NCBI GenBank assembly: GCA_946892665.1 | Contig: CAMPOT010000001.1 | Location: 310,001 to 374,000, forward strand | Length of the DNA: 64,000 nucleotides | Reading direction: 5' to 3' | Origin: Chryseobacterium sp. Marseille-Q5410 | Lineage (GTDB): Bacteria > Bacteroidota > Bacteroidia > Flavobacteriales > Weeksellaceae | Shown: positions 1-64,000 of the stretch, one piece after another | How the letters are laid out: every line of letters starts with the position of its first letter | Numbering within the stretch: position 1 is the stretch's first letter | Position numbers and translations under genes: made by a program | The notes under the pieces: generated by a model | What the model saw: the letters and a program-made list of their open reading frames with translations, nothing else | What the model was told of the DNA's origin: nothing | The model's database searches: none

Positions 1-350
1 ACTTATCTAAAAACAACTAAAACATTTGTTCATCGGCACTTTGTCCGTAGCTTCCCGGAACGGGAATTTCATTCAATTTATAATAACACAATATGCGCTG
101 TTAGTCGTATTAATTTCATTTCGAGCGTAATCATTTCGACCGTGCAAAAATTTTTTGCTGAATTTTGCGGTGGTTTCGTCTTATTGCTTGAGCTCTTCTT
201 TGACATTTGGTAAGATGTTCATACCCAAAATTTTATGGGATAAAGTTACTGTGTTTAGATGAATGTTCAATAATAAAAAATAATAAAATTTTCTTAAAAA
301 AAATGTAACAAAAACATTATCTTAGTTACTAATATTTAAAATTAAGAAAA
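1..350. other. Gene-free stretch upstream of the first GLPGLI gene
   Basis: No convincing gene is seen. On the minus strand a short open stretch (about 17-100) ends in a protein-like tail reading PVPGSYGQSADEQMF before a TAG, but it is closed by a stop only 27 codons upstream, so it can at most be a decayed 3' remnant. A small hairpin (TTCCCG-GAA-CGGGAA) lies near 51-70. The last 100 bases are very AT-rich and should hold the promoter of the GLPGLI gene, although no good TAnnTTTG element was found. Confidence 0.5.
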
Positions 351-1247
351 ATGAAAAAATTATTGTCTTTAGTGCTTCTTACCGCATTTTTTGTGGGTAA
401 TGCACAGGAAACTGCAAACCGGTTTTTCTACGAACTTACCTTTAAACCAAAGAAAGAAGCGGAAACTACAGAAAAAGTGATGACTGTTTTGGACATCACA
501 AAAGATAAATCCATCTACAGAGATTACACGATTTTGGCTCAAGATTCTATTTTGAAAGTTCAGGTCGAAGCGATGCAGAAATCGGGTGTTTTCAAAGATT
601 TATCAAAATCCATCACCCAACCGAAATTTGCTTTCAAAGTGAGAAAAGCTTATCCTTCAATGAAGTACACGTATAGCGAAACCATTTCCAGCGGATTTAG
701 TCCTATTGAAATAGCATATTCTGGCGATGCAAAAATTGCTTGGAAAATTGATCCTTCTGCAAAACAAACGATCGGCGCTTACAAAGCTCAAAAAGCAACA
801 GCAGACTTCGGTGGACGCCAATGGACAGCGTGGTTTACCAATGATATTCCGTTTCAGGATGGGCCGTACAAATTCAGTGGATTGCCTGGACTTATTGTAA
901 AAATTGAAGATTCCGGTAAAAATTATTCATGGGAATTAAAAGGAAATAAAAAAATCGAAAATTACAGCGAAGTTCCTTACATTGAAACCGTATCTTTTGG
1001 CGGTGCACCAAAATTGACCGAAGTTTCCAAAGAAAAATTCGAGAAAACTTACAACGATTACAAAAAAGACCCTTTTGCTACCGCAAGACCCATGTTGAAG
1101 CCGGAAATGCTTTCCCAAAAAATGCCTGGTAGCGATATAACCATCGGAGAAATGGTAAAACAGCAGGAAAAAACGTTGAAAGAATTTTACGAATCCAACA
1201 ACAATCCTATTGAAATTGAAACTGCTCCGGCGAAATCCGGCAAATAA
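351..1247 (+). CDS. GLPGLI family protein
   Basis: This is a 298-residue exported protein of the GLPGLI family, which is abundant in Bacteroidetes and has no settled function. A signal peptide is visible (MKKLLSLVLLTAFFVGNAQ, cleavage about residue 19). The family signature GLPGLIVKIED lies at about residues 177-187, preceded by the usual WxAWFTxDIPxxDGPY segment. The C-terminal third is Lys/Glu-rich with no membrane segment, so a periplasmic or surface location is inferred. The gene is monocistronic, closed by a strong terminator at 1276, and sits upstream of the ferrous iron genes. A second paralogue lies at 60809-61633, beside the SUF genes. Confidence 0.92.
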   Translation: MKKLLSLVLLTAFFVGNAQETANRFFYELTFKPKKEAETTEKVMTVLDITKDKSIYRDYTILAQDSILKVQVEAMQKSGVFKDLSKSITQPKFAFKVRKAYPSMKYTYSETISSGFSPIEIAYSGDAKIAWKIDPSAKQTIGAYKAQKATADFGGRQWTAWFTNDIPFQDGPYKFSGLPGLIVKIEDSGKNYSWELKGNKKIENYSEVPYIETVSFGGAPKLTEVSKEKFEKTYNDYKKDPFATARPMLKPEMLSQKMPGSDITIGEMVKQQEKTLKEFYESNNNPIEIETAPAKSGK

Positions 1248-1275
1248 AAATTCATATACACTAAATTATTATTTT

Positions 1276-1307
1276 ACCCGAGAACGCTTTGTTTTCGGGT
1301 TTTTTTA
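1276..1307 (+). terminator. Intrinsic terminator after the GLPGLI gene
   Basis: A 10-bp stem (ACCCGAGAAC / GTTTTCGGGT, one G-U pair) with loop GCTTT is followed by seven T residues, about 30 bases after the stop codon. Confidence 0.85.
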
Positions 1308-1359
1308 TGAAGTATATCAGTTTACGGCATTTGCTTATTTAGATTTAATTTAAATAACG

Positions 1360-1367
1360 TATCTTTG
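1360..1367 (+). promoter_or_regulatory. Probable -7 element of the feoAB promoter
   Basis: TATCTTTG matches the Bacteroidetes -7 consensus TAnnTTTG and lies 19 bases before the feoA TTG start. No clear TTG is found 19 bases further upstream, so the -33 half is weak and the promoter may need an activator. Confidence 0.5.
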
Positions 1368-1386
1368 CTAGCAAAATAATTGAGTC

Positions 1387-1638
1387 TTGAAAAGAGATAA
1401 TTCTAATAAATTATGCTGTTTCCCGAAAGGTAAAAATGGAAAAGTTCTTGGTTACGAAAACGAGGACCTGAAGATGCCCAACAAAATTATCGAGATGGGA
1501 CTTCTCCCGGAAACCGTTTTCAGAATCCTTTATCAAGCACCCTTTAAAGGTCCGCTTTATATCGAATTCGGCGATGAAAAAAGCAGAATTGCTCTTCGAG
1601 AAGAGGAAGCAACATTTATTATTGTAGAAGCTGTGTAA
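1387..1638 (+). CDS. feoA: FeoA-domain ferrous iron transport protein
   Basis: This 83-residue protein is a FeoA-type SH3-like domain: it has GYENEDLKMPNKIIEMGLLPET near residues 19-40 and a beta-rich tail ending in VEAV. FeoA is a small cytoplasmic partner needed for FeoB-dependent Fe(II) uptake. The start must be TTG at 1387 or later: an in-frame TGA lies two codons upstream and there is no in-frame ATG before the conserved core. Its TAA overlaps the feoB ATG (TAATG), so the two are probably translationally coupled. The N-terminal Cys pair (LCCFPKG) is not a usual FeoA trait and I draw no function from it. Confidence 0.9.
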   Translation: MKRDNSNKLCCFPKGKNGKVLGYENEDLKMPNKIIEMGLLPETVFRILYQAPFKGPLYIEFGDEKSRIALREEEATFIIVEAV

Positions 1639-3674
1639 TGCAAAAATCTTCCAAAAACAAACAGATACTTTTGGTCGGAAACCCGAATGTAGGAAAATCC
1701 ACCGTTTTTAATTTGCTTTGTAACAAAAAGCAAAAAACCGGAAATTATGCCGGCGTCACCGTAGCCAGCCATTCCGGAAATTACCACTACAAAGGCGAAA
1801 ACGTAGAAGTTATCGATTTGCCAGGTTCGTACAGCGTTTATCCCACCTCCGAGGATGAAGCGATTTTTTCTAAATTTCTGATAGAAGAACAGCAAAATTA
1901 TTCCGGTGTTGTTTATATTTTGGAAGCCTTGAGCATCAAGCGAGGTTTGCTTCTTTTTCAGCAAATTCAGGATTTGGGAATTCCCATTTTACTGGTGGTG
2001 AACCAAATTGATCAGGCAGAAAGGCGAGGCATTACCATCAATCTGGATGAACTTTCGAAAGCATTAGGCGTGAAAGTTTTGCAAACCAATGCGAAACAAA
2101 ATTTTGGAATGGATGAACTTCGTGAAGCTATTTTTAATGATCATTTCACCACATCTGAAACGGTTTCCTTCGAAATTCCCATGGAACAGAAAGGTTTGGT
2201 TTTCAAGATTTTATCTGAGACCAAAGAAAAAAATCAATATAAAATCTGGACGCTTCTTTCCTCCGATACTTACATTGGCAAACTGGAAACGGTAAAAGAT
2301 CAAATGAATGATGATGAGGTGAAGTGCTTGGTTCCGAAAAGACTACAGACGCAAGAAACCATCAGGCGTTACCAGAATATCGATAAAATTATTTCAAAAG
2401 TTTTATCTAAAAAACCTCAGTTTAAAGAGCTTTTAACAGAGAAATTAGACAAAATTCTGGTTCATAAATTCTGGGGATATGTGGTTTTTGCTGCTATTTT
2501 GCTTTTCATTTTCCAAATGGTCTTCTTTATCGCTGCGTATCCTATGGACTGGATCGATAGTGCAACGAGTTGGATTGCCAATTTCGCAGCAGAGCATTTG
2601 CCTGCCGGACCGATTAATTCATTGATTTCCAACGGAATAATTCCCGGAATTGGAGGGATTGTAATGTTTGCGCCACAAATCGGAATCTTGCTGTATTTCC
2701 TTTTTCTGCTCGAAGATTCAGGCTATATGGCGAGAGTTATTTTTTTAATGGATCGTTTTTTAAGACCATTCGGACTCAACGGGAAAAGTATTGTACCATT
2801 GGTTTCCGGAACGGCCTGTGCCATTCCGGCGATTATGTCGACCAGAAATATTGAAAATGTAAAAGAACGATTGATTACCATTTTGGTAACGCCTTTTATG
2901 ACGTGTTCTGCGCGACTTCCGGTATACAGCATTATCATCGGATTGATCATTCCTGATGAATATTTCATGGGAATCAGTTATAAGGCTTTGGCGCTGATGG
3001 CGATGTATATTTTGGGCTTTGTCACTTCGTTGATGGCGTCTTTAATTCTGAAAAAATTCATTAAAAATAAAGGAAAATCTTTTCTGGTGATGGATTTGCC
3101 AACGTACAAAATGCCGCTTTTCGGATATGATTTTAAACTCACTCTCGGAAAAGTTTGGGAATTTATTACCGGAGCTGGAAAAATTATATTTATTGTAAGT
3201 ATTTTAATTTGGTTTTTCAGTTATTTCGGTCCGAAACAAAAACCCGATGAGTTAGTAGCCACCGATGTACATTTGGATCATTCTTATCTCGCGAAATTGG
3301 GAAAATCTATTGAGCCGGCAATTGCTCCACTCGGTTACGACTGGAAAATGGGCGTTGGAATTCTCACCAGCTTTGTTGCGAGAGAAGTTTTTGTAGGAAC
3401 CATGTCCACTTTGTATTCCTTGGATGCGGATGCGCCGGAAGGTAAGGTAATTGATAAAATGCGCAACGATGTGAAACCAAATGGCGAGAAAGTTTTCAGT
3501 TTTGCGACCGGGATTTCCATTTTGTTTTTCTATGCATTTGCAATGCAATGTGTTTCAACTTTAGCGGTAGTTTATCGCGAAACCAAGTCGTTAAAATGGA
3601 CTGTGGTGCAACTTGTCGGAATGTCAGGTTTGGCTTATATCGCTTCATTAATCGTTTATCAACTCTTTAAATAA
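1638..3674 (+). CDS. feoB: Ferrous iron transport protein B
   Basis: FeoB is the inner-membrane Fe(II) transporter with a cytoplasmic G domain. In this 678-residue protein the G1 motif GNPNVGKS is at residues 14-21, G3 DLPG at 60-63 and G4 NQID at 122-125. The membrane part from about 270 onward holds two Gate repeats, seen as GYMARVIFLMDRFLRPFGLNGKS with PLVSGTACAIPA, and later FVAREVFVGTMSTLY. The length is typical for Bacteroidetes FeoB. It is coupled to feoA upstream and to a 50-codon Cys-rich gene downstream, both through TAATG overlaps. Confidence 0.97.
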   Translation: MQKSSKNKQILLVGNPNVGKSTVFNLLCNKKQKTGNYAGVTVASHSGNYHYKGENVEVIDLPGSYSVYPTSEDEAIFSKFLIEEQQNYSGVVYILEALSIKRGLLLFQQIQDLGIPILLVVNQIDQAERRGITINLDELSKALGVKVLQTNAKQNFGMDELREAIFNDHFTTSETVSFEIPMEQKGLVFKILSETKEKNQYKIWTLLSSDTYIGKLETVKDQMNDDEVKCLVPKRLQTQETIRRYQNIDKIISKVLSKKPQFKELLTEKLDKILVHKFWGYVVFAAILLFIFQMVFFIAAYPMDWIDSATSWIANFAAEHLPAGPINSLISNGIIPGIGGIVMFAPQIGILLYFLFLLEDSGYMARVIFLMDRFLRPFGLNGKSIVPLVSGTACAIPAIMSTRNIENVKERLITILVTPFMTCSARLPVYSIIIGLIIPDEYFMGISYKALALMAMYILGFVTSLMASLILKKFIKNKGKSFLVMDLPTYKMPLFGYDFKLTLGKVWEFITGAGKIIFIVSILIWFFSYFGPKQKPDELVATDVHLDHSYLAKLGKSIEPAIAPLGYDWKMGVGILTSFVAREVFVGTMSTLYSLDADAPEGKVIDKMRNDVKPNGEKVFSFATGISILFFYAFAMQCVSTLAVVYRETKSLKWTVVQLVGMSGLAYIASLIVYQLFK

Positions 3675-3826
3675 TGGATACTTCCTTGATTTTACAATAT
3701 TTAATAATTGTAGCAATCGTTTTGTTTGCAGGATTTACTTTGTTCAAAATCATCAGAAAAAATTTCGCACCGAAAAAATTCAAAAAGGGAAAACCAGGCT
3801 GCGATTCGGATTGTGGTTGTTCTTAA
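3674..3826 (+). CDS. FeoB-associated Cys-rich membrane protein
   Basis: This 50-codon gene starts on the ATG that overlaps the feoB stop (TAATG). It encodes one membrane helix (about residues 5-27, LILQYLIIVAIVLFAGFTLF), a basic stretch (KKFKKGK) and a C-terminal tail CDSDCGCS with three Cys. This matches the small FeoB-associated Cys-rich membrane protein family often found at the end of feo operons. The role is unproven; the Cys tail suggests iron handling at the cytoplasmic face. It is the third gene of the feo operon, and the overlap sets its start. Confidence 0.85.
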   Translation: MDTSLILQYLIIVAIVLFAGFTLFKIIRKNFAPKKFKKGKPGCDSDCGCS

Positions 3827-4032
3827 TTGCGGGTTGTTGCTTGTTCTTTTAGTTCGTTGATTTTTAGATGAAGTTTGGCGATTTCCGAAACATGGGTGAT
3901 GGAAAACGCAATTCCAGCTTTCGCTTTTTACTGATGATGTCTGAAAACAGATCAAATCGAAATCACTGATAGCTACCAATGTCACTTTAGAGGTCAATAT
4001 CATCTTTAAATTCAAAAACAATAAATTGTACT
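3823..4032 (-). pseudogene. Possible decayed gene remnant
   Basis: In this 367-base gene-free stretch (3827-4193) the minus strand can be read, with one or more frameshifts, as protein-like sequence: ILTSKVTLVAISDFDLIC in one frame, then KAKAGIAFSITHVSEIAKLH and LKINELKEQATTRN in another, ending at TAA 3823-3825. The pieces look like natural protein (amphipathic and coil-like end) but cannot be joined without a shift near 3930. I do not recognise the family. It could also be chance, so confidence is low. The rest of the gap is AT-rich and carries the glmM promoter. Confidence 0.3.
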
Positions 4033-4128
4033 AGCATTTTTTTTGAAGCCGGCATTCTTTTGAAAAACTTCGGAAAAATAGTATCGTTATTTAGGATAAA
4101 TTACATTTATTTAACAAGACAAGAGCCG

Positions 4129-4156
4129 TTGCTCCAATGATTTATTCGTATTTTTG
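4129..4156 (+). promoter_or_regulatory. Probable glmM promoter
   Basis: TTG (4129-4131) and TATTTTTG (4149-4156) are separated by 17 bases, close to the Bacteroidetes -33/-7 arrangement. The glmM ATG lies 37 bases downstream. Confidence 0.5.
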
Positions 4157-4193
4157 CACCAATTTAAATCTCTAAATTAAAATCAATTAGGCA

Positions 4194-5576
4194 ATGTCTT
4201 TAATAAAAAGTATTTCAGGAATCCGCGGGACAATCGGTGGAAAAGTAAACGAAAATCTTACGCCTCTTGATGTGGTAAAATTTACGTCCGCTTTCGGAAC
4301 CTGGCTACAAAACAATAAAAATAAAAAAGACCTCACTTTGGTTGTTGGCCGCGACGCGAGAATTTCCGGTTCTATGGTGAATTCTTTGGTAACCGCAACT
4401 TTGCAGGGATTGGGAATTCATGTGGTGGATTTGGGCCTTTCTACAACACCAACCGTTGAGGTGATGGTTCCTGAACTGAGTGCAGACGGAGGAATTATAT
4501 TAACCGCGTCTCACAACCCAAAACAGTGGAACGCACTGAAATTGTTGAACGAAAATGGCGAATTCATCAACGGAGAAAACGGTGCAGAAGTTTTGGCTTT
4601 GGCTGAAAGTGAAGATTTCAACTACGCTGTAGTGGATGATTTGGGCAAATATGAAACAAGAGACGATGCTTTTGATATTCATATTCAGAAAATTTTGGAT
4701 TTACCGATGGTTGATGCAGAAGCGATTAAATCGAAGAAATTCAAAGTTGTTGTTGATGCCGTAAATTCCACAGGAGGAATCGCGATACCACGACTTCTGG
4801 AAGAACTTGGTTGTGAAGTGGTAAAACTATATTGCGAACCAAACGGTCATTTTCCGCACAATCCTGAACCGTTGAAAGAACATTTAGGCGAAATCTGTGA
4901 ACTGGTAAAAAAGGAAAACGCAGATTTGGGAATCGTTGTCGATCCAGATGTTGACCGATTGGCTTTAGTGGATGAAAACGGGGAACTTTTCGGTGAAGAA
5001 TACACATTGGTTGCCGTTGCTGATTATCTTTTGAAAAATAAAAAAGGCGCTGCGATTTCTAATTTAAGTTCAAGCCGGGCGTTGAGAGATGTGGCGAGAA
5101 ATTTAGATTCGGAATACTTCGCGAGTGCCGTTGGAGAAGTGAATGTAGTGACTTTAATGAAAGAAAAAAACGCGGTGATCGGTGGCGAAGGAAATGGAGG
5201 AATCATTTATCCTGACCTTCATTACGGACGGGATTCTTTGGTGGGTGTGGCTTTATTTTTAACACATTTGGCAAAAGAAAACAAATCGGTTTCCGAGTTG
5301 AGAGCGACTTACCCAAGTTATTTCATGGGGAAAAAGAAAATTGAACTGACTCCGGATATCGATGTGGATGCACTTTTAACTAAAATGGAAAAAGAGTATC
5401 TAAACGAAGAGATTTCCACCGTTGATGGCGTAAAAATAGATTTCGAAAAGAATTGGGTTCATTTAAGAAAATCCAATACAGAACCGATTATCCGGATTTA
5501 TACCGAAGCGTTTTCTCAGGAAGAAGCAGATCAACTGGGAGATCAAATGATAGAAAAAATAAAAAGTTTGGTTTAA
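4194..5576 (+). CDS. glmM: Phosphoglucosamine mutase
   Basis: This 460-residue alpha-D-phosphohexomutase probably converts glucosamine-6-phosphate to glucosamine-1-phosphate for peptidoglycan and LPS precursor synthesis. It begins SLIKSISGIRGTIGG, has the catalytic phosphoserine loop TASHNPKQWNALKL (about residues 103-116), the metal loop DPDVDRLALVDENG (about 248-261), the sugar-binding GEGNGG loop (about 333) and the C-terminal phosphate-binding RKSNTEPIIRIYTE. Bacteroidetes enzymes of this length are annotated GlmM, but phosphomannomutase activity cannot be excluded from sequence. It has its own promoter and seems monocistronic. Confidence 0.9.
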   Translation: MSLIKSISGIRGTIGGKVNENLTPLDVVKFTSAFGTWLQNNKNKKDLTLVVGRDARISGSMVNSLVTATLQGLGIHVVDLGLSTTPTVEVMVPELSADGGIILTASHNPKQWNALKLLNENGEFINGENGAEVLALAESEDFNYAVVDDLGKYETRDDAFDIHIQKILDLPMVDAEAIKSKKFKVVVDAVNSTGGIAIPRLLEELGCEVVKLYCEPNGHFPHNPEPLKEHLGEICELVKKENADLGIVVDPDVDRLALVDENGELFGEEYTLVAVADYLLKNKKGAAISNLSSSRALRDVARNLDSEYFASAVGEVNVVTLMKEKNAVIGGEGNGGIIYPDLHYGRDSLVGVALFLTHLAKENKSVSELRATYPSYFMGKKKIELTPDIDVDALLTKMEKEYLNEEISTVDGVKIDFEKNWVHLRKSNTEPIIRIYTEAFSQEEADQLGDQMIEKIKSLV

Positions 5577-5673
5577 AATCAAATTTTTATTACTTTTAAA
5601 TAAAATTAAATAAAAAGTTTCTCCGAAGTTTAGAAGAAATTTTTGAACATCGGAAAGACAACGAGAGACTACA

Positions 5674-7044
5674 TTGGAAGATTTTTTTGATAACGAACTG
5701 GTACGAAAGTTCGAAGAAATGGTAGAAAATAATGATGAATTGTACTTTGAAACTGAAGAATACGAAGACATCATCATTCATTACCTAGAAATGGGCGATA
5801 TTTCTTACGCAGAAGTGGCCACCAATTATGCGCTGAAACTTCACCCGAATTCTCTGGAACTCAAGATCAAACAGTTTGAAGTTTGCCTAGAGCTCGAGAA
5901 TTATACCCAAGCCAAAGAATTGATGCAAGAATTGAATGAATCCTCAATGGAAAGTATCGATTTTATGGTTTGTTGTGCGAAATATTACTCTAATCTTGGA
6001 AATCCGCGCAGAGCAATTGAGTATTGCTTAAAAGGTTTGGAATTAGAGGAAGAACAGAATTTCCTGCATAATTTCATCGCTGATGAATTTGTGAATCTTG
6101 AAGATCCTTTCAATGCATTGAAACATTATAAATTGGCTTTAAATTTCGATCAACAAGACGATTATGCGTTGGAAAATGTAATGTTCTGCTACAACCAACT
6201 GAAAAGAAGTGACGAAGCGATTGAATTCCTCAATGGTTACCTAGATCAGTTTGCTTTCTCGGAAACAGCTTGGTACGAATACGGGCAGTTTTATTTCAAC
6301 AAAAAAAACTACGAAGAAGCCATCAAAGGATTTGATTATCTTTTGGCAATCAATCCGCAATCGGTAGGTGTTTATGCCAACAAAGCGGCTTGTTTCGAAG
6401 CTATGGGCGAGTGGTTGAAGGCGGTTGCTGTTTATCAGGAAATGCTGGAATTGGAGTATACCAAATCCTACACTTACTATAAAATCGGTTTGTGCTACAA
6501 GGAAAATAAACAACCTGTTTTAGCGCTCAATGCCTTCCAGAAATCATTGAGAGACGATCCACAGTTTTATCTTTCGATGATGGAACAATCTTATATTTAT
6601 GAGGAGATGGGAGGAATGAAGGAAGCGTTGCATTTTGCCAAAGAAGCGGTTTCTTTAAATGATAATAATTTGGATTATCAAAAGCGTCTTGCATTTCTTT
6701 TTATCGATTCCGGGAAGTTTGAAGAGAGTTTAGAATGCCTGAAAAAACTTGTTGATTATGAACCAACAAGATTTTATAACTGGTACGCTTATTCGGAAGT
6801 CCTAATGTTGATCGGCGATTATGAAGATGCAATAAAAGTTTTGAAAAGCGCAACTCCAATGCATAATAGAGCAGAATTGTACTATCAATTGAGCAATTGC
6901 TATTTCCATCTTAATAATCAAAAAGAAGGAAGATTGGCATTGTCAAAGGCTTTAGAACTTGATCCTCAGCTTCTGGACGATATGAAACAAAAATATCCTT
7001 TCATAGAAGATGAAGCCGATAAAGTGAAAACCAAGAAGAAATAA
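5674..7044 (+). CDS. Tetratricopeptide repeat protein
   Basis: This 456-residue soluble protein consists almost wholly of TPR-type helix pairs. Examples are the blocks beginning ETAWYEYGQFYFNKKNYEEA and KSYTYYKIGLCYKENKQPVL, each with the small/Ala at position 8 and hydrophobic spacing typical of TPRs; roughly ten repeats fit. No signal peptide or membrane segment is seen. A TTG start at 5674 gives the natural N-terminus (MEDFFDNELVRKFEEM); the next in-frame ATG is 16 codons later and would cut into the first helix. It is probably a protein-interaction scaffold. IS copy 1 begins 23 bases after its stop and may supply its terminator. Confidence 0.85.
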   Translation: MEDFFDNELVRKFEEMVENNDELYFETEEYEDIIIHYLEMGDISYAEVATNYALKLHPNSLELKIKQFEVCLELENYTQAKELMQELNESSMESIDFMVCCAKYYSNLGNPRRAIEYCLKGLELEEEQNFLHNFIADEFVNLEDPFNALKHYKLALNFDQQDDYALENVMFCYNQLKRSDEAIEFLNGYLDQFAFSETAWYEYGQFYFNKKNYEEAIKGFDYLLAINPQSVGVYANKAACFEAMGEWLKAVAVYQEMLELEYTKSYTYYKIGLCYKENKQPVLALNAFQKSLRDDPQFYLSMMEQSYIYEEMGGMKEALHFAKEAVSLNDNNLDYQKRLAFLFIDSGKFEESLECLKKLVDYEPTRFYNWYAYSEVLMLIGDYEDAIKVLKSATPMHNRAELYYQLSNCYFHLNNQKEGRLALSKALELDPQLLDDMKQKYPFIEDEADKVKTKKK

Positions 7045-7067
7045 TTTCACCCCAATAACACAAAAAG

Positions 7068-7105
7068 AATCCGTCTCACAACAAAAATTGAGGCGGATTT
7101 TTTTA
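7068..7105. terminator. Terminator-like hairpin in the 3' end of IS copy 1
   Basis: The arms AATCCGTCTCA (7068-7078) and TGAGGCGGATT (7089-7099) pair with one G-U and are followed by a T-run on the plus strand. On the minus strand the hairpin is followed by TTCTTTTT. It can therefore stop transcription from the TPR gene and from the transposase. Confidence 0.65.
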
Positions 7106-7153
7106 TTGCAGTACCAATCTTCAATGTTTTGGAAAAAGAAAAAGTTGTCCTCT

Positions 7154-8698
7154 TTAGGCAACTTTCTTTCTTAAATTGTGTGCTAATGCATGCAATCCGA
7201 ACTCCAATTCTACTTTTTTCAGACCTTTGAGGGTAAACCGCTTAAAATTGTTGCAATGTTTCAGATGTGCAAACACAGGTTCTACTTCAACCGAGCGTTG
7301 TCTGCGTTTTTTAATGCCTTCTTGGCTGTTTAATAGTTCCCTGATTTTCTCTTTGTACTGCTCCAGATGATGGTTTCGCTCTACACTGCGATTTTCTTTG
7401 GAACTGTGACAAACGCCTCGCAATGGACATCCTTCACAGTTTTTTGCCTGATAATGTGAGAGGTTTTGTAGGTAACCCGTTTTGGTTTTTCGAGTGCTTT
7501 CGTGCGTTTTCTTCATCTTCTGACCCATCGCACAGACGTAATAATCTTTTTCCTGATTGTAGTGCAGATTTTCTTTGCTGAATGTTTTGTGTTTCGCCTG
7601 ATAATGGGCATCCTGCTCTTTGTCGAAGGTATTGTATTTTACAAAGGGAGTGATCTGCTTCTGTTCCAGTAACTCATAGTTCTGCTCGCTCCCATAACCT
7701 GCATCGGCAGTGAGTTCTTCTAATTCAGCCAATCTTTTTTCACCATAGAGTTTCTCAAAATTTTCCAGATGATGTTCCAGCGTGTTGAAGTCGTTGGTTT
7801 GCTGATGAATCGTGTAGTTTACAATAATTTGATTCTCCGTAGAAATTTGTGCATTGTAGGCGGGTTTAAGTTGTCCGTTCTGCATGTGATCATCCTTCAT
7901 TCTCATAAAAGTGGCGTCTTCATCCGTCTTGCTGTAAGAGTTTCTTTCTTTTAAAATCGCTTCCTGAGCTTCGTATTTATCGAGGTTTTTCTCAAAATTA
8001 TTTTTAATGTAATTCAGCTTGGCTTTAGCTTTTTTGTCGGAATCGGTCTTGCGGTCGCTGCCTTTCAATTTGGCATTGATATTTTCTACGGTTTGCTGGA
8101 TCTTTTCTTTGCTGATTTCTTTAAACTCAGGCGGTTCAGGGTCTTTGTCTTCCTCTCTTGCCACGTTTTGAGCGTATTTCCAAAGATCTTCCAATTGGCG
8201 GAGCATTTTTTCTTTATTGGTTTTAATGGCATTTGCCCAAACAAAAGTGTAGCGGTTTGCCTGTGCTTCGATTTTCGTTCCATCCACAAAAACCTGTTTC
8301 AAACTCACCAAGCCTTCATCTGCCAAAAGCAAAACTACTTGCGAGAAAATATCCTTGAAAGCCGCTTCCAGCTTATTGCTCCGGAAGCGGTTCACGGTAT
8401 TGTGATCCACAATGCTCATGTTGGAAAGCCACATAAAATTGATATTTTCCCGAAGCGCTTTTTCTATCTTCCGGGAGGAATAAATATTATTCATGTACGC
8501 AAAAACCATCACTTTGAGCATCATCCCGGGATGATAACTGGGATTTCCTTCTCTGCTGTAGGCTCTTAGAAGCGGATCTATATTAATTCTCTCCAAAATA
8601 TCATTGACAATCCGAACAGGGTGATTTTCGGGAATCAATTCCTCAAAACTATAAGGAAACAGCACCAGCTGATTTTGGTTATAATGCTTGAAATTCAT
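7154..8698 (-). CDS. IS1182-family transposase (copy 1)
   Basis: This 514-residue DDE transposase starts at ATG 8698 (MNFKHYNQNQLVLFPYSFEEL); a TTG two codons upstream is also possible. The N-terminal helix-turn-helix region with YHPGMMLKVMVFAYMNNIYS and NTVNRFRS is typical of IS1182. The DDE residues fit VFVDGTKIEA, LTADAGYGSEQNY and VEVEPVFAHLKH. A Cys cluster (CEGCPLRGVCHSS) precedes the last catalytic block, as usual in this family. The frame is intact, so the element could be active. The amino-acid sequence is the same as that encoded at 33302-34846. Confidence 0.95.
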   Translation of the reverse strand: MNFKHYNQNQLVLFPYSFEELIPENHPVRIVNDILERINIDPLLRAYSREGNPSYHPGMMLKVMVFAYMNNIYSSRKIEKALRENINFMWLSNMSIVDHNTVNRFRSNKLEAAFKDIFSQVVLLLADEGLVSLKQVFVDGTKIEAQANRYTFVWANAIKTNKEKMLRQLEDLWKYAQNVAREEDKDPEPPEFKEISKEKIQQTVENINAKLKGSDRKTDSDKKAKAKLNYIKNNFEKNLDKYEAQEAILKERNSYSKTDEDATFMRMKDDHMQNGQLKPAYNAQISTENQIIVNYTIHQQTNDFNTLEHHLENFEKLYGEKRLAELEELTADAGYGSEQNYELLEQKQITPFVKYNTFDKEQDAHYQAKHKTFSKENLHYNQEKDYYVCAMGQKMKKTHESTRKTKTGYLQNLSHYQAKNCEGCPLRGVCHSSKENRSVERNHHLEQYKEKIRELLNSQEGIKKRRQRSVEVEPVFAHLKHCNNFKRFTLKGLKKVELEFGLHALAHNLRKKVA

Positions 8699-8757
8699 AA
8701 ACAACTATCTGATTATCAATGATAAATATACAAAAATCCTAAATAATAACCAAAAAA

Positions 8758-8783
8758 AATCCGCCTCAGTTGTGAGACGGATT
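8758..8783. terminator. Terminator-like hairpin in the 5' end of IS copy 1
   Basis: The arms AATCCGCCTCA (8758-8768) and TGAGACGGATT (8773-8783) enclose the loop GTTG. A T-run follows on the plus strand (TTCTTTTAT) and eight T residues follow on the minus strand. Placed ahead of the transposase, it can block read-through from coaX into the element. Confidence 0.6.
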
Positions 8784-8808
8784 CTTTTATATTTTGAAAT
8801 CTTATATT

Positions 8809-9567
8809 TTACAAATCTTTGCCCAGGAAGTATAATCCTTTCAGGGTGTGAAGTCGGTCTGCAATGTGGATTTTTTCTGTTAATGGTTTATAGACATGAG
8901 AAACTCCACCGGTTGCAATTACAAAACAATCTTCATTAACTTCATCATTGATCCGGGTGATAAATCCTTCCACCATTCCGAGAAAGCCGTAAACCATCCC
9001 GCTTTGCATACAGGAAACGGTATCCAAACCTAAAACTTTATCAGGTTTTATCAGTTCAATTTCTGGTAATTGAGCGGTATGTTGAATCAGTGAATTCAAA
9101 GAGGTGATAATTCCGGGAGCGATAATCACACCGATGGTTTCGCCGTTTTCATCGATACAACTTGCAGTTAACGCAGTTCCAAAATCAAAAATAATTTTTT
9201 TTCTTTTAGGATAAAGATGATGTGCTGCAACCAGATTTGCATAGATATCCGTTCCCATTTGTTTCGATTTCGGTTGCACTCCGGAAGGAGTACTTCGGTC
9301 AACAATAATGGGTTTTTTGCCATGAATTTTCTCAATAGCTCTCGTAATATCGTAAGTTAATTGCGGAACTACCGAACCAATAATCACTTTGTCGATTTTC
9401 TCGGCATCGATTTTATGGGTTTGATACATCATCATAAATTGCATCTGCAGTTCATCGCTAGTTCGGTAAGGTTTGGTGTTGAGAATCCACGAAATATCGC
9501 AGTTGTCATCATCAAAAAGTCCGAATCTGATGTTGGTATTGCCGATGTTGATTACAATTGAATTCAT
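8809..9567 (-). CDS. coaX: Type III pantothenate kinase
   Basis: CoaX phosphorylates pantothenate in the first step of coenzyme A synthesis and belongs to the ASKHA fold. In this 252-residue protein the phosphate-1 motif is INIGNTNIRFGLFDDD (residues 6-21), the GTD segment is SKQMGTDIYANLVAAHHLYP, and the phosphate-2 motif is FDFGTALTASCID; C-terminal ATGGVS completes the nucleotide site. The length is typical. It lies 17 bases downstream of the M1 peptidase gene on the same strand and is probably cotranscribed. IS copy 1 is inserted just after its stop. Confidence 0.95.
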   Translation of the reverse strand: MNSIVINIGNTNIRFGLFDDDNCDISWILNTKPYRTSDELQMQFMMMYQTHKIDAEKIDKVIIGSVVPQLTYDITRAIEKIHGKKPIIVDRSTPSGVQPKSKQMGTDIYANLVAAHHLYPKRKKIIFDFGTALTASCIDENGETIGVIIAPGIITSLNSLIQHTAQLPEIELIKPDKVLGLDTVSCMQSGMVYGFLGMVEGFITRINDEVNEDCFVIATGGVSHVYKPLTEKIHIADRLHTLKGLYFLGKDL

Positions 9568-9584
9568 TTAATTAACGATTGAAA

Positions 9585-11429
9585 TTACTTTACTTCTATT
9601 AGGTTGTCGTCCATATTTACATCCGCCAATCTTCCGGAAAAATCTATTCCCAAAGCGGAAATTTGTGATTTGTTGAAAGGAATCGTGAAAGTGTATTCTT
9701 TCTGTGTCCAAGGCCAATAATTTAAAGTTTCAAAATTACCATAAATATCTTTCTTTTTCCAAGTATGCGTCATGTTGAGTGGAATTTGATAATTCACCAC
9801 TTTTTTATCTTTCGTTAAAACAGAAAAATCAATTGGCATCGGAACCGAACCTTTGTTTTCCAAAGTAATTGTCGTCGAACTGGACTCGTATTTCACATTT
9901 TTTACGCTATAATCGATCGTTTTGGTGGTATTAATCCAATAATGATGGAACCATTTCAAATCCATACCGGAAATTTTCTGAGCAATATGCATGAAATCCC
10001 TATCGGTAGGATGCTTCAATTTCCATTGGTTATAGAATTCTTTCATTACCAAAGATAAATTTTGCTCTCCCATGATGTAGCCCAATTGCACCAAGAAAAG
10101 TTCGCCTTTCACATAAGATGCAAAGGAATATGCAGAGCCATTATCATGGTGATCACCCAACCAAACTGCCGGTTCTTCAATGCCTCTTTTCACGAAGTTT
10201 CTGTAAGAATTTAAACTTCCTACAAATGGGTTTGCTACTGGTTTTGCTGGCGGGAAAAGTTGGTGCATTACGTAACTATCGTAATAACTGGTGAAACCTT
10301 CATCCATCCAAGGTCGTACGCTTTCGTTATATGCCAAAATTTGCTGATTCCAAGAATGACCACCTTCGTGAACCATCAGTCCAACCAAGCCTTCCAAAGA
10401 AGTTGCATTGCCCAACATCATGGTGCACATTCCGTATTCCATTCCGCCGTCTCCGCCTTGTATGAAAAAGTAAGACGGGTAAGCATATCTTCCGAATGTA
10501 GCATTCATCAGTTGGAAAAATTTGGTGATATAGGGTTTCGATTCTTCCCAAAGTTTTGTTTTTTCAGATTTTTGGTACACATAAAAAACTTTAGGTCCGT
10601 CTAGAATGGTAAAATTTTCCACGGTGTAATCTCTGTCCGCAGCCCAAGCGAAATCGAGGATGTTTTTAGCCGTCCATTTCCATGTCACCTTGTTTTTATC
10701 ATCTGTTTTTATGGCTGAATTCGCGTCATAACCTCTAACGTCCATTGGGTTTTCTAGGTTTCCTCCGGCTCCGATCACGTAATCTTTGTCAATTTTAATA
10801 TTTACTTCGTAATCTGAAAACGGAGCATGAAATTCCCGCCCAACATAATCGAAAGTTGCCCAACCATCGTAGTCGTACTCAGAAATTTTCGGGTACCATT
10901 GCGTCATCGTCATATCAATTCCTTCACGGTTGTTTCTTCCTGCACGTCGGATTTGCTGAGGAATATTGGCATCCCATTCCATAGTGAAAGTGGTAGAAGA
11001 ATTGGGTTTTATAGGAGTGTTCAGTTCTACCTTCATGATCGTTTCCTGAACTTCAAATTTCAAATCCTTTCCGTTTTGTTTAATGAAATGAATGTTTTGG
11101 GCGCCTTCTTCTTCTTTCGGTATAGATGCCAATCTGGAAATTCCGTTGATCTGCAATCTGGAATCTCCATTTTTTCCTTGATTTTGAACTCTTTGATCCA
11201 TCATAGATCCAGCTTTGAATGCATTCCAATACAAATGAAAGTAAACAACTTTCAATTCGTCGGGCGAATTATTGGTGTAAGTTAAAGTTTGTTTTCCTTG
11301 GTAAGTGAAATTTTGCGCATCGACATCAATATCCATTTTATATTTTGCATATTGCTGGTAATATGGATTTTGCTGCGCTGAAAAAAGTGCAAAGAAAAAA
11401 GTAAAAACGAAAAAATACCGCATTTTCAT
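9585..11429 (-). CDS. M1-family metallopeptidase, exported
   Basis: This 614-residue gluzincin aminopeptidase-like protein starts at ATG 11429 (MKMRYFFVFTFFFALFSAQQ), which gives a clean signal peptide; longer starts upstream add a non-signal extension. The zinc site HEGGH (about residues 354-358) with the third ligand Glu in WMDEGFTSYYDSY (about 377) fits HExxH-x18-E. The substrate-binding GGMEYGM (about 328-334) precedes it. The C-terminal 150 residues form a beta-sandwich-like region. Function: hydrolysis of peptides outside the cytoplasm; exact specificity is unknown. It lies upstream of coaX in an apparent operon. Confidence 0.9.
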   Translation of the reverse strand: MKMRYFFVFTFFFALFSAQQNPYYQQYAKYKMDIDVDAQNFTYQGKQTLTYTNNSPDELKVVYFHLYWNAFKAGSMMDQRVQNQGKNGDSRLQINGISRLASIPKEEEGAQNIHFIKQNGKDLKFEVQETIMKVELNTPIKPNSSTTFTMEWDANIPQQIRRAGRNNREGIDMTMTQWYPKISEYDYDGWATFDYVGREFHAPFSDYEVNIKIDKDYVIGAGGNLENPMDVRGYDANSAIKTDDKNKVTWKWTAKNILDFAWAADRDYTVENFTILDGPKVFYVYQKSEKTKLWEESKPYITKFFQLMNATFGRYAYPSYFFIQGGDGGMEYGMCTMMLGNATSLEGLVGLMVHEGGHSWNQQILAYNESVRPWMDEGFTSYYDSYVMHQLFPPAKPVANPFVGSLNSYRNFVKRGIEEPAVWLGDHHDNGSAYSFASYVKGELFLVQLGYIMGEQNLSLVMKEFYNQWKLKHPTDRDFMHIAQKISGMDLKWFHHYWINTTKTIDYSVKNVKYESSSTTITLENKGSVPMPIDFSVLTKDKKVVNYQIPLNMTHTWKKKDIYGNFETLNYWPWTQKEYTFTIPFNKSQISALGIDFSGRLADVNMDDNLIEVK

Positions 11430-11470
11430 ATTGAAATAATTTTTTGAATGGGAAAGATAAGAAATTTTAA

Positions 11471-11507
11471 TAAAAAACCCTTTCATCGCGTGGTTTGATG
11501 AAAGGGT
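11471..11507 (-). terminator. Intrinsic terminator of the gene at 11528
   Basis: An 11-bp perfect stem (ACCCTTTCATC 11477-11487 / GATGAAAGGGT 11497-11507, loop 9) is followed on the minus strand by six T residues. It separates the 11528-13231 gene from the M1 peptidase gene. Confidence 0.85.
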
Positions 11508-11527
11508 CGTACGATTTCTGAAAGCTT

Positions 11528-13231
11528 TTATTTTTTGGTTTCGGTTTTGCCGCTTGCCAAAATTTTCTCTAAAATTCTTAAAGTAATTAAATATGTTGGT
11601 TTCACTCCTGTTAATCCCAAACCTCCGGAAGATAGGGTGGAACCTGTTTCCAAAGGATTATCTGAAGCGTAATAAGCATACATTACAAATAGATCTTCCG
11701 AAATATGGTGGCGGATTTTTGATGCGACTTGTATTGCTTTTTGGTAGTGAGCTCCTTCCATTTCCAAACCAATGGCTTTCCAAGAAGTATCCATGAAATA
11801 GCGCAGAATGTCTTTGTTCTGAAGTGAAGTTCCGAGTACCGTAACCATTCCTCCTTCGAATGCTTGTAGTTCATCATCTTCGAAATCTGAAAGTTTCAAC
11901 GCATTTTCAAACGGATAATTATCGGCAGTTCCTTCGAAAACGTGAGAGGTTGGAATCATGATATCTCCTTTTCCTCCTTTTAAAATGCCGGCCTTACCCA
12001 TGATCGAGATGGATTTTACCTTCATGGTGTAGATTTCGCCATTGTAATCGTATGGGCGGAGAAGTTCGTCCATCACTTCGAAAGCTTGTTCCCCGAAAGC
12101 ATAATCGAAAACCATTATCACATCGTCTCCGCCGAACTTGATTCCTGAGAAAGGAGTGTTTTTAAGGTCGGTTTTGGATAAATCGATGATCTGCACATCG
12201 ATGTTGCTACCACTTTGATCATCAATATAAATTAGACCGGCTTTCTGTGAATGTTCAAGAACTTTTTCCTGCAATGATTTCTTGTTGGAAATTTCTTCAT
12301 AAAGTTTGAAATCTACATCTTTAGTTGATTTTTTTCCTACCGCATCGTTGGCATAAAGCATATTCTTAACCGAATGCATGTTCGCAGAAATGATGTGAAG
12401 TGGACGCATTTGTAGATTGTTGTCAGCAAGAACTTCTTTCACTTTATTGGCCCATTTTTCCCCGAAAAAGTGGTGGCCTACTCTTTCCCGAAGGATCGCT
12501 GAGAAATGCACTTCGCGCTCTCTTGTTTTTTTATAATCATTAAAACTTTCGTTTCCTAAATGATAAATGATTTTGAAAAGTCGATCTGGATTATTATCAT
12601 CACCGAAATTATTATAAGCATTCAAGGTTTCATCGAAAGTTCTTCCCAATAGTGATGAAAGATGAATCAACGCAACTTCTTTTTCTTTTCTGCTAAATTT
12701 TTTCTCACCTGTTGCTACTTCTTCGATGATTTTCCAGGCACGCGTAGGTTTGTCGTTTTCATCCGAAATGAAAGCGAGATTTTTAATTTTATCCGCTTCT
12801 ATATATAAGAAGGTAAGGTGGGTAAGAATATCGTAGATTTCAGAACGTCCTAAAAGTACCTCGATATTCATTTGGTGCTTATCGATGCGATAGCAGTTTC
12901 TGCGTCTTTTCTTAGGAACAATAACCTCGAAGCTGCCTTTTTCGAATCCTTCGTCGGAAGTAAGGTGAATGAATGAACATTCTTCGATTCCTTCCGGAAG
13001 ACGATCGAGTACATACATGAGCCCGTCTAGTTCAATTTTATTGGGAACGCCCATTGTTCCGTAAATTTCCGGGTTGATGGTCATTAATAGTGACCGAAGA
13101 CTTTCGCCGGAGATCCCGGAAGGTTTGAAAAAACCGCGATAGAATAAGTGTCGCATTGAAACATATAGTCGCTCAATTGCTTCTGTAGTTTCTCTTGCTC
13201 GTGAATTTACCATAGGTGTATCTTTTGGCAA
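11528..13231 (-). CDS. Conserved hypothetical protein with nucleoside-phosphorylase-like C-terminus
   Basis: This is a 567-residue cytoplasmic protein. I think it belongs to the Bacteroidetes DUF6909 family, recalled from memory. The first 300 residues are helical with no motif I recognise. The C-terminal half carries features of the purine/uridine phosphorylase fold: a GLEMEGAHYQKA segment (compare the VEMEAA signature), a following YYASDNPL (compare the SD-x-P end of the active site), and VTVLGTSLQNKD. This suggests a nucleoside- or nucleotide-binding domain, but catalysis is not shown. It is a single gene with its own terminator, next to glutamine synthetase on the other strand. Confidence 0.6.
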   Translation of the reverse strand: MPKDTPMVNSRARETTEAIERLYVSMRHLFYRGFFKPSGISGESLRSLLMTINPEIYGTMGVPNKIELDGLMYVLDRLPEGIEECSFIHLTSDEGFEKGSFEVIVPKKRRRNCYRIDKHQMNIEVLLGRSEIYDILTHLTFLYIEADKIKNLAFISDENDKPTRAWKIIEEVATGEKKFSRKEKEVALIHLSSLLGRTFDETLNAYNNFGDDNNPDRLFKIIYHLGNESFNDYKKTREREVHFSAILRERVGHHFFGEKWANKVKEVLADNNLQMRPLHIISANMHSVKNMLYANDAVGKKSTKDVDFKLYEEISNKKSLQEKVLEHSQKAGLIYIDDQSGSNIDVQIIDLSKTDLKNTPFSGIKFGGDDVIMVFDYAFGEQAFEVMDELLRPYDYNGEIYTMKVKSISIMGKAGILKGGKGDIMIPTSHVFEGTADNYPFENALKLSDFEDDELQAFEGGMVTVLGTSLQNKDILRYFMDTSWKAIGLEMEGAHYQKAIQVASKIRHHISEDLFVMYAYYASDNPLETGSTLSSGGLGLTGVKPTYLITLRILEKILASGKTETKK

Positions 13232-13419
13232 ATATAATACATATCTCTCAAATTTCTATATTCTATCACGATTGCTGCTGTTAATTAAAAATGAAATTTC
13301 GTTAATGTAATTCTTATATTAATTAATGATATTATATGTTACCCCTAAAAATTTTTAGGGTATATGTTTTTGTTTTTTTATTTTTTTGTAATTTAGCCCC
13401 ATCAAAAATATATGAAAAT

Positions 13420-15621
13420 ATGTCATCATTAAGATTTAAAGCTTTAGAAATGTTGTCTTTCAAAGATTATAGAAAAGACAATGCGGTTACCGTACCTGCA
13501 AAACTTTCGGAACTGTTCTGCCAAAATGTTTTCTCGGAAGAAACAATGAGAGAATACTTAACCAAAGAAGCGTTTACATCCATCCAAAATGCGATAAAAA
13601 GAGGAACCAAAATCCAGAGAGATGTTGCGGATCAAATTGCGGTAGCAATGAAAGATTGGGCTTTAAGCAAAGGTGTTACTCACTATACACATTGGTTTCA
13701 ACCTTTGACAGGTTCTACTGCCGAGAAGCACGATTCCTTCTTCACACCGTTCGAAAGCGATCGCGCAATAGAAAGATTTTCCGGCGGAATGCTTATTCAG
13801 CAAGAGCCCGATGCGTCCTCATTTCCGAATGGTGGAATTCGAAATACCTTCGAAGCGAGAGGTTACACCGCGTGGGATCCTACATCGCCGGCTTTTATCG
13901 TTGGAACTACTCTGTGTATTCCTTCTATTTTTATTTCTTATACAGGGGAAACTTTAGATTATAAAGCGCCTCTTTTAAGAGCTTTGCACGCGGTAGATGA
14001 AGCTGCTACAGATGTTTGCAAATCTTATTTTGATAAAAATGTTACCAAAGTAATTCCTACTTTAGGTTGGGAACAAGAATACTTTTTGGTAGATTCTGCT
14101 TTGTACCAATCTCGTCCGGATTTGGTCATTACCGGGAAAACTCTTCTTGGGCATTCGCCTGCGAAAGGGCAACAACTTGATGATCATTACTTTGGGTCAA
14201 TTCCAACAAGAGTAATGAACTTTATGAAAGAATTGGAAATTGAATGTATGAAATTGGGAATTCCGGTGACCACTCGACATAATGAGGTAGCGCCAAACCA
14301 ATTCGAGTTGGCTCCGATGTTTGAAGAAGCCAACGTTGCAGTAGATCATAATTCATTATTGATGGATATTATGGCTAGAGTTGCGCACAAGCACCATTTC
14401 CATATTTTGTTCCATGAAAAACCTTTTGCAGGGGTGAACGGAAGCGGAAAACATAACAACTGGAGCTTAGCAACTGATACCGGCGAAAATTTGCTAAGTC
14501 CTGGTAAAAATCCTAAAAAGAACCTTCAGTTCCTTACCTTTTTTGTAAATACTTTGAAAGCTGTTCACGATTATGCGGATCTTTTAAGAGTAAGTATTGC
14601 TTCTGCAAGCAACGATCATCGGTTAGGAGCCAACGAAGCGCCGCCAGCAATTATTTCTGCATTTATTGGAAGTCAGCTTTTCAATGTTTTGGAAGAATTG
14701 GAAAAAGTAACGGACGGAAAATTATCTCCTGAAGAGAAAACCGAACTTAAATTAAACGTTGTAGGTAAAATTCCGGAAATTTTATTGGATAATACCGATA
14801 GAAACAGAACTTCACCATTCGCTTTCACAGGAAACAAATTCGAGATTAGAGCAGTTGGATCATCTGCCAATTGCGCGGAAGTAATGACTGTAATGAATGC
14901 GATCGTTGCGAAGCAATTGCAAAACTTCAAAAAAGAAGTAGATGAATTGATAGAAACAAAAGGCTTGAAAAAAGACGAAGCCATCTTTAATATTTTAAGA
15001 GAATATATTAAAGATTCTAAAAATATTATGTTTGAAGGTGATGGGTATTCCGAAGATTGGGCGAAAGAAGCTGAAAAAAGAGGTTTGAACAATCTGAAGA
15101 CTACTCCGGAAGCTCTGAAAAAAGAACTAGACAAAAAATTTGTTGCACTGTACGAAGAACTCGGAATTTATACTCACCGAGAAATTGAAGCGAGAAATGA
15201 AATTAAGTTAGAGAAATATTCTACCGTAATCTCGATCGAAGCTACAGTTTTAGCAGATATTGCGAGAAACCATATTATTCCTTGTGCGCTGAATTACCAA
15301 AACAGGCTCATCGAAAATGTGAAAGGTTTAAAAGAAATATTCGGAGAAAAAGAATTTAAAATGCTCGCAAAAGAACAAATGAACATGATCTCCGAAATTT
15401 CAGGTTATGTTTCCGTGATGAAAGTTGAAGCTGATAAATTACTCGAAGCTATTGCAACTGCTAAAAAAGAGGCAGATTCACAGAAAGTTGCAGAGGCATT
15501 TTGCAATGATGTTAAACCGTTATTCGATAAAATCCGTGAAGCTTCCGATGCTTTGGAAATGGTCGTTGATGACGAACTTTGGCCAATGACCAAATACCGT
15601 GAATTATTATTTACACGATAA
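13420..15621 (+). CDS. glnN: Glutamine synthetase type III
   Basis: GSIII makes glutamine from glutamate, ammonia and ATP and is the usual form in Bacteroidetes. The protein is 733 residues from ATG 13420 (MSSLRFKALEML); earlier in-frame codons add a non-homologous hydrophobic stretch. Visible family blocks are GWEQEYFLVD (metal-binding Glu), NEVAPNQFELAPMFEEANVA, HHFHILFHEKPFAGVNGSGKHNNWSL cut here into its HEKPF and GSGKHNNWS parts, and NRTSPFAFTGNKFEIRAVGS. The length matches GSIII (about 730) rather than GSI (about 470). It is monocistronic with a strong terminator at 15649. Nitrogen assimilation could be shared with gdhA at 35067. Confidence 0.95.
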   Translation: MSSLRFKALEMLSFKDYRKDNAVTVPAKLSELFCQNVFSEETMREYLTKEAFTSIQNAIKRGTKIQRDVADQIAVAMKDWALSKGVTHYTHWFQPLTGSTAEKHDSFFTPFESDRAIERFSGGMLIQQEPDASSFPNGGIRNTFEARGYTAWDPTSPAFIVGTTLCIPSIFISYTGETLDYKAPLLRALHAVDEAATDVCKSYFDKNVTKVIPTLGWEQEYFLVDSALYQSRPDLVITGKTLLGHSPAKGQQLDDHYFGSIPTRVMNFMKELEIECMKLGIPVTTRHNEVAPNQFELAPMFEEANVAVDHNSLLMDIMARVAHKHHFHILFHEKPFAGVNGSGKHNNWSLATDTGENLLSPGKNPKKNLQFLTFFVNTLKAVHDYADLLRVSIASASNDHRLGANEAPPAIISAFIGSQLFNVLEELEKVTDGKLSPEEKTELKLNVVGKIPEILLDNTDRNRTSPFAFTGNKFEIRAVGSSANCAEVMTVMNAIVAKQLQNFKKEVDELIETKGLKKDEAIFNILREYIKDSKNIMFEGDGYSEDWAKEAEKRGLNNLKTTPEALKKELDKKFVALYEELGIYTHREIEARNEIKLEKYSTVISIEATVLADIARNHIIPCALNYQNRLIENVKGLKEIFGEKEFKMLAKEQMNMISEISGYVSVMKVEADKLLEAIATAKKEADSQKVAEAFCNDVKPLFDKIREASDALEMVVDDELWPMTKYRELLFTR

Positions 15622-15648
15622 TATCTTTTCAAAAATCATTATTAAGAG

Positions 15649-15678
15649 CCCTGAAATTTTTTTTCAGGGTTTTTTTTG
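15649..15678 (+). terminator. Intrinsic terminator of glnN
   Basis: An 8-bp stem (CCCTGAAA / TTTCAGGG) is followed by eight T residues, 27 bases after the glnN stop. Confidence 0.85.
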
Positions 15679-15944
15679 TTTGAGTCTCAATTATAGAGTT
15701 TAGTAATAATTTGGATAGATGCCATATATAAATGTTAATAAATCTTAATAAAAAACAAAACCACAATCTCTTAAATAAAGGGATTGTGGCGATTTTTGCT
15801 TTAACATAAGCAAAAGAATTGTTAAAAAGTGTTAAAGTAAGTTCTGCGAAAGGGTGTTTTCACCCTCCTTCGAACTTGAATACTTAATTTTGCTTTGCTT
15901 TTAAAACGAAATATTACATCTTTAACACAGATAATCAAATATAT
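15679..15944 (+). other. Gene-free stretch with stacked hairpins
   Basis: After the glnN terminator there is no open frame of note. Two strong inverted repeats are present: CCACAATCTCTT / AAGGGATTGTGG at 15761-15789 (12-bp stem, one G-U, T-rich on both sides) and AGGGTG-TTTT-CACCCT at about 15850-15865, flanked by further partly pairing bases (GCGAA / TTCG). The second lies about 80 bases ahead of the NlpC gene and could be part of its leader or the end of a small RNA. I cannot assign it to a known RNA family. Confidence 0.4.
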
Positions 15945-16631
15945 ATGAAGAAAAGAGTTCTGTTTTATCTGGTTGCTATAACTGCTACATTTTCAATGCA
16001 GTCTTGTGTTAGCAACTACGTTGTTTCATCTCCAGCAACACACCTCAATACATACAAATCAGATGCCAAACTTGCATCAATCGATAATAAAAAATTAGAA
16101 ACTGCTAAAGCACAATTGCTTAGCAATTTTAAAGATGAGAATCTAGTCGCGACAAAGGCGTTAGAAGCTACTTTAAGAAACGAAGAAATTGCTAAAACTG
16201 TAAAATTCACCAAAAAGATTGATGATCTTTTAGCAGAAGCTCAAACTTATCTGGGAACTCCGTACCGTTACGGTGGGATGACCAGAAATGGAATTGATTG
16301 CTCAGCATTCGTTCTTTCGGTTTTCGGATCTGTAACCGGGATGAATTTGCCAAGAGTAGCGGCTTCGCAAGCACAAGAAGGGGTGAAAATCGATAAAGAT
16401 CAGCTTCAAAAAGGAGATTTGGTTTTCTTTTCTCACCAAGGCAAGGGTAGAATTTCGCACGTGGGAATTGTAGAAGAGGTTTCTCCAGAAGGAGATGTGA
16501 AATTTATCCACGCTGCTACTTCCAGAGGTGTAATGATTTCTTCACTTAATGACTCTTATTGGGGACCCAGATACAGATTTGCAAAGAGAGTAATCTCCAT
16601 AGATTCTTTCAACAATTTAGCAAATAACTAA
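15945..16631 (+). CDS. NlpC/P60 (C40) peptidoglycan hydrolase, lipoprotein
   Basis: This 228-residue protein has a lipoprotein signal with lipobox MQSC (Cys 21) and a linker to about residue 90. The C-terminal NlpC/P60 domain has catalytic Cys 119 (GIDCSAF), His 172 (ISHVGIV) and a third polar residue, His 189 (FIHAAT). Such enzymes cut cross-link stem peptides (D-Glu-DAP bonds) in the cell wall. The expected location is the inner face of the outer membrane. It stands alone between two terminators, opposite the mre cluster, which fits a cell-wall remodelling neighbourhood. Confidence 0.92.
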   Translation: MKKRVLFYLVAITATFSMQSCVSNYVVSSPATHLNTYKSDAKLASIDNKKLETAKAQLLSNFKDENLVATKALEATLRNEEIAKTVKFTKKIDDLLAEAQTYLGTPYRYGGMTRNGIDCSAFVLSVFGSVTGMNLPRVAASQAQEGVKIDKDQLQKGDLVFFSHQGKGRISHVGIVEEVSPEGDVKFIHAATSRGVMISSLNDSYWGPRYRFAKRVISIDSFNNLANN

Positions 16632-16663
16632 GATTACATATAAAAAGTAAATAATTGATTCAA

Positions 16664-16693
16664 TAAAAAGCTGCCCGTTAAGGCAGCTTTTTA
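16664..16693 (+). terminator. Intrinsic terminator of the NlpC/P60 gene
   Basis: A perfect 11-bp stem (AAAAAGCTGCC / GGCAGCTTTTT, loop CGTTAA) begins 33 bases after the stop. The arms give T-runs on both strands, so it could act in both directions. Confidence 0.85.
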
Positions 16694-16835
16694 TTGTTTT
16701 AGGTAATGAAAGAAAGTTATTACTTAGCTTTAATTAATTACATTCTCACGTTATTCATCGTTATGAATGTTAATTAAACTTTACAAACGTCTTCATTATA
16801 ACGAATGGTAACTATAAAACAAATGATTGTTTTCA

Positions 16836-18065
16836 TTACACCAAGCTATTGCGATCGGCGTAGTTTAATTTGAAGAAAATAAAAGTCATAATGGAGAATG
16901 CTAACAAGGAACTTCCTCCGTAACTAAAGTAAGGTAAGGGAATCCCAACGGTTGGAAACAATCCCATTACCATGCCCAGATTAATCGCAAAGTGCATCAA
17001 AAGAATCGAAGCAAAAGAGTAACCGAAAACGCGGTTAAATGCCGATTTCTGTTGCTCGGAAAGGTAATAAATGCGGCCAATAAAAATGGCATAAAAAATC
17101 ACCAGCAAAGTTGCCCCAAAAAATCCCCATTCTTCGCCCACGGTACAGAAAATATAGTCGGTTTCTTGTTCTGGAACGAATTTTCCTTGGGTTACTGATC
17201 CCTCTTTGTAACCTTTTCCAAAGAAACCACCTGACCCAATGGCTGTTTTAGAATATAGAAGATTGTAGCCCGATGTGTCGCGAAAAGCCTTTTCACCTTT
17301 GTATAAAACTTCAATTCTTTCACGTTGGTGTTTTGGCATTTTTTCTAAAATTTTTGGAGTTACAAACGCAATGCCGCATAGTAGCAAAAATGATCCAATA
17401 AAACCGGAAATAGAAACAACGTTCCAATGAATTCTACGATAATTAAAAAAGATAATAATTAGGAAAATTAAACTAATCCCGATAATTACATAGAGAGGAT
17501 CTACCGCCAATGCTACTAAGAAAACTGCAGCTAAAATTGCGCCCACACCGAAAACCCAACCGCTAAGTCCTTCTCGGAAAAGCGCAATGAAAAAAGCAGT
17601 AAATACCAATAGTGAACCTACATCAGGAATTGCAAGTACAACAATTGCAGGAATACCGATGATCGCAAGAGTTGTAAGCAGTGATTTTTTGTTTTTCAAA
17701 TTAAAATCGGGGCCGGAAACATAATTTGCAAGCATTAAAGCAACGCCGATTTTAGCAAATTCTACCGGTTGCATGGTAATTCCGCCGAATTTATACCAGT
17801 TCCTTTGTCCTAAAATTTCTGTACCGAAAGGGAATAAGCCAATCAGAAGCAAAACTCCGATCACATACATTATGCTTGCAAAATTCTCGAAAAATTTGGT
17901 TCTCATCATGAAAATAATGAAGCCCACGAAGATCGAAATGCAGAGAAAAATTAGTTGTTTTTTACCTAAACCCTCGTCCACACTATAGATATTCGCTACT
18001 GCAAAAAAAGAAATAGCGAGATAAAGAAATATACTGGTTTTGTCTATGCCTTCTGTCCACTTCAT
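16836..18065 (-). CDS. rodA: Rod shape-determining protein RodA (SEDS glycosyltransferase)
   Basis: RodA polymerises lipid II into glycan strands during elongation, working with PBP2. This 409-residue SEDS protein has about ten membrane helices and the conserved blocks GQRNWYKFGGITMQPVEFAK, YKEGSVTQGKFVPEQETDYIF shortened here to its VPEQETDYIF end, GEEWGFFG, and the C-terminal PTVGIPLPYFSYGGSS. Its start overlaps the end of mrdA by four bases, so the pair is translationally coupled and this is the last gene of the mreB-mreC-mreD-mrdA-rodA cluster. Confidence 0.96.
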   Translation of the reverse strand: MKWTEGIDKTSIFLYLAISFFAVANIYSVDEGLGKKQLIFLCISIFVGFIIFMMRTKFFENFASIMYVIGVLLLIGLFPFGTEILGQRNWYKFGGITMQPVEFAKIGVALMLANYVSGPDFNLKNKKSLLTTLAIIGIPAIVVLAIPDVGSLLVFTAFFIALFREGLSGWVFGVGAILAAVFLVALAVDPLYVIIGISLIFLIIIFFNYRRIHWNVVSISGFIGSFLLLCGIAFVTPKILEKMPKHQRERIEVLYKGEKAFRDTSGYNLLYSKTAIGSGGFFGKGYKEGSVTQGKFVPEQETDYIFCTVGEEWGFFGATLLVIFYAIFIGRIYYLSEQQKSAFNRVFGYSFASILLMHFAINLGMVMGLFPTVGIPLPYFSYGGSSLLAFSIMTFIFFKLNYADRNSLV

Positions 18066-20077
18066 TTTTTAGGGTTTTGTGTTTTAAGTATCAGCCGTAA
18101 AGAGTCTCTCTTAAAGACAAGTTTCGAACGGATATTTTCGTTTTTTATAAATTTTAAACTATCTTCAATGCTTAGGATTTTTACAGAATCTTTGTTCGGT
18201 TCTTTGTAAAGTCCTTTTCGTTTTAGTTCTACATCCCATTGTCTTCTATATTCCGGCATGAAGCTCGCATTGGTAAGTTTTTTATAAAGATGTTCTCTTT
18301 TCAAATCACCGGTTAAATATTTTTCGGCAATTGCAACAGCAGCGGGTCCTGCCCACGTTGCACCGAAGCCGGCGTGTTCCATCACGGCAGCGATGACAAT
18401 TTTTGGATTATCTGCAGGTGCGGCCAATACAAAAATTGAATTGTCTTTCCCTTGTGGAACTTGTGCAGTACCGGTTTTTGCCAGCATGGTAAAGTCATTG
18501 GATTTAAGCCCTCTTGCGGTTCCCTTCAGTACTACGGCTTCCATTCCTTTTATGATGGGTTCAAAATGCTTAGGGTTTACCAAAGTTTTATGTTTTATCT
18601 TAAATCTTGGATCAGGATTTGGTTTTCCATCAATAGATTTCACGATATGTGGCGTATAGTACCAACCTCTGTTTACGATCGCGGCAGTCGCATTGGCCAT
18701 TTGCAGCGGGGTTAGCAAAACATCGCCTTGCCCCATCCCATTGAAAATAGATCCGTTCATTGTATAGGCAGCACTCCAATCCTTTTTTCCGCTTCTTTTT
18801 TCATAAAAAGCTCCAGAAGGAATTCGCCCTTTCGAACCTACTGCCAAATCGTTATTCAAAAATTCTCCCACTCCGAAACTGCTCATAATTTTTTTCCATT
18901 CATCCACCCCTTTTGACGGATTTCCGGGATATTTATTCATGATTGCAATGAAAGCATAGGAAAAATAGCAGTTACTCGACACCTGAATTGCAGGAATCAA
19001 TGGATCTGCGCCACCATGTCCTTTTACCCTTAATCCTTTATAATTAAATCCGCCACCACAAGGGAAGATGGTATTTTCATCCATTACACCCATTTGCATC
19101 GCAGCAGCTGCGGTAAGAAGTTTAAAGGTAGAACCCGGTGGATAAGCTGCTTGTAATGAACGATCGAAAGTTGGACGATTGTTATAAATGGTATCCATTT
19201 GCAAACGGTACAGGTTTTTGGTCTTTTCCGGACCTACAAACAAATTGGGATCTATATCCGGGCCCGTTGCAAGGACAAGAATTTCACCATTTTTAGGATC
19301 AAGGGCAACAATTGCACCTTGTTTATTGACTAGCATTTCTTCGGCCATTTTTTGCAAATCATAATCAATGGTCAGGGTAATGTCTTTTCCGGTGATTACT
19401 TCTTTATCTAAAGTTCCGTTTTTGTATGGGCCGATGTTTCTAAGGCGGATATCTTTTTGAATGTAACGAACTCCTTTTACGCCCCGAAGATCCTTTTCAT
19501 ACGATTTTTCAACACCGGTTTTTCCGATGAAATCTCCTGGAAGATAATAAACCGAATCTTTTTTGATTTCCCGATCGTTAACCTCATTGGTGTAACCCAA
19601 CAAGTTTCCGGAAGTTGAAACTTCGTACTGGCGTTGTGGTCTAGAAACGATGTTGAACGCTGGATATTTAAAAATAATTTCCTGTATTCTAGCGATTTCT
19701 TCTCTGCTCAAATTCTTCATGAAAGTCATGGGAGTAAGCTTAGAGTAGTATTTTTCTTTTTTGATGAGGTTAATTCTATTAATGAAATCTTGTTTGCTTA
19801 TTTTCATTAAATTACAGAACCCCAAAGTGTCGAAATCATTTTTTATCAAAGCCTCCGTGAAAGATATTTCGTAAGAAGGCTGGTTTCCTACCATGATTTT
19901 CCCATTTCTATCGAAAATTACACCACGTTGGGGAATAATATATTCGGTTTTAATGGATGTATTTGCAGCATTCAGTGCATATCGATCGGTGAAAAGTTGT
20001 AAATAAGCTAATCTTGCAATAAAAAGTATAGCAAGAGCAAATAGTATGGAAGTGATTTTTAGGTACTGTGATTTCAT
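18062..20077 (-). CDS. mrdA: Penicillin-binding protein 2
   Basis: PBP2 is the monofunctional transpeptidase of the elongasome. The 671-residue protein has one N-terminal membrane helix (about 7-27), a pedestal domain beginning RGVIFDRNGKIMVGN, and a transpeptidase domain with SxxK in PPGSTFKLLTA, SxN in SSNCYFSY and KTG in AKTGTAQVP. The C-terminal tail of about 60 Lys-rich residues (LKRKGLYKEPNKDS) is longer than in E. coli and is commonly seen in Bacteroidetes. It overlaps rodA by four bases. Confidence 0.96.
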   Translation of the reverse strand: MKSQYLKITSILFALAILFIARLAYLQLFTDRYALNAANTSIKTEYIIPQRGVIFDRNGKIMVGNQPSYEISFTEALIKNDFDTLGFCNLMKISKQDFINRINLIKKEKYYSKLTPMTFMKNLSREEIARIQEIIFKYPAFNIVSRPQRQYEVSTSGNLLGYTNEVNDREIKKDSVYYLPGDFIGKTGVEKSYEKDLRGVKGVRYIQKDIRLRNIGPYKNGTLDKEVITGKDITLTIDYDLQKMAEEMLVNKQGAIVALDPKNGEILVLATGPDIDPNLFVGPEKTKNLYRLQMDTIYNNRPTFDRSLQAAYPPGSTFKLLTAAAAMQMGVMDENTIFPCGGGFNYKGLRVKGHGGADPLIPAIQVSSNCYFSYAFIAIMNKYPGNPSKGVDEWKKIMSSFGVGEFLNNDLAVGSKGRIPSGAFYEKRSGKKDWSAAYTMNGSIFNGMGQGDVLLTPLQMANATAAIVNRGWYYTPHIVKSIDGKPNPDPRFKIKHKTLVNPKHFEPIIKGMEAVVLKGTARGLKSNDFTMLAKTGTAQVPQGKDNSIFVLAAPADNPKIVIAAVMEHAGFGATWAGPAAVAIAEKYLTGDLKREHLYKKLTNASFMPEYRRQWDVELKRKGLYKEPNKDSVKILSIEDSLKFIKNENIRSKLVFKRDSLRLILKTQNPKK

Positions 20078-20100
20078 GCGTTTTGATTAACTTTTTCTCT

Positions 20101-20121
20101 CAAAGCTTTCTTTGCTTTGAT
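20101..20121 (-). other. Stem-loop in the mreD-mrdA gap
   Basis: A 7-bp perfect stem (TCAAAGC / GCTTTGA, loop 7) lies 24 bases before the mrdA start, inside the only sizeable gap (92 bases) of the mre cluster. No T-run follows, so an mRNA processing or stability element is more likely than a terminator. Confidence 0.35.
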
Positions 20122-20169
20122 GATTAGAAAAGCGTATCTTTTAAATCAGGATAAAAAATTGGGCGATTT

Positions 20170-20676
20170 TTAAACCTTTTGTTTTACTTTAAATGCCAAT
20201 GCATAGAGTAGTATAAATATAAAAGAAATCGCGCTTGTTGCCAAAACATTCATTAAGATTTCGAAGAATCTACTGAACTTGAAAAACTCAATATACTGAA
20301 CCAGAAGCTGGTGCAAGAAAATACTCGATAAAATGAAAAACAAATATTGAGACCACTGCAACGACTGAAATGAGAAAAAGTCTGTCGAAGTATCCGTTGA
20401 GGTTCGGAAAATTAAAGTACGGAAATAAGCAATCATCGTTGTTGCGAATGCATTGATTCCCCAAGTGTAGAGAAACGCATCAATTCCTAATCCGAGTAAA
20501 AAACTAAGTGCTAAAAACTGAAAACGGTTTCTGAAAAACGGATAAAACATCACAAAAACCGGATACATCACCGGAGTGTATTTTCCGAAAAGCGTAATGC
20601 GATTCAGCACAAAAATTTGTAATGCAACCAGCAAAACAATAATCAGGATATCGGTAAAAAGGGTTCTGCTTATCAT
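20170..20676 (-). CDS. mreD: Rod shape-determining protein MreD
   Basis: This 168-residue membrane protein has five to six predicted helices with charged loops (FRNRFQ, FRTSTDTSTD) and no catalytic motif, as usual for MreD. Sequence conservation is low in this family, so the call rests on size, topology and position directly after mreC, with which it overlaps by four bases (ATGA type). MreD links MreC to the elongasome in the inner membrane. Confidence 0.85.
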   Translation of the reverse strand: MISRTLFTDILIIVLLVALQIFVLNRITLFGKYTPVMYPVFVMFYPFFRNRFQFLALSFLLGLGIDAFLYTWGINAFATTMIAYFRTLIFRTSTDTSTDFFSFQSLQWSQYLFFILSSIFLHQLLVQYIEFFKFSRFFEILMNVLATSAISFIFILLYALAFKVKQKV

Positions 20677-21524
20677 TTCTCTTTATTTATAGTCGCTTGT
20701 AACGTATCCTGTATCTTTTGTACTTCGGCTTTTTTCAGGTTCTTCACCACATAAATTTTGCTCAGGTTACCCATTTTCTCACTCAGTTCCACAGAAATAT
20801 CCCAGAAACCAGTTTTGCTGTCGACTTCATATCCGGCAACTTTACCAATCATAATTCCTTGTGGAAAAATCGCAGATTTACCATCGGTTACAACAGTATC
20901 TCCAATTTGAAGTGGAACATATTTCGGCACATCAGCGAGGTGCATAATTCGGGAATCGTCGCCTTTCCATGTTAAAGTTCCGAAATACCCTGATTTTTTC
21001 AAGGAAGCGTTGATTTTGATTTTGTTCAAACTTAAAACAGATTGAACCAACGCATAGGAATTTGTAGAATTAATCACGATTCCGGCGATTCCTTTTGGAG
21101 CCATAACGCCCATTTGTGGCAAAACTCCATCTCGTCTTCCTCGGTTGATGGTGAAGTAATTATCTTTCCGGTTGATGCTATTGAAAACGATTTCACCGTC
21201 TACAAAAGTATAAATTTGTCCACCTCCGATGGTGTCATGAACTTTTCTGAAATTGGGAATTGCGGAAGGATTTTTTCCATAGACCTGCTCCATCAAAACT
21301 TTGTTTTGGGCCACAAGTTGCTCATTGATTTGCTTTAATTTAAGGTAAGAAGCTCCTTCGTCGATATATCCGGAAACCCATGAATTGAAAGCTGCAGTTT
21401 GTCCCGAAATCCACGATTGTTGCATCGAGTTTCTGCTGAAAATCAGTACCAAAGCGGTGAGCTGCAGAAATAGGAAGAAAACGAACAAACCGTTCTTCGA
21501 AAATAATCGCAGCAAAAATCCCAT
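20673..21524 (-). CDS. mreC: Rod shape-determining protein MreC
   Basis: MreC is a bitopic inner-membrane protein whose periplasmic part activates PBP2. The 283-residue protein has one N-terminal helix (about residues 12-31), a coiled coil (YLKLKQINEQLVAQNKVLMEQ, shortened in meaning to about 61-80) and the double beta-barrel domain with the family pattern NRGRRDGVLPQMGVMAPKGIAGIV given here in part (GRRDGVLPQMGV) and GDTVVTDGKSAIFPQGIMIG shortened to FPQGIMIGKV. It starts 27 bases after mreB stops. Confidence 0.94.
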   Translation of the reverse strand: MGFLLRLFSKNGLFVFFLFLQLTALVLIFSRNSMQQSWISGQTAAFNSWVSGYIDEGASYLKLKQINEQLVAQNKVLMEQVYGKNPSAIPNFRKVHDTIGGGQIYTFVDGEIVFNSINRKDNYFTINRGRRDGVLPQMGVMAPKGIAGIVINSTNSYALVQSVLSLNKIKINASLKKSGYFGTLTWKGDDSRIMHLADVPKYVPLQIGDTVVTDGKSAIFPQGIMIGKVAGYEVDSKTGFWDISVELSEKMGNLSKIYVVKNLKKAEVQKIQDTLQATINKEK

Positions 21525-21551
21525 CAGTTAATGTCGTAAAAAAGTTAAAAA

Positions 21552-22577
21552 TTATTTAATCAGGAAGTTGAATTTATCCATGTTTTTCAAAGCGATACCT
21601 GTTCCGCGAACCACCGCTCTCAAAGGATCTTCAGCTACAAAAACCGGAAGGCCTGTTTTCTTGTGAAGTCTATCTGCAAGTCCTCTGAGCAAAGCACCAC
21701 CGCCGGCAAGATAAATTCCTGTTTTGTAGATATCTGCGGCCAATTCAGGTGGAGTAAGCGAAAGGGTTTCCATTACCGCATCTTCAATTCTGATGATGGA
21801 TTTGTCCAATGCGCGAGCGATTTCTTTGTAGTTTACCATAATTTCTTTAGGCTTACCGGTAATCAAATCACGCCCTTGAACCGGAATATCCTCAATATCA
21901 ACATCCAGTTCTTCTACGGCAGATCCTACTTCGATTTTTATTCGTTCGGCAGTTCTTTCACCGATATACAAATTGTGATGCGTTCTTAGGTAATATGCTA
22001 TATCATTGGTAAAAACATCACCTGCAATTTTAACAGATTTGTCGCAAACAATTCCTCCTAAAGCTACTACAGCGATTTCGGTAGTACCACCACCGATGTC
22101 GATGATCATATTACCTTCGGGTTTTTGAACATCAATTCCGACCCCAATTGCAGCAGCCATTGGTTCGTAGATTAAACGAACTTCTTTGGCATTTACTTTT
22201 TGTGCAGAATCTCTTACCGCTCTTTTTTCAACTTCAGTAATTCCGGAAGGAATGCAGATTACGATTTTTAAAGTAGGTTGAAAAAGCTTTCCTTTAATAC
22301 CAGGAATTTGCTTGATAAACTCTTTGATCATGTGTTCAGATGCATGAAAATCAGCAATTACACCATCTTTCAAGGGTCTAATTGTTTTGATATCTTCGTG
22401 AGTTTTTCCTTGCATGTGTTTCGCCTTTTCGCCTACTGCGATTGGTTTTCCGCTAGAACGCTCAATAGCTACGATAGAAGGTTGATCGATAACGATCTTG
22501 TTATTATGTATAATAAGTGTGTTTGCTGTGCCTAAGTCAATCGCAATATCTTGCGTGAACATATCAAATAGCCCCAT
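21552..22577 (-). CDS. mreB: Rod shape-determining protein MreB
   Basis: MreB is the bacterial actin that organises sidewall synthesis. The start is placed at ATG 22577 (MGLFDMFTQDIAIDLGTANT), giving 341 residues, the family length; upstream in-frame codons run through the promoter. Actin-type motifs are visible: phosphate-1 IDLGTANT, phosphate-2 MIIDIGGGTTEIAVV, adenosine motif YLAGGGALLRGL. The membrane-binding MGLFDMF amphipathic N-terminus is present. It is the first gene of the mreBCD-mrdA-rodA cluster and has a promoter with an unusual palindrome. Confidence 0.97.
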   Translation of the reverse strand: MGLFDMFTQDIAIDLGTANTLIIHNNKIVIDQPSIVAIERSSGKPIAVGEKAKHMQGKTHEDIKTIRPLKDGVIADFHASEHMIKEFIKQIPGIKGKLFQPTLKIVICIPSGITEVEKRAVRDSAQKVNAKEVRLIYEPMAAAIGVGIDVQKPEGNMIIDIGGGTTEIAVVALGGIVCDKSVKIAGDVFTNDIAYYLRTHHNLYIGERTAERIKIEVGSAVEELDVDIEDIPVQGRDLITGKPKEIMVNYKEIARALDKSIIRIEDAVMETLSLTPPELAADIYKTGIYLAGGGALLRGLADRLHKKTGLPVFVAEDPLRAVVRGTGIALKNMDKFNFLIK

Positions 22578-22602
22578 TTTTTCTTGATTTTTTTTAAGTG
22601 TA

Positions 22603-22631
22603 CAAAGATATAAATTTAGAACCGTTCTAAA
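22603..22631 (-). promoter_or_regulatory. mreB promoter with overlapping palindrome
   Basis: On the minus strand the -7 element is TATCTTTG (22603-22610). Immediately upstream lies TTTAGAAC-C-GTTCTAAA (22615-22631), a palindrome with 8-base arms and a single centre base, which fills the spacer between the -7 and -33 positions. No TTG is found at the -33 position. This arrangement fits an operator for a dimeric regulator, of unknown identity. Confidence 0.45.
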
Positions 22632-22811
22632 AATTAGATTCTCAGTTAATTTGGTTAAAATTTTATTAAAAATCAAAACTCTTTCGAAATAAAATGTACA
22701 TAACTAATGGTTTCATTTTTAATTAAAAATCTTAAAATAAAATTCAGAAACTCATAGATTTTACTGATAATGTTCATTTTTTGGAACCTTCACCAATTCA
22801 ATTTAAAATCT

Positions 22812-22819
22812 TAAATTTG
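22812..22819 (+). promoter_or_regulatory. Probable -7 element of hemA
   Basis: TAAATTTG matches TAnnTTTG and ends 10 bases before the hemA ATG, so the leader would be only a few bases long. A good -33 element was not found. Confidence 0.45.
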
Positions 22820-22829
22820 CGGTTGCTTT

Positions 22830-24104
22830 ATGAATCAGGATACCAACATTCACAAAACCGCCAATTTCGCTGTCCTCAGCGTCAGTTTCGAGAAAGCTGA
22901 TGCCGAAACGCGGGGAAAATTTGCTTTTTTTGACGAGAACGTTAAAAATTTCGTCAATGAAATCCATGACAAAAACATGGGCGATGCCTTTGTGGTTTCC
23001 ACCTGTAACCGGACCGAAATTTATACCACTACGCAGAATTATCTGCTGATCGCTGAGCTTTATTGCAAAACCATCGGCGTGAGTCTTACGGAATTCATGC
23101 AGTATGTGAATATCCTGAAACACGAAGAAGCTTTGAACCATCTTTTCCGGGTTGCGGCCGGTTTGGAAAGCCAAATTATTGGTGATTTTGAGATTATTGG
23201 GCAGATTAAGAACGCCTATCACCGTTTCAAAAAAGAAAAGAAAAATTCCAACCCTTTTCTAGAAAGAGCAATAAATTCTGCAATTCAAATTTCAAAAAGA
23301 ATTAAGAATGAAACAGGTATTTCCAATGGAGCAGCTTCGGTTTCGTATGCAGCGGTTCATTATATTTTAAAAAACCAGGCGCAGATTTCCGATAAAAATA
23401 TTTTGCTTTTGGGAGTTGGTGAAATTGGGCAAAATACCGTTGAAAACCTCGTAAAACATGTATATAAACCGAAGGTAAAAGTTGCCAACAGAACATCTGA
23501 GAAAGCCGAAAAAATTGCCGAAAAGTATAATATTCCACAAATTCCTTTCAATAATTTTCACGAAGAGCTCGCGGAAACCGATATTCTTATTGTAGCAACC
23601 GGGGCGCAACATCCGATCATAAATAAAACTCATTTTCTGAACGGAAAAGAAACCTTGGTTATCGATCTTTCGATCCCGAATAACGTAGAGAAAAATGTCA
23701 CCGAAAATACCAACGTGAGTTTGGTAGATGTCGATCAGCTCTCGCTTCATATCAGCGAAACCATGTTGCAACGCCAAAAAGAAATTCCAAAAGCGGAAAG
23801 CATCATCAAAGAAATGACGAAGGATTTTGTAGAATGGGAAAAGAAAAGGAAATTAGCTCCTAATATTCATCATTTCAAAGCGGCACTGAAAAAAATGGAG
23901 AATTATGAAATGCACAATATTCACAAAAAACACAAGTATGTTGATGTGAATGATATGCAACTTTCGGATAAACTGATCCAGAAAATCACCAATAGGTTTG
24001 CTAAATATATTATCGATAACCCTTTGAAAGCGGAAGAAATTAGCAAATTGATGCACGAAATTTTAGTTGAACAGCCCAAAAACGAATTCAATGAAAAGCA
24101 TTAA
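22830..24104 (+). CDS. hemA: Glutamyl-tRNA reductase
   Basis: HemA reduces glutamyl-tRNA to glutamate-1-semialdehyde, the first committed step of C5-pathway tetrapyrrole synthesis. The 424-residue protein has the catalytic Cys in VVSTCNRTEIY (about residue 54), the substrate domain with HLFRVAAGLESQIIGD, the NADPH Rossmann domain with LLGVGEIGQNTVENL and a C-terminal helical dimerisation domain. It is first in hemA-hemC-hemD-hemE and its end overlaps hemC by 14 bases. The earlier divergent gene is mreB. Confidence 0.97.
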   Translation: MNQDTNIHKTANFAVLSVSFEKADAETRGKFAFFDENVKNFVNEIHDKNMGDAFVVSTCNRTEIYTTTQNYLLIAELYCKTIGVSLTEFMQYVNILKHEEALNHLFRVAAGLESQIIGDFEIIGQIKNAYHRFKKEKKNSNPFLERAINSAIQISKRIKNETGISNGAASVSYAAVHYILKNQAQISDKNILLLGVGEIGQNTVENLVKHVYKPKVKVANRTSEKAEKIAEKYNIPQIPFNNFHEELAETDILIVATGAQHPIINKTHFLNGKETLVIDLSIPNNVEKNVTENTNVSLVDVDQLSLHISETMLQRQKEIPKAESIIKEMTKDFVEWEKKRKLAPNIHHFKAALKKMENYEMHNIHKKHKYVDVNDMQLSDKLIQKITNRFAKYIIDNPLKAEEISKLMHEILVEQPKNEFNEKH

Positions 24105-25005
24105 AATTGGAACCAGAAACTCACCGCTCGCTTTGTGGCAAGCGCGTGAAGTGGCAAGAAATCTCCAAAACAGAAATTTTGTCACCGACATCACACCAAT
24201 TGTTTCCACAGGTGATAAAAATCTCACACAACCGCTTTATTCATTGGGGATTACAGGCGTTTTTACCCGAGATCTCGATATTGCACTATTGAATAAAGAA
24301 GTGGATATTGCCGTACATTCTCTCAAAGACATTCCTACCGAATTGCCTACAAACATTGAGATTATCGCGGTTTTGGAAAGAGACTATCCAGAAGATGTTT
24401 TGGTAAGAAAAAAAGAATCCCAAACCCTGGATTTGAAAGATTTGAAAATTGCGACAAGCAGTTTGAGAAGACGTGCTTTTTGGTATAAAGAATTTCCGGG
24501 AACTGCAATTTCAGACATTCGAGGCAACGTACAAACTCGGTTAAAAAAGCTTGAAGAAAACGATTTCGACGCAACACTTTTTTCACTTGCGGCGATTAAA
24601 AGAATGGAATTAAATATTGAATATGAACAACTTCCGATGATGATTCCTGCGCCGGCACAAGGTGTAGTAGCGATTTGCGGACGTGCTGATGATGAAGAAA
24701 TTAAAGAGATATTTAAAGACATTAACCATAAAAAGACACAAATTTGCATTGATATAGAAAGAAATTTCCTCAATACTTTGGAAGGTGGTTGTACCGCTCC
24801 CATCGGGGCTTTTGCTGAAATAAATGATCAAAATGAAGTGCGATTTCAGGCCAGATTATGCTCCTTGGACGGAAAAAATAGCATCGAAACCGACGAAATT
24901 TTCCAGTGGAATGAACATAAAAACTTCGGAAAGATTTTGGCCGAAAAGGTATTGAATAATGGCGGAAGGGAGCTAATGGCGGAGATTAAAAATCAATTAA
25001 AATAG
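24091..25005 (+). CDS. hemC: Hydroxymethylbilane synthase (porphobilinogen deaminase)
   Basis: HemC joins four porphobilinogen units into hydroxymethylbilane. The ATG at 24091 (MKSIKIGTRNSPLALWQA) gives 304 residues, the family size; a TTG eight codons earlier is unlikely. The motifs HSLKDIPTELP (residue Asp in the catalytic region), SSLRRRAF and DIRGNVQTRL are present, and the dipyrromethane cofactor Cys is in LEGGCTAPIGAF. It overlaps the hemA 3' end by 14 bases. Confidence 0.97.
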   Translation: MKSIKIGTRNSPLALWQAREVARNLQNRNFVTDITPIVSTGDKNLTQPLYSLGITGVFTRDLDIALLNKEVDIAVHSLKDIPTELPTNIEIIAVLERDYPEDVLVRKKESQTLDLKDLKIATSSLRRRAFWYKEFPGTAISDIRGNVQTRLKKLEENDFDATLFSLAAIKRMELNIEYEQLPMMIPAPAQGVVAICGRADDEEIKEIFKDINHKKTQICIDIERNFLNTLEGGCTAPIGAFAEINDQNEVRFQARLCSLDGKNSIETDEIFQWNEHKNFGKILAEKVLNNGGRELMAEIKNQLK

Positions 25006-25048
25006 CCCAAAAACACCAGGTTTTTCAGCTATTGACAATATTTGTTTC

Positions 25049-25756
25049 ATGAAAATTCTCTTTACAAAAAAAATCAACCCATTGATGATTTCCAAGAAAT
25101 TAGGAGGTCATTTTTCTTATGATTTTGTAGAAGTGATTAAAATAAATCCGCTGGAAGTTGAACCGTTTGATTTGAAAGATAAATCTCTGATTTTCACCAG
25201 TGTAAATGCGGTTGATTGTTTTTTTAGTAATCATTTTCAACCCAATGAAAATTTTGCCGAAAGCAATTTCAATAAGATTTACGCGGTAGGACAGATGACG
25301 AAGAGGGAACTTAGGAAATTTGGTTTTGGAACTTTCAAAGTGACCAAGAACGCGAAGGAGCTCGCTGAATTTATTATTGAAAACAGCCCGAAAGAAAAAT
25401 TTCTTCACTTCTGCGGAAATCTCGCCCTTAACGTCTTGAATAAAGCCTTACCACTGCAAAACATTTCCTATAAAAAAATTCCCGTTTACGAAACTGAACT
25501 GCTTTATCCAACGATTTCTGCAAAATATGATGCGGTTTGTTTCTTCAGTCCCAGCGGTGTGCGTAGTTTTGCAAAGTTTAATTCTTTAGAAGATTTTCAG
25601 CTATTTTCTATCGGAGAAACTACGACAAAAGAGATAAAAAAAATTACCAAAAATACAGTCATAACAAGCTCTGAGAGCAATGTTGATGATTTGTTGAATT
25701 TAATTTCTTCCCACTATAGCCCAGAAGTGGAGGCAGAACAAAATAATAAGTTATGA
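25049..25756 (+). CDS. hemD: Uroporphyrinogen-III synthase
   Basis: HemD closes and isomerises hydroxymethylbilane to uroporphyrinogen III. The family is very divergent; the call rests on the two-lobed alpha/beta pattern over 235 residues, the segments [30 protein letters not shown] and [16 protein letters not shown] (the last is the best conserved HemD block), and the position between hemC and hemE. Its stop region overlaps the hemE start by four bases, so they are coupled. Confidence 0.92.
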
Positions 25757-26784
25757 TTAAAAACGACCTTTACCTAAAGGCATTACGAGGCGAAATCGTA
25801 GAAAGACCGCCGGTTTGGATGATGAGACAAGCCGGAAGATTTTTGCCGGAATTCCGTGCACTTCGTGATCAGTACGATTTTTTCACAAGATGCCAAACTC
25901 CGGAACTTGCAGCGGAAATTACCATGATGCCGATCCGCAGATATCCACTAGATGCAGCCATTCTTTTTTCAGATATTTTGGTAGTTCCGCAAGCGATGGG
26001 ATTGGATTTTAAGATGAAAGAAAATGTAGGGCCATGGCTCGATGAACCTATCCGAACTTTGGAACAAGTGCAAAATATTCCAGTTCCTGATGTAAATGAT
26101 ACTCTGGGATATGTTTTCGATGCGATTGAACTTACCCTTCAGAAATTGGATCGTGAGATTCCATTAATTGGTTTTGCCGGTTCCCCATGGACAATTTTGT
26201 GCTATTGTGTAGAAGGTAAAGGTTCTAAAGCATTTGAAATCGCCAAAACTTTTTGTTTTCAAAATCCGGAAGCGGCCCATCTTTTACTTCAAAAAATTAC
26301 CGATACCACAATCGCTTACTTAAAAAGAAAAGTTGAAAAAGGTGTTTCTGCTGTTCAGATTTTCGATTCTTGGGGCGGAATGCTCTCTCCGGATGATTAT
26401 GAAGTATTTTCGTGGAGATACATCAACCAAATTGTTGAGGCCTTGAGTCAGCTTACTCATGTTGTTGTTTTCGGGAAAGGTTGTTGGTTCGCGTTAGAAG
26501 AAATGACGATGTCTAAAGCTTCTGCATTGGGTGTCGATTGGACCATCAAACCTGAATTTGCTAGAGTTCTTACGAATCATTCGATGACTTTACAAGGAAA
26601 TTTCGATCCTACAAGATTACATTCTACACCCGAAACCATCAAGAAAATGGTGAACGAAATGATTAATCGATTCGGAAAAGACCGATATATCGTGAATCTT
26701 GGTCACGGAATTTTACCGAATATTCCTTTAGAAAACGCCGAAGCATTCATCAAAGCAGTGGTAGATTGGAAACCGAATTACTAA
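25753..26784 (+). CDS. hemE: Uroporphyrinogen decarboxylase
   Basis: HemE removes four carboxyl groups from uroporphyrinogen III to give coproporphyrinogen III. The 343-residue protein has the signatures [18 protein letters not shown] (N-terminal), [16 protein letters not shown] and [18 protein letters not shown] (C-terminal), and the catalytic Asp in [14 protein letters not shown]. It ends the hem gene run and is followed by a terminator at 26831. hemB and later heme genes are not in the window. Confidence 0.97.
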
Positions 26785-26830
26785 ATGAGCGAGCGAAGCG
26801 AGCGCCAAAAAGTGGAATCCTTAAAAAATT

Positions 26831-26857
26831 AAAACGCACCTAAAAGTGCGTTTTTTA
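26831..26857 (+). terminator. Intrinsic terminator after hemE
   Basis: The stem AACGCAC / GTGCGTT with a short loop is followed by a run of T residues. The A-rich 5' side also allows termination of the minus-strand GNAT gene that ends at 26862. Confidence 0.8.
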
Positions 26858-26861
26858 ATGT

Positions 26862-27389
26862 TTAAATAGCCTCAATTGAGATTTCATAATAAAGCAATTC
26901 AACATCATCGCCGGGAAGCGTTACTATTTTTTTGTACTTCAAACCTAATTTTTCAATAAGTTTTTGAGACGAAAAATTTGTTTTTGTCGTAATTGCGGAA
27001 ATTTTCTTTAAGTTAAATTCTTGAATTACAGTTTCTAAAAGCTTTGAAGCAGATTCAAAACCATAACCATTTCCTTCAAATTCCGGAAGAAATGAAAACC
27101 CTATATCGTGTACATCCAATCCTTCTCTTTCGAAAATTCCCACGGAACCGATCTTTTTTCCGTCGCTTTTTCGGGTAATCAAATAATTTCCGAATCCAAG
27201 CTTTTCGTATTGTGGAAGAAATTTTTGGATGATGTAATTGGCTGCATCTTCCGTGTTTTTAATATTTCTGTCGCCGATAAACTCAATGAATTTCGGAGAA
27301 TTATAAAGTTCCAGAATAAATTCTGCATCTTCCGTAGAAATCGCGCGTATCGTTAATCTTTCAGTTTCTAAATTGTTGATTTTCTTCAT
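26862..27389 (-). CDS. GNAT family N-acetyltransferase (RimJ/RimL type)
   Basis: This is a 175-residue protein from ATG 27389 (MKKINNLETERLTIRAIS). It follows the RimJ-like pattern: N-terminal LETERLTIR, a central GSVGIFEREG and DIGFSFLPEFEGNGYGFESA, the last holding the acetyl-CoA pyrophosphate loop (xxGNGYG), and a C-terminal FSSQKLIEKLGL. The acetyl acceptor is unknown; related proteins acetylate ribosomal protein or small-molecule amines. The ATG overlaps the stop codon of the upstream YdeI-like gene (TAATG), so the two form a coupled pair. Confidence 0.88.
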   Translation of the reverse strand: MKKINNLETERLTIRAISTEDAEFILELYNSPKFIEFIGDRNIKNTEDAANYIIQKFLPQYEKLGFGNYLITRKSDGKKIGSVGIFEREGLDVHDIGFSFLPEFEGNGYGFESASKLLETVIQEFNLKKISAITTKTNFSSQKLIEKLGLKYKKIVTLPGDDVELLYYEISIEAI

Positions 27390-27865
27390 TATATCCCTTT
27401 TTTGCCGGCGAGAATCATTTCGATCATTTTCAATTTTCTGTTTTCTCGTGTTTCGGTTTTTTTCGCTTCTACAATCCATCGGATATACTCTTTTCGGTGG
27501 GTATAGCTCATTTTGTCAAAAAGTTCCTTGGCTTGTAGATTGTCATTAAAAACGATTTTTACATCATCCGGAATTTCTACAATGCGTTCTTCATTATCTT
27601 CCCATAGTTTTGCGGAAACTTCATCTCCAAAGGATTTCCTAAGTTTATTCCTGATTTGTTGGGTAAGTCCGAGTCTATGACAATCGCTTTTCATTTTGGC
27701 TAAACTACCGCGATATTCTACGTGACCGTCGAAAATTGCTTTAATTTTCACCTTTCCTTTTTTCCCGAAAAGTTCTTCCGTGGAAAATGGAAATTCAACA
27801 AAAGCTGCATTTATTTCGCTGTGTTGATTAATTTTTCCTTTAAATGAAAAGCAATCCTGTGTCAT
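27389..27865 (-). CDS. YdeI/OmdA-like protein with DUF1905 domain
   Basis: This 158-residue soluble protein combines a DUF1905-like N-terminal half (FSFKGKINQHSEINAAFVEFPF, GHVEYRGSLAKM) with a YdeI-type C-terminal half (DDVKIVFNDNLQAKELFDKM, SYTHRKEYIRWIVEAKK, TRENRKLKMIEMI). Members are called bacteriocin-protection or OmpD-associated proteins, but the molecular role is not established. It is coupled by TAATG to the GNAT gene. Confidence 0.82.
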   Translation of the reverse strand: MTQDCFSFKGKINQHSEINAAFVEFPFSTEELFGKKGKVKIKAIFDGHVEYRGSLAKMKSDCHRLGLTQQIRNKLRKSFGDEVSAKLWEDNEERIVEIPDDVKIVFNDNLQAKELFDKMSYTHRKEYIRWIVEAKKTETRENRKLKMIEMILAGKKGI

Positions 27866-27949
27866 TTTTTGCTAAACTGAATTCAAAGTTATGGAAAACC
27901 ACGGCATAAAAATGGAATGTGATTTAAAAAGCTTTAAAAAAAGAAAATT

Positions 27950-28213
27950 ATGGATATTGAAATTATTGGTTTTATTGCTGGTGGATTATCTGCGGCGCTT
28001 TTTGTACCTCAAATTATTAAAATAGTGAGAGAAAAATCTGCGGAAGAAATTTCTATAATTACTTGTATTATAGGAGTCTTGAGTAGCGTTTTATGGTTAT
28101 GGTTTGGAATTGAAAAAGATCATATTTCGATGATTGTTACGAATAGTCTTTCGGTCGTCGCTACGATGAGTTTGATCATCCTAAAATTCAATTATAATAA
28201 AGAAAAAAACTAA
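27950..28213 (+). CDS. SemiSWEET-family transporter
   Basis: This 87-residue protein has three predicted membrane helices and the PQ-loop motif (LFVPQIIKIVREKSAEEIS, residues about 18-36) of bacterial SemiSWEETs, which act as dimers and carry small sugars or related solutes. The second helix has the LSSVLWLWFGI segment usual in the family. The start ATG is preceded by a short AT-rich stretch. The substrate cannot be read from sequence. hflX follows 32 bases later on the same strand. Confidence 0.85.
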   Translation: MDIEIIGFIAGGLSAALFVPQIIKIVREKSAEEISIITCIIGVLSSVLWLWFGIEKDHISMIVTNSLSVVATMSLIILKFNYNKEKN

Positions 28214-28245
28214 TTTTGTGAACATTACATTACAGAAAAAATTAT

Positions 28246-29463
28246 ATGCTAGATAATAAAGAACATTTGTACGAGAAAGCCGTCCTTGTCGGGGTAATAA
28301 CCCAAAACCAAGACGAAGATAAGGTTGTAGAATATATGGATGAATTGGAGTTTCTTGCTTTAACTGCGGAAGCTACCGTGGTCAAAAGATTTACCCAAAA
28401 ACTCACTCAGCCAGATTCTAAAACTTTCATCGGAAGCGGAAAAGCACAGGAAATCCGAAATTACGTAAAGGAAAACGATATTAACACCATTATTTTTGAT
28501 GACGAACTTTCGCCTTCGCAACTTAAAAATCTGGAAAAAGAAATAGAAGTTAAAATCCTAGATAGAACCAATCTTATTCTCGATATTTTTGCACAAAGAG
28601 CACAAACCTCTTATGCGAGAACTCAGGTGGAACTGGCTCAGTATCAGTATCTGCTGCCGAGGTTGACAAGAATGTGGACGCACCTCGAAAGACAAAAAGG
28701 GGGAATCGGGATGAGAGGTCCGGGTGAAACTGAAATTGAAACCGACCGACGAATCATCCGCGACAGAATTTCATTATTGAAAGAAAAGCTGAAAACCATC
28801 GACAAACAAATGTCTACACAAAGACAAAACCGCGGAAAGGTAGTTCGAGCAGCTCTTGTGGGATATACCAACGTTGGAAAATCAACTTTGATGAACGCTA
28901 TTTCCAAGTCCGAAGTTTTTGCGGAAAACAAACTTTTTGCAACCCTCGATACTACCGTAAGAAAAGTGGTGATTGGGAATTTACCTTTCCTTTTGACTGA
29001 TACTGTAGGTTTTATCCGTAAACTTCCGACTCAACTTGTTGAAAGTTTCAAATCTACTTTGGACGAGGTTCGTGAAGCCGATTTGTTGATTCATGTCGTT
29101 GATATTTCCCATGAAAGTTTTGAGGATCATATCAATTCTGTTAATCAAATTTTAATGGAAATCAATGCGCATCAGAAACCGATGGTGATGGTTTTTAATA
29201 AGATAGACGATTTCAGTTACGAGAAAAAAGAAGATGATGATCTCACTCCGGAAACGCGCAAAAATATTTCCCTTGAAGAATGGAAAAAAACATGGATGTC
29301 GAAATCGAAATATCCAACGGTATTTATCTCGGCTTTGACCAAAGAAAATTTCTCGGAGATGAAAAAAATTATTTACGATGAGGTTTTGAAAATTCATATT
29401 TCAAGATTTCCTTACAACGATTTCCTTTTTGAATATCATGATGATGAAGAAACAGGCGAATAA
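28246..29463 (+). CDS. hflX: GTPase HflX
   Basis: HflX is a ribosome-associated GTPase that splits stalled or idle 70S ribosomes under stress. The 405-residue protein has the N-terminal domain block FIGSGKAQEIRNYV, the glycine-rich GGIGMRGPGETEIETDRR, and the G domain with G1 GYTNVGKST, G3 DTVGFIRKLP and G4 NKID. The long coiled-coil linker lies between. A TAATTTTG -7-like element overlaps the upstream stop codon (28211-28218), so it may have its own promoter. Confidence 0.95.
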   Translation: MLDNKEHLYEKAVLVGVITQNQDEDKVVEYMDELEFLALTAEATVVKRFTQKLTQPDSKTFIGSGKAQEIRNYVKENDINTIIFDDELSPSQLKNLEKEIEVKILDRTNLILDIFAQRAQTSYARTQVELAQYQYLLPRLTRMWTHLERQKGGIGMRGPGETEIETDRRIIRDRISLLKEKLKTIDKQMSTQRQNRGKVVRAALVGYTNVGKSTLMNAISKSEVFAENKLFATLDTTVRKVVIGNLPFLLTDTVGFIRKLPTQLVESFKSTLDEVREADLLIHVVDISHESFEDHINSVNQILMEINAHQKPMVMVFNKIDDFSYEKKEDDDLTPETRKNISLEEWKKTWMSKSKYPTVFISALTKENFSEMKKIIYDEVLKIHISRFPYNDFLFEYHDDEETGE

Positions 29464-29479
29464 TTTTCAATTTTAAAAA

Positions 29480-30202
29480 ATGATGGGCAACCAATCAGAT
29501 GCGGTAAAAGAAGCTTTGGAAATGTTAGCGCTGCCCGAAAAAGCAGCGTTTTTTCCAAGATTTTTCAAAGCGGGGAAAGGCGAATATGCGGAAGGCGACC
29601 AGTTTATCGGAGTTACAGTTCCGGAGCAACGAAAAGTAGCGAAGGAATATTTTGCAAGCATTTCCTTAGAAGAATTGAGTGAACTTCTAGTTTCTGAAAT
29701 CCATGAACATAGGCATTGTGCGCTTTTGATGTTGGTTTCCAAATTCGAAAAAACGAAATCTGCAGCCGAAAAATCTCAGATCGTTGAATTTTATTTAAGC
29801 CATAAAAAATACGTAAACAATTGGGATTTGGTAGACAATTCTTGCTACAAAATTTTAGGGCGCTATTGTTTTGAAATCAATGACAACAGCTTACTAAAAG
29901 CACTTTCGGAGGAAGATTGCTTGTGGAGCAAAAGGATGGCTGTAGTCGCAACGATGCACCACGTTAAAAATGGGCAATTCGATTTAACGAAGGAATTGGT
30001 ACTGAAAAACATGCAACATTCGCATGATTTAATGCATAAAGCAAATGGTTGGCTGTTGCGAGAAATGGGCGGGAAAAATCAGGAAGAGCTCATCGCTTTC
30101 CTCAATGATCATTACCGTGAAATGCCCCGAACTTCCCTTCGTTATGCGATCGAAAAATTGAATGAAGATCTTCGGCAAGATTATTTAAAAAGAAGAGTTT
30201 GA
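29480..30202 (+). CDS. DNA alkylation repair protein (AlkD-like)
   Basis: This 240-residue all-helical protein resembles the AlkD family of HEAT-like DNA glycosylases, which excise 3- and 7-alkylpurines without base flipping. Recognisable segments are FIGVTVPEQRKVAKEYF, NNWDLVDNSCYKILGRY (with the Trp-Asp pair of the AlkD site), LWSKRMAVVATMHHVKNG and HKANGWLLREMGGKN. The start is one of two adjacent ATGs (29480 or 29483). It is 16 bases after hflX and overlaps the next gene by TGATG. Confidence 0.88.
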   Translation: MMGNQSDAVKEALEMLALPEKAAFFPRFFKAGKGEYAEGDQFIGVTVPEQRKVAKEYFASISLEELSELLVSEIHEHRHCALLMLVSKFEKTKSAAEKSQIVEFYLSHKKYVNNWDLVDNSCYKILGRYCFEINDNSLLKALSEEDCLWSKRMAVVATMHHVKNGQFDLTKELVLKNMQHSHDLMHKANGWLLREMGGKNQEELIAFLNDHYREMPRTSLRYAIEKLNEDLRQDYLKRRV

Positions 30203-30546
30203 TGGAGAATCATTTTTACATTCGTGAAATTGTTCATTACTTTCTTCATTTTGTTTTTCCGTTGGTGGTGGCTAAGATTTTCTATAGAAATAATTGGCAA
30301 AAAGCTTATTTGCTGATGCTCGCGACGATGCTGGTCGATTTGGATCACATTTTTGCCAATCCGGTTTTCGATCCGACTAGGAGTAGCGTTGGTTTTCATC
30401 CACTACATTCTTATCCGGCGGTTGCGCTTTATTTCTTAGGCTTTCTTTTTCTTAAAGGTCATTATAAGATTATTGCCTTAGGATTGACTATGCATATGTT
30501 GACCGATTTCCAAGATTTCTATCTGTGGAGATTAATTTTTAGATAA
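30202..30546 (+). CDS. DUF6122 family membrane protein
   Basis: The ATG at 30202 overlaps the AlkD-like stop (TGATG), so translation is probably coupled. The 114-residue product has three to four predicted helices and conserved polar groups inside them: DLDHIFANPVFDPTRSS and HPLHSYP, then HMLTDFQDF. The arrangement of Asp and His (DLDH, HPLH, HMLTD) is reminiscent of membrane-bound metal-dependent hydrolases of the YdjM type and of the Bacteroidetes DUF6122 family. Function is unknown. Confidence 0.75.
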   Translation: MENHFYIREIVHYFLHFVFPLVVAKIFYRNNWQKAYLLMLATMLVDLDHIFANPVFDPTRSSVGFHPLHSYPAVALYFLGFLFLKGHYKIIALGLTMHMLTDFQDFYLWRLIFR

Positions 30547-30609
30547 ATTTTATCTAAAACGTTTTTATTTTTAATAGATTTTTTGTATAATTGTGAAAAC
30601 CTAAAAATA

Positions 30610-31686
30610 ATGAAAATAAAAAATATTTTAAGTTGGACGGTGGTCTTCCCCATTTTAGCAGCAGTATTTTATCTGGCTGGATTTCTAACTGATACTATAT
30701 TTGCTAATGTGGTTGGCGCTATTTTATTATTTGTAACTGTTTTAGCGGCGGTACACCACGCTGAAGTAGTTGCTCACAAAGTGGGTGAACCTTACGGAAC
30801 AATCATCCTCGCAATCTGTATTACTATTTTGGAGGTGGGTTTGATTATCTCTTTCATGCTTTCCGGAGGCGAAGGTGCCATGACCTACGCTCGAGATACC
30901 GTTTTTGCTGCGGTAATGCTTATTCTCAACGGAATTTTGGGGATTTGCATCTGGATCGGAAGCTGGAAATACAAAGAACAGTTTTTCATGCGCAGTTCAG
31001 CAACTACTTATTTGGTGAGTTTAGTGGCAATTTTGGTTCTCACGCTTATTCTGCCAAATTTTACATCCAGTGCGCGCGGTCCTTTTTACACGCATTCTCA
31101 ATTAATATTTGTTTCGTTGGCGTGTTTGGTAGTTTATGGATCTTTTTTAATGTTACAAACGGTGCGTCACAGAAACTATTTTATTGTTGAAGAACCAGAT
31201 CATACCACTCATGAAGCAGATCCGCCGAGCAATGCAAAAACATGGGGTAGTTTATTTTTGCTAATCGTATGCCTTGCAGTAGTTATTTTTATGGCAAAAG
31301 GTCTTTCACCCGTTATTGAAGACTTTGTTGAAAAAATGGGCGCTCCGAGAGCGTTGGTAGGAGTAATTATCGCTTCCGTAGTTTTGTTACCAGAAGGATT
31401 AGCAGCAATTCGAGCAGCAAGAAACAATCAAATACAATCGTCTATCAATTTGGGCTTAGGATCTGCATTGGCAAGTGTTGGGTTAACAATTCCTGCCGTT
31501 TCCCTGGTTTGTATAATTTTTGATATACCGTTCGTTTTGGGATTGGATTTGAAATCGATTATATTGCTCGCATTATCTGTATTTACAGTAATGCTTTCAC
31601 TCAGCAGAGGAAAAACCAATCATCTCTACGGAACCGTTCTTCTCGTCAATTTAGCTGCGTATATATTTACGGTAATCGTTCCGTAA
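30610..31686 (+). CDS. ChaA-like cation/proton antiporter (CaCA superfamily)
   Basis: This 358-residue inner-membrane protein has about eleven helices and two inverted CaCA repeats: HHAEVVAHKVGEPYGTIILA with TILEVGLI (alpha-1), and LLPEGLAAIRAARNNQIQSS with LGLGSALASVGLTIPAV (alpha-2). The Glu in GEPYGT and PEGLAA are the expected ion ligands. The family exchanges Ca2+, Na+ or K+ for protons. The start is ATG 30610 (MKIKNILSW), which gives the proper first helix. Confidence 0.88.
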   Translation: MKIKNILSWTVVFPILAAVFYLAGFLTDTIFANVVGAILLFVTVLAAVHHAEVVAHKVGEPYGTIILAICITILEVGLIISFMLSGGEGAMTYARDTVFAAVMLILNGILGICIWIGSWKYKEQFFMRSSATTYLVSLVAILVLTLILPNFTSSARGPFYTHSQLIFVSLACLVVYGSFLMLQTVRHRNYFIVEEPDHTTHEADPPSNAKTWGSLFLLIVCLAVVIFMAKGLSPVIEDFVEKMGAPRALVGVIIASVVLLPEGLAAIRAARNNQIQSSINLGLGSALASVGLTIPAVSLVCIIFDIPFVLGLDLKSIILLALSVFTVMLSLSRGKTNHLYGTVLLVNLAAYIFTVIVP

Positions 31687-31726
31687 AGACATCGGGCGGT
31701 TTCTGTGCAGAAAGAAAATCGCCTGG

Positions 31727-32104
31727 TTATTTTCTCGCCATTTGCATTTTATGACTCATCAAATTGGCGATATTGGTAGCTTTGTAAATAGCAGTTTCTG
31801 CCATTTCACCGGCGAAGTTTTCCTCCACAGTTTCCGTCCAAAGTTTGATCCAGTGATCAAAATGTTCTTTTTCGATTGCTACTTTTTCATTAATTGGAAA
31901 ATGCAACGCCATTGGATTTCCTTTATAAGAAATTTGCCCAAAAAGCAGCGTTTCCCAGAACGAATACATTTTCGGCAAATGCTTTTGCCAATTCACTTTT
32001 GCTACATCATTGAAAAAGAAGCCAATCTTTTCATCATCAGCAACTTTCTCATAAAAACGATTCACAAGCAGTTCAATATCTGCTCTTGTTTCCAGCTTTT
32101 TCAT
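31727..32104 (-). CDS. Group III truncated haemoglobin
   Basis: This 125-residue protein matches group III truncated haemoglobins: LVNRFYEKVADDEKIGFFF at the B-C helices, WQKHLPKMYSFWETLLFG around the E helix, and LHFPINEKVAIEKEHFDHWIK containing the proximal His region (HFDHW). The role is probably O2 or NO/peroxide binding; it is not settled in this group. A single gene on the minus strand, convergent with the antiporter gene. Confidence 0.9.
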   Translation of the reverse strand: MKKLETRADIELLVNRFYEKVADDEKIGFFFNDVAKVNWQKHLPKMYSFWETLLFGQISYKGNPMALHFPINEKVAIEKEHFDHWIKLWTETVEENFAGEMAETAIYKATNIANLMSHKMQMARK

Positions 32105-32164
32105 TCAACAAATTTAAGTCTTTTAAGGATGAAATTCCAATGATTTTGGTCATTAAATATTTGG

Positions 32165-32283
32165 GCGGACAATTCGCGCTATCCGCTACTACTCCTCAGT
32201 CGGCGGCTCCACTTCGTTCCGCCGCCTCCTTGTGGGGTAACCGCTGCTATCGCGGCCGCAGGCCGGAATTAATCGGATATTTG
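32165..32283 (+). repeat. GC-rich hairpin repeat, element A
   Basis: A roughly 115-base GC-rich island in an AT-rich gap. It contains the inverted repeat GGCGG..CCGCC around a CTCCACTTCGTTC centre, flanked by CGCTATCCGCTA on the left and ACCGCTGCTATCGCGGCC on the right. Element B at about 53055-53150 has the same order of parts: TCTCCGCTATATC, a hairpin around TGCGCTTCGCTCC, then GCCGCTGTGATCAGGGC. It has no open frame of note and resembles a dispersed intergenic repeat I have seen in Flavobacteria genomes (from memory, not checked). Confidence 0.55.
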
Positions 32284-32311
32284 TTTTCCAAATTAAACTT
32301 ATTTTTGCATC

Positions 32312-32803
32312 ATGAATCTTGAATTTTATAAAAACCAGGCCGTTTTAAAACAAAAGGAACACAAAAAATTCCTGGAAACCCTGAAAAAACGCCCACCAAA
32401 AAACCTTGATTATATCGTTCAAGATACGCATGATGAGGTTTTTAGCAAGATTGACTGTTTGCAGTGTGCGAACTGTTGCAAAACAACCGGACCGCTCTTT
32501 ACCGAAAAAGATATTGAGCGAATAGCCAAACACCTTCGTATGAAATCAGCAGACTTTGAGCAGAAATTTTTAAGAACAGATGAAGACAACGACAAAGTTT
32601 TGCAAAATTTACCTTGTTGTTTTCTTAATTCCGATAACACTTGTTCCATTTACGAAGTTCGCCCGAAGGCATGTCGAGAATTTCCACATACCGATCGGAA
32701 GAAGATTTACCAGATCAATCACCTTACCATCAAAAACACGGTCATTTGCCCTGCAGCATTTGAATTTGTTGAAAAAATCCAGAAAAATCTGGAGAAAAAA
32801 TAA
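32312..32803 (+). CDS. YkgJ family cysteine-cluster protein
   Basis: This 163-residue cytoplasmic protein carries the zinc/iron-chelating YkgJ pattern: DCLQCANCCKTTGPLFTEKD (four Cys in CxxCxxCC spacing), then CCFLNSDNTCSIYEVRP and KACREFPHTDR, the usual C-x8-C...RP-x-xCR layout. Members bind a metal and their role is not established. A -7-like TATTTTTG (32300-32307) ends only four bases before the ATG, so the transcript may be leaderless. It lies directly after the GC-rich element A. Confidence 0.85.
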   Translation: MNLEFYKNQAVLKQKEHKKFLETLKKRPPKNLDYIVQDTHDEVFSKIDCLQCANCCKTTGPLFTEKDIERIAKHLRMKSADFEQKFLRTDEDNDKVLQNLPCCFLNSDNTCSIYEVRPKACREFPHTDRKKIYQINHLTIKNTVICPAAFEFVEKIQKNLEKK

Positions 32804-32915
32804 ATCTAAATAAATCATAAACATTTATAAATTCAGTTAAACTTCAGAGATTGATATAATTCCCTCGCGAAAACGGCGTTTTAAAACCATTACTAACCAA
32901 AAAAATAAAAGTATT

Positions 32916-33188
32916 ATGAAAAAGTCGTTGTTCGCAGTTGTTTTTTTAGCAGCAGGAGTAAGTTTAGCAAATGCACAAAGTACGGAAGTTGCTAAAAAAG
33001 CAAAAACAGACAAAGCGGTAAAAACAGAAGTAAAAACAGAAGAAAAAGCAGAAGTTGCTGCGCAAGCACCAACTTTTAAGAAAGAGTCTTCAGAAGCGAA
33101 AAAAGAAGAAACCGCTGCTCTAAAAACTGAAACTTCTGCCGAACTGAAACAGGAACTTCCGGTTATCAACACCGAGGAAAAAAAGTAA
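32916..33188 (+). CDS. Small secreted Lys/Glu/Ala-rich protein
   Basis: This 90-residue protein has a clear signal peptide (MKKSLFAVVFLAAGVSLANAQ, cleavage after residue 20 or 21). The mature part is low-complexity and almost wholly K, E, A, T, S and V, with a loose repeat of the form K-T-E-x-K-A. It has no Cys and no hydrophobic core and is likely disordered in the periplasm or at the surface. No function is proposed. IS copy 2 begins 27 bases after its stop. Confidence 0.75.
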   Translation: MKKSLFAVVFLAAGVSLANAQSTEVAKKAKTDKAVKTEVKTEEKAEVAAQAPTFKKESSEAKKEETAALKTETSAELKQELPVINTEEKK

Positions 33189-33216
33189 AAAAAACCTAAA
33201 AAGTAAAATGAAAAGG

Positions 33217-33248
33217 AATCCGTCTCACAACTGAGGCGGATTTTTTTT
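33217..33248. terminator. Terminator-like hairpin in the 5' end of IS copy 2
   Basis: The arms AATCCGTCTCA (33217-33227) and TGAGGCGGATT (33232-33242) enclose the loop CAAC and are followed by a T-run (eight T from 33241). It can end transcripts entering from the small secreted protein gene before they reach the transposase. Confidence 0.65.
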
Positions 33249-33301
33249 GGTTATTATTTAGGATTTTTGTATATTTATCATTGATAATCAGATAGTTGTT
33301 T

Positions 33302-34846
33302 ATGAATTTCAAGCATTATAACCAAAATCAGCTGGTGCTGTTTCCTTATAGTTTTGAGGAATTGATTCCCGAAAATCACCCTGTTCGGATTGTCAATGAT
33401 ATTTTGGAGAGAATTAATATAGATCCGCTTCTAAGAGCCTACAGCAGAGAAGGAAATCCCAGTTATCATCCCGGGATGATGCTCAAAGTGATGGTTTTTG
33501 CGTACATGAATAATATTTATTCCTCCCGGAAGATAGAAAAAGCGCTTCGGGAAAATATCAATTTTATGTGGCTTTCCAACATGAGCATTGTGGATCACAA
33601 TACCGTGAACCGCTTCCGGAGCAATAAGCTGGAAGCGGCTTTCAAGGATATTTTCTCGCAAGTAGTTTTGCTTTTGGCAGATGAAGGCTTGGTGAGTTTG
33701 AAACAGGTTTTTGTGGATGGAACGAAAATCGAAGCACAGGCAAACCGCTACACTTTTGTTTGGGCAAATGCCATTAAAACCAATAAAGAAAAAATGCTCC
33801 GCCAATTGGAAGATCTTTGGAAATACGCTCAAAACGTGGCAAGAGAGGAAGACAAAGACCCTGAACCGCCTGAGTTTAAAGAAATCAGCAAAGAAAAGAT
33901 CCAGCAAACCGTAGAAAATATCAATGCCAAATTGAAAGGCAGCGACCGCAAGACCGATTCCGACAAAAAAGCTAAAGCCAAGCTGAATTACATTAAAAAT
34001 AATTTTGAGAAAAACCTCGATAAATACGAAGCTCAGGAAGCGATTTTAAAAGAAAGAAACTCTTACAGCAAGACGGATGAAGACGCCACTTTTATGAGAA
34101 TGAAGGATGATCACATGCAGAACGGACAACTTAAACCCGCCTACAATGCACAAATTTCTACGGAGAATCAAATTATTGTAAACTACACGATTCATCAGCA
34201 AACCAACGACTTCAACACGCTGGAACATCATCTGGAAAATTTTGAGAAACTCTATGGTGAAAAAAGATTGGCTGAATTAGAAGAACTCACTGCCGATGCA
34301 GGTTATGGGAGCGAGCAGAACTATGAGTTACTGGAACAGAAGCAGATCACTCCCTTTGTAAAATACAATACCTTCGACAAAGAGCAGGATGCCCATTATC
34401 AGGCGAAACACAAAACATTCAGCAAAGAAAATCTGCACTACAATCAGGAAAAAGATTATTACGTCTGTGCGATGGGTCAGAAGATGAAGAAAACGCACGA
34501 AAGCACTCGAAAAACCAAAACGGGTTACCTACAAAACCTCTCACATTATCAGGCAAAAAACTGTGAAGGATGTCCATTGCGAGGCGTTTGTCACAGTTCC
34601 AAAGAAAATCGCAGTGTAGAGCGAAACCATCATCTGGAGCAGTACAAAGAGAAAATCAGGGAACTATTAAACAGCCAAGAAGGCATTAAAAAACGCAGAC
34701 AACGCTCGGTTGAAGTAGAACCTGTGTTTGCACATCTGAAACATTGCAACAATTTTAAGCGGTTTACCCTCAAAGGTCTGAAAAAAGTAGAATTGGAGTT
34801 CGGATTGCATGCATTAGCACACAATTTAAGAAAGAAAGTTGCCTAA
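33302..34846 (+). CDS. IS1182-family transposase (copy 2)
   Basis: This 514-residue DDE transposase starts at ATG 33302 (with a TTG two codons earlier as the only alternative). Its sequence is identical to the product of copy 1 at 7154-8698, residue for residue in every part compared. The frame is intact with the DDE residues in VFVDGTKIEA, LTADAGYGSEQNY and VEVEPVFAHLKH. Identity of two copies points to a recent transposition. Confidence 0.95.
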   Translation: MNFKHYNQNQLVLFPYSFEELIPENHPVRIVNDILERINIDPLLRAYSREGNPSYHPGMMLKVMVFAYMNNIYSSRKIEKALRENINFMWLSNMSIVDHNTVNRFRSNKLEAAFKDIFSQVVLLLADEGLVSLKQVFVDGTKIEAQANRYTFVWANAIKTNKEKMLRQLEDLWKYAQNVAREEDKDPEPPEFKEISKEKIQQTVENINAKLKGSDRKTDSDKKAKAKLNYIKNNFEKNLDKYEAQEAILKERNSYSKTDEDATFMRMKDDHMQNGQLKPAYNAQISTENQIIVNYTIHQQTNDFNTLEHHLENFEKLYGEKRLAELEELTADAGYGSEQNYELLEQKQITPFVKYNTFDKEQDAHYQAKHKTFSKENLHYNQEKDYYVCAMGQKMKKTHESTRKTKTGYLQNLSHYQAKNCEGCPLRGVCHSSKENRSVERNHHLEQYKEKIRELLNSQEGIKKRRQRSVEVEPVFAHLKHCNNFKRFTLKGLKKVELEFGLHALAHNLRKKVA

Positions 34847-34900
34847 AGAGGACAACTTTTTCTTTTTCCAAAACATTGAAGATTGGTACTGCAATAAAAA

Positions 34901-34938
34901 AATCCGCCTCAATTTTTGTTGTGAGACGGATTCTTTTG
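34901..34938. terminator. Terminator-like hairpin in the 3' end of IS copy 2
   Basis: The arms AATCCGCCTCA (34901-34911) and TGAGACGGATT (34922-34932) enclose a 10-base loop and are followed by TTCTTTT on the plus strand, 54 bases after the transposase stop. Confidence 0.65.
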
Positions 34939-34954
34939 TGAGGTATATAATAAT

Positions 34955-34981
34955 AAAAAGCATTGAAAACCAATGCTTTTT
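34955..34981. terminator. Intrinsic terminator between IS copy 2 and gdhA
   Basis: A perfect 11-bp stem (AAAAAGCATTG / CAATGCTTTTT, loop AAAAC) has T-runs on both strands. It may be the original terminator of the gene now cut off by the IS. Confidence 0.8.
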
Positions 34982-35035
34982 ATCCTTTCATTTTACTTCT
35001 TACCCATTATCCCGGGACAGGAATATCAATAAAAA

Positions 35036-35066
35036 TGTCTGGGAAATTTCCTCAGACTTTTTTGTT
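35036..35066 (-). terminator. Intrinsic terminator of gdhA
   Basis: The inverted repeat GTCTG..GGAAATTTCC..CAGAC (35037-35057) lies just after the gdhA stop, with an A-run on its plus-strand left side that gives ATTTTTATT on the minus strand. Confidence 0.75.
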
Positions 35067-36425
35067 TTATACTACTCCTTGAGCCAACATTGCTTCGGCA
35101 ACTTTTACGAAACCTGCGATGTTTGCACCTTTCACATAGTTTACGTATCCATCTTCTTCTTTGCCGTAATCTCTACAAGCTTTGTGAATTCCGATCATAA
35201 TTTCTTTCAATCTAGCATCCACTTCTTCAGAAGACCAGTTTAAACGAATGGAGTTTTGCGTCATTTCTAAACCTGAAGTTGCTACACCACCTGCGTTGGA
35301 TGCTTTTCCTGGAGAGAAAAGAACTTTATGATCTAAGAAATAATTAATAGCATCCAAAGTAGAAGGCATGTTGGCTGCTTCTGTTACGCAAATTACACCG
35401 TTTGCAACAAGATTTTTAGCATCATCCAAATGAAGTTCGTTTTGTGTTGCAGCAGGAATTGCTACGTCACATTTTACTTCCCAAGGACGTTTTCCAGCGT
35501 GGAATTCTGCTGATGGGAATTTCTTCGCATAATCTTCAGCACGGTTATTTCCGGAAGCTCTAAGCTCTAATAAATAATCAATTTTTTCACCGGTGATTCC
35601 GTCTTTATCATAAATATAACCATCAGGACCAGAAATGGTAACCGCTTTACCGCCTAATTCTTCAACTTTTTTAATAACGCCCCATGCAACATTTCCAAAA
35701 CCTGAAACAGTAACTGTTTTTCCTTTGAAATCCTGGCCAATTGTTTTTAGCATTTGCTCAGCAAAATATACTACACCGTATCCGGTTGCTTCCGGACGGA
35801 TCAATGAACCACCATAAGCCAATCCTTTTCCGGTAAGAACTCCGGTAAATTCGTTTCTGATCTTTTTGTACTGACCGAATAAATATCCAATTTCTCTTGC
35901 TCCCACTCCGATGTCTCCTGCAGGAACATCTGTTTCAGGACCGATATGTTTGCACATTTCAGTCATGAAAGCTTGGCAAAAACGCATCACTTCCATATCG
36001 GATTTTCCTTGAGGGTCGAAATCCGAACCTCCTTTTCCACCGCCCATTGGCAAAGTAGTAAGAGAATTTTTGAAAGTCTGCTCGAACGCAAGGAATTTAA
36101 GAACAGAAAGGTTCACCGTAGGATGAAAACGTATTCCACCTTTATAAGGTCCAATTGCTGAGTTCATCTGAATTCTGAAACCTCGGTTTACTTGGATTTC
36201 TCCTTTATCATCTACCCAAGGAACTCTAAAGATAATGGTTCTTTCGGGTTCGGCCATTCTTTCCAAAAGCTTCATTCCCGTGTACTCTTTGCGGTTGGCA
36301 ATAAAAGGAATTACCGTAACTGCAACTTCTTTCACTGCTTGAAGGAATTCTGGTTCATTAGGGTTTTTTGCCTCTATTTTAGCGACAAACTCCTGAATTT
36401 TTTGCTCTACATTATAGTGTTCCAT
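35067..36425 (-). CDS. gdhA: NADP-type glutamate dehydrogenase
   Basis: GdhA makes glutamate from 2-oxoglutarate and ammonia. The 452-residue protein has the size and motifs of hexameric GDH: GYKGGIRFHPTVNLSVLKFL with LPMGGGKGGSDFDP (catalytic Lys region), PAGDIGVGAREIGYLFGQYK, the Rossmann segment VTVSGFGNVAWGVIKK and AANMPST. The call as NADP-linked rests on overall resemblance to GdhA of this group and is less certain. Its promoter (36448-36477) is well matched. It complements glnN for ammonia assimilation. Confidence 0.93.
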   Translation of the reverse strand: MEHYNVEQKIQEFVAKIEAKNPNEPEFLQAVKEVAVTVIPFIANRKEYTGMKLLERMAEPERTIIFRVPWVDDKGEIQVNRGFRIQMNSAIGPYKGGIRFHPTVNLSVLKFLAFEQTFKNSLTTLPMGGGKGGSDFDPQGKSDMEVMRFCQAFMTEMCKHIGPETDVPAGDIGVGAREIGYLFGQYKKIRNEFTGVLTGKGLAYGGSLIRPEATGYGVVYFAEQMLKTIGQDFKGKTVTVSGFGNVAWGVIKKVEELGGKAVTISGPDGYIYDKDGITGEKIDYLLELRASGNNRAEDYAKKFPSAEFHAGKRPWEVKCDVAIPAATQNELHLDDAKNLVANGVICVTEAANMPSTLDAINYFLDHKVLFSPGKASNAGGVATSGLEMTQNSIRLNWSSEEVDARLKEIMIGIHKACRDYGKEEDGYVNYVKGANIAGFVKVAEAMLAQGVV

Positions 36426-36447
36426 AAAGGTTGAATATTATTGTCAA

Positions 36448-36477
36448 CAAATTTAATTTTTTTTTCAAAACTTGCAA
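36448..36477 (-). promoter_or_regulatory. gdhA promoter
   Basis: On the minus strand TTG (36475-36477), a 19-base spacer and TAAATTTG (36448-36455) match the Bacteroidetes consensus. The gdhA ATG is 22 bases downstream. Confidence 0.7.
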
Positions 36478-36610
36478 GAAAAATTTTATATGTTGTTGAA
36501 ATATTAATGATTTTGCAGTTTATTTTTATTAAATTGATAATTTTTGCATTAAAAATATTGATAATTGAATGTTATGCAAATATTAATAAATTTTTAAAAA
36601 TCATAAAAAA

Positions 36611-37720
36611 TTAAAGTGCCAGATATTGTCTTCCCGAAAGTGCTTTGATGTATCCTGCAATTTCCATTTGAAGCAAATCGGGCAAAATTTTATAGCTCGG
36701 AATTTCTAGTTTCTCCGATATTTCATCTAGCGAAAAAGGAGTGTTTTTATCTAAAATTTTCCAAATTGCCAATTGGTTTTCAGTTAAGAGCGTTCTGATT
36801 TCTGAAGTCGGGAATAACTCACCTATTTTTAAATTATCGCTCTGAAATCCAAGTTGTTCGGATAGTGACGAAATGGTTGAAATTGTTGCTGCTTTGTTTT
36901 GAAGAATCAATTGATTGCAACCCTGGCTGAATTTATCGGAAATTCTTCCGGGAAGCGCATAAACTTCACGGTTGTAGTTATTGGCGAATGTCGCGGTACT
37001 GATGGATCCGCCGCCGAATGCCGTTTCTACTACAATCGTTGCGGGAGATAGTCCTGCAATGATGCGATTTCTTTGGATGAAATTCTCACGGTCGGGTTTT
37101 TGCGAACTGTTGAATTCTGTGAAAAGGACGCCGTTTTCTTCAAGAATTTTTTCCGAAAGTTTTCTGTTTTTTGAAGGGTAAAGCGTGTGGAAACCATGAG
37201 CTAATACCGCAATGGTCGGAATGTTGTTATTCAAAGAAGATTCGTGAACTTCCGTGTCAACACCTAAAGCGAGTCCGCTAATACTCAGTATATTTTTGTC
37301 CCTGTTATTTTCTAAAAAATCATGAACGAAATTTTTGCCGTATGTGGTAATATTTCTGGTTCCTACCAAACTGATGCGTCTCAGGGAAAGATCGAAATTT
37401 CCTTTTTGGTAAAGAATTGCGGGTGCGTCGTCGCATTCATCCAGTAGTTTAGGGAGATCTCCGAGGTGGCGTAGGTTGATTTTGATTTGATTGTTCTCGC
37501 AAAATTTCAGCTCTTTCTCAGCGAATTTTAAATGTTCAGGATTGCCTATTTCCTTTGAAATTTTTTGTCCGATTCCATAGATGTTTTTAAGTCCGGTTTT
37601 GGTGAGTTGCCAAACATCCTTTGCGGAACCCGCCTCATATACAAGTTTTCGAAAGATTACATCTCCGATAAGTGGGCAATGCCGAAGGGCGATCGAATAG
37701 AGTGTTTCTTCGGAAAACAT
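36611..37720 (-). CDS. dprA: DNA processing protein DprA
   Basis: DprA binds incoming single-stranded DNA during natural transformation and loads RecA. The 369-residue protein has an N-terminal helical region, the Rossmann-like domain with SLVGTRNITTYGKNF, SGLALGVDTEVHESSL, TIAVLAHGFHTLYPSKN, NFIQRNRIIAGLSPATIVVE and YALPGRISDKFSQGCNQLI, and a C-terminal winged-helix-like DprA domain. ComM/YifB (39785) and the rhomboid gene follow, so competence-related genes cluster here. Confidence 0.96.
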   Translation of the reverse strand: MFSEETLYSIALRHCPLIGDVIFRKLVYEAGSAKDVWQLTKTGLKNIYGIGQKISKEIGNPEHLKFAEKELKFCENNQIKINLRHLGDLPKLLDECDDAPAILYQKGNFDLSLRRISLVGTRNITTYGKNFVHDFLENNRDKNILSISGLALGVDTEVHESSLNNNIPTIAVLAHGFHTLYPSKNRKLSEKILEENGVLFTEFNSSQKPDRENFIQRNRIIAGLSPATIVVETAFGGGSISTATFANNYNREVYALPGRISDKFSQGCNQLILQNKAATISTISSLSEQLGFQSDNLKIGELFPTSEIRTLLTENQLAIWKILDKNTPFSLDEISEKLEIPSYKILPDLLQMEIAGYIKALSGRQYLAL

Positions 37721-37748
37721 TTCTTATTTTTTTCAAATTTATTGAAAA

Positions 37749-38522
37749 TTATCCGTTTTTTCTGATGTTATCTAAGTGATCCCAAGGATCCTCCTTTTTC
37801 AGGTAGGGAAGTTCCATAAAATCCTCAGGATGATTTTCTTTGTAGGCTTGCCAGAGTTTATCGTCTTTTTCGCTATAATAATTCGGAAACTGCCAAATGA
37901 ATTTCTTGGTTTTTTCGCCGGTTTTCCTAAAAATAAAAGCTAGAATCACTCCTACTACAGCACCCGAAAGATGGGATTGCCAGGAAATTCTGCTCGGTTC
38001 CGGAAGGTTTGAGAAAAGTTCTTCCGGCATTACGCCCCAAACTAAACTTCCGTAATATAATGCAACGACCAACGAAACTGTCAAAAGTTTCATATTCCAC
38101 CGAAAAACACCGCTGAAAAACAAGAAAAAAGCTAAAACATATACAATTCCGCTGGCTCCGATAATACAAACATGGGAATATTCCCCGGTTAGGATATCAA
38201 TGGGCGGAAGCATCCAAACCAAAAGTGCGGACACGAACCATCCGGTAAAGAAAATCTTTTTTGCAATAGATGGATAAAATTGAAATAACAAAAATATTAG
38301 AACGAAAATCGGCACGGAATTTCCGAAAATATGATCAATTCCTCCATGAAGAAAAGGCGAGAAAAAAATCCCTTTCAACCCGGAAGGAGTGAGTGGAATA
38401 ATAGCACCATTGCAACCTTCGATAACGCCAAGGTTTTGCAGCAAAAATCCAAACCACATCGCTGAAACCATGATGGTGGCATATATTACCGCTTTGTAAC
38501 TGAGATATTCTTTTAACATCAA
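37749..38522 (-). CDS. Rhomboid-family intramembrane serine protease
   Basis: This 257-residue protein has six predicted helices and the rhomboid catalytic pair: Ser in GASGIVYVL (GxSG) and His in SHLSGAVVGVILA. The N-terminal HGGIDHIFGNSVPIF holds the HxxxN-type oxyanion residues. Rhomboids cut substrates inside the inner membrane. The substrate is unknown. It lies 28 bases upstream of dprA on the same strand, so they may be cotranscribed. Confidence 0.9.
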   Translation of the reverse strand: MMLKEYLSYKAVIYATIMVSAMWFGFLLQNLGVIEGCNGAIIPLTPSGLKGIFFSPFLHGGIDHIFGNSVPIFVLIFLLFQFYPSIAKKIFFTGWFVSALLVWMLPPIDILTGEYSHVCIIGASGIVYVLAFFLFFSGVFRWNMKLLTVSLVVALYYGSLVWGVMPEELFSNLPEPSRISWQSHLSGAVVGVILAFIFRKTGEKTKKFIWQFPNYYSEKDDKLWQAYKENHPEDFMELPYLKKEDPWDHLDNIRKNG

Positions 38523-38654
38523 TTTCTTTCGTCAAAATTGTAGCCAATTAAATAATTAAGTAAATATGGCTAAAGTTTTCATTAAAATCAATAAAAATCA
38601 GTCAAAAAGTAATAAAAGATTGCTACTGAATTTTATAGAATTATTAGTTTGGCT

Positions 38655-38662
38655 TAAATTTG
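38655..38662 (+). promoter_or_regulatory. Probable -7 element of the DUF3078 gene
   Basis: TAAATTTG ends only six bases before the ATG at 38669, so transcription would start at or next to the start codon (leaderless). No clear -33 element is seen. Confidence 0.45.
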
Positions 38663-38668
38663 TAGGCT

Positions 38669-39778
38669 ATGAGAAAGTTTATTGCCTTTATTTTATTGTT
38701 TTTTACGGCTGTAGTTTTCGCGCAGCGAGACAGAGAAATTCTTAAAGAAATCGATTCTATTTCTCAAAGAAGATGGGATTCTATTTCGCTGGATTTGGAC
38801 AGTTTGTCGAATCCGAAACTCATCAATTTCGACAGACATTTTAAGGATACTATCGTGATTCGTGATAAAGTGGTAATGGCAAATCTCACTCAGGAATTAC
38901 CCATTACTCCTTATAATATGCTAAAACTGCAAGGTCCGATAAAGTGGTTTTATTACGGAACCAATAATGTGGTTTTCAACCAATCTTCGTTTTCAAACTG
39001 GAATTCCGGAGGGAATAATAATATCGGAATCATCGGAAAGATTAATTATAATTTAAGTTATAAAAATAACAAGCATTTCTTGGATAATAACCTGCAACTC
39101 GGTTATGGTTTTGTTGCTTCGCAAGGTGAAGCTTCGCGAAAAACCGAAGATTACATAAATCTTATGACTAACTACGGGTACGACATCGGAAAGGATTTTT
39201 ATCTTTCAACGGGTTTTCAGTTTCTTTCGCAGTTTTCGTCGGGTTATAACTACACCGATACTCCAGATCCGGAATTTAAAGACCGCATTTCAAGATTCAT
39301 GTCGCCGGGATATTTGAATGTCGGTTTGGGTATTTCATACAATCCTAATGAAAATTTCCAGTTAATTTTCCGTCCGGCAAATGGTAAATTTACTTTTGTT
39401 ACAGATCCTTTGCTACAAAAAGCTGGGAAATATGGTTTGGAAAAAGATGGTCAAAATGTGAGATCAGAGCTTGGTGCTTTGGTGAATGTTTTGTATCGTT
39501 TGAAAATTTATAAAGACATTAACCTTGTTAATCAAATAAACTTCTTTAGTAATTACATTTTCCATCCCGAGAGAGTGGATATCGGTTATAATGGTACGCT
39601 GAATATCAGATTCAATAAATTTATTACTACAGTAGTGAGTTTGGATTTGCTATACGACCACGATCAGTTGCAGAAATTGCAGATGAAACAAACCTTGGGC
39701 GTAGGTTTTTCTTATAATTTTGGTTTTGAAAATAAAGAGAAAAACAAAAAGTTGATTAAGCCGTTTGTGACGAATTAA
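38669..39778 (+). CDS. DUF3078 protein, probable outer-membrane beta-barrel
   Basis: The 369-residue protein has a signal peptide (MRKFIAFILLFFTAVVFAQ, cleavage about residue 19) and a sequence of alternating short strands rich in aromatic and polar residues (such as SSFSNWNSGGNNNIGIIGKI and NKHFLDNNLQLGYGF), typical of a DUF3078 beta-barrel. The N-terminal 70 residues form a small helical region. The barrel region ends in GVGFSYNFGF near residue 355, followed by a short Lys-rich tail. It is an outer-membrane protein of unknown role in Flavobacteria. It is a single gene, convergent with yifB. Confidence 0.85.
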   Translation: MRKFIAFILLFFTAVVFAQRDREILKEIDSISQRRWDSISLDLDSLSNPKLINFDRHFKDTIVIRDKVVMANLTQELPITPYNMLKLQGPIKWFYYGTNNVVFNQSSFSNWNSGGNNNIGIIGKINYNLSYKNNKHFLDNNLQLGYGFVASQGEASRKTEDYINLMTNYGYDIGKDFYLSTGFQFLSQFSSGYNYTDTPDPEFKDRISRFMSPGYLNVGLGISYNPNENFQLIFRPANGKFTFVTDPLLQKAGKYGLEKDGQNVRSELGALVNVLYRLKIYKDINLVNQINFFSNYIFHPERVDIGYNGTLNIRFNKFITTVVSLDLLYDHDQLQKLQMKQTLGVGFSYNFGFENKEKNKKLIKPFVTN

Positions 39779-39784
39779 TTTTCT

Positions 39785-41320
39785 TTAAACATTCCAAAAT
39801 TCCCTGTCCAGACTTCGGTACTGAATGGCTTCGGAAATATGCGCAGCGTTGAGGCGTTCCTGAAGTTCCAGATCGGCGATTGTTCGGGCAACCTTCAGTA
39901 TTCTGTCGTAAGCTCTTGCCGAGAGATTGAGCTTTTCCATGGCTGTTTTTATTAAGCTTTGTGAAGCATCATCCAATTCGCAGTATTTTTCTATTTCTTT
40001 AGGACCCATTTGCGCATTGTAATGAATCTCGGAATCCTGATATCTTTTAGATTGAATTTCCCTTGCCATCAGAACTCTCGCTCTTATTTCTTCGCTTTTT
40101 TCACCTTTGCGTTTGTCGGCAAGTTGTTCAAATTCTACTTTTTGCACTTCAATGTGAATATCGATTCGGTCCAAAAGAGGTCCTGAAAGTTTATTCATAT
40201 ACCGTTGCATTTCAAATTGTGAGGAAGTATTGTTGGGATCATCCGGGAAATAGCCGCTCGGACTCGGGTTCATGCTTGCAACCAACATGAAACTCGCAGG
40301 ATAGTTTACGGTGAATTTTGCTCTTGAAATGGTTACTTCCCGATCTTCCAGCGGTTGTCGCATAACTTCCAATACTGTTCTTTTAAATTCCGGCATTTCA
40401 TCCAAAAATAAAACGCCATTGTGAGCTAAAGAAATTTCTCCTGGTTGTGGGTAACTACCTCCGCCGACGAGTGCAACATCCGAAATGGTATGGTGCGGAC
40501 TTCGAAACGGGCGAACGGTCATCAACGAAGTTTCTGTTCCTATTTTTCCGGCCACTGAATGAATTTTGGTGGTTTCTAAAGCTTCTTTTAAAGTTAAAGG
40601 TGGAAGAATACTTGGAACTCTTTTCGCAAGCATGGTTTTTCCGCTTCCTGGTGGGCCAATCAAGATAATATTGTGTCCGCCGGCGGCAGCGACCTCCATC
40701 GCTCTTTTTGCGGTTTCTTGGCCTTTTACTTCCGAAAAATCTGTGGAAAAGAAATTAATCTTTTCCTGAAACTCTTTTCTAGTGTCAATGGTTGTTCTTT
40801 CTAATGGAATTCCTTCGTTGAAAAAATCGATGACTTCTTTGATGTTTTCGATGCCGTACACTTCGAGTTGATCGACAATTGCAGCTTCACGAATATTTTG
40901 TTTAGGAAGAATAATTCCTTTAAAACCTTCTTCGCGAGCTTTAATGGCGATGGGTAATACTCCTTTTATGGGAAGCAATCCGCCATCGAGCGAGAGTTCG
41001 CCCATGATGATGTATTCACCAATATTTTCTGCAGTGATTTGCCCTGAAGCGGCAAGAATTCCTAGTGCTATACTGAGGTCATAAGCAGAACCTTCTTTTC
41101 GTAAATCGGCAGGAGCCATATTGATGGTGATTTTTTTACCTGGAATTTTATATCCAACATTTTTTAAAGCTGCGGAAATTCGGTAACTGCTTTCTTTGAT
41201 TGCATTATCGGGAAGCCCGACCAAATGATAACCCACTCCGGAAGTATCAACATTGACCTCGATGGTAATGGTTTGTGCAGAAACCCCATGAATGGCGCTC
41301 CCATAAATTTTCACTAACAT
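39785..41320 (-). CDS. comM: YifB/ComM-family Mg-chelatase-like AAA+ ATPase
   Basis: The 511-residue protein has the N-terminal ChlI-like domain (MLVKIYGSAIHGVSAQTITIE), a Walker A in IGPPGSGKTMLAKR, Walker B HNGVLFLDEMPEF, the sensor region in SFMLVASMNPSPSGYFPDD and the C-terminal lid with LSARAYDRILKVARTIADLE. In naturally competent bacteria ComM is a branch-migration helicase that extends recombination tracts. Its nearness to dprA (36611-37720) supports the same role. The alternative name is YifB. Confidence 0.92.
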   Translation of the reverse strand: MLVKIYGSAIHGVSAQTITIEVNVDTSGVGYHLVGLPDNAIKESSYRISAALKNVGYKIPGKKITINMAPADLRKEGSAYDLSIALGILAASGQITAENIGEYIIMGELSLDGGLLPIKGVLPIAIKAREEGFKGIILPKQNIREAAIVDQLEVYGIENIKEVIDFFNEGIPLERTTIDTRKEFQEKINFFSTDFSEVKGQETAKRAMEVAAAGGHNIILIGPPGSGKTMLAKRVPSILPPLTLKEALETTKIHSVAGKIGTETSLMTVRPFRSPHHTISDVALVGGGSYPQPGEISLAHNGVLFLDEMPEFKRTVLEVMRQPLEDREVTISRAKFTVNYPASFMLVASMNPSPSGYFPDDPNNTSSQFEMQRYMNKLSGPLLDRIDIHIEVQKVEFEQLADKRKGEKSEEIRARVLMAREIQSKRYQDSEIHYNAQMGPKEIEKYCELDDASQSLIKTAMEKLNLSARAYDRILKVARTIADLELQERLNAAHISEAIQYRSLDREFWNV

Positions 41321-41395
41321 GATTTTGTGTTTTAAAATAAAATTAGTAAAAATTTTCGGATTGAAAGGTTTTAAACAAAAATAACTTTTTGAAAC

Positions 41396-41427
41396 AAAAA
41401 AAGCCTCACATTTCTGTGAAGCTTTTA
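41396..41427 (-). terminator. Intrinsic terminator of tRNA-Val
   Basis: On the minus strand the stem AAGCTTCACA / TGTGAGGCTT (one G-U) with loop GAAA is followed by seven T residues, seven bases after the tRNA 3' end. Confidence 0.8.
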
Positions 41428-41433
41428 CAAGTG

Positions 41434-41508
41434 TGGGTCCTGAGGGATTCGAACCCCCGACCCTCTGGGTGTAAACCAGATGCTCTGAACCAACTGAGCT
41501 AAGAACCC
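41434..41508 (-). tRNA. tRNA-Val (anticodon UAC)
   Basis: The 75-base gene folds into a full cloverleaf. The acceptor pairs GGGTTCT with AGGACCC (one T-G), the discriminator is A, the D arm is AGCTCAGTTGGTTCAGAGC, the anticodon stem TCTGG/CCAGA encloses TTTACAC with anticodon TAC, and the T arm GGGGG-TTCGAATC-CCTC is present. CCA is not encoded. It has its own promoter (41524-41554) and terminator. Confidence 0.95.
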
Positions 41509-41523
41509 TTGTTTTTGGTGTTG

Positions 41524-41554
41524 CAAATATACAACGTTTTTTTATTTCTGCAAA
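41524..41554 (-). promoter_or_regulatory. tRNA-Val promoter
   Basis: On the minus strand TTTG (41551-41554), a 19-base spacer and TATATTTG (41524-41531) match the Bacteroidetes consensus. The tRNA starts 15 bases downstream. The element overlaps the folC 3' end. Confidence 0.75.
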
Positions 41555-42780
41555 TTTTTTTCCAAAAATTCTCCCACAACGAAGTTGCTTCCGCCAATAA
41601 AAATCATTTCTCCATTTTTAATATTCTGTTTTGTAGAGAGATAAGCTTGCTGCACTTCGTCAAAAATTTTATAAGAAATTTTCGATTTTTTCAGTAAATC
41701 TTCATAATCTTTCGGATGACGGCCACGGTTGACGTACGGTTTGGCAAAATAATAAGTAGAATTTTGAGGAACAATTTTTAAAACTTCATCTATTTTTTTG
41801 TCATTTACAAATCCCAGGATAATATGTTTGTGTTCGGGCAAAGCCTTCAGTTGCGCAAAAACCTCTTCCAAACCCGCTTGATTGTGGCCGGTATCGCAAA
41901 TCGTCAATGGATTTTTTGAAAATTCGTACCATCTACCTAAAAAATTTGTGTTTTTTTGAACATTTAAAAGTCCGGTTTGGATATTTTTCTCAGAAATTTG
42001 AATCCCAAGGTTTTTTAACTCACGAATTAAAGCTAAAACCACTTTGATGTTTTTCTTTTGATAATTTCCCTTTAAATCAGATTTCAGATCTGAAAAAATG
42101 GTTGTAGCATCAATGAACTCGGCATTTTTTTCTTTGGCTTTATTGGCAATAATTTTTTTTATCACATCTTGATCATCGCCGGAAATCACTGGTGTATTTT
42201 CTTTGATGATTCCTGCTTTTTCGGTAGCGATTTCTTCAACGGTGTTTCCTAAAATATTTTGATGATCCAAAGCAACATTCGTAATGGCTGATACCAACGG
42301 ATTGATGATATTGGTGGAATCCAATCTTCCGCCTAAACCAACTTCGATGATAGCGAAATCTACTTCTTGCTGAGCAAAATATTCGAAAGCCATAATCGTG
42401 GTAAATTCGAAAAAAGAAGGCCGAATATCTGAAGGAAGATTTTTTAGTTTTTGAATGAAATGATAGACAAATTCCTTATCGCAGTTTTTACCGTTCACCT
42501 TTATTCTTTCTGTGAAATCAATGAGATGTGGTGAATTGTATAAACCGATTTTATAGCCGGATTCTTGCATAACGGAAGCGAGCATATTACTGGTAGAACC
42601 TTTTCCGTTGGTTCCGCCGATATGAATCATTTTGATTTTTTCTTGTGGATTTCCGAAAAAAGCACAAAGCTTGGTGATGTTTTGAAGCCCTGGTTTATAC
42701 GCTTTTTTACCATCGATTTGGTAGTTCGGAGCCTGCACAAAAAGCCATTCTACAGCTTCTTGATATTCATGATTTGTCAT
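41542..42780 (-). CDS. folC: Folylpolyglutamate / dihydrofolate synthase
   Basis: FolC adds glutamate to dihydropteroate and polyglutamylates folates. The 412-residue Mur-ligase-like protein has the P-loop MIHIGGTNGKGSTSNML (about residues 50-66), the SPHLIDFTERIKVNG loop, IIEVGLGGRLDSTNII, LDHQNILGNTVEEIATEKAGI and CDTGHNQAGL in the C-terminal domain. The size is typical. The tRNA-Val promoter overlaps its 3' end. Confidence 0.95.
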   Translation of the reverse strand: MTNHEYQEAVEWLFVQAPNYQIDGKKAYKPGLQNITKLCAFFGNPQEKIKMIHIGGTNGKGSTSNMLASVMQESGYKIGLYNSPHLIDFTERIKVNGKNCDKEFVYHFIQKLKNLPSDIRPSFFEFTTIMAFEYFAQQEVDFAIIEVGLGGRLDSTNIINPLVSAITNVALDHQNILGNTVEEIATEKAGIIKENTPVISGDDQDVIKKIIANKAKEKNAEFIDATTIFSDLKSDLKGNYQKKNIKVVLALIRELKNLGIQISEKNIQTGLLNVQKNTNFLGRWYEFSKNPLTICDTGHNQAGLEEVFAQLKALPEHKHIILGFVNDKKIDEVLKIVPQNSTYYFAKPYVNRGRHPKDYEDLLKKSKISYKIFDEVQQAYLSTKQNIKNGEMIFIGGSNFVVGEFLEKNLQK

Positions 42781-42856
42781 TCCACAAAATTCACAAAAGT
42801 TTTTGGTTTTGGAAAATTATTTTCATAAAGTTTTTTATGAAATTCATGTAAAATTT

Positions 42857-43744
42857 TTAGAAAGTAATTTTATAAGTTCCGGTTGATGAGGTCGAAGCTT
42901 TTTCGGCTTTTACATATTTTTTCACCCAAGAAACTGATGTTGATGCAACGCAGGGATCGGATATTCCTCCTGATCTTCTGGCGGAAATTACGTTTCCTGC
43001 CTTATCGACGGTGTAAGAAACCGTTATGCTTCCGCTGGCTGAGCAATTATGCGCTGGCTGTTGGCCGCCACGTCCCATCGTTCCGGGGATGTAACCGATT
43101 AATTTTCTGTCAATCCCAATTTTGCTATCGCCATCACCATCACCGCCCAAAGGATCGCCTTGGTTTCCAATGCCGGTTCCGGTGCCTTGTGATCCGGCTT
43201 TTGTACCACGTCCTTTAATTAAATTTCCAATTGCAGCGGTACCTTTCCCGTCGCCTGAGCCGGTTGTAGAATTGGAGGTTGTGGATTTGGAACTTGTTGC
43301 TTTTGCCGAAGATTTTGATGAAGATGCAGCGGTTGATTTTGCATTCTTCTCTGATTTCTCAGGAGTTTTTACCGTATTTTTAGCACTTGTTCCTGTAATT
43401 AATTTTTCTTTTGCAACCTCTTTTTTAGTGATTTCAACAGCGTTCGAAGGCTTTGCAGTTTTAGCTTCAGATTCCGCTTCCGCAGTAGTTTCTAGGGTTG
43501 TTGGATCGCTTGTTGCGGCCAAACTTCCTTCTTGTTCGGCGGGTTCTTCTAAGCCATTCCCGTTTCTGTTGTCACCGAAATTGATGAGCATGCTGGTTAC
43601 AGCCTCATCTTTCGCGGGAATGGTGGTGGTAAATTTATAAAGAGAAACAAACAGCAGGAGAGCGGACCAGATGATCGCGGTGATAATTCCGCTTTTAATC
43701 TTGTCTTTATTTTCGTCCTTTCTATTGATGCTGTATTGGTTCAT
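42857..43744 (-). CDS. TonB-like energy transducer
   Basis: The start is placed at ATG 43744 (MNQYSINRKDENKDKIKSG, 295 residues); a second ATG at 43762 overlaps exbD by eight bases. One N-terminal membrane helix (about 20-40) is followed by a long low-complexity periplasmic linker rich in S, T, K, A and G (SKSSAKATSSKST and GTGTGIGNQGDPLGG). The C-terminal domain ITVSYTVDKAGNVISARRSG resembles TonB/TolA-type C-domains. It lies directly after exbB and exbD, so it is likely the periplasmic transducer of this motor. Confidence 0.82.
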   Translation of the reverse strand: MNQYSINRKDENKDKIKSGIITAIIWSALLLFVSLYKFTTTIPAKDEAVTSMLINFGDNRNGNGLEEPAEQEGSLAATSDPTTLETTAEAESEAKTAKPSNAVEITKKEVAKEKLITGTSAKNTVKTPEKSEKNAKSTAASSSKSSAKATSSKSTTSNSTTGSGDGKGTAAIGNLIKGRGTKAGSQGTGTGIGNQGDPLGGDGDGDSKIGIDRKLIGYIPGTMGRGGQQPAHNCSASGSITVSYTVDKAGNVISARRSGGISDPCVASTSVSWVKKYVKAEKASTSSTGTYKITF

Positions 43745-43754
43745 TTTATCGGTC

Positions 43755-44153
43755 TTAATCATCTTTCGTAGTGGCAATCGCGATGCTGTATTTATGTTTT
43801 TCGGCAATTTCCATCGCAAAAACTACGTCTTTATGAAACGAATTTTTGTCTGCTCTAATGGTAAACGAAGGCTTTTGAGTGTTTTTTAATTTTTCGACGA
43901 GTACCGATTCCAAAGTTTCTTTTTTTACAGCAACATCATCTACAAAATAAGAGCCATCTTCTTTAATGCTAACGGTAACTTGGTTTGGGATGCTTGGATT
44001 TTCAAGTTCGCCTTTCGGCAGCTCCACATCAATCGCACTTTGGTTAGCCGCTGCGGAAGTCACCATGAAAAAGATGAGGAGCAACAAAATCACATCCACC
44101 ATTGCAGCGAGACTGAACTCGGGATTTGCTTTATTTCTGCGTTTAAGTTTCAT
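43755..44153 (-). CDS. exbD: ExbD/TolR-family biopolymer transport protein
   Basis: The 132-residue protein has the short cytoplasmic N-terminus MKLKRRNKANPEFS, one membrane helix with the essential Asp in SLAAMVDVILLLLIFFMV, and a periplasmic beta-rich domain. This is the pattern of ExbD/TolR, the rotor/stator partner of ExbB that uses the proton gradient. The gene lies 3 bases after exbB and overlaps or abuts the TonB-like gene. Confidence 0.93.
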   Translation of the reverse strand: MKLKRRNKANPEFSLAAMVDVILLLLIFFMVTSAAANQSAIDVELPKGELENPSIPNQVTVSIKEDGSYFVDDVAVKKETLESVLVEKLKNTQKPSFTIRADKNSFHKDVVFAMEIAEKHKYSIAIATTKDD

Positions 44154-44156
44154 GAT

Positions 44157-44840
44157 TTACGATGGTTTGTTGATGATATCTAAAAAGTCGGTAGAAAGGT
44201 GTTGTACCTTCAGAACAAATTTATCAATTCTCGTTAAAAGTAAATTATAGAAAAAATTGGAAGGAATTGCCACTGCAAGACCCATTGCTGTTTGCCCGAG
44301 AGCGGTATATATTCCTTCGGAAAGCGTTTTCGGGGAGAAAGATCCTTCAGCATTGGACATGCTGAAAAAAGCCATAATCAATCCGATTACCGTTCCTAAA
44401 AGTCCCAGCATTGGCGCTAAGCTTGGTACGGAGGCTAAAAGATTCAGGTTTTTTTCTAATTTGGAAATTTCTATTTGTGCTTGGCTTTCCATTGCGCTTA
44501 CAATATCGGAAATCGGTCGTCCGATGCGTGTGATTCCTTTTTCCAGAATTCTGGCTTCGGGAGTATTTTGTCTTTCGCAATAATCAATAGCGGCATCTAC
44601 ACGGCCCTGATTCAGTAAATCCGCAATGTTATTCATTAAATTCGTGTCGTTTATTTTCAACATTCGGTTGATGTAAAATAACCTTTCAAGAAATATATAA
44701 AGTGAGAAAACACCCAATGCAAGTACGGTGCACATTACGATATTAGCGAAAAGATTTCCGTGGAAAATGATTTTCCAGAAAGAGAAAACTTGCTCCTGCG
44801 TTTCCGGCGTTACGGCTTGTGCTGCTGCTTGTAAAAACAT
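44157..44840 (-). CDS. exbB: ExbB/TolQ/MotA-family proton channel protein
   Basis: The 227-residue protein has three membrane segments and the family blocks LERLFYINRML, the long cytoplasmic loop with KNLNLLASVPSLAPMLGLLGTVIGLIMAF shortened to LAPMLGLLGTVIGL, and GIYTALGQTAMGLAVAIP, all typical of ExbB/TolQ. It forms the proton channel that energises TonB-dependent import. First gene of the exbB-exbD-tonB run. Whether it serves TonB or Tol function cannot be told from sequence alone; the partner's TonB-like C-domain favours Ton. Confidence 0.93.
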   Translation of the reverse strand: MFLQAAAQAVTPETQEQVFSFWKIIFHGNLFANIVMCTVLALGVFSLYIFLERLFYINRMLKINDTNLMNNIADLLNQGRVDAAIDYCERQNTPEARILEKGITRIGRPISDIVSAMESQAQIEISKLEKNLNLLASVPSLAPMLGLLGTVIGLIMAFFSMSNAEGSFSPKTLSEGIYTALGQTAMGLAVAIPSNFFYNLLLTRIDKFVLKVQHLSTDFLDIINKPS

Positions 44841-44907
44841 TTAATTTAAATTTATAATTAAAAACTGAACGATAAAATTAGGTTAATATTGTTGAAAAAC
44901 CTTTCTG

Positions 44908-44929
44908 TTAATCATTTTTAAATGATTAA
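44908..44929. promoter_or_regulatory. 22-base AT palindrome upstream of exbB
   Basis: TTAATCATTT and AAATGATTAA are perfect 10-base arms around TT. It lies 68 bases before the exbB ATG and 76 bases after the minus-strand gene at 45005. No T-run follows on the minus strand, so an operator is more likely than a terminator. TTAATCATTT occurs again before sufB at 62268-62277. Confidence 0.4.
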
Positions 44930-45004
44930 TGTGTTCAAATAACCTGCTTTTTCTACTTGAGAAAAAAACGGTTTCAACAAAAAAAGCAAAGAAAAAAAAG
45001 GAAA

Positions 45005-45463
45005 TTAATCGTCTACTTCAATCTCGTCTTGCTTGAAATTGCATTTCAATTTAAAAGGAATTGTTTCGTCGGAACCGGTATAAAAATCGGTGATTTCCCC
45101 TTTCCATAACAGCTCCAAATCACTATTTTCGTTTTGGGTAAAAGACAATTCATTTTGGTAAAGAAATGCGTCTTCATCGTCGAAAAGATTTACTTCAGTG
45201 AAGGTTTCATCCTCGGAATCGTCAATCTCAAAAGTCTTTCCTTCTACTTGATCATCGTCGATAGGAAATTCGTAAACATTCATCGAAAGTTGCGGAAAAC
45301 GATATTGTAAAGAGTCGTCATCTACGTGATCCAACGAATCATCGGTGATGATTTCAACTTCCAGAAAATGCTTTTGATTGCTGTAAACCGCCTTAGAGTA
45401 AGTACTTTTGATGTGGTATTTAAGGGTTTCTTCAGGGTGATAGATTTTTAAAATCCCTTTCAT
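45005..45463 (-). CDS. Acidic conserved hypothetical protein
   Basis: The start at ATG 45463 (MKGILKIYHPEETLKYHIKS) gives 152 residues; upstream in-frame codons are A/T-rich and unlike coding sequence. It is strongly acidic (clusters such as TDDSLDHVDDDS and IDDSEDETFTE) with no Cys, no signal peptide and no membrane segment, so it is likely a soluble cytoplasmic protein. I do not recognise a named family; similar proteins occur in Chryseobacterium (from memory). It is single, upstream of the exbB promoter palindrome. Confidence 0.6.
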   Translation of the reverse strand: MKGILKIYHPEETLKYHIKSTYSKAVYSNQKHFLEVEIITDDSLDHVDDDSLQYRFPQLSMNVYEFPIDDDQVEGKTFEIDDSEDETFTEVNLFDDEDAFLYQNELSFTQNENSDLELLWKGEITDFYTGSDETIPFKLKCNFKQDEIEVDD

Positions 45464-45705
45464 TTCGGTAAGAAAAAAAATGTTAATTAATTGATTGTTA
45501 ATCTGCTTCAACAAAGATAAAAAATTGATTCGTTGTGCAAAATTTTTTGTTCTTTTTTTAAAAATAATGCCAGTTTTAGCGTTTTATTTGTTGTTTTTAA
45601 ACGATTTTAAAGAAGAATGAAAATTTTTTGAATCGATTTCTCAATAAAAATGAAGTGATAATATTAAAACTATTAATTTAGCGTTTCCAAAAATAAATCA
45701 TCAGA

Positions 45706-47499
45706 ATGAAGAATATCTTTTATAAAGCACTTTGTGGCGTAGGAATTATTGTTTCTTTAGTTTCTTGCAAAAAAAATGATTCGCCTCTTACCAAAGTTAC
45801 ACCGGCGGATTTGGATTCTATTGCTGCGAACTATTATGAGCAATATTTGAAACTTCATCCTTTGGAAGCCACTGCACAAGGTGATTACCGTTACAATGAC
45901 CAATTACCTATTACCATTGATAGAGATTTCATTTCTGGCGAAATTTCCTTTTTCAATTCCGTCCAGGAGCAACTGAAAAAAGTGGATTATAAAAATCTAA
46001 ATGACGAGGATAAAACCGTATACGATGTCCTCGATTATACCTTAAAAGATAAAATAGAAAACTACGCTTATCACCCGGAATATATTCCTTTTACCCAGTT
46101 CGATGGGCTTCCTTTGCAATTTCCGCTTTTGGGAAGTGGTAGTGGATTTCAGCCTTTCAAAACCGAGAAAGATTATCAGGATTGGTTGGTTAGAGCCGAT
46201 AAATTCCCGAAATGGATGGATGCTGCGATTGAAAATTTCCGCGAGGGAATGAAAAACAACTATGTTTTGCCGCAAAAACTTGTTATGAAAATGATTCCTC
46301 AGATGACTGCCGAAGAAATTGTAAGTCCGGATTTTGAAAAAAATATCTTTTATGGTCCTTTGAAAAATTTCCCGAAAAACTTCTCTGAAGCTCAAAAAGA
46401 AAAACTCACAGAGGAATATAAAAATTTGGTTTTGAAAAAAATCGTTCCTGCTTATATCAAAATGGGTAATTTTTTAGCAAAGGAATATTTGGCTAAAGCT
46501 AGAACCACAGACGGAATTAATGCCTTGCCGAAAGGAAATGAGATCTATGCATTTTATGTAAAAAGCCAAACCACTACCGACAAAACGCCGCAAGAAATCA
46601 ATAAAATAGGATTGGAGCAGGTGGCAATGCTGCGTGCGGAAATGGAGAAAGTGAAAAATCAGTTAGGTTTTGGTGGAACATTGGAAGAGTTTATCACCTT
46701 CGTAAAAGCCGATCCTAAAGCAATGCCATATAAAACCAACAAAGAAGTAATCAATGCTTTCAATGGAATTCTAACAAAAATTACCCCGAAATTGAAAACC
46801 ATGTTCGGCGTTACTCCAAAAACCAAATTTGAGATTCGCCAAACCGAAAAATTCCGAGAAGCAACAGCAAGTGCTGAATATTTTCCGGGAACTTCCGATG
46901 GTAAAAAACCGGGGATTTTCTATATTCCGTTGCCGGATCCATCGAAGTTTAATGTGACTTCCGGAATGGAATCGCTTTTCCTTCACGAGGCAATTCCTGG
47001 GCATCATTATCAGGTTTCGCTTCAACAGGAAAACACTTCATTGCCGAAATTTATGAGGTTTGGTTGGTTTGGTGCGTATGGTGAAGGATGGGCGCATTAT
47101 TGTGAAACTTTGGGTCCCGAATTTGGTTTGTACACCGATCCTTATCAAAAAATGGGTTATCTGAGTGACCAAATGTTGAGAGCGGTTCGTTTGGTTGTAG
47201 ACACTGGTTTACACACCGGAACGATGAATCGCGAAGAGGCAATTAAGTATTTCTTGAGTAATATTTCGTATGATGAAGCCGCTGCAACAGCGGAAATTGA
47301 GCGATATATGGCTTTGCCGGGACAAGCATTGGGTTATAAAATCGGAGCGCTACGCATTCGGGAACTTCGAGATAAATATCAGAAAGAATTGGGCGCGAAG
47401 TTTAGTTTGGCAAAATTTCATGATGAAGTTTTAAACCAAGGTTGCCTTCCGCTCGATGTCTTGGATCGAAAAATGGAAAATTGGGCAAAAAGGCAATAA
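45706..47499 (+). CDS. DUF885 family lipoprotein, probable metallopeptidase
   Basis: The 597-residue protein has a lipoprotein signal (MKNIFYKALCGVGIIVSLVSC, lipobox VSC, Cys 21). It shows the DUF885 layout, mostly helical with a zinc-peptidase-like HEAIPGHHYQ (about residue 426) and a C-terminal conserved GEGWAHYCETLG (about 456). DUF885 proteins are thought to be secreted or lipid-anchored peptidases, although activity is seldom shown. The gene is monocistronic with a terminator at 47523. Confidence 0.88.
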   Translation: MKNIFYKALCGVGIIVSLVSCKKNDSPLTKVTPADLDSIAANYYEQYLKLHPLEATAQGDYRYNDQLPITIDRDFISGEISFFNSVQEQLKKVDYKNLNDEDKTVYDVLDYTLKDKIENYAYHPEYIPFTQFDGLPLQFPLLGSGSGFQPFKTEKDYQDWLVRADKFPKWMDAAIENFREGMKNNYVLPQKLVMKMIPQMTAEEIVSPDFEKNIFYGPLKNFPKNFSEAQKEKLTEEYKNLVLKKIVPAYIKMGNFLAKEYLAKARTTDGINALPKGNEIYAFYVKSQTTTDKTPQEINKIGLEQVAMLRAEMEKVKNQLGFGGTLEEFITFVKADPKAMPYKTNKEVINAFNGILTKITPKLKTMFGVTPKTKFEIRQTEKFREATASAEYFPGTSDGKKPGIFYIPLPDPSKFNVTSGMESLFLHEAIPGHHYQVSLQQENTSLPKFMRFGWFGAYGEGWAHYCETLGPEFGLYTDPYQKMGYLSDQMLRAVRLVVDTGLHTGTMNREEAIKYFLSNISYDEAAATAEIERYMALPGQALGYKIGALRIRELRDKYQKELGAKFSLAKFHDEVLNQGCLPLDVLDRKMENWAKRQ

Positions 47500-47522
47500 T
47501 TGATTACATCAATATTTGAACA

Positions 47523-47552
47523 AAATCCACTGAAATCATCAGCGGATTTTTT
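47523..47552 (+). terminator. Intrinsic terminator of the DUF885 gene
   Basis: The stem AATCCACTGA / TCAGCGGATT (one mismatch) with loop AATCA is followed by six T residues, 24 bases after the stop. Confidence 0.7.
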
Positions 47553-47663
47553 AATTGATTGTTATTAATATTCAAAGTTTACTGAAATTTGAATTTTCTT
47601 TAAAAATAATAAATTATGAATATTAAATTTGATTAAAAAATTTTATAACTTTATAGATAACTG

Positions 47664-47858
47664 ATGTCGGGTTTTGATGGGCAATCTTTAACTAAATTAA
47701 TCAAAGGAAGTCTCGAAACTCAACACATCAAAATCATGATGATGTCGGCGAATCCGGATGCTGAAAAAATTAGCAAAACTATCGATGTGAACGATTTTCT
47801 CACCAAACCTTTCGAAATGGATGAGCTGGTGAGCAAGGTTGAAGCGCTTCTAAAATAA
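47664..47858 (+). pseudogene. C-terminal fragment of a response-regulator receiver domain
   Basis: This 64-codon frame encodes the second half of a CheY-like domain: MSGFDGQSLTKLIK (the loop after the phospho-acceptor Asp), KIMMMSANPDAEKI with the conserved Ser/Thr, and DFLTKPFEMDELVSKV with the conserved Lys of TKPF. The N-terminal half with the acidic pair and the phospho-Asp is absent: an in-frame TAA lies two codons before the ATG, and the AT-rich upstream DNA has no receiver-like frame. It is best read as a truncated gene. A short functional product cannot be ruled out. Confidence 0.75.
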
Positions 47859-47871
47859 ACTCAATATTTAT

Positions 47872-48492
47872 TTACTTTTCAAAAAGCATTCTCGTTAAGA
47901 AATCTTTTTCTTTATTGCCTCTTGCGGGAGAGTATTCTCGGCCGTAGAAAATAATTTGCAGATGAAGTCTGTTCCAACTTTCTTTCGGGAAAAGTTTTTT
48001 CGCGTCTTTTTCTGTTTCTGCAACGTTTTTTCCTGAAGTTAGTTGCCATTGAACCATCAATCGATGAATATGGGTGTCGACCGGAAAAGCAGGTACACCG
48101 AAAGCTTGGCTCATCACCACCGACGCAGTTTTGTGGCCAACTCCAGGAAGCGCTTCCAATTCCTCAAAAGTTTTCGGAACTTCGCCGTTATGTCTTTCTA
48201 CCAGGAGTTCTGCCATTTTTTTAAGGTTTTTCGCCTTGTTATTGGCCAGCCCTATTTCTTTGATTAAATATTTAATCTCGTCAACTTCTAAATGCTTCAT
48301 TCGGAAGGGGTCTCCGGCAACTTCAAATAATTTTGGAGTAATTTGGTTTACCTTTTTATCAGTCGTTTGGGCCGAAAGAGCTACCGCGACTAAAAGCGTG
48401 TAAGGATCGCTATGATCCAAAGGAATTGGAACCTCCGGATATAATTTTTCGAGTTCCATCATCACGGTTTCGGCTCTTTGCTTTTTTGTCAT
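47872..48492 (-). CDS. nth: Endonuclease III (DNA glycosylase/AP lyase), no Fe-S cluster
   Basis: Nth removes oxidised pyrimidines and nicks abasic sites. In this 206-residue protein the helix-hairpin-helix LPGVGHKTASVV carries the catalytic Lys 121 and PVDTHIHRLM the Asp 139; SAQTTDKKVN is the DNA-contact loop. The C-terminal tail (YGREYSPARGNKEKDF) lacks all four Cys of the usual 4Fe-4S cluster; the protein has no Cys at all. Otherwise it is full length. It is on the minus strand next to bcp. Confidence 0.93.
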   Translation of the reverse strand: MTKKQRAETVMMELEKLYPEVPIPLDHSDPYTLLVAVALSAQTTDKKVNQITPKLFEVAGDPFRMKHLEVDEIKYLIKEIGLANNKAKNLKKMAELLVERHNGEVPKTFEELEALPGVGHKTASVVMSQAFGVPAFPVDTHIHRLMVQWQLTSGKNVAETEKDAKKLFPKESWNRLHLQIIFYGREYSPARGNKEKDFLTRMLFEK

Positions 48493-48507
48493 TTTAGCTT
48501 AAATTTG
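48477..48507 (+). promoter_or_regulatory. bcp promoter
   Basis: TTTG (48477-48480), a 19-base spacer and TAAATTTG (48500-48507) match the consensus exactly. The ATG lies 16 bases downstream. The -33 half overlaps the nth 5' end. Confidence 0.75.
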
Positions 48508-48523
48508 GGCAAAATTAAACATT

Positions 48524-48973
48524 ATGTTGAAAGTTGGTGATCGGTTGCCCGAATTTGTAAGTGTAAATCAAGATGGTGAAACAGTAAATTCCCAAGATTT
48601 ATTAGGAAAAAAACTTGTGATTTTCTTTTATCCAAAAGCCAATACACCGGGTTGTACTGCGGAAGCCTGCGATCTAAATAATAATTTCTCAAAACTGAAA
48701 AAAGAGGGTTTTCAGTTATTGGGCGTCTCGGCAGATCCTGTGAAAACTCAGAAAAAATTTCATGAAAAATTTGGCTTCCAATATCCGCTGCTTGCCGATG
48801 AAAACCGGGATGTTATCGAAAAATTTGGCGTTTGGCAACTCAAGAAATTCATGGGTAAAGAATTCATGGGAATTGTGCGCACAACTTTTATTTTTGACGA
48901 AAATGGAATTTGCGTTCGCGTTATTGAAAAAGTGAAAACCAAGGAAGCCGCGAAACAAATCTTGGAAAGCTAA
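48524..48973 (+). CDS. bcp: Thioredoxin-dependent peroxiredoxin (BCP type)
   Basis: The 149-residue peroxiredoxin reduces hydrogen peroxide and organic peroxides. The peroxidatic Cys 44 in YPKANTPGCTAEACDLNNNF and a resolving Cys 49 five residues later are typical of the Bcp/PrxQ group; FGVWQLKKFMGKEFMGIVRTTF (central) and IFDENGICV follow. It is cytosolic. Its stop lies four bases from the end of the convergent sufS gene. Confidence 0.95.
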   Translation: MLKVGDRLPEFVSVNQDGETVNSQDLLGKKLVIFFYPKANTPGCTAEACDLNNNFSKLKKEGFQLLGVSADPVKTQKKFHEKFGFQYPLLADENRDVIEKFGVWQLKKFMGKEFMGIVRTTFIFDENGICVRVIEKVKTKEAAKQILES

Positions 48974-48976
48974 GAT

Positions 48977-50197
48977 TTAACCCAACATTTTTTGCGCTTT
49001 TTTCACCCCATCAAAAAGAATATCAATCTCTTCAAATGTGTTGTAAACAGCGAAACTAGCTCGAACTGTTCCTGCGATATTGAAGAAATTCATAATCGGT
49101 TGCGTACAATGATGGCCGGTTCTCACGGCGATTCCCAACTTGTCGAGAATCATTCCGACATCTGAAGAAATTCCAATTCCTTCGAGATTGAAAGATACGA
49201 CGCCGGTTCGGTGGGCTTTTTCACCATAAATTTTTAAACCTTCTATTTGGAGCAATTGTTTTTGAGCGTAATCCAGCAAAGAATTTTCGTGGTTTTGTAA
49301 ATGCTCCTGACCTATATTTTCAATGAAATCTACGGCGGTTCCCAAGGCAATATTTCCGCCAACATTTGGTGTGCCGGCTTCAAATTTGAAAGGCAAATCT
49401 GCGTAAGTGGTTTTCTCGAAAGAGCAAGTCGCGATCATCTCGCCACCACCGTGGAAAGGTTGAATTTTCCTCAGAATTTCTTCTCTTCCGTACAGAATTC
49501 CGGTTCCCATCGGTGCATACATTTTGTGTCCTGAAAAAACGAAAAAATCGCAATCCATTTCCTGAACATCAATTTTGAAATGAGGTGCAGATTGCGCTCC
49601 ATCGATTACGATGATAGCGCCAGTATTTGCGCGTGTTTTTGCAATAATCTCTTCAATGGGATTTACAATTCCCAACGCATTCGAAACCTGATTAACAGAA
49701 ACTATTTTAGTTTTTTCACCTAAGTTTTCATCCAAAAAATCGAGCTGCAGAATCCCGTTTTCATCCATCGGAATTACTTTCAATTTTGCGCCCGTTCTTT
49801 CGCAGAGCATTTGCCATGGAACGATATTCGAGTGGTGCTCCAAATAAGAAATGATGATTTCGTCGTTTTCTTTAATTAAATTCGTCAAAGAATAGGCGAT
49901 GAGGTTGATTCCTTCCGTCGTTCCTTTGGTAAATATGACTTCAAAATCGTTTTTTGCATTGATGAATTTTTGGACTTTTCTCCTGGCCAGCTCCATTTCC
50001 TCGGTCGCCAATTGACTTAAAGTGTGAATTCCGCGATGAACATTCGCATTGATCTCCTGGTAATATTTTTCCCAAGAATTCAGTACCGGTAACGGTTTCT
50101 GCGAAGTGGCGGCATTGTCGAGATAAACCAAGGGTTTTCCGTTAACCTGCTGATTAAGAATTGGAAATTGGTTTCGGATATGTTGTAAATCGAGCAT
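48977..50197 (-). CDS. sufS: Cysteine desulfurase (SufS type)
   Basis: SufS takes sulfur from cysteine for Fe-S assembly using PLP. The 406-residue group II enzyme starts MLDLQHIRNQFPILNQQVNG and has the PLP Lys in FVFSGHKMYAPMG and the persulfide Cys in RTGHHCTQPIM, within the short loop of the SufS group. It lies apart from iscA-sufB-sufC (61784 onward), about 11.6 kb away, unlike the compact suf operons of many bacteria. A TAAATTTG -7-like element is 20 bases upstream of the start (50218-50225). Confidence 0.94.
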   Translation of the reverse strand: MLDLQHIRNQFPILNQQVNGKPLVYLDNAATSQKPLPVLNSWEKYYQEINANVHRGIHTLSQLATEEMELARRKVQKFINAKNDFEVIFTKGTTEGINLIAYSLTNLIKENDEIIISYLEHHSNIVPWQMLCERTGAKLKVIPMDENGILQLDFLDENLGEKTKIVSVNQVSNALGIVNPIEEIIAKTRANTGAIIVIDGAQSAPHFKIDVQEMDCDFFVFSGHKMYAPMGTGILYGREEILRKIQPFHGGGEMIATCSFEKTTYADLPFKFEAGTPNVGGNIALGTAVDFIENIGQEHLQNHENSLLDYAQKQLLQIEGLKIYGEKAHRTGVVSFNLEGIGISSDVGMILDKLGIAVRTGHHCTQPIMNFFNIAGTVRASFAVYNTFEEIDILFDGVKKAQKMLG

Positions 50198-50252
50198 TTA
50201 TTTTATTTAGAATGGTTCAAATTTACGGATTTTATTTTTGACGATTTCTAAA

Positions 50253-51392
50253 TCACTTGACCATTTTTGCAACTTCCCTGACCAAAACCTCAACCTGTTT
50301 TGGACGTCCTTTCTCATCGACCGGTTGGTCTTCGTACATTCCGGTTCTCACGATTACCATGTTTTTTTCCGGAACGATGATGATGTATTGCCCGTATAAT
50401 CCCCAAAAATAATAATGTTTTAAATCACTGTCATTATTTATCCAAAGTCCCATTCCGTAAGCTTCCTTCGAAAGTTTCGTGGGCGTTTTCATCTCATTTA
50501 AAAATTCTGAACTGATGATTTGCTGATTTTCAAATTTTCCTTTATTTAGGAACAACTGACCGAGTTTCGCAAAATCTCGAGCGTTGGAATGTATACAGCA
50601 AAACGTTTTTTCCATTCCGAAATCGTCGGTGCTCCAAAATGCTTTTTGTTCCATTCCTAGCGGTTTCCATAGTTTTTCGGAGGCGTATTCGGCGATGGTT
50701 TGGTTCATGGATTTTCTTAATGCAAAGCCGAGAAGCTGCGTTGCGCCACTCTGGTATTCAAATTTTGTCCCCGGATTTTCTTTAAACCCTCGGAGCAGTA
50801 CTGCTTCTTCTAACGATTTTCCATAATAAGCTTTTGCATTTTGCAGAAACGGATTTTTGTAGTTTTCGTTCCAATTTAATCCGGCTTCCATTTTGGCTAA
50901 ATCTCCGACGGTGAGTTTATTTCCGAATTCTACATTTTTGTAATTTTCAAAAAAATCGGAGTAACGCTGGTTGATGCTTGCGATCTTTTTTTCTTCAATT
51001 GCTTTGCCCAACAGAAGTACAGTGACGGCTTTTGCCATGGAAAAAGAATTGGTTTGCGATTGTTGCGAGTAACCATTCCAATATTCTTCGTGGAGTAATT
51101 TTCCGTTTTTAATGATTAAAAATGAAGCTGAATTGGTCGTTTTTAACTCTTGAACTAATTTTTTCGGCAAAGGTTGTTGGTTGTACAGCGAATCCTTTTC
51201 CCAGGAAATTGGTTTTCCTATTGCAATAGGATGACTGTTGAAATATTTTCCATCATCTATCGTAGAACCGGTTACTCCGCGAAAATAAGTTTCTCGAATT
51301 CCTTTGAATAAATAATCGTATCCAAAAGCGTACATTAAAGCAAATAGTAAAGCAATTCCGATCAGGATCGATTGTAGGATTTTCTTGATCAT
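50253..51392 (-). CDS. Serine hydrolase (class C beta-lactamase-related)
   Basis: The 379-residue protein has one N-terminal hydrophobic segment (about 5-25, possibly a membrane anchor or signal) and a beta-lactamase-fold domain. The SxxK is in NSFSMAKAVTVLLLG and the second motif region is EYQSGATQLLGFAL (YxS variant); HYYFWGLYGQ resembles the third motif area. Such enzymes act as esterases, D-aminopeptidases or penicillin-binding-like proteins; the substrate is unknown. A single gene upstream of the sufS gene on the minus strand. Confidence 0.88.
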   Translation of the reverse strand: MIKKILQSILIGIALLFALMYAFGYDYLFKGIRETYFRGVTGSTIDDGKYFNSHPIAIGKPISWEKDSLYNQQPLPKKLVQELKTTNSASFLIIKNGKLLHEEYWNGYSQQSQTNSFSMAKAVTVLLLGKAIEEKKIASINQRYSDFFENYKNVEFGNKLTVGDLAKMEAGLNWNENYKNPFLQNAKAYYGKSLEEAVLLRGFKENPGTKFEYQSGATQLLGFALRKSMNQTIAEYASEKLWKPLGMEQKAFWSTDDFGMEKTFCCIHSNARDFAKLGQLFLNKGKFENQQIISSEFLNEMKTPTKLSKEAYGMGLWINNDSDLKHYYFWGLYGQYIIIVPEKNMVIVRTGMYEDQPVDEKGRPKQVEVLVREVAKMVK

Positions 51393-51469
51393 TTCCTATA
51401 TTTTGTAATATTTAAATATAAAAAAAGTTCCGAATTTCTCCGGAACAATTAAGTGATATTTTTTAGAAA

Positions 51470-53011
51470 TTAAATTTTAGAAAGCAGATTTCTGAAATTA
51501 GTTTTCTCGTCGATAATTCTTCGTAAATCGGCTACAGGAACACGTTCTTGTTTCATTGTGTCGCGGTCGCGCAGTGTTACTGTATGATCCGTCAACGAAT
51601 CGTGATCGATGGTGATACAGAACGGCGTACCGATCGCATCCTGTCTTCTGTAACGCTTTCCGATGCTGTCTTTATCTTCATAGATCACGTTGAAATCAAA
51701 TTTTAAATCATTGAAGATTTTTTCTCCATATTCCCCAAGTCCGTCTTTTTTCATCAACGGAAGAATTGCTGCCTTTACAGGTGCCAAAGCTGGCGGAAGT
51801 CCAAGAACAGTTCTTTCTGAGCCATCTTCTAACACTTCATCCTTCAATGAATTAGAGAATATAGCAAGGAAAAGTCGATCCAGACCAACTGAAGTTTCAA
51901 CAACGTATGGAACGTAATTTTCGTTTCTTTCCGGATCAAAATATTGTAATTTTCTGCCCGAGAATTTCTCATGAGCACTTAAATCGAAATCGGTTCGGGA
52001 GTGAATTCCTTCCAATTCTTTGAATCCGAAAGGAAATTTAAATTCAATATCTGCAGCTGCATTCGCATAGTGAGCCAGTTTTTCGTGATCGTGGAATTTA
52101 TAATTTTCCGCACCTAAACCTAAAGCTAAATGCCAGTTCAATCGTTTTTGTTTCCATTCTTCATAAAAACTAAGTTCTGTTCCAGGTGCAACGAAAAACT
52201 GCATTTCCATTTGCTCGAACTCGCGCATCCTGAAGATAAATTGTCTCGCAACAATCTCATTTCTAAATGCTTTCCCGATCTGCGCAATCCCGAAAGGCAA
52301 TTTGTGGCGGGAAGTTTTCTGCACATTCAGGAAATTCACAAAAATTCCTTGTGCGGTTTCCGGACGCAAATAAAGATCAGTTGCGCTTTCGGAAGCGGCA
52401 CCTAGTTTTGTCCCAAACATCAAGTTAAATTGGCGAACGTCGGTCCAGTTTTTCGAGCCTGTATCTGGATCAGCAATTTCGAGTTCTTCAATTAATGTTT
52501 TTATGTCTGCTAAATCATTGTTTTCTAACGACTTCGCCATTCTCGAAAGGATCGTTATCTGTTTTTCGCGGTATTCTAAAACTCTTGGATTGGTCGTTTC
52601 AAATTCATTTTTATCGAAGGCATCTCCAAATCTCTTCGCTGCTTTATCGATTTCTTTTTGTGCTTTCTCTTCCAGCTTTGCACAGTAATCTTCGAGCAGA
52701 ACATCAGCTCTGAAGCGTTTTTTAGAATCTTTATTATCAATCAAAGGATCATTAAAAGCATCAACATGGCCTGAAGCTTTCCAAATCGTTGGATGCATGA
52801 AAATCGCAGAATCGATTCCTACGATATTTTCATTCATTTGCACCATAGCTTTCCACCAATATTGTTTTAGGTTATTTTTCAGTTCTACCCCGTTCTGCCC
52901 GTAATCGTAAATCGCCGAAAGTCCGTCGTAGATCTCACTTGAAGGAAAAATGAAACCATACTCTTTTGCATGAGAAATAAGTTTCTTGAAAACATCTTCT
53001 TGTTTAGCCAT
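51470..53011 (-). CDS. glyQS: Glycine-tRNA ligase
   Basis: This 513-residue protein is a class II aminoacyl-tRNA synthetase of the eukaryote-like (single-chain) GlyRS type. Motif 2 is QIGKAFRNEIVARQFIFRMREF shortened to FRNEIVARQF, the metal/substrate region is LYLRPETAQGIFVNF, and motif 3 is VVETSVGLDRLFLAI. The N-terminal block SHAKEYGFIFPSSEIYDGLS is typical of GlyRS. The TATTTTTG element at 53028-53035 (minus) fits its promoter -7. Essential gene. Confidence 0.96.
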   Translation of the reverse strand: MAKQEDVFKKLISHAKEYGFIFPSSEIYDGLSAIYDYGQNGVELKNNLKQYWWKAMVQMNENIVGIDSAIFMHPTIWKASGHVDAFNDPLIDNKDSKKRFRADVLLEDYCAKLEEKAQKEIDKAAKRFGDAFDKNEFETTNPRVLEYREKQITILSRMAKSLENNDLADIKTLIEELEIADPDTGSKNWTDVRQFNLMFGTKLGAASESATDLYLRPETAQGIFVNFLNVQKTSRHKLPFGIAQIGKAFRNEIVARQFIFRMREFEQMEMQFFVAPGTELSFYEEWKQKRLNWHLALGLGAENYKFHDHEKLAHYANAAADIEFKFPFGFKELEGIHSRTDFDLSAHEKFSGRKLQYFDPERNENYVPYVVETSVGLDRLFLAIFSNSLKDEVLEDGSERTVLGLPPALAPVKAAILPLMKKDGLGEYGEKIFNDLKFDFNVIYEDKDSIGKRYRRQDAIGTPFCITIDHDSLTDHTVTLRDRDTMKQERVPVADLRRIIDEKTNFRNLLSKI

Positions 53012-53054
53012 TTTAGTTGAATTTGTGCAAAAATAGGGAAATTTATTTTAATTT

Positions 53055-53150
53055 TAAGGAGTCGGGAACCTGCTCTCCGCTATATCTTTTGCTGCGCTTC
53101 GCTCCGCAAAAGGATGCCGCTGTGATCAGGGCTAGTTACGGGCAGATTTC
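53055..53150 (+). repeat. GC-rich hairpin repeat, element B
   Basis: A GC-rich island between glyQS and pyrD. It holds CTCTCCGCTATATC, a hairpin CTTTTGC..TTCG..GCAAAAG around TGCGCTTCGCTCC, and then GCCGCTGTGATCAGGGC. Element A (32165-32283) has the same order of parts with a different stem (GGCGG/CCGCC). The predicted peptide in this region has no family resemblance, so I treat it as non-coding. Confidence 0.55.
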
Positions 53151-53175
53151 GTTAGAAAGTTTCGTTGTAAATCAT

Positions 53176-53183
53176 TACATTTG
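53176..53183 (+). promoter_or_regulatory. Probable -7 element of pyrD
   Basis: TACATTTG matches TAnnTTTG and ends 15 bases before the ATG at 53199. A clear -33 element is not seen; its place falls just beyond the right side of the GC-rich element. Confidence 0.5.
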
Positions 53184-53198
53184 CCAAACTTTTCTTGC

Positions 53199-54206
53199 AT
53201 GTACAAATCCTTTATTCGCCCAATTCTTTTCAAATTCGATCCTGAAGAAGTACATTATTTCACTTTTTCATTATTAAAGAATTTCCCTTTTCTTGCCAAA
53301 ATTTTTCTTCCTAAACCTATTGAAGACAAAAGATTGGAACGTGAAGTTTTCGGTCTGAAATTTAAAAATCCCGTAGGTCTGGCTGCAGGTTTTGATAAGG
53401 ATGCGAAAATGTTCAGCGAACTTTCCGATCTTGGTTTTGGCTTCGTGGAAATCGGAACATTAACCCCGAAACCGCAAGATGGAAATCCTAAAAAAAGACT
53501 GTTCAGATTGAAAGAAGATTCAGCAATCATCAACCGAATGGGTTTCAACAACGGTGGAGTAGACGCTGCGGTGGAAAGGTTAAAAGCTAATAGAAACGTT
53601 TTAATCGGCGGAAATATTGGCAAAAATAAAATCACGGCGAATGAAGATGCGGTAAATGATTACATCATCTGTTTCGAAAAATTATTTCCTGTTGTCGATT
53701 ATTTCGTGGTGAATGTAAGTTCGCCCAATACGCCAAATCTTCGCGAGCTTCAAGACAAAGAACCGTTAACAAAATTGCTCGGAAATTTGCAGCACCTCAA
53801 TTCGCAAAAAGAAAAACCAAAACCTATTTTACTCAAAATCGCCCCGGACTTGAGCGACGATCAGCTTTTAGATATCATTGATATTGTAAAAGAAACTAAA
53901 ATTGCAGGCGTAATTGCCACAAACACCACGCTTTCTAGAGATAACCTTATTTCCGAAAATAGACAAGAAGCTGGTGGACTTTCAGGAAAACCTTTAGCAA
54001 AACGGTCCACCGAAGTCATCCGATTTCTCTCAGAAAAAAGTGGAAAAGCTTTCCCAATTATTGGCGTTGGCGGAATTCACACTGCAGAAGATGCTATTGA
54101 GAAACTGGAAGCCGGCGCAAGTTTAATTCAGTTGTATACGGGTTTTATTTACGAAGGCCCGGAATTGATTCATGATATTAATAAGAAGCTTTTGGAAAAA
54201 TATTGA
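53199..54206 (+). CDS. pyrD: Dihydroorotate dehydrogenase (quinone, class 2)
   Basis: PyrD oxidises dihydroorotate to orotate in pyrimidine synthesis, passing electrons to quinone at the membrane. From ATG 53199 the 335-residue protein has the class 2 N-terminal helical extension ([19 protein letters not shown]), [41 protein letters not shown] (catalytic Ser region) and [15 protein letters not shown] membrane-embedded cytoplasmic-side location is expected. It ends 6 bases before a large inverted-repeat element. Confidence 0.95.
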
Positions 54207-54212
54207 TTATTG

Positions 54213-54346
54213 AACCACAAAAGCCACAAAAGAAATGTTTGAAAAAAGCATTACAGAAGGTAGCAAAATCTGTTTTTCAAATTTTGCTATCTTTTAAAAT
54301 CTTAAATAAAAATGATTGAGAAAAAGCTTTTGTGCCTTTTGTGGTT
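54213..54346. repeat. 134-base inverted-repeat element (MITE-like or terminator)
   Basis: The ends are near-perfect 20-base inverted repeats, AACCACAAAAGCCACAAAAG at 54213-54232 and CTTTTGTGCCTTTTGTGGTT at 54327-54346 (one mismatch). Inside is a second inverted repeat with ATTTTGCTATC and GTAGCAAAAT arms. It fills the space between pyrD (plus) and the DUF445 gene (minus), which are convergent. It has no open frame. It may act as a two-way terminator and may be a non-autonomous mobile element. Confidence 0.6.
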
Positions 54347-54353
54347 TAAAAAG

Positions 54354-55598
54354 TTAAATGAAGAAGTTCGCAATCGTATAGATCACCAAACCCACCAAAC
54401 CGCCGACCAAAGTGCCGTTCACGCGTATAAACTGCAAATCTTTGCCAACTTCCAGTTCTAGCTTTTCGCTGAGCTCTTTTCCTTGCCAGTTTCCTACGGT
54501 AGAACTGATTAAATCCCCGAACTGATGCGTGTTTCGGAGAATATATTTGTAAGCAGTTACCCGAACCCAATGGTCGATTTTATACTGAAGTTTTTCATCG
54601 GATTTTAGATTTTCCGAAAGTTCGGAAAGGTTTTTTTGCAAATATTTCTTTAATGCCGAATTTTCATCTTCCAATTCTTTCGATAAAGATTTTTTGATGG
54701 ATTCCCAAATGTCTTTTGAGTATTGGTTGATCTTTTCCTTTTTTAGAAAATCATTTTTAATCCCGCGAAATTCCTCCGTCCATTTTTCTTCAGTTTGTAT
54801 TTCATGGGAAAAAGCGTACAGCTTCTGGGTAATTTCACTTCGTAAAGAATGGTTTTGATCGTTTTCTACTTCCTCAAAAAAAGAAGAAAGTCCGTTAGTG
54901 ATTTTTTCGGCAATGGTGTCATCTACAAATTTCGGAATCAGGAAGAAACTTTCCTTTTTTACACGGTTTTTAACGATTTCCTGATTTTGCAGCACGTAAT
55001 CTTTTATCTGTTTTGAAAGACCGGTAATCATCCTTTGATGATCGTTTTTATCGAGAACATACTCGATTCCGTTGCCTAAAATATGATTGATTTTTATGTC
55101 ATCGGACATTTCTTTTGCTTTGTTTCCAATAAAATTTACCACCGCAGAATCATCTAATTTGTTCAAAATATCTAAAACAATATTCGACATTTCTTTTACC
55201 AAATTCTGTTGGTTGCATTCTTTTGAAAGCCATTCACCCACAAATTGCGAAATTTTAAGCTTTTGAATGTACGGACGAATATTCGAAGGCGAAAGGAAAT
55301 TAGAAACCACGAAATTCCCGAGATTATCGCCAATTCGGTCTTTGCTGTTTTCAATAAGATTCGTGTGTGGAATTTTCAGTCCTAAAGGATAGTTAAAAAG
55401 GGCTGTCACTGCAAACCAATCCGCTAATGCACCCACCATCGCCGCTTCCGAAAAAGCGCGGATGTACCCAATCCAATGCGCGGGATTTCTTTTCTCTAAA
55501 ATGGTGGTCGCCACAAAAATCACCGCCATCAAAACGAAAAGTCCTGTTGCAAATAATTTGTATTTTCTCAGCTGTATTTTTTTTTCTGCGTCGTTCAT
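54354..55598 (-). CDS. DUF445 family membrane protein
   Basis: Start is placed at ATG 55598 (MNDAEKKIQLRKYK, 414 residues); a TTG three codons upstream is possible. The N-terminus has a membrane segment (about 14-30) then the DUF445 block RAFSEAAMVGALADWFAVTALF, followed by a long helical cytoplasmic or periplasmic body (FLSPSNIRPYIQKLK onward). The C-terminus has a second hydrophobic stretch (about 395-412, VGGLVGLVIYTIANFF). The family is conserved and uncharacterised (YjiN-like). Convergent with pyrD. Confidence 0.88.
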   Translation of the reverse strand: MNDAEKKIQLRKYKLFATGLFVLMAVIFVATTILEKRNPAHWIGYIRAFSEAAMVGALADWFAVTALFNYPLGLKIPHTNLIENSKDRIGDNLGNFVVSNFLSPSNIRPYIQKLKISQFVGEWLSKECNQQNLVKEMSNIVLDILNKLDDSAVVNFIGNKAKEMSDDIKINHILGNGIEYVLDKNDHQRMITGLSKQIKDYVLQNQEIVKNRVKKESFFLIPKFVDDTIAEKITNGLSSFFEEVENDQNHSLRSEITQKLYAFSHEIQTEEKWTEEFRGIKNDFLKKEKINQYSKDIWESIKKSLSKELEDENSALKKYLQKNLSELSENLKSDEKLQYKIDHWVRVTAYKYILRNTHQFGDLISSTVGNWQGKELSEKLELEVGKDLQFIRVNGTLVGGLVGLVIYTIANFFI

Positions 55599-55675
55599 TA
55601 GGTCCAAATTTACTACTTTTGAAGAGCAAAATTCATTCTAAATACGATTTATCTTAAAAATCTGTTTTTAAAAAG

Positions 55676-56206
55676 ATGAAAACAATCCTAATTATTCTGA
55701 TGAGCATTTCCTTACAAATGTGTTCTCAGGTACATAAACCCGAAAAAGAAAAACAAATGGAAAATATTACCACCAACAGCAATCCTTATTACTCAAGGAC
55801 AGATCGTTCTAAATTAACCGTTAGCAACGAAGAATGGAGAAAAATCCTATCTCCGGATCTTTATGCAATCGCCCGCGAAGCTGCTACAGAAAGACCGTTC
55901 ACGGGAAAATATAATCAATTTGATGAACTCGGCGAATATTACTGCGCGGTTTGTGGGAACCATCTTTTCCGGTCAGACTCCAAGTTTTCTTCAACTTGCG
56001 GATGGCCTAGTTTTTTTGAAGCTGATAAAGAAGGAGTTGCTTACAACAGAGATTCTTCCCACGGAATGGAAAGAATTGAAGTGGTCTGCAAACGCTGCGA
56101 TTCGCATCTTGGGCACGTTTTCAACGATGGACCGGCTCCAACCGGAATGCGTTATTGCATGAATTCGGTTTCGTTGGAGTTTGTAGGAGATTCAGAAAAG
56201 AAATAA
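55676..56206 (+). CDS. msrB: Peptide-methionine (R)-S-oxide reductase, lipoprotein
   Basis: MsrB reduces methionine-(R)-sulfoxide in oxidised proteins. The 176-residue protein has a lipoprotein signal with lipobox LQMC (Cys 16), so it is likely anchored in the envelope. The MsrB domain shows the zinc Cys pairs Cys 90/93 (YYCAVCG) and Cys 138/141 (VCKRCDSHLGH), the catalytic Cys 161 in GMRYCMNSV, and TCGWPSFF. It ends at a terminator shared with the convergent metal operon. Confidence 0.94.
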   Translation: MKTILIILMSISLQMCSQVHKPEKEKQMENITTNSNPYYSRTDRSKLTVSNEEWRKILSPDLYAIAREAATERPFTGKYNQFDELGEYYCAVCGNHLFRSDSKFSSTCGWPSFFEADKEGVAYNRDSSHGMERIEVVCKRCDSHLGHVFNDGPAPTGMRYCMNSVSLEFVGDSEKK

Positions 56207-56208
56207 AA

Positions 56209-56237
56209 AAATTGCGGAACATGAAATTCCGCAATTT
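56209..56237. terminator. Bidirectional terminator between msrB and the metal operon
   Basis: Perfect 11-bp arms AAATTGCGGAA and TTCCGCAATTT (loop CATGAAA) begin three bases after the msrB stop. They are preceded by an A-run and followed by TTTATA, so both directions can use it. Confidence 0.8.
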
Positions 56238-56258
56238 ATATCTAAATAAAACTTTCAT

Positions 56259-56732
56259 CTAAGTTAAAGGTGCTCCAACTTGTAAATCGCAACGGTGATG
56301 CGGTTGGCCATGAGGCGGATTCAGAGCCGGTTTCGGACCGATATCTGCAGAGGAAGAAACCGAAGGAGCAGCTGATGGCGAAATTGGATTGGTGTTAAAA
56401 CCAGCATTTGGCGCACTTTGTGGTTGTACCACTTGCGGAGCGGCGTTTTGTACTGGTGCCGGACTGTCAATTGGCGCTCCAACAGCGATATCACATCTAT
56501 GGTAAGGTTCGCCGTGGGCTGGATTCAGCGCAGGTTTGCCACTTGGTGAAGTGTTGTCTGCTAAAGTATTTTTTTCCGAAGCGGAGATTGGGGAAGTTGC
56601 GTCTTCCGCGGATTTGGTTTCAGGTGCAGTGGTTGTTTGTGCCGCCGAATTTTGAGTCTCCGTGTTTTTGGTGTTTTTACAGGAAGTAGCGATAGCTGCA
56701 ACTGCAAAAATCATTACAATAACCTTTTTCAT
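56259..56732 (-). CDS. Lipoprotein with two KPALNPxHGxPxHRCD repeats
   Basis: The 157-residue protein has a lipoprotein signal (MKKVIVMIFAVAAIATSC, Cys 18). A Pro/Ala/Ser/Thr/Asn-rich, probably disordered chain carries two 22-residue copies of the motif KPALNPxHGxPxHRCDxxVGAP, at residues 66-87 and 134-155. Each copy has His-Gly, His-Arg-Cys-Asp: candidate metal ligands (H73, H78, C80 and H141, H146, C148). The gene lies 16 bases after the HMA/TonB receptor gene on the same strand and so is the third gene of the operon. A role in copper or other soft-metal binding at the outer membrane is an inference. Confidence 0.75.
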   Translation of the reverse strand: MKKVIVMIFAVAAIATSCKNTKNTETQNSAAQTTTAPETKSAEDATSPISASEKNTLADNTSPSGKPALNPAHGEPYHRCDIAVGAPIDSPAPVQNAAPQVVQPQSAPNAGFNTNPISPSAAPSVSSSADIGPKPALNPPHGQPHHRCDLQVGAPLT

Positions 56733-56748
56733 ATCTAATATTTTATTT

Positions 56749-59418
56749 TTAATTAAAGGAAAAATCTATACCTAGATAAAAGTTCGCAGGCATGATCGGA
56801 GCATATACCATTCCACCATCAAAATAATTTCCAAATGGATTTTTTGCGTCAATGATCGGCTGGTTTTGGGTATAGCTTGTTAGATTTTCTCCTCCCAAAT
56901 ATACACGAATATTTTGATTAAAGTTTCTGGAAATCTGCGCATTCAAAGTTGCAAATGAATCGGAATAATCCGCAAGTCTAAATTCTTCGGGATTCGAGTT
57001 GAGATTGGGAAGTTTTTGTTTTCCTACGAGTTGTAGCGTGGTGTCGAAATTCCAGAACCCTCCTTTTGAATTTTTTTCTGTAGAATAGGAAGCATTAAAA
57101 AATCCTCTGTTTTTCGCCATAAAAGGAATTTGTCTTTTTCCACCCGCAAAATCCGCTTGTACATCATAATATTTATAGGCAAGCCGCAATTCCAGGTTTT
57201 TTGCAGGAACAAAATCGAGCTGGGTTTGGAAGCTGTTGGCGAAGGATTTCCCATTAAGGTTATAAAAAACAATTTTGGTCGGCGAAATGTCCAAATCTGC
57301 CAACACCTGATCCTGGAAATCGGTTCGGAAAAAATCAGCTACTAAGGTCGCTTTTCTGTTGAAAAGTTTGAATTCCTGCTGAAGACTTGCTCCGTAATTC
57401 CAGGCGATTTCCGCTTGTAAATCATAAATTTCTCCCCCATTTTCTATGATTTCAATCTGTCTGTTGGAAGCGAAATATTGTTGGTTTTCAGCAAAAATAT
57501 TGGCCGTTCTGAATCCTTTTCCGGCAGAAAGTCTCAAGATTGTCTTCGGAGAAATGTCGTATTTAAAGTTCAATCTCGGTGTAAACTGCGTTCCGGCAAG
57601 GTTGTGAAAATCGGTTCTTGCACCCGCAACTAAGGTGTACTTTAAACCTGTTAATGTATATTCAAAGAATAGTCCGGGAACGGTTTCAGTTCTTTTAAAA
57701 TTCTGAGTCAGATAATTTTCATCGAAATCATCATACAAAAAACTCGCTCCAGCTTTGTATTTATGGTTGGTGTTACCTATGATGCTTTCGAAAATTAAAT
57801 TAGAATAAAACGTTTTTTCTTTGCCCAGATAATTTCTATTTCCAAAAAAACTGTCCTGCTGATGATAAGTAAACTGGTTCATCCAGCCGATACTTTGGTA
57901 AGGTTTTCCCTTAAAAACATAGCCGGTTTTATTCCAGATATCGAATTTGGCAATATCGATTCCAACTCCATACAGACTTTGTTGGCCTTGCGGAATGTCT
58001 TTATCGAAATCTTTTTGCCCGCCGAATCTTTCATCGTTAACGAAACTTATTCCAAAATGCGTACTCAATCCGGAGTTTTCTAAATCATTGTAATTCAATA
58101 AGTAAGCTGCATTAATCTGGTTTCCTGTCGGTTGGTCTAGAAATCCGTCGTCATTGGTATCCATTTTGGCCAAAGTCGCGTTTCCGTGGAGCAAAAAAGT
58201 TTGGTTCCAATGGTCGGAAACAGCGCTGGTTGAAGTGATGTTGGTTTCAAATCTTCCGTTCATATCACCGAAAAAATTCAGTGCTGTTTCTGGTTTTTCA
58301 TTAAATTTTAAAAATTCGGTGTTAATTTGGCCTGTAATACTTTCGTATCCGTTCGTAACGGTGCTTCCGCCTTTTGTTAGCTGAATTCCGCCAATCCATC
58401 TTCCGGGAATCAAATTCATTCCATAAGGTGATGCCAAACCGCGGATGGACGGCAAAAGTTCTTTTGTTAAAGAGGTGTACTTCTGGTCTAAACCTAACAT
58501 CTTCAGCTGCTTGGTTCCGGTAACCGCATTGCTGAATGCGACATCAACGGTTGCATTTGTTTCAAAACTTTCAGACAAATTACAGCAGGCCGCTTTCAGC
58601 AATTCTTTAGAGCTGATGTTGAAGGTAAGTCCGGTTTCTTTTTTGCTTAAAGCTGTTGCTTCACCCATTTTGATAATTTTCACTTCATCAATACTTTTGT
58701 CAACATGATCGGCATGAAGGGTAAAATCTTTTTTTGGAGCAGCAGATTCGTCGTGATGAACTAAATCGCTTTTTACTCCAAGCGGAAGATTTCTGTCGTA
58801 AAGGCAACAGCTTGGCAGATTTTTGTAAACATCATCAGTAGCTTTGTACATCTCATTATCATGGCCTACATTGGCAATCATTTTTAGAATTGCATCCGAC
58901 GATGTTTTAGTTGGATCGAAATCTAAGGTAACAAGTTGTGCATCAGCATCCCAGTTTGCAGAATTTGCACCTGCAGTTTTTGCTGCTTTTTCGATTCTGG
59001 CTTTGCAGGAACTGCAATTACCTCGCACAAAAAATTGGTTTGCAGCTTTTTTTGGGGTAGAATTCTCGGCTGACTTCAAGAAAGAAGGTTCTCTTTCATA
59101 ATGGCAACAACTCGGTAGTTCGTTATAAACATTATTTGGAGCTGCGAATTTTTCGTTATCATGCCCTGCTTCCGCAATTTTTTTTAGAAGTTCATCAGGA
59201 TTTGTTTTTGCGGTGTCGAATTCTACCGTAAGTTGTTGGGTTTCTGCTGACCAGCGAGCAGAATTTGTTCCCGCTTTTAATGCAGTGGTTTCGATTCGTT
59301 CTTTGCACATTCCGCACTCGCCTTTCACCATAAAAGTGGCAGTGGAAATGGTTTGCGCAAAAATAATATTGGAGAATAAAAGTGAAAAAGCAACAAGGCT
59401 TTTGAGAATTGTTTTCAT
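56749..59418 (-). CDS. TonB-dependent receptor with two N-terminal HMA domains
   Basis: The 889-residue protein has a signal peptide (about 1-21) and two HMA-like units repeated with an exact spacing of 100 residues: CxxC at 35-38 (CGMC) and 135-138 (CSSC), GHDNE at 85-89 and 185-189, LPSCC at 101-105 and 201-205. A His-rich linker (LVHHDESAAP, TLHADHVD) leads to a TonB plug and a beta-barrel from about residue 350 (ending FYLGIDFSFN). The usual receptor has a carboxypeptidase-like N-domain; here metal-binding domains take its place. A role in TonB-dependent import or binding of copper is inferred. Confidence 0.88.
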   Translation of the reverse strand: MKTILKSLVAFSLLFSNIIFAQTISTATFMVKGECGMCKERIETTALKAGTNSARWSAETQQLTVEFDTAKTNPDELLKKIAEAGHDNEKFAAPNNVYNELPSCCHYEREPSFLKSAENSTPKKAANQFFVRGNCSSCKARIEKAAKTAGANSANWDADAQLVTLDFDPTKTSSDAILKMIANVGHDNEMYKATDDVYKNLPSCCLYDRNLPLGVKSDLVHHDESAAPKKDFTLHADHVDKSIDEVKIIKMGEATALSKKETGLTFNISSKELLKAACCNLSESFETNATVDVAFSNAVTGTKQLKMLGLDQKYTSLTKELLPSIRGLASPYGMNLIPGRWIGGIQLTKGGSTVTNGYESITGQINTEFLKFNEKPETALNFFGDMNGRFETNITSTSAVSDHWNQTFLLHGNATLAKMDTNDDGFLDQPTGNQINAAYLLNYNDLENSGLSTHFGISFVNDERFGGQKDFDKDIPQGQQSLYGVGIDIAKFDIWNKTGYVFKGKPYQSIGWMNQFTYHQQDSFFGNRNYLGKEKTFYSNLIFESIIGNTNHKYKAGASFLYDDFDENYLTQNFKRTETVPGLFFEYTLTGLKYTLVAGARTDFHNLAGTQFTPRLNFKYDISPKTILRLSAGKGFRTANIFAENQQYFASNRQIEIIENGGEIYDLQAEIAWNYGASLQQEFKLFNRKATLVADFFRTDFQDQVLADLDISPTKIVFYNLNGKSFANSFQTQLDFVPAKNLELRLAYKYYDVQADFAGGKRQIPFMAKNRGFFNASYSTEKNSKGGFWNFDTTLQLVGKQKLPNLNSNPEEFRLADYSDSFATLNAQISRNFNQNIRVYLGGENLTSYTQNQPIIDAKNPFGNYFDGGMVYAPIMPANFYLGIDFSFN

Positions 59419-59487
59419 TTTTTTTTAATAATTTAATTTAATAAAAGTTTTGCCAAAAGAACATACTTTCGGCTGTCGTTCAATAAA

Positions 59488-59862
59488 TTAAGCTATTTTG
59501 GGCGGTTGCCAGATATTATGAAAACTAGATGAAAAAAATAGAATTTCATAGTTGAAATTTATTTTTTTATGGATTGTGTTTTTAGTCGAAGTGGCATAAA
59601 TCTCCGGAGAAATAAAGTGGAAAACGGCACCCAACGAACAAGTGTGGCATTTTGCACAATCGTTTGCGCAGTTGTTTTGCTCAGATTTTTTTGAAGGATT
59701 TTCCGGTTGACAAGGTTTTTTATCCTCGCTTTTGCAGCAATTTTCTTTTGCTGATTTCAGCTCGCAACATTTTTGAGCAGTTTGGGCAAAAGTCATTTGG
59801 CTTGGAAGTACAAAAACTGCCAAACCGATAATCATTAAAAAGATTTTAGCAAATTTCGCCAT
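59488..59862 (-). CDS. Small Cys-rich exported protein (HYC_CC_PP type)
   Basis: The 124-residue protein has a signal peptide (MAKFAKIFLMIIGLAVFVLPSQMTFAQ, cleavage about residue 27) and nine Cys, all in the mature part: Cys 32/33, 42/43, 51, then a cluster C65-x3-C69-x2-C72-H73-x-C75 (CANDCAKCHTC). The C-terminus IWQPPKIA resembles the Pro-Pro end of the family that I recall as HYC_CC_PP, found beside metal-related TonB receptors. It starts the operon with the HMA/TonB gene (69-base gap). Its TACCTTTG element is seven bases before the ATG. Confidence 0.72.
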   Translation of the reverse strand: MAKFAKIFLMIIGLAVFVLPSQMTFAQTAQKCCELKSAKENCCKSEDKKPCQPENPSKKSEQNNCANDCAKCHTCSLGAVFHFISPEIYATSTKNTIHKKINFNYEILFFSSSFHNIWQPPKIA

Positions 59863-59869
59863 GCTTTTG

Positions 59870-59877
59870 CAAAGGTA
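59870..59877 (-). promoter_or_regulatory. Probable -7 element of the metal operon
   Basis: TACCTTTG on the minus strand (TAnnTTTG match) ends seven bases before the first ATG of the operon, which implies a leaderless or very short-leader mRNA. The -33 half is not clear, so regulation by an activator is possible. Confidence 0.45.
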
Positions 59878-59947
59878 TATAATTTTATTTTAAGAAAAAT
59901 AGATGAGTTAAAGTTTCTTAATTAGATGTTAAAAAGTATTCATTTAA

Positions 59948-59977
59948 TTGTTTGATAATTAAATAATTGTAGTTTTG
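59948..59977 (+). promoter_or_regulatory. Promoter of the L,D-transpeptidase-like gene
   Basis: TTG (59948-59950), a 19-base spacer and TAGTTTTG (59970-59977) fit the consensus. The ATG is 30 bases downstream. Confidence 0.7.
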
Positions 59978-60007
59978 CGAACTCAATTTTATTTAACATA
60001 ATATCAA

Positions 60008-60772
60008 ATGAAGAAAATTCTTTTAGCACTGGTTTTGGTTTTCATTGTCGCGACATCTTTTTATAAAAATAATATGGCGATGGATTTAAACTCAAAACCA
60101 ATATTAGAAGCTAAACTGAAAAATAAGTCGAATGCATCGATGAAAAATTCAGTAAAAGTGGTTGGCAATGAACTCTACACGTCTCTTAGTTTTGTAGGTT
60201 TTGATACGCTTAATTCTGAAGTTTTTGCCAAAGCATTTTTAGGATTTCAGCAACTTAAAAAAGCTGGTAAACTTCCGGAAAATTCTCATCTTCTCACCAT
60301 TTGCGATTTCTCTTTATCTTCTACAAAAAAAAGATTGTGGGTGATCGATCTTGAAAATAAAAAAGTACTTTTTAATTCTCTAGTTGCTCATGGGAAAAAT
60401 ACGGGTGAAGAATTTGCAACTGCATTTTCAAACACAGAAAGTTCTTACCAAAGCAGCCTTGGTTTCTATGTAACCGAAACCACTTACAATGGAAGTAATG
60501 GCTATTCCCTGAAACTTTTAGGAATGGATGCGGGGTACAATGATGCGGCTTTGCAACGGGCAATTGTGATGCATGGAGCGGATTATGTAAGCGAAGATTT
60601 TATAAAATCTCAGAAAAGAATCGGGAGAAGTTGGGGCTGTCCTGCAGTTCCTAGAGCTTTGGCAGAACCTATCATCAATACCATTAAAGGGAAAAATTGT
60701 TTATTCATTTATTATCCCGATCAGCAATATTTGTCAGAATCCGAATGGTTAAAATCTGAAGAATTTAGCTAA
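60008..60772 (+). CDS. Murein L,D-transpeptidase catalytic-domain family protein
   Basis: The 254-residue protein has an N-terminal hydrophobic segment (MKKILLALVLVFIVATSFY) that may be a signal or anchor, a helical region to about residue 90, and a YkuD-like C-terminal domain. Catalytic elements are VMHGADYVSEDF with the His, and RSWGCPAVPRALAEP with the Cys. In L,D-transpeptidases this pair makes 3-3 cross-links or attaches proteins to peptidoglycan. The exact reaction here is unknown. Closed by the shared terminator at 60773. Confidence 0.88.
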   Translation: MKKILLALVLVFIVATSFYKNNMAMDLNSKPILEAKLKNKSNASMKNSVKVVGNELYTSLSFVGFDTLNSEVFAKAFLGFQQLKKAGKLPENSHLLTICDFSLSSTKKRLWVIDLENKKVLFNSLVAHGKNTGEEFATAFSNTESSYQSSLGFYVTETTYNGSNGYSLKLLGMDAGYNDAALQRAIVMHGADYVSEDFIKSQKRIGRSWGCPAVPRALAEPIINTIKGKNCLFIYYPDQQYLSESEWLKSEEFS

Positions 60773-60807
60773 AAAATCCGGTTAGCAATCGCGCTAACCG
60801 GATTTTA
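60773..60807. terminator. Bidirectional terminator between L,D-transpeptidase and GLPGLI genes
   Basis: A perfect 12-bp stem (AATCCGGTTAGC / GCTAACCGGATT) is flanked by A- and T-runs that serve both convergent genes. Confidence 0.85.
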
Positions 60808-60808
60808 A

Positions 60809-61633
60809 TTATTTCAATTCTATAGGATTGTTTTTGGTCTTTAGTTCATCTTTCATGCGTTGTTCGAATTCTTTTCTTTGATTAAGATTGGTTTGCGGAC
60901 GCATTCCGCCGGAGTTTCCGCTCATTGACATAGGCGGTGGTGGTGGAGAAAAAGAAGTAGGATCTTTTCGAAATTTCTCTAACTGCTGATTAAAAACGGT
61001 TCTTTTAACCTTGATGATGTTGCCTCGCTGCTCGAACACGGTTGGTGAAGGAATTTTTTTCGTTTCTTTCAGGTCGAAAGAATAATCCCCTTTTGCATCT
61101 TCAATTTTTACAATGAGACCTGGCAAACCTGCTAATTTATAAGGGCCATCCTGAATTGGGAGGTCTGTCGCAAACCACGCGTACCAAGTTCTGCCAGCGA
61201 ATTTGGTTTCCGCTTTTTGGGTTTTGTAATCTCCAATTTTTGCAGTCTCAGCAAGAATTTTCCATTCCATCGGACGATCCTCATCATAAGCATATTGGTC
61301 GCGCCCAATTCTGGAGTTATACGTTTTTGTGCCGGTTTTGAAATCTTTTTCAATGGTAAAATCAATATCCGAACGCAGGTTTTGCATTTGAGTTCTATCG
61401 AAAGAGCCGCCTCGTGTTTCCCTCATTTTAGAAAGCAGTGAGTCGCGCTGAAGCCGTTTTTCACCATAAAATATAGATTTTTCAGGTGTAGCATCCAAAA
61501 AAGCCATTTCTGTTTTGAGGTTATTTTGATCCGTAGAATCTGGTTTTATCGAAACTTGATAAATGAATCGGGTGGTTTGCGCTAAAGCAATATGAGAAAC
61601 AAAAAGCAGGGTAATAATGGTCAAATTCTTCAT
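60809..61633 (-). CDS. GLPGLI family protein (second copy)
   Basis: This 274-residue exported protein is a paralogue of the gene at 351-1247. The signal peptide is MKNLTIITLLFVSHIALAQ; the signature GLPGLIVKIED lies at residues 169-179, preceded by WYAWFATDLPIQDGPY. The tail has a Pro-rich stretch (SPPPPPMSM). The function of the family is unknown. It is divergent from iscA, separated by 150 bases. Confidence 0.92.
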   Translation of the reverse strand: MKNLTIITLLFVSHIALAQTTRFIYQVSIKPDSTDQNNLKTEMAFLDATPEKSIFYGEKRLQRDSLLSKMRETRGGSFDRTQMQNLRSDIDFTIEKDFKTGTKTYNSRIGRDQYAYDEDRPMEWKILAETAKIGDYKTQKAETKFAGRTWYAWFATDLPIQDGPYKLAGLPGLIVKIEDAKGDYSFDLKETKKIPSPTVFEQRGNIIKVKRTVFNQQLEKFRKDPTSFSPPPPPMSMSGNSGGMRPQTNLNQRKEFEQRMKDELKTKNNPIELK

Positions 61634-61724
61634 GCGATTTTTTTAATGTTTTTTTGATGAATTTAGTTGGGAAATGTTAAATAATTTCGTCTATTGAATG
61701 CATAGACAAATATAGCTTCACAAA

Positions 61725-61755
61725 TTTGATTTTCATTATATTATTAGTAATTTTG
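61725..61755 (+). promoter_or_regulatory. Promoter of the iscA-sufB-sufC genes
   Basis: TTTG (61725-61728), a 19-base spacer and TAATTTTG (61748-61755) match the Bacteroidetes consensus. The ATG of the IscA-like gene is 28 bases downstream. Confidence 0.75.
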
Positions 61756-61783
61756 CAATCTAAAATCAGTCTAAATAAAAACA

Positions 61784-62113
61784 ATGATAAAAGTAAGCGA
61801 TCATGCGAAAGAAAAGGCCATCCAGCTGATGACAGAAGATGGTTTTAAGCCTTTCGAAGATTTCATAAGAGTCGGCGTGAAAAGCGGTGGATGCTCAGGT
61901 TTAGAGTACGTTCTGAAATTCGATAATGAGAAATCGGATGCCGATCAAATTTTCGAAGACAACGGAATTAAAATAATTGTAGATAAAAAATCTATTCTTT
62001 ATTTAGCCGGAACCACTTTGGAATATTCGGGAGGATTGAACGGTAAAGGTTTTGTTTTTAATAATCCCAATGCAAGCAGAACCTGCGGTTGTGGGGAATC
62101 TTTTTCCCTTTAA
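61784..62113 (+). CDS. HesB/IscA-family Fe-S assembly protein
   Basis: The 109-residue A-type protein has the three conserved Cys in GVKSGGCSGLEYV and SRTCGCGES, the binding site of the family. It is a carrier or assembler of Fe-S clusters. It could be called SufA or ErpA; the sequence does not decide which. It leads the iscA-sufB-sufC run with a good promoter. Confidence 0.94.
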   Translation: MIKVSDHAKEKAIQLMTEDGFKPFEDFIRVGVKSGGCSGLEYVLKFDNEKSDADQIFEDNGIKIIVDKKSILYLAGTTLEYSGGLNGKGFVFNNPNASRTCGCGESFSL

Positions 62114-62283
62114 TTAAAAGATCAAATGTTTTTTGTAAAATATTATAAAAAATATTATTAATCTTGAAATTTAATTAATGATTGCTAAATATTTTCCATA
62201 AAGTTGTCGATAATCAATCGTAAATCGATAATAAAAAAAGAAACTATTTTTTTAATCATCTAATTTTTTAATCATTTAATTAA

Positions 62284-63729
62284 ATGAAATATACAGAAGA
62301 CGACTTACGGGTCGATTTAGAAAACCAAAAATACGAATTCGGCTTCGAAACAGATATTGAGTATGAAGATTTTCCTACAGGTCTGAATGAGGACATCGTA
62401 AAAATGATTTCTGCCAAGAAAAATGAGCCGGAATGGATGACCGAGTGGAGACTCGAAGCTTTTCGAATTTGGCAGAAAATGGAAGAGCCAAATTGGGCCA
62501 ATGTGAAATATGAAAAACCTGATTTTCAAGCTATTAAATATTACGCTGCTCCAAAGAAAAAACCGGAATTGGCAAGTTTAGATGAAGTAGATCCGGAACT
62601 TTTAAAGACTTTCGAAAAATTAGGAATCAACATCGAAGAGCAGAAAAGACTTTCCGGTGTTGCTGTAGATATCGTGATGGATTCCGTTTCGGTGAAAACA
62701 ACCTTTCAGGATACTTTGATGGAGAAAGGAATCATTTTCTGCGCGATTTCCGATGCTATTCAAAATCACCCGGATTTGGTGAAAAAATACATCGGAAAAG
62801 TAGTTCCTCGAGGCGATAATTTCTATGCAGCGCTCAATTCTGCAGTTTTTTCCGACGGAAGTTTTTGCTACATTCCAAAAGGAGTGAAGTGTCCGATGGA
62901 GCTTTCAACTTATTTCCGAATCAACCAGTCTGGAAGTGGACAGTTTGAAAGAACACTTTTGATTGCCGATGAAGGCAGTTATGTATCTTATTTGGAAGGT
63001 TGTACTGCGCCATCACGAGACGAAAACCAATTGCACGCAGCGGTGGTGGAATTAATCGCGATGGATGATGCTGAAATTAAATATTCAACCGTTCAAAACT
63101 GGTATCCCGGAAATGAAGAAGGAAAAGGTGGCGTTTTCAATTTCGTAACCAAAAGAGGAATTTGTGAGAAAAATGCAAAAATTTCTTGGACCCAAGTGGA
63201 AACCGGTTCTGCCGTTACCTGGAAATATCCTTCCTGCATTTTGAAAGGCGATAATTCGATCGGAGAGTTTTATTCCATCGCGGTGACCAACAATCACCAA
63301 TATGCCGATACCGGAACTAAAATGATCCACATCGGAAGAAATACGAAATCAACCATTATTTCTAAAGGAATTTCTGCAGGAAAATCCAATAATTCTTACC
63401 GCGGTTTGGTGAAAGTAATGCCTTCCGCAAAGGGAGCAAGAAACTTCTCGCAATGTGATTCGCTTTTGATGGGTAATGAATGTGGAGCACACACTTTTCC
63501 TTATATCGAAATCAAAGATCCTACCGCGCAATTGGAGCACGAAGCTACCACTTCTAAAATCGGTGAAGATCAAATTTTTTACTGTAACCAACGAGGAATC
63601 AATACCGAAAAAGCCATCGCATTGATTGTAAATGGATTTGGGAAAGAAGTTTTGAACAAATTGCCAATGGAATTTGCAATCGAAGCACAAAAATTACTGG
63701 AAATTTCTCTCGAAGGATCAGTTGGATAA
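62284..63729 (+). CDS. sufB: Fe-S cluster assembly scaffold SufB
   Basis: SufB is the scaffold of the SufBCD complex. The 481-residue protein starts [20 protein letters not shown] and has the SufB blocks [20 protein letters not shown] (shortened here to [10 protein letters not shown]), [62 protein letters not shown] and [21 protein letters not shown]. No SD sequence is visible; the 170-base gap upstream is AT-rich and holds two TTAATCAT motifs. sufC follows. Confidence 0.97.
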
Positions 63730-63785
63730 AAACAGTTTAATAGAAATATTTTTTTATTAAACAAAACTCAAGAAACGAAAACATT

Positions 63786-64000
63786 ATGCTAAATATCAAT
63801 AATTTACACGCTAAAATTGAAGACGGTGTAGAAATCTTAAAAGGTATCAATTTACAAATTAATCCAGGTGAAGTTCATGCGATTATGGGACCCAACGGAG
63901 CTGGAAAATCTACCCTTTCATCGGTTATTGCCGGGAAAGAAGATTACGAAGTAACCGAAGGAGAAATCCTTTTCGAAGGGGAAAATATTAGCGAAGATGC
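63786..64000 (+). CDS. sufC: Fe-S cluster assembly ATPase SufC (partial)
   Basis: The ABC-type ATPase of SufBCD begins at ATG 63786 ([20 protein letters not shown]) and runs off the window after 71 codons. The Walker A is [18 protein letters not shown]; the ABC signature and Walker B lie beyond the end. It powers the cluster-transfer conformational change of the SufB-SufD scaffold. Confidence 0.93.

Follow-up and report, generated by a model that had tools for sequence, protein, structure and literature searches.

A candidate copper-acquisition operon of Chryseobacterium headed by a probable copper-responsive leader gene

Outer-membrane copper uptake is poorly known in Gram-negative bacteria, with OprC of Pseudomonas and CrtA of Bordetella as two published receptors. 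The window analysed here, a stretch of 64,000 nucleotides from Chryseobacterium sp. Marseille-Q5410 (contig CAMPOT010000001.1, positions 310,001 to 374,000), contains three consecutive genes which the first-pass annotation had described as an envelope metal operon, encoding an exported protein with nine Cys, a TonB-dependent receptor with two heavy-metal-associated (HMA) domains and a lipoprotein with two copies of a His/Cys motif. Together they were read as a dedicated relay for a soft metal, matching no system that could be named. The question raised by this locus is what the Cys-rich first gene does for the receptor that follows it, and how much of the supposed relay is sustained when other genomes are compared.

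59488..59862, minus strand: gene 1, Cys-rich protein of 124 aa, probable CutF/CruR-like leader
56749..59418, minus strand: gene 2, HMA-HMA-TonB-dependent receptor, 889 aa
56259..56732, minus strand: gene 3, HRCD-motif lipoprotein, 157 aa
59870..59877, minus strand: TAnnTTTG promoter-like box (TACCTTTG), ending 7 bases upstream of the gene 1 ATG
56209..56237, minus strand: terminator-like hairpin 3' of gene 3 (consensus match only)

Re-derivation of the coordinates bore out the three-gene description, with all genes on the minus strand and gaps of 69 bases between gene 1 and the receptor and 16 bases between the receptor and the lipoprotein. The TAnnTTTG box, which we take to be the Bacteroidota -7 element, is found in 36/36 same-genus loci and stands exactly 7 bases ahead of the next ATG in 28 of the 36, counts that carry no chance control. 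The terminator scan, which overall barely exceeds shuffles (7 against a mean of 4.5), lists no hairpin between the three genes. Within the genus the linkage holds: gene 1 is followed by the receptor in 36/36 same-genus loci, and the lipoprotein gene adjoins this pair in all of them, downstream in 34 (the full triple in order) and upstream in 2 (lipoprotein first). This recurrence of the pair and of the triple among same-genus loci is more than chance. An exbB-exbD-tonB-like cluster in the same window had also been pointed out as a possible source of energy for the receptor; ExbB (44157-44840) and ExbD (43755-44153) are identified by Pfam, whereas the supposed tonB-like third gene (42857-43819) gives no Pfam match at E up to 0.01.

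The description of gene 2 was likewise upheld, since Pfam recognises TonB_dep_Rec_b-barrel (E 3.3e-22) and, in two stretches, HMA (E 1.4e-13; 51.5 bits, cut-off 24.8), with the CXXC pairs at C35/C38 and C135/C138.

59104..59349, minus strand: HMA1 and its LPxCC tail, residues 24-105, with C35, C38, C104 and C105
58804..59037, minus strand: HMA2 and its LPxCC tail, residues 128-205, with C135, C138, C204 and C205
58582..58587, minus strand: plug Cys-Cys, KAACC motif, C278 and C279

Each Cys of HMA1 is present in 10/10 alignment rows having that stretch, and each Cys of HMA2 in 31/31. The plug Cys-Cys is found in 15/15 rows of one alignment, in 73/73 order-level loci (in 15 of them by reading and not by the first pattern) and in 60/60 rows of a larger alignment, whose loci were found partly through that very motif. 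All ten receptor Cys are invariant wherever their domain is present, and the receptor is one of a TonB-dependent family whose members all keep the plug Cys-Cys. The structure model has a mean pLDDT of 85.5, which is about 92-96 over most of HMA1 and its tail and falls below 50 in the plug stretches 282-284 and 286-295, beside the Cys-Cys. Foldseek searches with this model returned FepA, PfeA, BtuB and OprC among the matches (OprC at rank 29), and the best PDB match of the receptor profile is 9gbc (XusA; E 8.5e-18). HMA2 matches copper-ATPase domains in PDB (1p6t, E 1.4e-5), and the CXXC domains are of the same Pfam family as CopZ, the N-terminal domains of CopA and MerP, from which they differ by the extra LPxCC tail and by their fusion to an outer-membrane receptor. 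This fusion is found in the window's family; in many relatives HMA-CC is a separate secreted protein, and a pattern search detected an HMA-CC gene or fusion in 48/73 order-level loci.

Regarding gene 1, its nine Cys (residues 32, 33, 42, 43, 51, 65, 69, 72 and 75) are as had been described, and its export signal is judged by eye, from a hydrophobic N-terminus that ends in FAQ.

59638..59649, minus strand: CXXC of gene 1 (C72-H-T-C75), a conserved motif
59497..59508, minus strand: Q-P-P-K codons of gene 1, candidate ribosome-arrest site, with PP beginning five residues from the C-terminus

PP occupies residues 120-121 of 124 and is separated from the CXXC by 44 residues, an arrangement (CXXC, 43-45 residues, PP five from the end) that is kept in 36/36 same-genus copies; the ending is WQPPK, with no RAPP, in the window and in the 36 genus loci. 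Beyond the genus, 62/73 order-level loci carry a Cys-rich ORF ahead of the receptor and 11 show none (4 of the 73 are cut off upstream). PP falls within the last 25 residues in 51 of these 62 ORFs, against 43/382 other ORFs below 200 aa, a control that takes in ORFs that may not be genes, and 72/1011 of all ORFs of the fetched DNA; the remaining 11 of the 62 have no PP. Among the named loci, 79/80 were analysable, 75 have a Cys-rich upstream ORF (a set that keeps some ORFs with little resemblance to leaders, such as those in L192, L202, L216 and L228) and 66 of the 75 have PP. Outside the window's family, PP is mostly placed 14 or 17 residues from the leader end, in a longer layout. Because the putative export signal, the CXXC, the 44 residues and the PP near the C-terminus match the features of CutF and CruR, gene 1 is probably a copper-responsive leader of this kind and not the metal-capture protein first proposed.

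CruR (CXXC-45-RAPP) heads a copper TonB-dependent transporter operon (PMC9426467), and gene 1 resembles the CruR-BfrG/CrtA system of Bordetella pertussis in that its product is small, apparently exported and ends in a CXXC-PP arrangement with a spacing of 44 instead of 45, and in that it comes first in a three-gene operon with such a transporter (36/36 genus loci here). Unlike CruR, it has no DUF2946 match (negative in Pfam at E up to 0.1, and at E up to 1 for ten leaders including that of the window), carries WQPPK instead of RAPP, is followed by a gap of 69 bases and not 162, and is joined to the next gene by a stop-to-start helix where CruR has a reported Rho site; unlike that of the CrtA operon, the receptor has HMA domains and the plug Cys-Cys. 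CrtA orthologues occur mostly in beta- and gamma-proteobacteria (PMC12914433). CutF-like proteins have been selected by nearly the same features as those seen in gene 1, with filters of at most 150 aa (124 here) and PP within the last 15 residues (120-121 here); Bacteroidota are represented in the published list, TonB-like proteins are often encoded nearby, and the available part of that paper describes no Bacteroidota RNA structure for them (PMC9973294). As in CutF-CutO of Rhodobacter capsulatus, a metal motif is accompanied by a stem-loop ahead of the downstream start, but there copper leads to synthesis of a multicopper oxidase, CutO, whereas the target here is an import receptor (PMC9973294).

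CutF and CruR show opposite directions of copper response. The SecM-SecA leader also has a stem-loop in the spacer that opens on ribosome stalling, and its arrest site lies a few codons ahead of the stop, similarly to the PP of gene 1; SecM differs in its motif and in sensing protein export, not metal. Among RAPP/RGPP leaders, the copper-gene type is reported to be missing in Bacteroidota and the TonB-class type to occur throughout Gram-negative bacteria (PMC12992588), the latter lowering the novelty of the present case. The statement that the locus resembles no nameable system should therefore be narrowed, CruR-CrtA and CutF-CutO being close published analogues. No paper on this system came up in literature searches for HMA-bearing or copper TonB receptors in Bacteroidetes, Flavobacteria, Capnocytophaga, Riemerella, Flavobacterium and Chryseobacterium. 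The principle of copper-responsive leaders is already known; the form seen here is new.

The spacer between gene 1 and the receptor is predicted to fold into two nested helices.

59484..59496, minus strand: outer RNA helix, 5' strand (last codons and stop of gene 1)
59452..59473, minus strand: inner 8-bp hairpin GCCGAAAG-loop-CTTTTGGC, obtained by folding of the spacer
59428..59440, minus strand: outer RNA helix, 3' strand, ending 9 bases ahead of the receptor ATG

In the window, the fold reaches -14.3 kcal/mol (z -3.37), with 0/200 shuffles as stable, and in the genus alignment changes on both sides occur at 9/17 pairs of the two-helix structure, which 0/500 shuffles reach. In 16/35 genus rows the outer helix lacks its middle pair, and a simpler duplex measure goes weakly beyond shuffles (median z -1.08). 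Taking distinct sequences with spacers of 44-150 bases, which leaves 31 of the 36 genus loci, a helix of at least 6 expected pairs between the stop region and the start region is present in 30/31 genus and 74/83 other leader-target spacers (104/114) against 25/315 control gene pairs; at a laxer threshold of 4 pairs, 64/194 control pairs pass as well, and the statistics of these two comparisons and of the duplex measure treat related sequences as independent. Counted by genus, the stop-to-start helix is found in 27/33 leader genera and 7/38 control genera. L015 and L023, which are low in the duplex and 4-pair measures, with a receptor start called too far upstream and a spacer thereby shortened, were kept in the counts. 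The covariance model of the element matches only its own site and its antisense in the window's genome and, on 35 other loci, L106 alone at E up to 1 (E 0.012), indicating that the structure persists while its sequence changes and that the model is of little use beyond the genus; Rfam was searched over 55600-60200 and gave nothing with an E of 1 or less. The spacer hairpin is not followed by a T run and is missing from the list of the terminator scan, and the idea that it is an intrinsic terminator ahead of the receptor was discarded.

In the toeprint of CruR, the first Pro is in the P-site (PMC12992588), a position that in gene 1 places the outer-helix strand at +10 to +18, spanning the stop codon and the two codons ahead of it. 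In leaders outside the family, where PP mostly precedes the C-terminus by 14 or 17 residues, the helix stays at the stop codon, so that a paused ribosome would not cover it there. A single mechanism does not obviously suit both leader layouts, and the sign of the response may differ between them.

We consider it fairly probable that this operon serves copper acquisition and that its first gene controls it through a nascent-chain copper sensor. Transcription would start beside the gene 1 ATG and end at the terminator after gene 3. Given the length of the ribosome tunnel, a ribosome that has arrived at the WQPPK end would have the CXXC, made 44 residues earlier, just outside. When copper is scarce, the ribosome would pause at PP and cover the 5' strand of the outer helix, leaving the translation start region of the receptor exposed; copper on the nascent CXXC would relieve the pause, the helix would re-form, and the receptor would not be made. 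The receptor, energised by TonB, would import copper or a copper chelate, and the metal may pass from the plug Cys-Cys to the two periplasmic HMA-CC domains, which would act as a built-in metallochaperone.

The stop-to-start helix can also reflect plain translational coupling, tying receptor synthesis to the translation of gene 1 up to its stop with no metal sensing. Such coupling requires nothing further, and it would agree with a helix that sits at the stop in either layout of the leader, irrespective of the PP position, and that is present in 9/17 leaders without PP (13/34 other Cys-rich pairs have it too). We regard it as an unlikely account of the whole locus, in which the CXXC-PP distance fixed in 36/36 copies, the PP near the C-terminus in 51/62 leaders against 43/382 small ORFs, and the occurrence of leaders of this type ahead of another copper gene would all be left unexplained. 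The earlier view, in which the gene 1 product is secreted, binds metal and hands captured or stored copper to the receptor, appeals to the nine Cys and to the export signal judged by eye. It appears very improbable, taking into account that the C-terminal PP and the CXXC spacing are fixed, as in arrest leaders, that the last codons of gene 1 double as an RNA helix strand linking it to the receptor, and that the comparable CutF is quickly degraded once exported (PMC9973294).

Copper is the likely cargo on sequence grounds, because the HMA-CC module recurs in copper-resistance islands of relatives, where it is accompanied by a leader (C-terminal WQPPKI or WLPPKIS) and adjoins copper-ATPase-like, multicopper-oxidase-like and DUF3347 genes (HMA and DUF3347 assigned by Pfam, the other names by eye). 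A cargo other than copper as such, be it a different soft metal or a metal chelate (Zn, Ag, Hg or a foreign metallophore), would be compatible with the resemblance of the HMA units to MerP and with the uptake of chelated copper by CrtA with low ligand selectivity (PMC12914433), but the presence of the same modules in copper islands makes it distinctly unlikely. Neither CxxxM nor HxM occurs in the receptor, which shares with OprC of Pseudomonas aeruginosa the TonB-dependent type and lacks these two motifs, so an OprC-type copper site was rejected, a point that also leaves room for a different cargo. In Bizionia, another receptor, with an OprC motif, has been proposed (PMC11213822). Thus, the dedicated soft-metal relay first suggested is retained at the receptor, with its conserved Cys pairs and copper-island relatives, and is given up for gene 1; the lipoprotein is linked to it only in the window's family.

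56466..56537, minus strand: HRCD motif copy 1, NPxHGxPxHRCDxxVGAPx
56262..56333, minus strand: HRCD motif copy 2, NPxHGxPxHRCDxxVGAPx

The two motif copies of this small lipoprotein were found as described, within a sequence that is mostly a Pro/Ser/Thr/Ala-rich linker and that gives no Pfam or NCBIfam family over the cut-off except a lipoprotein signal-peptide model. When its genes were sought with a profile in other genomes, it lay less than 0.9 kb from the receptor and on the same strand in 33/33 family genomes having it (25 upstream, 8 downstream), with 6/39 family genomes having the receptor and no lipoprotein. In the 19 sampled genomes outside the family that carry it, it was more than 100 kb from the receptor in 10, on another contig in 7 and not placeable in 2, and it belongs to the receptor locus only in the window's family. 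As an addition to the leader mechanism, the lipoprotein may, from its linkage, work together with the receptor, capturing copper or a copper chelate in the manner of XusB or BtuG, a suggestion that we make tentatively. In XusA-XusB and BtuB-BtuG of Bacteroides thetaiotaomicron, a Bacteroidota TonB-dependent transporter has a lipoprotein partner. The suggestion is encouraged by the 33/33 linkage in two different positions and by the profile and fold searches, whose matches include XusA from XusA-XusB. It is weakened by the family genomes that do without the lipoprotein, by the lack of linkage in 17/19 genomes outside the family, and by the absence of a recognised domain; its small, linker-rich form sets it apart from XusB and BtuG.

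In sum, a supposed Cys-rich capture protein becomes a probable regulator, and a Bacteroidota receptor family is defined in which a possible metal path can be read from the sequence. Evenly poised, in our judgement, is the wider proposal that Bacteroidota widely gate copper import by nascent-chain sensors with non-RAPP motifs (WQPPK, APP, PPP) combined with a stop-to-start mRNA helix, and that these receptors are a new family of copper transporters in which the plug Cys-Cys would deliver to HMA-CC chaperones, fused to the receptor in some lineages. The locus offers a candidate translation-arrest switch whose CXXC, PP, stop codon and helix can each be mutated, and its PP leaders could be what Bacteroidota have for copper in place of the RAPP/RGPP leaders.

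The three genes considered here encode a Cys-rich protein of 124 aa (gene 1), a TonB-dependent receptor of 889 aa with two heavy-metal-associated (HMA) domains, and a 157-aa lipoprotein carrying the HRCD motif:

59488-59862, minus strand, gene 1
56749-59418, minus strand, receptor gene
56259-56732, minus strand, lipoprotein gene

As the first-pass annotation had it, they share one strand, with gaps of 69 bases (gene 1/receptor) and 16 bases (receptor/lipoprotein). A TAnnTTTG box, presumably the Bacteroidota promoter element, ends 7 bases ahead of the gene 1 ATG; it recurs in 36/36 same-genus loci, with a spacing to the next ATG of exactly 7 bases in 28 of them. Downstream of the lipoprotein gene lies a 12-pair terminator-like hairpin matching the consensus, a kind of site found 7 times against 4.5 in shuffles. 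The receptor is present in all 35 same-genus genomes sampled, besides the window's own, in which no second relative was found at E up to 1e-5. Gene 1 is directly upstream of the receptor in 36/36 genus loci, and the HRCD lipoprotein is downstream of the receptor in 34; in L067 and L068 it lies ahead of gene 1 instead. Co-occurrence of the three genes within 5 kb, by which the first-pass annotation proposed to judge its operon, was thus found in the genus (36 loci), and their linkage is confirmed. The operon end is adjoined by an MsrB gene (55676-56206; SelR, E 2.5e-48) with a lipoprotein-like start, the same neighbour being seen in several genus loci. Elsewhere in the window, the third gene of the ExbB-ExbD cluster (42857-43819) appears TonB-like by eye, with no Pfam match at E up to 0.01.

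Gene 1 had been proposed to be a metal-capture protein, which is unlikely, since the spacing between its CXXC and PP motifs is fixed, as in arrest leaders: in 36/36 genus loci, CXXC is followed by 43-45 residues and then by PP, five residues before the C-terminus. CruR, the first gene of a copper TonB-dependent receptor operon, has CXXC, 45 residues and RAPP, both motifs being shown by mutation to be important (PMC9426467), and in vitro it arrests the ribosome with its first Pro occupying the P-site (PMC12992588). CutF-like proteins were selected by features similar to those of gene 1, with 40% in Bacteroidota after normalising and TonB-like proteins as frequent neighbours (PMC9973294). Pfam gave no DUF2946 match in gene 1. 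Outside the genus, a Cys-rich ORF precedes the receptor in 62/73 loci, and 51 of these 62 have PP within the last 25 residues, compared with 43/382 other ORFs shorter than 200 aa. Two layouts can be distinguished: a short one (n=57), in which PP stands 5 residues from the C-terminus in 56 leaders and 43-45 residues from the last Cys in 53, and a long one (n=72), in which 61 leaders have PP 14 or 17 residues from the C-terminus and the distance from the last Cys is most often 57. Long-layout leaders (e.g., L039:7258-7650 and L044:13521-13973) show a conserved-looking tail after PP, ending in FYS, FYA or FLI. Gene 1 is therefore likely to be a CutF/CruR-like leader.

The spacer between gene 1 and the receptor folds at -14.3 kcal/mol (z -3.37; 0/200 shuffles). 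The genus loci keep an 8-pair inner hairpin and a 9-pair outer helix, and in the latter the two final codons of gene 1 and its stop pair with the stretch ahead of the receptor start; 89.6% of cells pair, against 32-56% in slid versions of the structure, and 9/17 pairs have changed on both sides, a number reached by 0/500 shuffles. The outer helix is imperfect, one pair being unpaired in 16/35 rows. Beyond the genus, a helix recurs with a different sequence. If a helix is counted when the stop region and the stretch ahead of the downstream start share at least 6 expected pairs, it is found in 30/31 leader-target spacers of the genus and 74/83 others, compared with 25/315 control gene pairs, 9/17 leaders lacking PP and 13/34 other Cys-rich pairs. 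Counted by genus, this becomes 27/33 genera vs 7/38 for control pairs (9/100 pairs), the genera without it being g18, g26, g51, g59 and g80, with g41 just short. A laxer measure gave 30/32, 37/38 and 64/194, the last for control pairs, and a duplex measure separated the spacers from shuffles clearly beyond the genus (median z -3.13) and weakly within it (-1.08). Relatedness of the sequences inflates the p values of the spacer counts and of the duplex measure.

If the ribosome stops with the first Pro in its P-site, positions +10 to +18 fall on the two final codons of gene 1 and its stop, which form the outer-helix strand. A ribosome paused at PP should thereby hold the receptor start open, as has been described for SecM. 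Such control would be sensible for an import operon provided that copper relieves the pause, as in CruR. The weakest point of this model is the long layout, in which the stop codon again carries the helix while PP, the pause site, is 39-66 bases upstream of the last base of that codon. A pause there would leave the helix closed; in this layout the response may have the opposite sign, or the helix may only couple translation of the two genes.

The HRCD motif was detected in 52/246 genomes of the order (E up to 0.001) and 22/296 of the phylum (E up to 1e-5). Its link to the receptor locus holds in the window's family, where 33/39 genomes have the gene, always within 0.9 kb of the receptor and on the same strand (25 upstream, 8 downstream). 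In the other 19 genomes, all of family f3, probably Flavobacteriaceae, the gene shares the receptor's contig at a distance of over 100 kb (10), is on a different contig (7) or could not be placed (2), so that it is tied to the receptor locus in one family only. The motif could bind metal. Where the gene precedes gene 1 (L067:9147-10530, L068:4884-6276, L080 and L096), the motif is present three times rather than twice, and an OmpR-type response-regulator gene is adjacent (by eye).

A profile built from 15 diverse receptors matches 180/246 genomes of the order (E up to 1e-60), and the weakest matches may be other receptors. Two rounds of retrieval provided 73 loci outside the genus (13 + 60), all with the Cys-Cys of the plug (C278 and C279 in the window); pattern matching finds a fused HMA domain in 7, a separate gene for HMA-CC (an HMA domain with an LPxCC tail) nearby in 43, and one and/or the other in 48, leaving 25 with neither. 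Searching by the receptor gave 80 named loci; in the 79 that were analysable, HMA is fused in 36 (two copies in 15) and separate in 43. The ten Cys of the receptor form five pairs, each invariant wherever the domain is present in an alignment of the window's receptor with 59 of these 79 loci: HMA1 10/10 rows, HMA2 31/31, and plug 60/60, the loci having been found partly via the plug motif. H411 is invariant too (60/60). Structure prediction gives high confidence to the HMA units and low confidence to the plug just after Cys-Cys. Since the N-terminus of TonB receptors faces the periplasm, the HMA units should sit there.

The window's HMA2 matches copper-ATPase domains (1p6t, E 1.4e-5), as well as MerP and CopZ models. 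In the following copper islands of relatives, a small Cys-rich protein precedes an HMA-CC module within a DUF3347-type protein:

L032:6448-7761
L033:6940-8311
L035:7125-8497

The small proteins end in WQPPKI, WLPPKIS or WLIPKIS, and nearby genes were read by eye as multicopper oxidases, as a CopA-type ATPase (in L033) or as an RND pump (in L035). The Pfam check in L033, which covered DUF3347 too, gave HMA 23.0 bits, just under the cut-off. These islands show a leader of the same kind as gene 1 ahead of a different target, and a CusB-like adaptor (by eye; L037:8755-10650) ends in an HMA-LPGCC module. In the window's own genome, proteins of ~187 aa with an HMA-like N-terminus and an AraC-type DNA-binding end (by eye) lie near copper-related genes and are possibly metal-sensing regulators:

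L051:5970-6530
L053:3155-3730
L053:12508-13071
L054:5179-5748

The first-pass annotation could match the operon to no system. This stands for the receptor family, the HMA-CC fusion and the stop-to-start helix, which were not met in the accessible portions of the literature searched on copper/HMA TonB receptors and leaders; the regulatory principle is already known from CruR and CutF-like proteins. Copper is the likely metal, by genomic context and not by proof. From the soft-metal relay first proposed, the capture step by gene 1 is unlikely; a copper relay at the receptor is likely, given the invariant Cys pairs and the copper-island context. The window's receptor is a fusion of parts kept separate in many relatives, which supports a direct hand-over between the receptor and the HMA-CC protein.
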